The notes below the pieces were generated by a model. It was not told the origin of the DNA. It ran no database searches and worked only from the letters and a program-made list of their open reading frames with translations. This document shows positions 1-9,482 of a DNA stretch of 9,482 nucleotides, one piece after another. Source of the stretch: Burkholderiales bacterium (GTDB lineage Bacteria > Pseudomonadota > Gammaproteobacteria > Burkholderiales > Casimicrobiaceae); the NCBI GenBank assembly GCA_031277445.1, contig JAITMH010000208.1, positions 1 to 9,482 on the forward strand. The letters are read 5' to 3'. Made by a program: the position numbers and the translations under genes. The number at the start of each line of letters is the position of its first letter. Positions within the stretch are counted from its first letter, which is position 1.

Positions 1-34
1 CTCCCCCGCTTGCGGGGGAGGGTTGGGGAGGGGG
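1..34. repeat. GC-rich palindromic repeat, copy 1 (inside aroE frame)
   Basis: The core CTCCCCCGCTTGCGGGGGAG is a stem of eight GC-rich pairs, followed by GGTTGGGGAGGGGG. It is an inverted relative of the copy at 71-110, and a third relative lies at 8992-9016. On the minus strand it reads as part of the open aroE frame (residues about 280-290, Pro/Ser rich). It may continue left of the window. Confidence 0.75.
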
Positions 35-871
35 CTGGTCTGCGCACAATAGACTGATTTGACTACGATTCCCCCCATCCCGGCCTTCCCCCGCAAGCGG
101 GGGAAGGAGAGAAACATGAGCTTTTGCGACAGCCCCTTGAAGGGGTGGGCTTTCATTGTCCATGGGAACAGCCACCTTCAAACTGGTGGCGTGAATCACG
201 AGATCAAACGTCCCTTGATCAAGCTCCCCCGAAAAATCGGAAACCGCAGACAGCGCCGCGTCGGGGTAGGCAGCGGCGAACCGGTGAACAAGACGCTGCG
301 CTTTGTCAGCGCTCCGGTTCCATAACACGATCTGCGATGGCCGCGCATCGAGCAATGGCTCCAGGATTCCGGCGGTTGCGCCGCCCGCGCCCAGGATCAG
401 AAGCCTCTGTCCGGCTAACGACAGCCCAAGTCTGCCTGTCAAATCGCGGACAAGCCCGACGCCATCGGTATTGTCGGCGTGCCAGCCGCTTGCCTCCTTT
501 CCAAAGGGGGTGCCCGCCAAAGGCGGGCGGGGGTTTGTCTCCTCTTGCGGGAGAGGGGTTAGGGGAGAAGGGGAAGCCGAAAACGCAGCCGCCGTCAACG
601 TATTCGCCGCTGCCGCCAAACGTGAGCGTTCGCTGACATCAGAAGCAAAGCGAAAAGCCGCGTCCTTGAACGGCGCCGTGACATTCATACCAACACCCCC
701 ATCGGCAAAAAACGCCCGGGCGACGTCGGTAAAGCCGGAATCATCGGCAGTCACCGGCGCTTCGAGGCGCCGGTAAGCAATCGCAATTCCTGTCTGTTCT
801 GCAAACGCCTGATGAATTTCAGGCGAACGGGAATGCGTAATGGGGTTGCCGATGACGGCGAAATGTCTCAT
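1..871 (-). CDS. aroE: Shikimate dehydrogenase (AroE), 5' part, with in-frame repeat insertions
   Basis: AroE reduces 3-dehydroshikimate to shikimate with NADPH in the cytosolic shikimate pathway. Read on the minus strand from ATG 871-869, the frame stays open for 290 codons to the window edge, so the 3' end is missing. The N-terminal substrate domain is clear: GNPITHSRSP (residues 8-17), NVTAPFK (63-69, catalytic Lys69), AANTL (88-92) and DNTDGVG (133-139, catalytic Asp136). The NADP site is GAGGA (161-165), followed by a WNRS strand and HATS (227-230). By comparison with E. coli AroE as I remember it, the stretch between Asn90 and Asp136 has 30 extra residues (about 97-128), exactly the translated palindromic repeat. 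A second repeat pair is translated from about residue 254 onward, where a motif like CYDMxY would be expected. Whether the enzyme is active or a decaying gene cannot be decided without the missing 3' end. The ribosome site (GAAGA before ATG) is weak. The start is chosen by family alignment. Confidence 0.88.
   Translation of the reverse strand, partial: MRHFAVIGNPITHSRSPEIHQAFAEQTGIAIAYRRLEAPVTADDSGFTDVARAFFADGGVGMNVTAPFKDAAFRFASDVSERSRLAAAANTLTAAAFSASPSPLTPLPQEETNPRPPLAGTPFGKEASGWHADNTDGVGLVRDLTGRLGLSLAGQRLLILGAGGATAGILEPLLDARPSQIVLWNRSADKAQRLVHRFAAAYPDAALSAVSDFSGELDQGTFDLVIHATSLKVAVPMDNESPPLQGAVAKAHVSLLPPLAGEGRDGGNRSQISLLCADQPPPQPSPASGG
71..110. repeat. GC-rich palindromic repeat, copy 2 (inside aroE frame)
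   Basis: The core CTTCCCCCGCAAGCGGGGGAAG is a perfect palindrome around the central pairs. With copy 1 it forms an inverted pair separated by a roughly 36-base spacer that is not itself palindromic. On the minus strand it encodes a PPLAGEG-type peptide (residues about 257-263) within the aroE frame. The same peptide arises on the plus strand from the related copy near 8995-9010. Confidence 0.78.
492..580. repeat. Composite palindromic repeat inserted in frame in aroE
   Basis: Two modules lie side by side. Module A (492-539) contains a hairpin GCCCGCC/GGCGGGC flanked by runs of G, and it aligns closely with 9085-9130 in reverse orientation. Module B (about 540-578) contains CCTCTtgcggGAGAGG followed by a GGGGTTAGGGGAGAAGG tail, and it resembles 8285-8328. 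Together they span about 90 bases, matching the 30 extra residues seen between the conserved NTL and DNTDG motifs of AroE. There is no stop or frame change across it. Confidence 0.8.
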
Positions 872-1355
872 TCTTCGGAGCGGGGAAAACAGAAGACAGA
901 TATTCTAACGTGTGCTTGTTTATATCGCCGTTTTGATTTGACCGCAAACGTAAACAAGTGAACTGACGTGTTCGGGCAAATAACCCTTTCCGCCTTGTGG
1001 AAAAGCGGCCAGCAATGTGCTTCCCGGCTTTTTTTGGCGCGTTTTTAGTCGCCCGTCCTGAAAAATCAGCGCGTTGGCGTATGTCATTTAAGAATTTTAC
1101 GCGCCGCTTAAAAATGGGGGGTTCCGTCGGCACCGCCACGAAAAACCGCTTACAAAGCAGGCTCCGAGGCGACGCACGGAATAATCTAACATGCCTGTTA
1201 CGTTTATTCCAATTTGTAACGCATAAAAAATAATTTACAATAAAAAAAAGAAATGGTACTGACAACCTTGATACAAATTCTAAAAACACTGATAGAATTG
1301 GGGTTATTAAAGGTCTTGCAATAAACATTAGCAAGGCTTGGTCAAAGGGGGATGA
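872..1355. other. Non-coding interval upstream of aroE and the pilin block; AT-rich right half
   Basis: I see no convincing gene here. The open frames present on both strands have low-complexity, unfamily-like translations. The stretch 1200-1330 is AT-rich, in contrast to the surrounding DNA, as expected of a promoter region. A possible sigma-70 type pair reading rightward is TTGATA (1268-1273) and TAGAAT (1293-1298), with a 19-base spacer, slightly long. This would place a transcript start just upstream of the structured region at 1356-1715. The aroE promoter, reading left, should also lie in 872-1000, but I cannot point to boxes with confidence. Confidence 0.45.
1268..1298 (+). promoter_or_regulatory. 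Candidate sigma-70 promoter for the structured leader and pilin genes
   Basis: TTGATA at 1268-1273 and TAGAAT at 1293-1298 (each close to TTGACA/TATAAT) are separated by 19 bases in AT-rich DNA. The spacing is above the preferred 17, so this is a weak prediction. Its position just before the hairpin-rich region and in the same direction as the pilin genes is the main support. Confidence 0.25.
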
Positions 1356-1382
1356 AAAGCGTAAACAAAGTATTTACGCTTT
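1356..1382. promoter_or_regulatory. Perfect 10-bp inverted repeat, possible operator or first RNA hairpin
   Basis: AAAGCGTAAA (1356-1365) and TTTACGCTTT (1373-1382) are perfectly complementary, separated by CAAAGTA. The stem is AT-rich at its ends, which suits either a dimeric regulator site or the 5' hairpin of the structured RNA that begins seven bases later. No gene covers it. Confidence 0.45.
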
Positions 1383-1387
1383 CGCGG

Positions 1388-1715
1388 GGGGTGATCGTGA
1401 TGGCAGCCACCGGGTTTTAGCGGTAACTGCCTGTTCTGGCTTCAGAGATCACCTGTGATGTAAAAACCGTTGCGCTAGAGATAGTGTCAGCGCAGAGGCT
1501 CATTGGATCAGTCTCAAGAGGATTGTTTTCCGAGCCAATGCCAAATACATATATCAACAGCCAACGGCAACCGGCAGGAGGCTATACGACTGCCAACGCT
1601 TTAGCGGTAGGGCTGGCTCAGCCGCCAAGAAGTTGCCCGTTGGCCGCCAAAAGGTAATTCCGGTGGCTCCGGACGCGCCGCGACAGATTCATGCGGCGGG
1701 TTCAACAGGAGTCCG
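1388..1715 (+). ncRNA. Candidate structured RNA or 5' leader of the pilin operon (unrecognised class)
   Basis: The interval holds a series of complementary arms beyond what I expect by chance. Domain 1: GGTGATC (1390-1396) pairs with GATCACC (1447-1453), enclosing GGCAG (1402-1406)/CTGCC (1427-1431) and ACCG (1409-1412)/CGGT (1421-1424). Domain 2: TGCGCT (1471-1476)/AGCGCA (1489-1494). Domain 3: CATTGG (1501-1506) with CCAATG. Domain 4: GCCAACGGCAAC (1560-1571) pairs over 12 bp with 1632-1644 (one bulged C), enclosing GGCAG/CTGCC (1573-1577/1590-1594) and GGCTG/CAGCC (1611-1615/1619-1623). Domain 5: CGGAC (1670-1674)/GTCCG (1711-1715) encloses CGCCGC (1676-1681)/GCGGCG (1693-1698). The strand is inferred from the downstream pilin genes. 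It does not match the c-di-GMP-I, cobalamin, tmRNA, RNase P or 6S patterns I know. It could also be a cryptic structured mobile element end. Confidence 0.5.
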
Positions 1716-1745
1716 AAACAAACGTTTTATTTTGCTTTGAATGAC

Positions 1746-1795
1746 GAGGAGTCTTATCAGGCGCTCCTCTGATTCGTGAAAACTCTCACAAGGAG
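1746..1795 (+). promoter_or_regulatory. Possible ribosome-site switch before the FimT-like gene
   Basis: CTCCTC at 1764-1769 can pair with GAGGAG at 1746-1751 (hairpin, 12-base loop). Its CTCCT core could alternatively pair with the AGGAG of the ribosome binding site AAGGAG (1790-1795). The two pairings are mutually exclusive, so the segment could act as an on/off element beneath the structured leader. This is inference from complementarity only. Confidence 0.3.
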
Positions 1796-1801
1796 ATGAC
1801 G

Positions 1802-2155
1802 ATGAAATATCAAAAAGCGGTAACCACCGGTTTTTCGTTGATCGAGCTGATGGTCACGGTATCCGTTTTCGCCATCATCGTGACCATCGCTGCTCCCAAT
1901 ATCAGCGAATGGATAAGCAAGGCTCAAATTCGTTCCGATGCCAAAGCGTTGCAGAACAGCATCCGTTTTGCACAAGGCGAAGCCGCCAAACGCGATCGGC
2001 TCACTGAATTTTCGTTAGTCAATTCCACAACCACGCTTGCAGCGAACGCCGTCGTCGCCGATGACGAAATGGCATGGATGGTTCGCGCCGTTCCGCTTTC
2101 TGCGGAAGCGACCAGGGTTCTTCAGGCGGACGTCTTTTTTCAAGGAGAAAAGTAG
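1802..2155 (+). CDS. FimT/GspH-like type IV prepilin, short (possibly truncated)
   Basis: This is a minor pseudopilin-type protein of 117 residues, expected to be inserted in the inner membrane and cleaved by prepilin peptidase PilD. The leader is short and basic (MKYQKAVTTG). Cleavage is predicted at Gly10/Phe11, giving FSLIELMVTVSVFAIIV with the conserved Glu at +5 and N-methylated Phe at +1. A hydrophobic helix follows to about residue 32. The next segment (AKALQNSIRFAQGEAAKRD) fits the FimT/FimU alpha-helix, where EAxxR is typical. Start 1802 is preferred over ATG 1796 because AAGGAG (1790-1795) gives a six-base spacing to 1802 and none to 1796. FimT proteins usually run to 150-200 residues. 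This one stops after the first strand of the globular domain, so the C-terminal beta domain seems to be missing. A PilW-like gene follows 38 bases later, presumably in the same transcript. Confidence 0.75.
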   Translation: MKYQKAVTTGFSLIELMVTVSVFAIIVTIAAPNISEWISKAQIRSDAKALQNSIRFAQGEAAKRDRLTEFSLVNSTTTLAANAVVADDEMAWMVRAVPLSAEATRVLQADVFFQGEK

Positions 2156-2193
2156 CCTCGTTATATCAACTTATAAATTCAGGAGGGCCCTCT

Positions 2194-3336
2194 ATGAAAA
2201 CGCGTAGAAAAACGAACCGGTATCAAGGCGTTACTTTGGTCAAATTGATCGCGGGACTGGCCTTTGGATTGCTGGCGCTACTCATCATTGCCCATCTCCT
2301 CACCACGTCCGGCATCCAGAATCACCGGACTGCCGGAGGCAACGATGCCCAGCAAGCGGCTACGATCATCAATTACCGAATCGGAAATATCCTGCGACAA
2401 GCCGGAAGCAATCTGCTTCCCAAAGGCAATGCCTGGGGCTGCGGGCTTCAGGCAGCAAGCGGTTCCGAGACACTCCTGCCCGGCACTTCCTGGCCGGCGC
2501 CGTTTTCGGCGATCCCCGGTCATTTGCGAGTGACGCCAATCGCTGTTTGGGGCGCTTCCACCGCGCCGTCTTCCCGCGACTCGGACATTCTTCTGGTGTT
2601 GGGCGGCAGCGGCGGAACCTCAACAGTTTTTTCCGCAACGGCAGACGCGACCGACCCTAAATTTACCGTCGAAAACAGCAACGGGGTTTTGCCGTCGGAT
2701 TATCTTTTGATGGCAAACGGCAAGACCGTTGGTTCCGATTGTTATCTGTTCAAAGTGTCGCCCGATTTTGCATTGCCCCACAGTGGCGAGATGCTCGAAA
2801 GCACGCCGCAAGCCATTCCTCTCGATACGAAGTTCATGGTCAACGGTAGCTTAACGAAGATGTCCGGAAAAACGTCGTTGTTCAATCTGGGCGTTTCTCC
2901 GAAGTTTTATATGATCGGCGTTCACCCGGAAAAAAAGGTGCTGTCGCTTTATGATCTTATACAGAATCGAAACGGTGGAACCGCAGGCTCTGCGGTGACA
3001 TTGGGCGAAAACATCTTCCTGTTGAGAGTTTTGTACGGTGTTGCTGATCCCGATACCGGCGACCTGACCTGGAAAAGCCCGACCGCTCCCGGTTGGACCT
3101 TCAACGATTTGCAAGCCGGGACACAAGCCGCCAATGACAGCCTGAACCGGATCAGAACGCTTCGGATTGCGCTGGTCGTGCGGGCAACTTATCCGTCGAA
3201 CAACCTGTCACCTGCGTCGATTCCGCTTTTTTCTTCGCTGGGAAATTCCCTTCAACAAAAGGTTTTGTTGACAAAAGAGGAACGCAAATACCGGTACCAA
3301 GTCTATGAAACCGCCGTTCCGCTGTTCGGCGCCTGA
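2194..3336 (+). CDS. pilW: PilW-like type IV minor prepilin with Lys at +5
   Basis: A 380-residue minor pilin of the PilW type, which helps prime type IV pilus assembly in the inner membrane. The start is ATG 2194 with a strong AGGAGG (2181-2186) seven bases upstream. The leader MKTRRKTNRYQG is basic, cleavage is predicted at Gly12/Val13, and the hydrophobic helix covers residues about 18-34. The mature start reads VTLVKLIAGLAFG: +1 is Val rather than Phe, and +5 is Lys where nearly all type IV pilins have Glu. The body fits PilW: NYRIGNILRQAG (about 66-77) after the helix, a Cys pair region near CGLQAASGSE, LNRIRTLRIALVVRA late in the protein, and a YRYQVYETAVPL ending like PilW terminal strands. 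The frame is intact. It is flanked by a FimT-like gene upstream and a broken pilX 18 bases downstream. Loss of Glu5 may mean the protein is no longer assembled normally, or it takes a special tip position. Confidence 0.78.
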   Translation: MKTRRKTNRYQGVTLVKLIAGLAFGLLALLIIAHLLTTSGIQNHRTAGGNDAQQAATIINYRIGNILRQAGSNLLPKGNAWGCGLQAASGSETLLPGTSWPAPFSAIPGHLRVTPIAVWGASTAPSSRDSDILLVLGGSGGTSTVFSATADATDPKFTVENSNGVLPSDYLLMANGKTVGSDCYLFKVSPDFALPHSGEMLESTPQAIPLDTKFMVNGSLTKMSGKTSLFNLGVSPKFYMIGVHPEKKVLSLYDLIQNRNGGTAGSAVTLGENIFLLRVLYGVADPDTGDLTWKSPTAPGWTFNDLQAGTQAANDSLNRIRTLRIALVVRATYPSNNLSPASIPLFSSLGNSLQQKVLLTKEERKYRYQVYETAVPLFGA

Positions 3337-3367
3337 CATCACGGGAGAACAAAGATGAAAAATTTTC

Positions 3368-3583
3368 TAGCGCGTTTTTGGTTTAAATATATACAATACG
3401 AACGAAACGATACCGTGTTTTTCCGGGTTCCCGCCTTCGCGGGAGCGTCGGGGAAAAATGCGACACTTGCGACGCCCTCTTCCGTCGAACACCGTCCTTG
3501 CGGAAGCGATGACCTGGAACGGTTTTTGGAAGCCGAAGTGCGCCTGAACAACAAACGCCTTGGCTTAAACCAAAACCGCTCTA
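3368..3583. mobile_element. Putative MITE-like element with 17-bp terminal inverted repeats and flanking TA
   Basis: The left end reads TA then GCGCGTTTTTGGTTTAA (3368-3386). The right end read in reverse gives TA then GAGCGGTTTTGGTTTAA (3583-3565). Fifteen of 17 positions match beyond the TA. A TA at both borders fits target duplication by IS630/Tc1-type transposases, and the small size with no transposase suggests a non-autonomous element. It sits within the pilX remnant. A TTCCCGCCTTCGCGGGA-type hairpin (3428-3444) lies inside it. Confidence 0.45.
3421..3455. repeat. Short palindromic repeat (TCCCGC/GCGGGA)
   Basis: TCCCGC (3429-3434) and GCGGGA (3439-3444) flank CTTC. The context GGTTCCCGCCTTCGCGGGAG is the dispersed repeat seen in many proteobacterial genomes and similar in layout to neisserial dRS3 (ATTCCCN8GGGAAT). 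It is translated in the pilX remnant as a PAFAGA peptide. Confidence 0.65.
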
Positions 3584-3765
3584 ATGGTTTCGCCGCTTTT
3601 TTTGCGGCGACAGAATTGCCCCGATCCGTGGATACCACCACGGGCATTGCAGGCGGTCTGATTTCCAAACGTAACGCCTCTGCACGCAGGGCGCCCGCAA
3701 GGTGGGCGATGATGAAATGGGGATGGCTTTTTGGGTGACTTTTTCCCGCACAAGAAAACCGCTCA

Positions 3766-3789
3766 CCGCGTCGGGCAAGTCCGACGCGG
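3766..3789. terminator. Strong 9-bp hairpin between convergent genes
   Basis: CCGCGTCGG (3766-3774) and CCGACGCGG (3781-3789) form a perfect stem around GCAAGT. It lies downstream of both the pilX remnant (plus) and the large oxidoreductase (minus). Neither side has a proper U run (leftward it is followed by GGTTTTCTT a few bases later), so terminator function is plausible but not proven. Confidence 0.4.
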
Positions 3790-3815
3790 CAATGCCCTTA
3801 ACGAATGCGTCGCGT

Positions 3816-3862
3816 TTTGCTCCTTCTCTCCTCTTGTGAGAGAGCGGGCGGGGAGCGGGTGA
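3816..3862. repeat. Intergenic repeat of the CTCTCC-ctcttgt-GAGAG family
   Basis: CTCTC (3826-3830) and GAGAG (3838-3842) flank CTCTTGT, followed by a G-rich tail GCGGGCGGGGAGCGGG. It is a diverged relative of 540-578 (inside aroE) and 8285-8328. It lies just past the stop of the large oxidoreductase, where a second small inverted repeat GCGTTT/AAACGC (3872-3877/3885-3890) is also found. Confidence 0.6.
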
Positions 3863-3897
3863 AAAGTGTCTGCGTTTGAAGCGAAAACGCTCCGGCG

Positions 3898-6800
3898 TTA
3901 CAGCAAAACACGTTCGATACCGTCTTTAAGAACTTTTTTTACGTAGTCGCGCATCCATTGTTCGCCGAGACGGCGACGCGCCAGCTCGACGACGATGTAA
4001 TCGGCTTTGGTTTTCGCGTCGCGGTTGTAGCGCGACAAGCCTTGCAAACAGGAAGGACAAGAAGTCAATACTTTGAGCTGCCCTTTGAAATCGTCAAGAC
4101 GCATTTGCGCTGCACCTTTGCGCAACTCTTCCTCTTTGCGAAAACGCACTTGCGTTGACACGTCGGGACGTGCCACCGACAAGGTTCCCGATTCGCCGCA
4201 GCAACGATCGTTCTGCACCACTCCGTCACCGATCAGCCCGCGCACGACGTTTATCGGCTTGTACGCTTTCATCGGCGAATGACACGGGTCATGGAAAAGG
4301 TAGCGCGTGTCTTCGACGCCTTCGAGCCGCACACCTTTTTCGTACAGGTATTCGTGAATGTCGAGTATCCGGCTTCCCGGAAAAATCTGATCGAAACCGT
4401 AATGCTGCAATTCGTACAAACAGGTGCCGCACGACACCAGCACGGTCTTGATGTCGAGATAGTTCAACGTGGTGGACATTCGGTGAAAGAGCACACGGTT
4501 CCGTGTCACCATCGCTTGTCCCCTGTCTTCGTCACCGGCAATGATTTGCGGATAACCGCAGCACAAATAACCGGGCGGCAACACGCATTGAACGCCGAGT
4601 TCGTAGAGCATGGCCTGTGTCGCCAGCGCGGTTTGTGAGAACAGCCGTTCGGCGCCGCAGCCGGGGAAATAAAACACCGTTTCGGTGTCGCCGTTCACTT
4701 TTTGAGGATCGCGGAGAATCGGCACGACCGTATGGTCTTCAATGCCGAGCAATGCACGGGAAGTTCGCAGGGGCACTTTGTCCGGCATCGGTTTGTTGAT
4801 GAGGTGAATAACCTGTTCTTTCAGCGGCGGTTTGCCGACAGTGGCCGGTGGTCGTTTCGTTTGTCGCTGCGGCAGGCCGGTGCGACGCGCCAGCAAGTTG
4901 GCGGCACGTTGCAGCCGAAAACCAAGATCAATCACAAGGTGTTTGAATGTTTTGATGGCCAGCGGATTGCGCAGATTAAGAAACATCATTCCCAGCGCCG
5001 CGCCCGGATTGAATGGCTTTTTCTTTTCCTTGCGAAGGAAGTTGCGCATCGCTATCGACACGTCACCAAAATCAATGTCCACCGGACAAGGGCTGAAACA
5101 CTTGTGGCAAACGGTGCAGTGGTACGCCAGATCGCACGTTTCATCAAAGTGGCGCAGCGAAACGCCTCGCCGCGTTTGTTCTTCGTAGAGAAACGCTTCT
5201 GTCAGCAGCGACACGGCCAGAATTTTGTTGCGCGGCGAATAAAGCGAGTTGGCGCGTGGTACGTGCGTCGAACACACAGGTTTGCATTTGCCGCAGCGCA
5301 GACAGTCCTTGATGGCGCGGGCAATGGTGCCGATGTCGCTTTGTTCGAGTATCAGGCTTTCGTGACCGATCAGCGAAAAACTCGGTGTGTAGGCGTTGGT
5401 CAAGTCGGCAGGAAGGTCGGCGGAGCGCAGCAGTTTGCCTGCGTTGAAACGGCCATGGGGATCAACCTTCGCTTTGTATTCGGCGAAGGGTTTCAACGCT
5501 TCGTCGCTCATGAATTCGAGCTTGGTGATGCCGATGCCGTGCTCTCCCGAAATGACGCCGCCCAGCGCCTTGGCCAATGCAACGATACGCGCAACGGCGG
5601 CATTGCCTTGTTGCAGCATTTCGTAATCGTCGGAATTGACGGGGATGTTGGTATGCACGTTGCCGTCACCGGCGTGCATGTGCAGCGCCACAAAAACACG
5701 GCTTCGCAAGACTTGCGCATGAATCTCCCTGCATCGCGCCACCAGCGGCGCAAACTCCAATCCGAAGAAAAGGTCTTGCAACGGATTGCGCAATTCTTTT
5801 TTCCAGGAAACGATTTCGGAATGCCCCTGCAAGGCGAGGAAAGTTTCGTTCAGCCGGTCAAGAAAGTCTTGCCAGCGCGCACGCACCTGTTTTACCAGCA
5901 AGCGCGCTTCGCCAAGTCTTTCTTCAAGCATGGCGTCGGTCGGTTTCACTTCAGCGCGGTTGAAAATCTGCGGCAACGACGGATCGTTGAAAAAATTCAG
6001 CAGGGCGTCGCACAGTTTGAGTTTGTTGTGCAACGAATACTCGATATTGATCCGTTCGATACCATCGGTGTAATCGCCGAGCCGTTCGAGCGGAATCACC
6101 ACGTCTTCGTTAAGCTTGAACGCATTGGTGTGTTTGGCGATGGCGGCGGTACGCGAGCGTTCGGCCCAGAAACGTTGACGGTCTTCATCGACAGTGGCGA
6201 TGAACGCTTCACCATCACGCGCCTGGGCGATACGCACCACTTCTTCGGCGACACGTGACACCGCGTCAACGTCATCGCCGACAAGATCGCCGATGAGCAC
6301 CATCATCGGGCGACCGCGATGCGACGCCTTTGTCGCGTATTTCACCGCCCTGATGTAACGCTCGTCCATGTGCTCAAGACCGGCCAGTTGCACACCGTGC
6401 GGTTGCGTGTCGAGGTAGCGTTTGATTTCGACGATGGCCGGTGTCGAGCGTTGCGCCAGCCCGAAAAATTCAAGACAAATGGTCTGCGTGACCGGCGGCA
6501 TTTTGTAAAGCACAAAACGCGCCGAAGTGACGATGCCGTCGCAACCTTCCTTCTGGATACCGGGCAAACCGTGCAGATACTTATCGGTGACATCTTTACC
6601 AAGCCCCGCCTTGCGAAACGCGCTTCCGGGAATACGCAAGGTTTCGCTGCGCTGCACCGTTTTGCCGTCGGGATCAAACCAGCACAGTTCGAACACCGCT
6701 TCTTCAGCGTCGTCGATTTTACCGAGGTTGTGATTGATCCGGGTGACTTCCAGCCATTGCGCGTCGGGCGTCACCATGCGCCAGGACACCAGATTGTCGA

Positions 6801-7746
6801 GCGTCGTGCCCCACAACACCGCTTTCTTGCCGCCCGCGTTCATCGCAATGTTGCCGCCGATGCAGGAAGCGTCGGCGGAAGTCGGATCGACGGCAAACAC
6901 CCGCCCCGCCGCCGCCGCCGCGTTCATCACCTTCCGCGTCACCGCGCCGGCGCCGACGGCAAACGTCGGCGTTGCTTCGGCGTGACCCGGCAACACCATC
7001 GGTTCAACATCCGACAAATGATCGAGTTTTTCGGTGTTGATGATGATCGCGTTCGTCGTCAGCGGGATGCCGCTGCCGGTGTAGCCGGTGCCGCCACCGC
7101 GAGGAATAATCGTCAGCCCCAGCCTGATGCACCCATGCACCAGCCCGCGAACTTCTTCTTCGCTGTCGGGATACAACACGGCAATCGGATATTCGATGCG
7201 CCAGTCCGTCGCGTCGGTGACATGCGCGGCTCGCGCCAACCCGTCGAACGCGATGTTGTCCTTGTGCGTGTGCTTCGACAACACGCGCACAATGCGCCGC
7301 CGCATTTCCTGAGTGTGCGGGAACCAGTTGGCGAATGCGTCAACCGCGCCGCGTGCCGCTTCGACCAGTTGCGCAACCTTCTCGGCGCGTTCCGGCGCAT
7401 CGGCAAAACTCGCTTGCCGCCGTTTCTCGATTTCGTGCAGACGGTGGTGCATCGCTTCGACCAGAAGCGCCCGACGCTTCGGATTGTCGAGCAAATCGTC
7501 TTGCAGATACGGGTTGCGGCACACCACCCAGATGTCGCCCAACACCTCAAACAACATTCGCGCTGACCGACCGGTACGCCGCTCCAGACGCAACTGATCG
7601 AGCACGTTCCACATTGGCGCGCCAAGCAGACGGATGACGATTTCGCGATCGGAGAGCGACGTATAGTTGTACGGAATCTCGCGGAGTCGGGGTGTTCCCG
7701 GCGCCGCCATTTCGTCAGAGGGCGCGGTGTGCAATAGCTCGGTCAT
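3898..7746 (-). CDS. DUF3683 / FAD-linked oxidase / iron-sulfur (CCG-domain) fusion oxidoreductase
   Basis: A 1282-residue fusion likely oxidising a 2-hydroxy acid such as D-lactate or glycolate and passing electrons through Fe-S centres to the membrane; the substrate is not shown by the sequence. Order: an N-terminal DUF3683-type region (about 20-150). Then a PCMH-type FAD domain with [12 protein letters not shown] (215-226) and [10 protein letters not shown] (297-306). Then an FAD-oxidase C domain with [12 protein letters not shown] (689-700) and GEHGIG (734-739). Then two 4Fe-4S sites with Cys 815/818/821/825 and 877/880/883/887. Then two cysteine-rich CCG domains: Cys1030, 1062/1063, 1106/1109, and Cys1155, 1182/1183, 1230/1233. 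All key cysteines are present, so the enzyme looks intact. It combines what GlcD and GlcF (or Dld-type and LldE-like proteins) supply separately. No signal peptide or membrane helix is seen. The start ATG has only a weak AGG about 14 bases upstream. It lies 86 bases after yqaA on the same strand and may be co-transcribed. Confidence 0.9.
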
Positions 7747-7832
7747 GATGCGTGAAACCTGTTGGAAAGCCGGTTATTTTACCGCAGGCGCCCCCTGACC
7801 GGTTTTTTCCGCGTATTTGGGTTATTTCTTAA

Positions 7833-8237
7833 TCATACGCTCGCAAAAAACACCCACGTTATCGACATATAACGCGCTCCCTTGCCGATCGCCAGCGCCA
7901 GCACCGCCTGCCACCAGCGATGCCGCAGGACGCCTGAAGCCACACACAGCGCGTCGCCGATCACCGGCACCCACGACAACAGCAACGCCCACACGCCATA
8001 GCGCTGCACCAGCGGCGGGATCGGGCGCGTGACCTTGTGCGCGAAAAAGCGACCGATGGCATACGATGTCATACCGCCCAACGTATTTCCGACCGTGGCG
8101 ACGACCACTGCCGTGACCGCCCATGCTGGCGCGAAATACAGAAAAGCCAGCAACGTCAGCTCGGAAGTTCCGGGCAACAGCGTCGCCGACAAAAACGCCG
8201 AACTGAACAGACCGGCAAGTCCCGCCCATTCAGCCAT
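7833..8237 (-). CDS. yqaA: YqaA-family (DedA/VTT-like) small inner-membrane protein
   Basis: A 134-residue, strongly hydrophobic protein, close to the usual YqaA length of about 140. Motifs fit the family: FLSATLLPGTSE (about 15-26), a following helix, GNTLGGMTSYAIGR (51-64), a loop with PLVQRYGVWALLLSWVPVIGD (80-100) and ASGVLRHRWWQAVLALAIGK (105-124). Four or so membrane segments are expected. The family is a short relative of DedA proteins, thought to be transporters or lipid scramblases; its substrate is unknown. No good ribosome site is visible, so the start could be slightly off. It shares the minus strand with the downstream oxidoreductase and is divergent from gloA, with a palindromic repeat in between. 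Confidence 0.82.
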   Translation of the reverse strand: MAEWAGLAGLFSSAFLSATLLPGTSELTLLAFLYFAPAWAVTAVVVATVGNTLGGMTSYAIGRFFAHKVTRPIPPLVQRYGVWALLLSWVPVIGDALCVASGVLRHRWWQAVLALAIGKGARYMSITWVFFASV

Positions 8238-8284
8238 GCCGGGTCACCATGCGAGCCATAGGGCACAAGCAGGAAAGGTTTTTT

Positions 8285-8328
8285 CCCCTCTCCCCTCGTG
8301 GGAGAGGGGCAGGGGGAGAGGGGGGGAG
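8285..8328. repeat. Palindromic repeat between yqaA and gloA
   Basis: CCCCTCTCCC (8285-8294) and GGGAGAGGGG (8300-8309) are a perfect 10-bp stem around CTCGT, followed by a G/A tail CAGGGGGAGAGGGGGG. It is the same family as module B of the aroE insertion (540-578) and a relative of 3816-3862. It sits in the divergent intergenic region, so it could influence transcription of either gene. Confidence 0.75.
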
Positions 8329-8424
8329 AAATATATGCGCTCGAACCAAAAGCATTCCATATTCCAACGCAGAAAATTTCAGGTATTCTTCAACCATTAA
8401 TCATTGCTTTTTCGAGAGAACATC

Positions 8425-8817
8425 ATGCGAATTTTACACACGATGCTGCGTACCGGCGATCTGGTGCGGGCGCAAGCGTTTTATACCGAAGTTCTTGGCA
8501 TGCGCGTTCTGCGCACCGTTGACCGTCCGGAACAGAAATACTCGCTTGCCTATCTGGGTTACGGCGACGAAGCCGATGAAGCTGCGCTGGAACTGACCTA
8601 CAACTACGGCACCGACCGCTACGACCTCGGCAATGCTTACGGCCACCTCGCCATCGAAGTTGACGACGCCGGGGCTGCCTGTGACGCGGCGCGTACCCAG
8701 GGCGCGAAAATTGTGCGCGAAGCAGGGCCGGTGATGGGAGGCAAAACCATTATCGCGTTCCTCGAAGATCCCGATGGCTATAAAGTCGAACTGATTGAAC
8801 GGGGTTCGCCGTATTGA
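8425..8817 (+). CDS. gloA: Lactoylglutathione lyase (glyoxalase I)
   Basis: GloA converts the hemithioacetal of methylglyoxal and glutathione into S-lactoylglutathione in the cytosol, the first step of methylglyoxal detoxification. The protein of 130 residues matches proteobacterial GloA almost end to end: HTMLRTGDL (5-13), FYTEVLGM (19-26), ELTYNYG (56-62), [11 protein letters not shown] (71-81), REAGPVMGG (98-106) and [12 protein letters not shown] (114-125). The four metal ligands known from E. coli GloA are conserved at the same numbers: His5, Glu56, His74 and Glu122. That pattern, and the lack of the long eukaryotic insertions, fits the Ni2+-type short enzyme. Start 8425 is preferred over an in-frame ATG at 8404 because GAGAGAA (8414-8420) precedes it and the family begins MRxLHTMLR. 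It is a single-gene unit divergent from yqaA. Confidence 0.95.
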
Positions 8818-8845
8818 TGCGGCGTCTCACACGGAGGCAATACCG

Positions 8846-8875
8846 TAGGGACGGGTTTCAAACCCGCCCTTTTGT
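8846..8875 (+). terminator. Palindrome after gloA, possible terminator or repeat
   Basis: CGGGTTT (8852-8858) and AAACCCG (8860-8866) are perfectly complementary around one base, within GTAGGGACGGGTTTCAAACC, a widely dispersed repeat. The following CCCTTTTGTTT gives a T-rich tail 30-60 bases past the gloA stop, so it could end the gloA transcript, although the loop is very tight. Confidence 0.4.
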
Positions 8876-8948
8876 TTAACAGCAAAGAACGCAAAGAAAA
8901 AAATCGGCGTCATTGCGAGGAGCGAAAGCGACGAAGCAATCCAGTTGG

Positions 8949-8976
8949 CCTCACGCGAAGGCGCGAAGCCGCGAAG
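8949..8976 (+). repeat. Left arm of perfect 28-bp inverted repeat
   Basis: Starts CCTCACGCGAAGGCGCGAAG and is exactly the reverse complement of 9143-9170. Internally it is built of GCGAAG units. Confidence 0.9.
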
Positions 8977-9084
8977 AAGAACTCAACGCCGCTCCCCCCG
9001 CTTGCGGGGGAAGAGCTTGCCCCCGAAGCGCTTTTGATCGGGGGCTGGGATGGGGGGGTGCGGGCGGGACGCCCGCGCTCCGAC

Positions 9085-9130
9085 GACAAACCCCCGTCGG
9101 CTTCGCCGACACCCCCTTTGAAAAGGGGGC
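9085..9130 (+). repeat. Copy of the module found inserted in aroE
   Basis: GACAAACCCCCG, then a variable hairpin (GTCGGC/GCCGAC), then CACCCCCTTTGAAAAGGGGG and C. The same order (GACAAACCCCCG, hairpin GCCCGCC/GGCGGGC, CACCCCCTTTGGAAAGGAGG, C) occurs on the minus strand at 539-492 inside aroE. The flanks are conserved while the hairpin arms differ but remain complementary. Confidence 0.8.
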
Positions 9131-9142
9131 TTTAAAACACAC

Positions 9143-9170
9143 CTTCGCGGCTTCGCGCCTTCGCGTGAGG
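9143..9170 (-). repeat. Right arm of perfect 28-bp inverted repeat
   Basis: Starts CTTCGCGGCTTCGCGCCTTC and is the exact reverse complement of 8949-8976, with 166 bases between the arms. Confidence 0.9.
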
Positions 9171-9327
9171 CAAAACGCTGGGATTCGCTGCGCTCATCGC
9201 CAGCCTACGATTCTTCGCTTTGCGCAGACGATCCTTTTTTCGTGCCTTTCGTGGTTAAACGCTTTTTTCTTCGCGTGAGAGCGTTTTCTGGATTGCTTCG
9301 TCACTTCATTCCTCGCAATGACGCCGG

Positions 9328-9360
9328 AGGAGCCTGGCCCCTAATTCCTGATCCCTGATC
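9328..9360. repeat. Short dispersed repeat with CCTGATCCCTGATC
   Basis: CCCCTAATTCCTGATCCCTGATC contains two tandem CTGATC units and abuts the end of the leftward gene, overlapping its stop codon (TCA at 9359-9361 on this strand). It resembles junk repeats common in repeat-rich proteobacterial intergenic DNA. Confidence 0.45.
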
Positions 9361-9482
9361 ACGCCTTCCACGCAACACCATAAAAAATCTCGAACGGCAC
9401 CGCCGCCGAACCATCGGCAATTGTCAATGCGTGCGCGGCGTCTTGTGCGCATGATGTTGTGTACGGTGTTGTACTCAGTGTC
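9359..9482 (-). CDS. C-terminus of a protein, possibly BioC-like methyltransferase (partial)
   Basis: Only the last 40 codons are present; the rest is beyond the right edge. The minus-strand frame entering at 9481 stays open to TGA at 9361-9359 and ends ADGSAAVPFEIFYGVAWKA. The final segment, a short strand with aromatic residues followed by YGxAWK, resembles the last strand of malonyl-ACP O-methyltransferase BioC (TYxVVYGHAWK in betaproteobacteria as I remember it), the enzyme that starts biotin synthesis. The match is short and from memory, so the family assignment is tentative. The stop codon coincides with the start of a dispersed repeat. Confidence 0.4.
   Translation of the reverse strand, partial: TLSTTPYTTSCAQDAAHALTIADGSAAVPFEIFYGVAWKA

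Follow-up and report, generated by a model that had tools for sequence, protein, structure and literature searches.

How can a gene for shikimate dehydrogenase remain open over 290 codons when blocks of repeated DNA lie inside it? aroE raises this question at the left edge of the window, the whole stretch of 9,482 nucleotides analysed here, which makes up the entire contig C46 of an incomplete MAG (1,337,145 bases in 211 contigs, 73% complete), hereafter the present genome. The first-pass annotation saw that the frame stays open despite the repeat blocks, as we confirm up to the contig edge, and left two options, selection that keeps AroE with added peptides or an early pseudogene. We hold with high confidence that this aroE carries dispersed repeats in frame and is likely a working enzyme with predicted disordered loops, and that MITE-like insertion followed by filtering through selection would account for it. 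The nearest public relatives of this AroE are MAGs labelled Burkholderiales, Betaproteobacteria or Proteobacteria, and the isolate names Nct323_bin2 and Cu122P4bin11 lead us to guess at a termite-gut origin of the genus. The features of the gene and of its inserts are as follows:

2..871, minus strand: aroE (shikimate dehydrogenase), 290 codons, cut at the contig end and carried on in contig C118
485..586, minus strand: site-1 in-frame insert, from NTL to DNTDG (SPSPLTPLPQEETNPRPPLAGTPFGKEA), net +30 residues relative to the congener G002
573..586, minus strand: GCGTTTTCGGCTTC, taken, from a comparison by eye with the 5′ end consensus, for what is left of the 5′ inverted end of the element
1..166, minus strand: site-2 in-frame insert after HATSLK, with two hairpins, running past the window onto C118
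2..34, unstranded: left arm of an inverted pair (CCCCCGCTTGCGGGGG hairpin), from the inverted-repeat search of the window
72..104, unstranded: right arm of the same pair, from the same search

The frame at 2..871 on the minus strand is free of stops and was identified as shikimate dehydrogenase by Pfam (N-terminal and NADP domains) and by NCBIfam, in which the best score of 216.5 narrowly misses the cut-off (221), presumably owing to truncation of the protein in the window. The missing part was found on C118, whose end matches window bases 1-166 with 98.2% identity; the join between C46 and C118 depends on this overlap of 166 bp with 3 mismatches. C118 holds a single open frame of 151 codons, which encodes the rest of the site-2 insert and the C-terminus of AroE and then ends at a stop. 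Thus the N-terminal substrate domain, the NADP domain and the SDH_C motif are all present, the last of them above its cut-off in the overlapping open frame on C118, and the leftward extension proposed by the first-pass annotation does take the open frame past the Gln-containing helix of the C-terminus and up to a stop. The joined protein has, by coordinates, ~386 residues, ~100 of them in the inserts, versus 280-303 in eight AroE proteins of the clade without a visible repeat insert. No second aroE was found in the assembly of the present genome (73% complete), the Rfam search of the window gave no match, and no tRNA gene lies in the window.

Both inserts consist of DNA that occurs many times elsewhere. 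In the sample of the present genome (61 contigs, 399,779 bp) with three added loci, site-1 insert DNA gave 43 matches and site-2 insert DNA 21 matches at E<0.01 outside the aroE of the window, some of the latter lying on C118 as the continuation of aroE itself, whereas two stretches of AroE flanking the inserts gave 0 and 1. Moreover, a 17-mer of the hairpin occurs 35 times in the genome with at most 1 mismatch, versus once for the reversed control. The first-pass reading of the blocks as repeats is therefore upheld, and only their limits need revision. Site 1, placed at 492-580 with about 30 codons, indeed adds a net 30 residues between NTL and DNTDG in the alignment with G002, but rather spans ~485-586 together with the remnant of the inverted end; the second pair, placed at 1-34 and 71-110 after the HATS motif, is real, but its arms (33 nt, 85% complementary) lie at 2-34 and 72-104, and its insert runs on to C118. 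The A block at site 1 is in the same phase as in-frame copies of the commonest element of this genome. Site 2, a composite of two hairpins, represents a second repeat family; no inverted ends were recognised in it, and its unit appears again within folC on contig C98 (161 bp, 91% identity). Further copies lie in the window outside aroE:

8284..8323, minus strand: copy of the A block of the element, 98% identical to the PgeF copy, from a sequence match
8992..9013, plus strand: copy of the hairpin of 85-106, from the repeat search of the window
9085..9130, unstranded: relative of the site-1 NPRPPLAGTPFGKEA block, from repeat pairs I3 and I19

Outside the inserts, AroE appears to be under constraint. 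Over 203 codons in common with G002, dN was 0.125 and dS 1.04, giving a dN/dS of ~0.12, and the pN/pS of AroE ranked 82 among 181 gene pairs; with this ratio and this middle rank, decay is unlikely. Residues that are invariant across relatives are kept, including the Lys, Asn and Asp known as catalytic. In the tree with the inserts and the missing C-terminus masked, the branch of this AroE is short, with several deep nodes weakly supported. The long branch of the unmasked tree was rejected as an effect of misaligned insert and truncation columns.

The predicted structure is in keeping with additions at the surface. The AlphaFold2 model has a mean pLDDT of 77.7, with most core blocks at 88-97; values below 50 occur at residues 104-122, 232-240, 257-271 and 273-284, all within the inserts, of which the second coincides with the cut end of the protein in the window. 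Best Foldseek matches of the model are AroE, and its core fits AroE crystal structures. The inserts are hence predicted to be disordered surface loops, and, judging from conserved residues and substitution rates, the insert-bearing AroE is likely still a working shikimate dehydrogenase. Of the two options of the first-pass annotation, the ratio of ~0.12 and the frame that stays open through C118 support selection on an AroE with added peptides and speak against the early pseudogene.

Alignment with relatives showed either no insert or repeats of partly different make-up at matching loops, which bears out the claim of insertion. G006 has a different repeat at site 1, whose DNA matches 20 places in our sample of the present genome, and G003 and G007 have repeats at site 2, matching 62 and 17 places. 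Thus the three inserts that were compared at the DNA level are dispersed repeats, with partly different make-up. Since a TPSPPAPLPQ block is common to the site-2 inserts of G003 and of the present AroE, these two may be one old, remodelled insertion. Altogether, repeat-like inserts occur in 7/15 AroE proteins of the clade, spread over three loops:

Site 1: P0001 and P0012
Site 2: P0001, P0005 and P0015
Third loop, before FDLVIHATS: P0004, P0007 and P0009, judged from the peptide alone

We read the masked tree, in which several nodes are weak, as six or seven putative gains of inserts, or as fewer gains combined with losses.

The commonest element has a 108-nt core (FPLSPRGRGCPEGAGEGE...PSPPAPLPQGERG) between ends near TAGAGCGGTTTCGGTTCAAGCG and CGCTTAAACCAAAACCGCTCTA. 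It is MITE-like in having terminal inverted repeats of ~20 bp (TAGAGCGG...CCGCTCTA). The 20-base end pattern was found, with at most 2 mismatches, 41 times in the present genome, 53 times in G010, 32 times in G003 and 5 times in G002, versus 0 for reversed controls in the present genome and 0 to 2 per genome overall. In sampled loci of the present genome and its congeners, 25 end pairs were found (at most 4 mismatches per end), 23 of which are 75-248 bp apart. One complete copy lies in the window outside aroE:

3368..3583, plus strand: 216-bp MITE-like element copy with inverted ends at 3368-3387 and 3564-3583, downstream of a PilW-like ORF

The small ORF that spans this copy (3355-3738) matched no Pfam family. 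Many copies of the element have TA at both ends. In this, and in being short and multi-copy with inverted ends, it resembles MITEs of the Correia and NEMIS type, whose target is TA. The present element differs from them in its many in-frame genic copies and its nested GC-rich hairpins, and it belongs to this class as a candidate, no autonomous partner having been found among the Y1_Tnp matches and the one 828-bp end pair that were looked at for a transposase with these ends. That pair was rejected as an autonomous partner, as it encloses an rnhB-like ORF.

The lengths of the end pairs carry a hint that TA is duplicated as target on insertion. With an offset picked after inspecting the data, length minus 2 was divisible by 3 in 4/4 genic end pairs, those of TrpE, PgeF and PrmC and that of the L304 epimerase, which was placed by eye; this is expected if insertion duplicates TA. 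Of two pairs in the upstream part of a long ORF, both of which precede the family match, L330 obeyed the rule and L327 did not, and 4/17 others obeyed it. Stop-free frames are few in number: among the 23 end pairs, exactly one is open in 12, two in 8, three or four in 2, and none in 1. In 18 of 60 core copies (30 each from the present genome and G003), the longest spanning frame is a sense ORF of at least 400 aa; 16 of these copies share a phase and the remaining 2 use a different one, although the 18 are not all independent, some being common to both genomes and some lying at gene ends or outside the family match. This bias was rejected as proof of peptide function, since one full copy has only one of its six frames open; on the other side, stop-free frames are the majority in shorter pieces of the element.

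Insertion in frame is not peculiar to aroE. Bases covered by at least three matches elsewhere make up 5.5% of the 61 contigs with the three added loci. With the window set aside, the remaining 60 contigs hold eight genes that were matched to families by NCBIfam or Pfam and carry in-frame repeats, namely Mfd, RecJ, Mpl, TrpE, NnrDE, TruB, PgeF and a sugar epimerase, and six more came from loci that had been chosen for a repeat or a transposase (FolC, PrmC, HypF, AroA, a second epimerase and TrhP), making 14 besides aroE. For Mfd, RecJ, Mpl, TrpE, NnrDE, FolC, PrmC, HypF and AroA, the NCBIfam profile matches in two stretches, and the one listed ends near the insert; TruB and the epimerase have theirs toward the C-terminal end and PgeF toward the N-terminal end. 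In addition, the linker of an ABC ATPase (L159) contains a short repeat, Pth and HisA have repeats close to their C-termini, and three repeat-bearing ORFs (L175, L212 and an acyltransferase-like one) gave no family match at the thresholds used. Thus the first-pass annotation was right about the in-frame repeats and missed their genome-wide scale, their inverted ends and the repeated use of the same AroE loops.

In G003, inserts split PrlC, FolC, GcvT and TrhP, lie in the N-terminal part of an epimerase and of HrpA, and, in the ORFs of ThiL and TrpE, come after the family match has ended on the C-terminal side; another repeat-bearing ORF (L339) is without family. An insert loop is common to the present genome and G003 in RecJ and in Mpl, the latter loop being used also in G004 and, shortly, in G007; by eye, FolC, TrhP and an epimerase also have common sites. 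Contents at the common AroE and Mpl sites differ at least partly between species. The CCCCCGCNNGCGGGGGA hairpin has 0 matches in G002 and G006 and 59, 87 and 31 strand hits, most sites being counted on both strands, in the present genome (G000), G003 and G007, and hence repeat load differs sharply within the genus.

Comparison with G002, of whose genome ~57% was sampled, shows what kinds of insertion are found in genes. In 184 ortholog pairs, the present genome has 19 insertions of at least 10 residues, of which 9, in 8 genes, bear repeats, counting one that is the window itself and three from L003 and L005, loci that were added on account of their repeats; G002 has 7, and the single one scored as repeat looks by eye like the misalignment of an ABC paralogue. 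No repeat-broken gene was seen among the 184 pairs. In a tblastn check, 10 adjacent pairs were found, with a frame change in 7 and a repeat in between in 2 of those 7; these two were rejected as broken genes, both being 5′ overhangs of stop-to-stop ORFs. Multi-copy bases amount to 894 of 192,912 (0.46%) in aligned coding sequence versus 20,752 of 206,867 (10.0%) in the rest, which takes in genes absent from the G002 sample. pN/pS exceeds the median in seven of the eight repeat-bearing genes that were tested (ranks 110-171 of 181), and L175 has a dN/dS of ~0.4; mild relaxation is therefore inseparable from insertion into tolerant genes.

We infer that a MITE-like element with ~20-bp inverted ends, possibly with TA as target, would insert at many sites, and that most copies offer a stop-free frame or two. 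Within genes, selection would purge those insertions that cause a frameshift, run into a stop or strike a structured part. Survivors would be in-phase copies in loops, which may then be reshaped by deletion and by nesting of further repeats.

Other explanations have to be weighed against this one. If repeats had struck an unneeded gene whose frame is open by chance, aroE would be an early pseudogene; the size of the inserts, more than a quarter of the protein, the raised pN/pS of most repeat-bearing genes and a small genome, which could imply relaxed needs, all fit such decay. We nevertheless consider it very improbable in view of the low dN/dS, the middle pN/pS rank, the short masked branch, the invariant residues and the intact C-terminus of AroE, and of the in-frame inserts that recur in other housekeeping genes, with no broken gene seen in the 184 pairs. 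It is hardly credible that the inserts are assembly artefacts, with metagenome contigs misjoined at repeats. The window does terminate within a repeat and the MAG is fragmented, but the inserts are internal to contigs and in frame in many genes, a random join keeps the frame only ~1/3 of the time, and other MAGs of the genus have inserts at the matching AroE, RecJ and Mpl loops.

The elements could also be GTAG or CGTC REPs moved by a REP-associated tyrosine transposase (RAYT), like those found within genes of Thauera and other species. Short hairpins, high copy number, intragenic copies and the presence of Y1_Tnp matches in 9/11 genomes of the genus would suit this origin, which we regard as improbable: GTAG lies within 15 nt of 3/39 hairpins, against 5.5% of random positions, and CGTC within 15 nt of 0/39, against 25%; the commonest element has longer inverted ends, and the Y1_Tnp matches inspected by eye look mostly IS200/IS605-like. 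Of eight Y1_Tnp loci scanned for repeats of the present genome, only a RAYT-like ORF of G003 is flanked on both sides, by another repeat family. Whether the added peptides are useful and not just tolerated, for example as solubility or partner-binding linkers, is a further matter. The single peptide frame in 16/18 long-ORF copies and the insert sites common to the present genome and G003 speak for it; we think it unlikely, as the frame bias may stem from stops in the other frames and the contents of the common AroE and Mpl sites vary at least in part from species to species. A related idea, tentative and rather unlikely, is that the element has evolved a protein-safe frame, its ends and core having about one frame free of stops, which encodes a soluble, disordered, Pro/Gly-rich peptide, and thereby colonises loops of essential enzymes. 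If true, a peptide-encoding parasite would be spreading among the coding sequences of a small genome.

Insertion with selective filtering, the explanation that we prefer, has precedents. Rickettsia RPEs are ~150-bp repeats found in frame in many unrelated genes, where they yield an added peptide (PMC10969869, in excerpt), and the likeness drawn by the first-pass annotation is apt as one of way of working: in both cases repeats are inserted in frame within genes under selection. The present host belongs to another bacterial class, and its element shows inverted ends and a possible TA target. The excerpt of PMC3733652 describes intragenic GTAG/CGTC REPs, which are hairpin repeats within ORFs of Thauera, Thioalkalivibrio, O. 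terrae and others, and names S. maltophilia, E. lithoralis (spelling of the source), S. alaskensis and R. conorii as species in which truB is struck by other repeats. Going by that excerpt, intragenic REPs and the present repeats share hairpins inside ORFs and truB as a common target, while the tags are not enriched next to the present hairpins and the element is bounded by ~20-bp inverted ends. As such REPs are already described outside Rickettsia, our case is less unprecedented than the first-pass annotation held. RPEs and intragenic REPs, as far as the excerpts go, are its nearest precedents; a search limited to open-licence papers found none on the present case. truB of the present genome (L181) is struck near its C-terminus.

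Rickettsia is the best-known home of in-frame protein repeats, and other cases are scattered. In the present betaproteobacterial genus, enzymes for amino acids, the cell wall, DNA repair and tRNA carry them, and together with congeners without repeats at matching loops they form a scan of conserved enzymes by natural insertions. An old question, how selfish repeats become protein sequence, is thereby made testable.

Some neighbouring structures may be recorded. The RAYT-like Y1_Tnp ORF of G003 (L045, C121, 1293-1979) has flanking inverted repeats of 122 bp (83%), and their family occurs dispersed in the present genome as well. One Y1_Tnp match of the present genome, at L037 (C126), contains an internal TGA. 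At L392 (G010:C42:1600-2600), two element ends facing each other enclose the rnhB-like ORF, which was recognised by eye. In the window, a nested island of inverted repeats occupies 8900-9330 (8945-8976/9143-9174, 8905-8926/9305-9326 and 8926-8944/9288-9306), and other hairpin copies of the present genome also sit amid comparable repeat mosaics.
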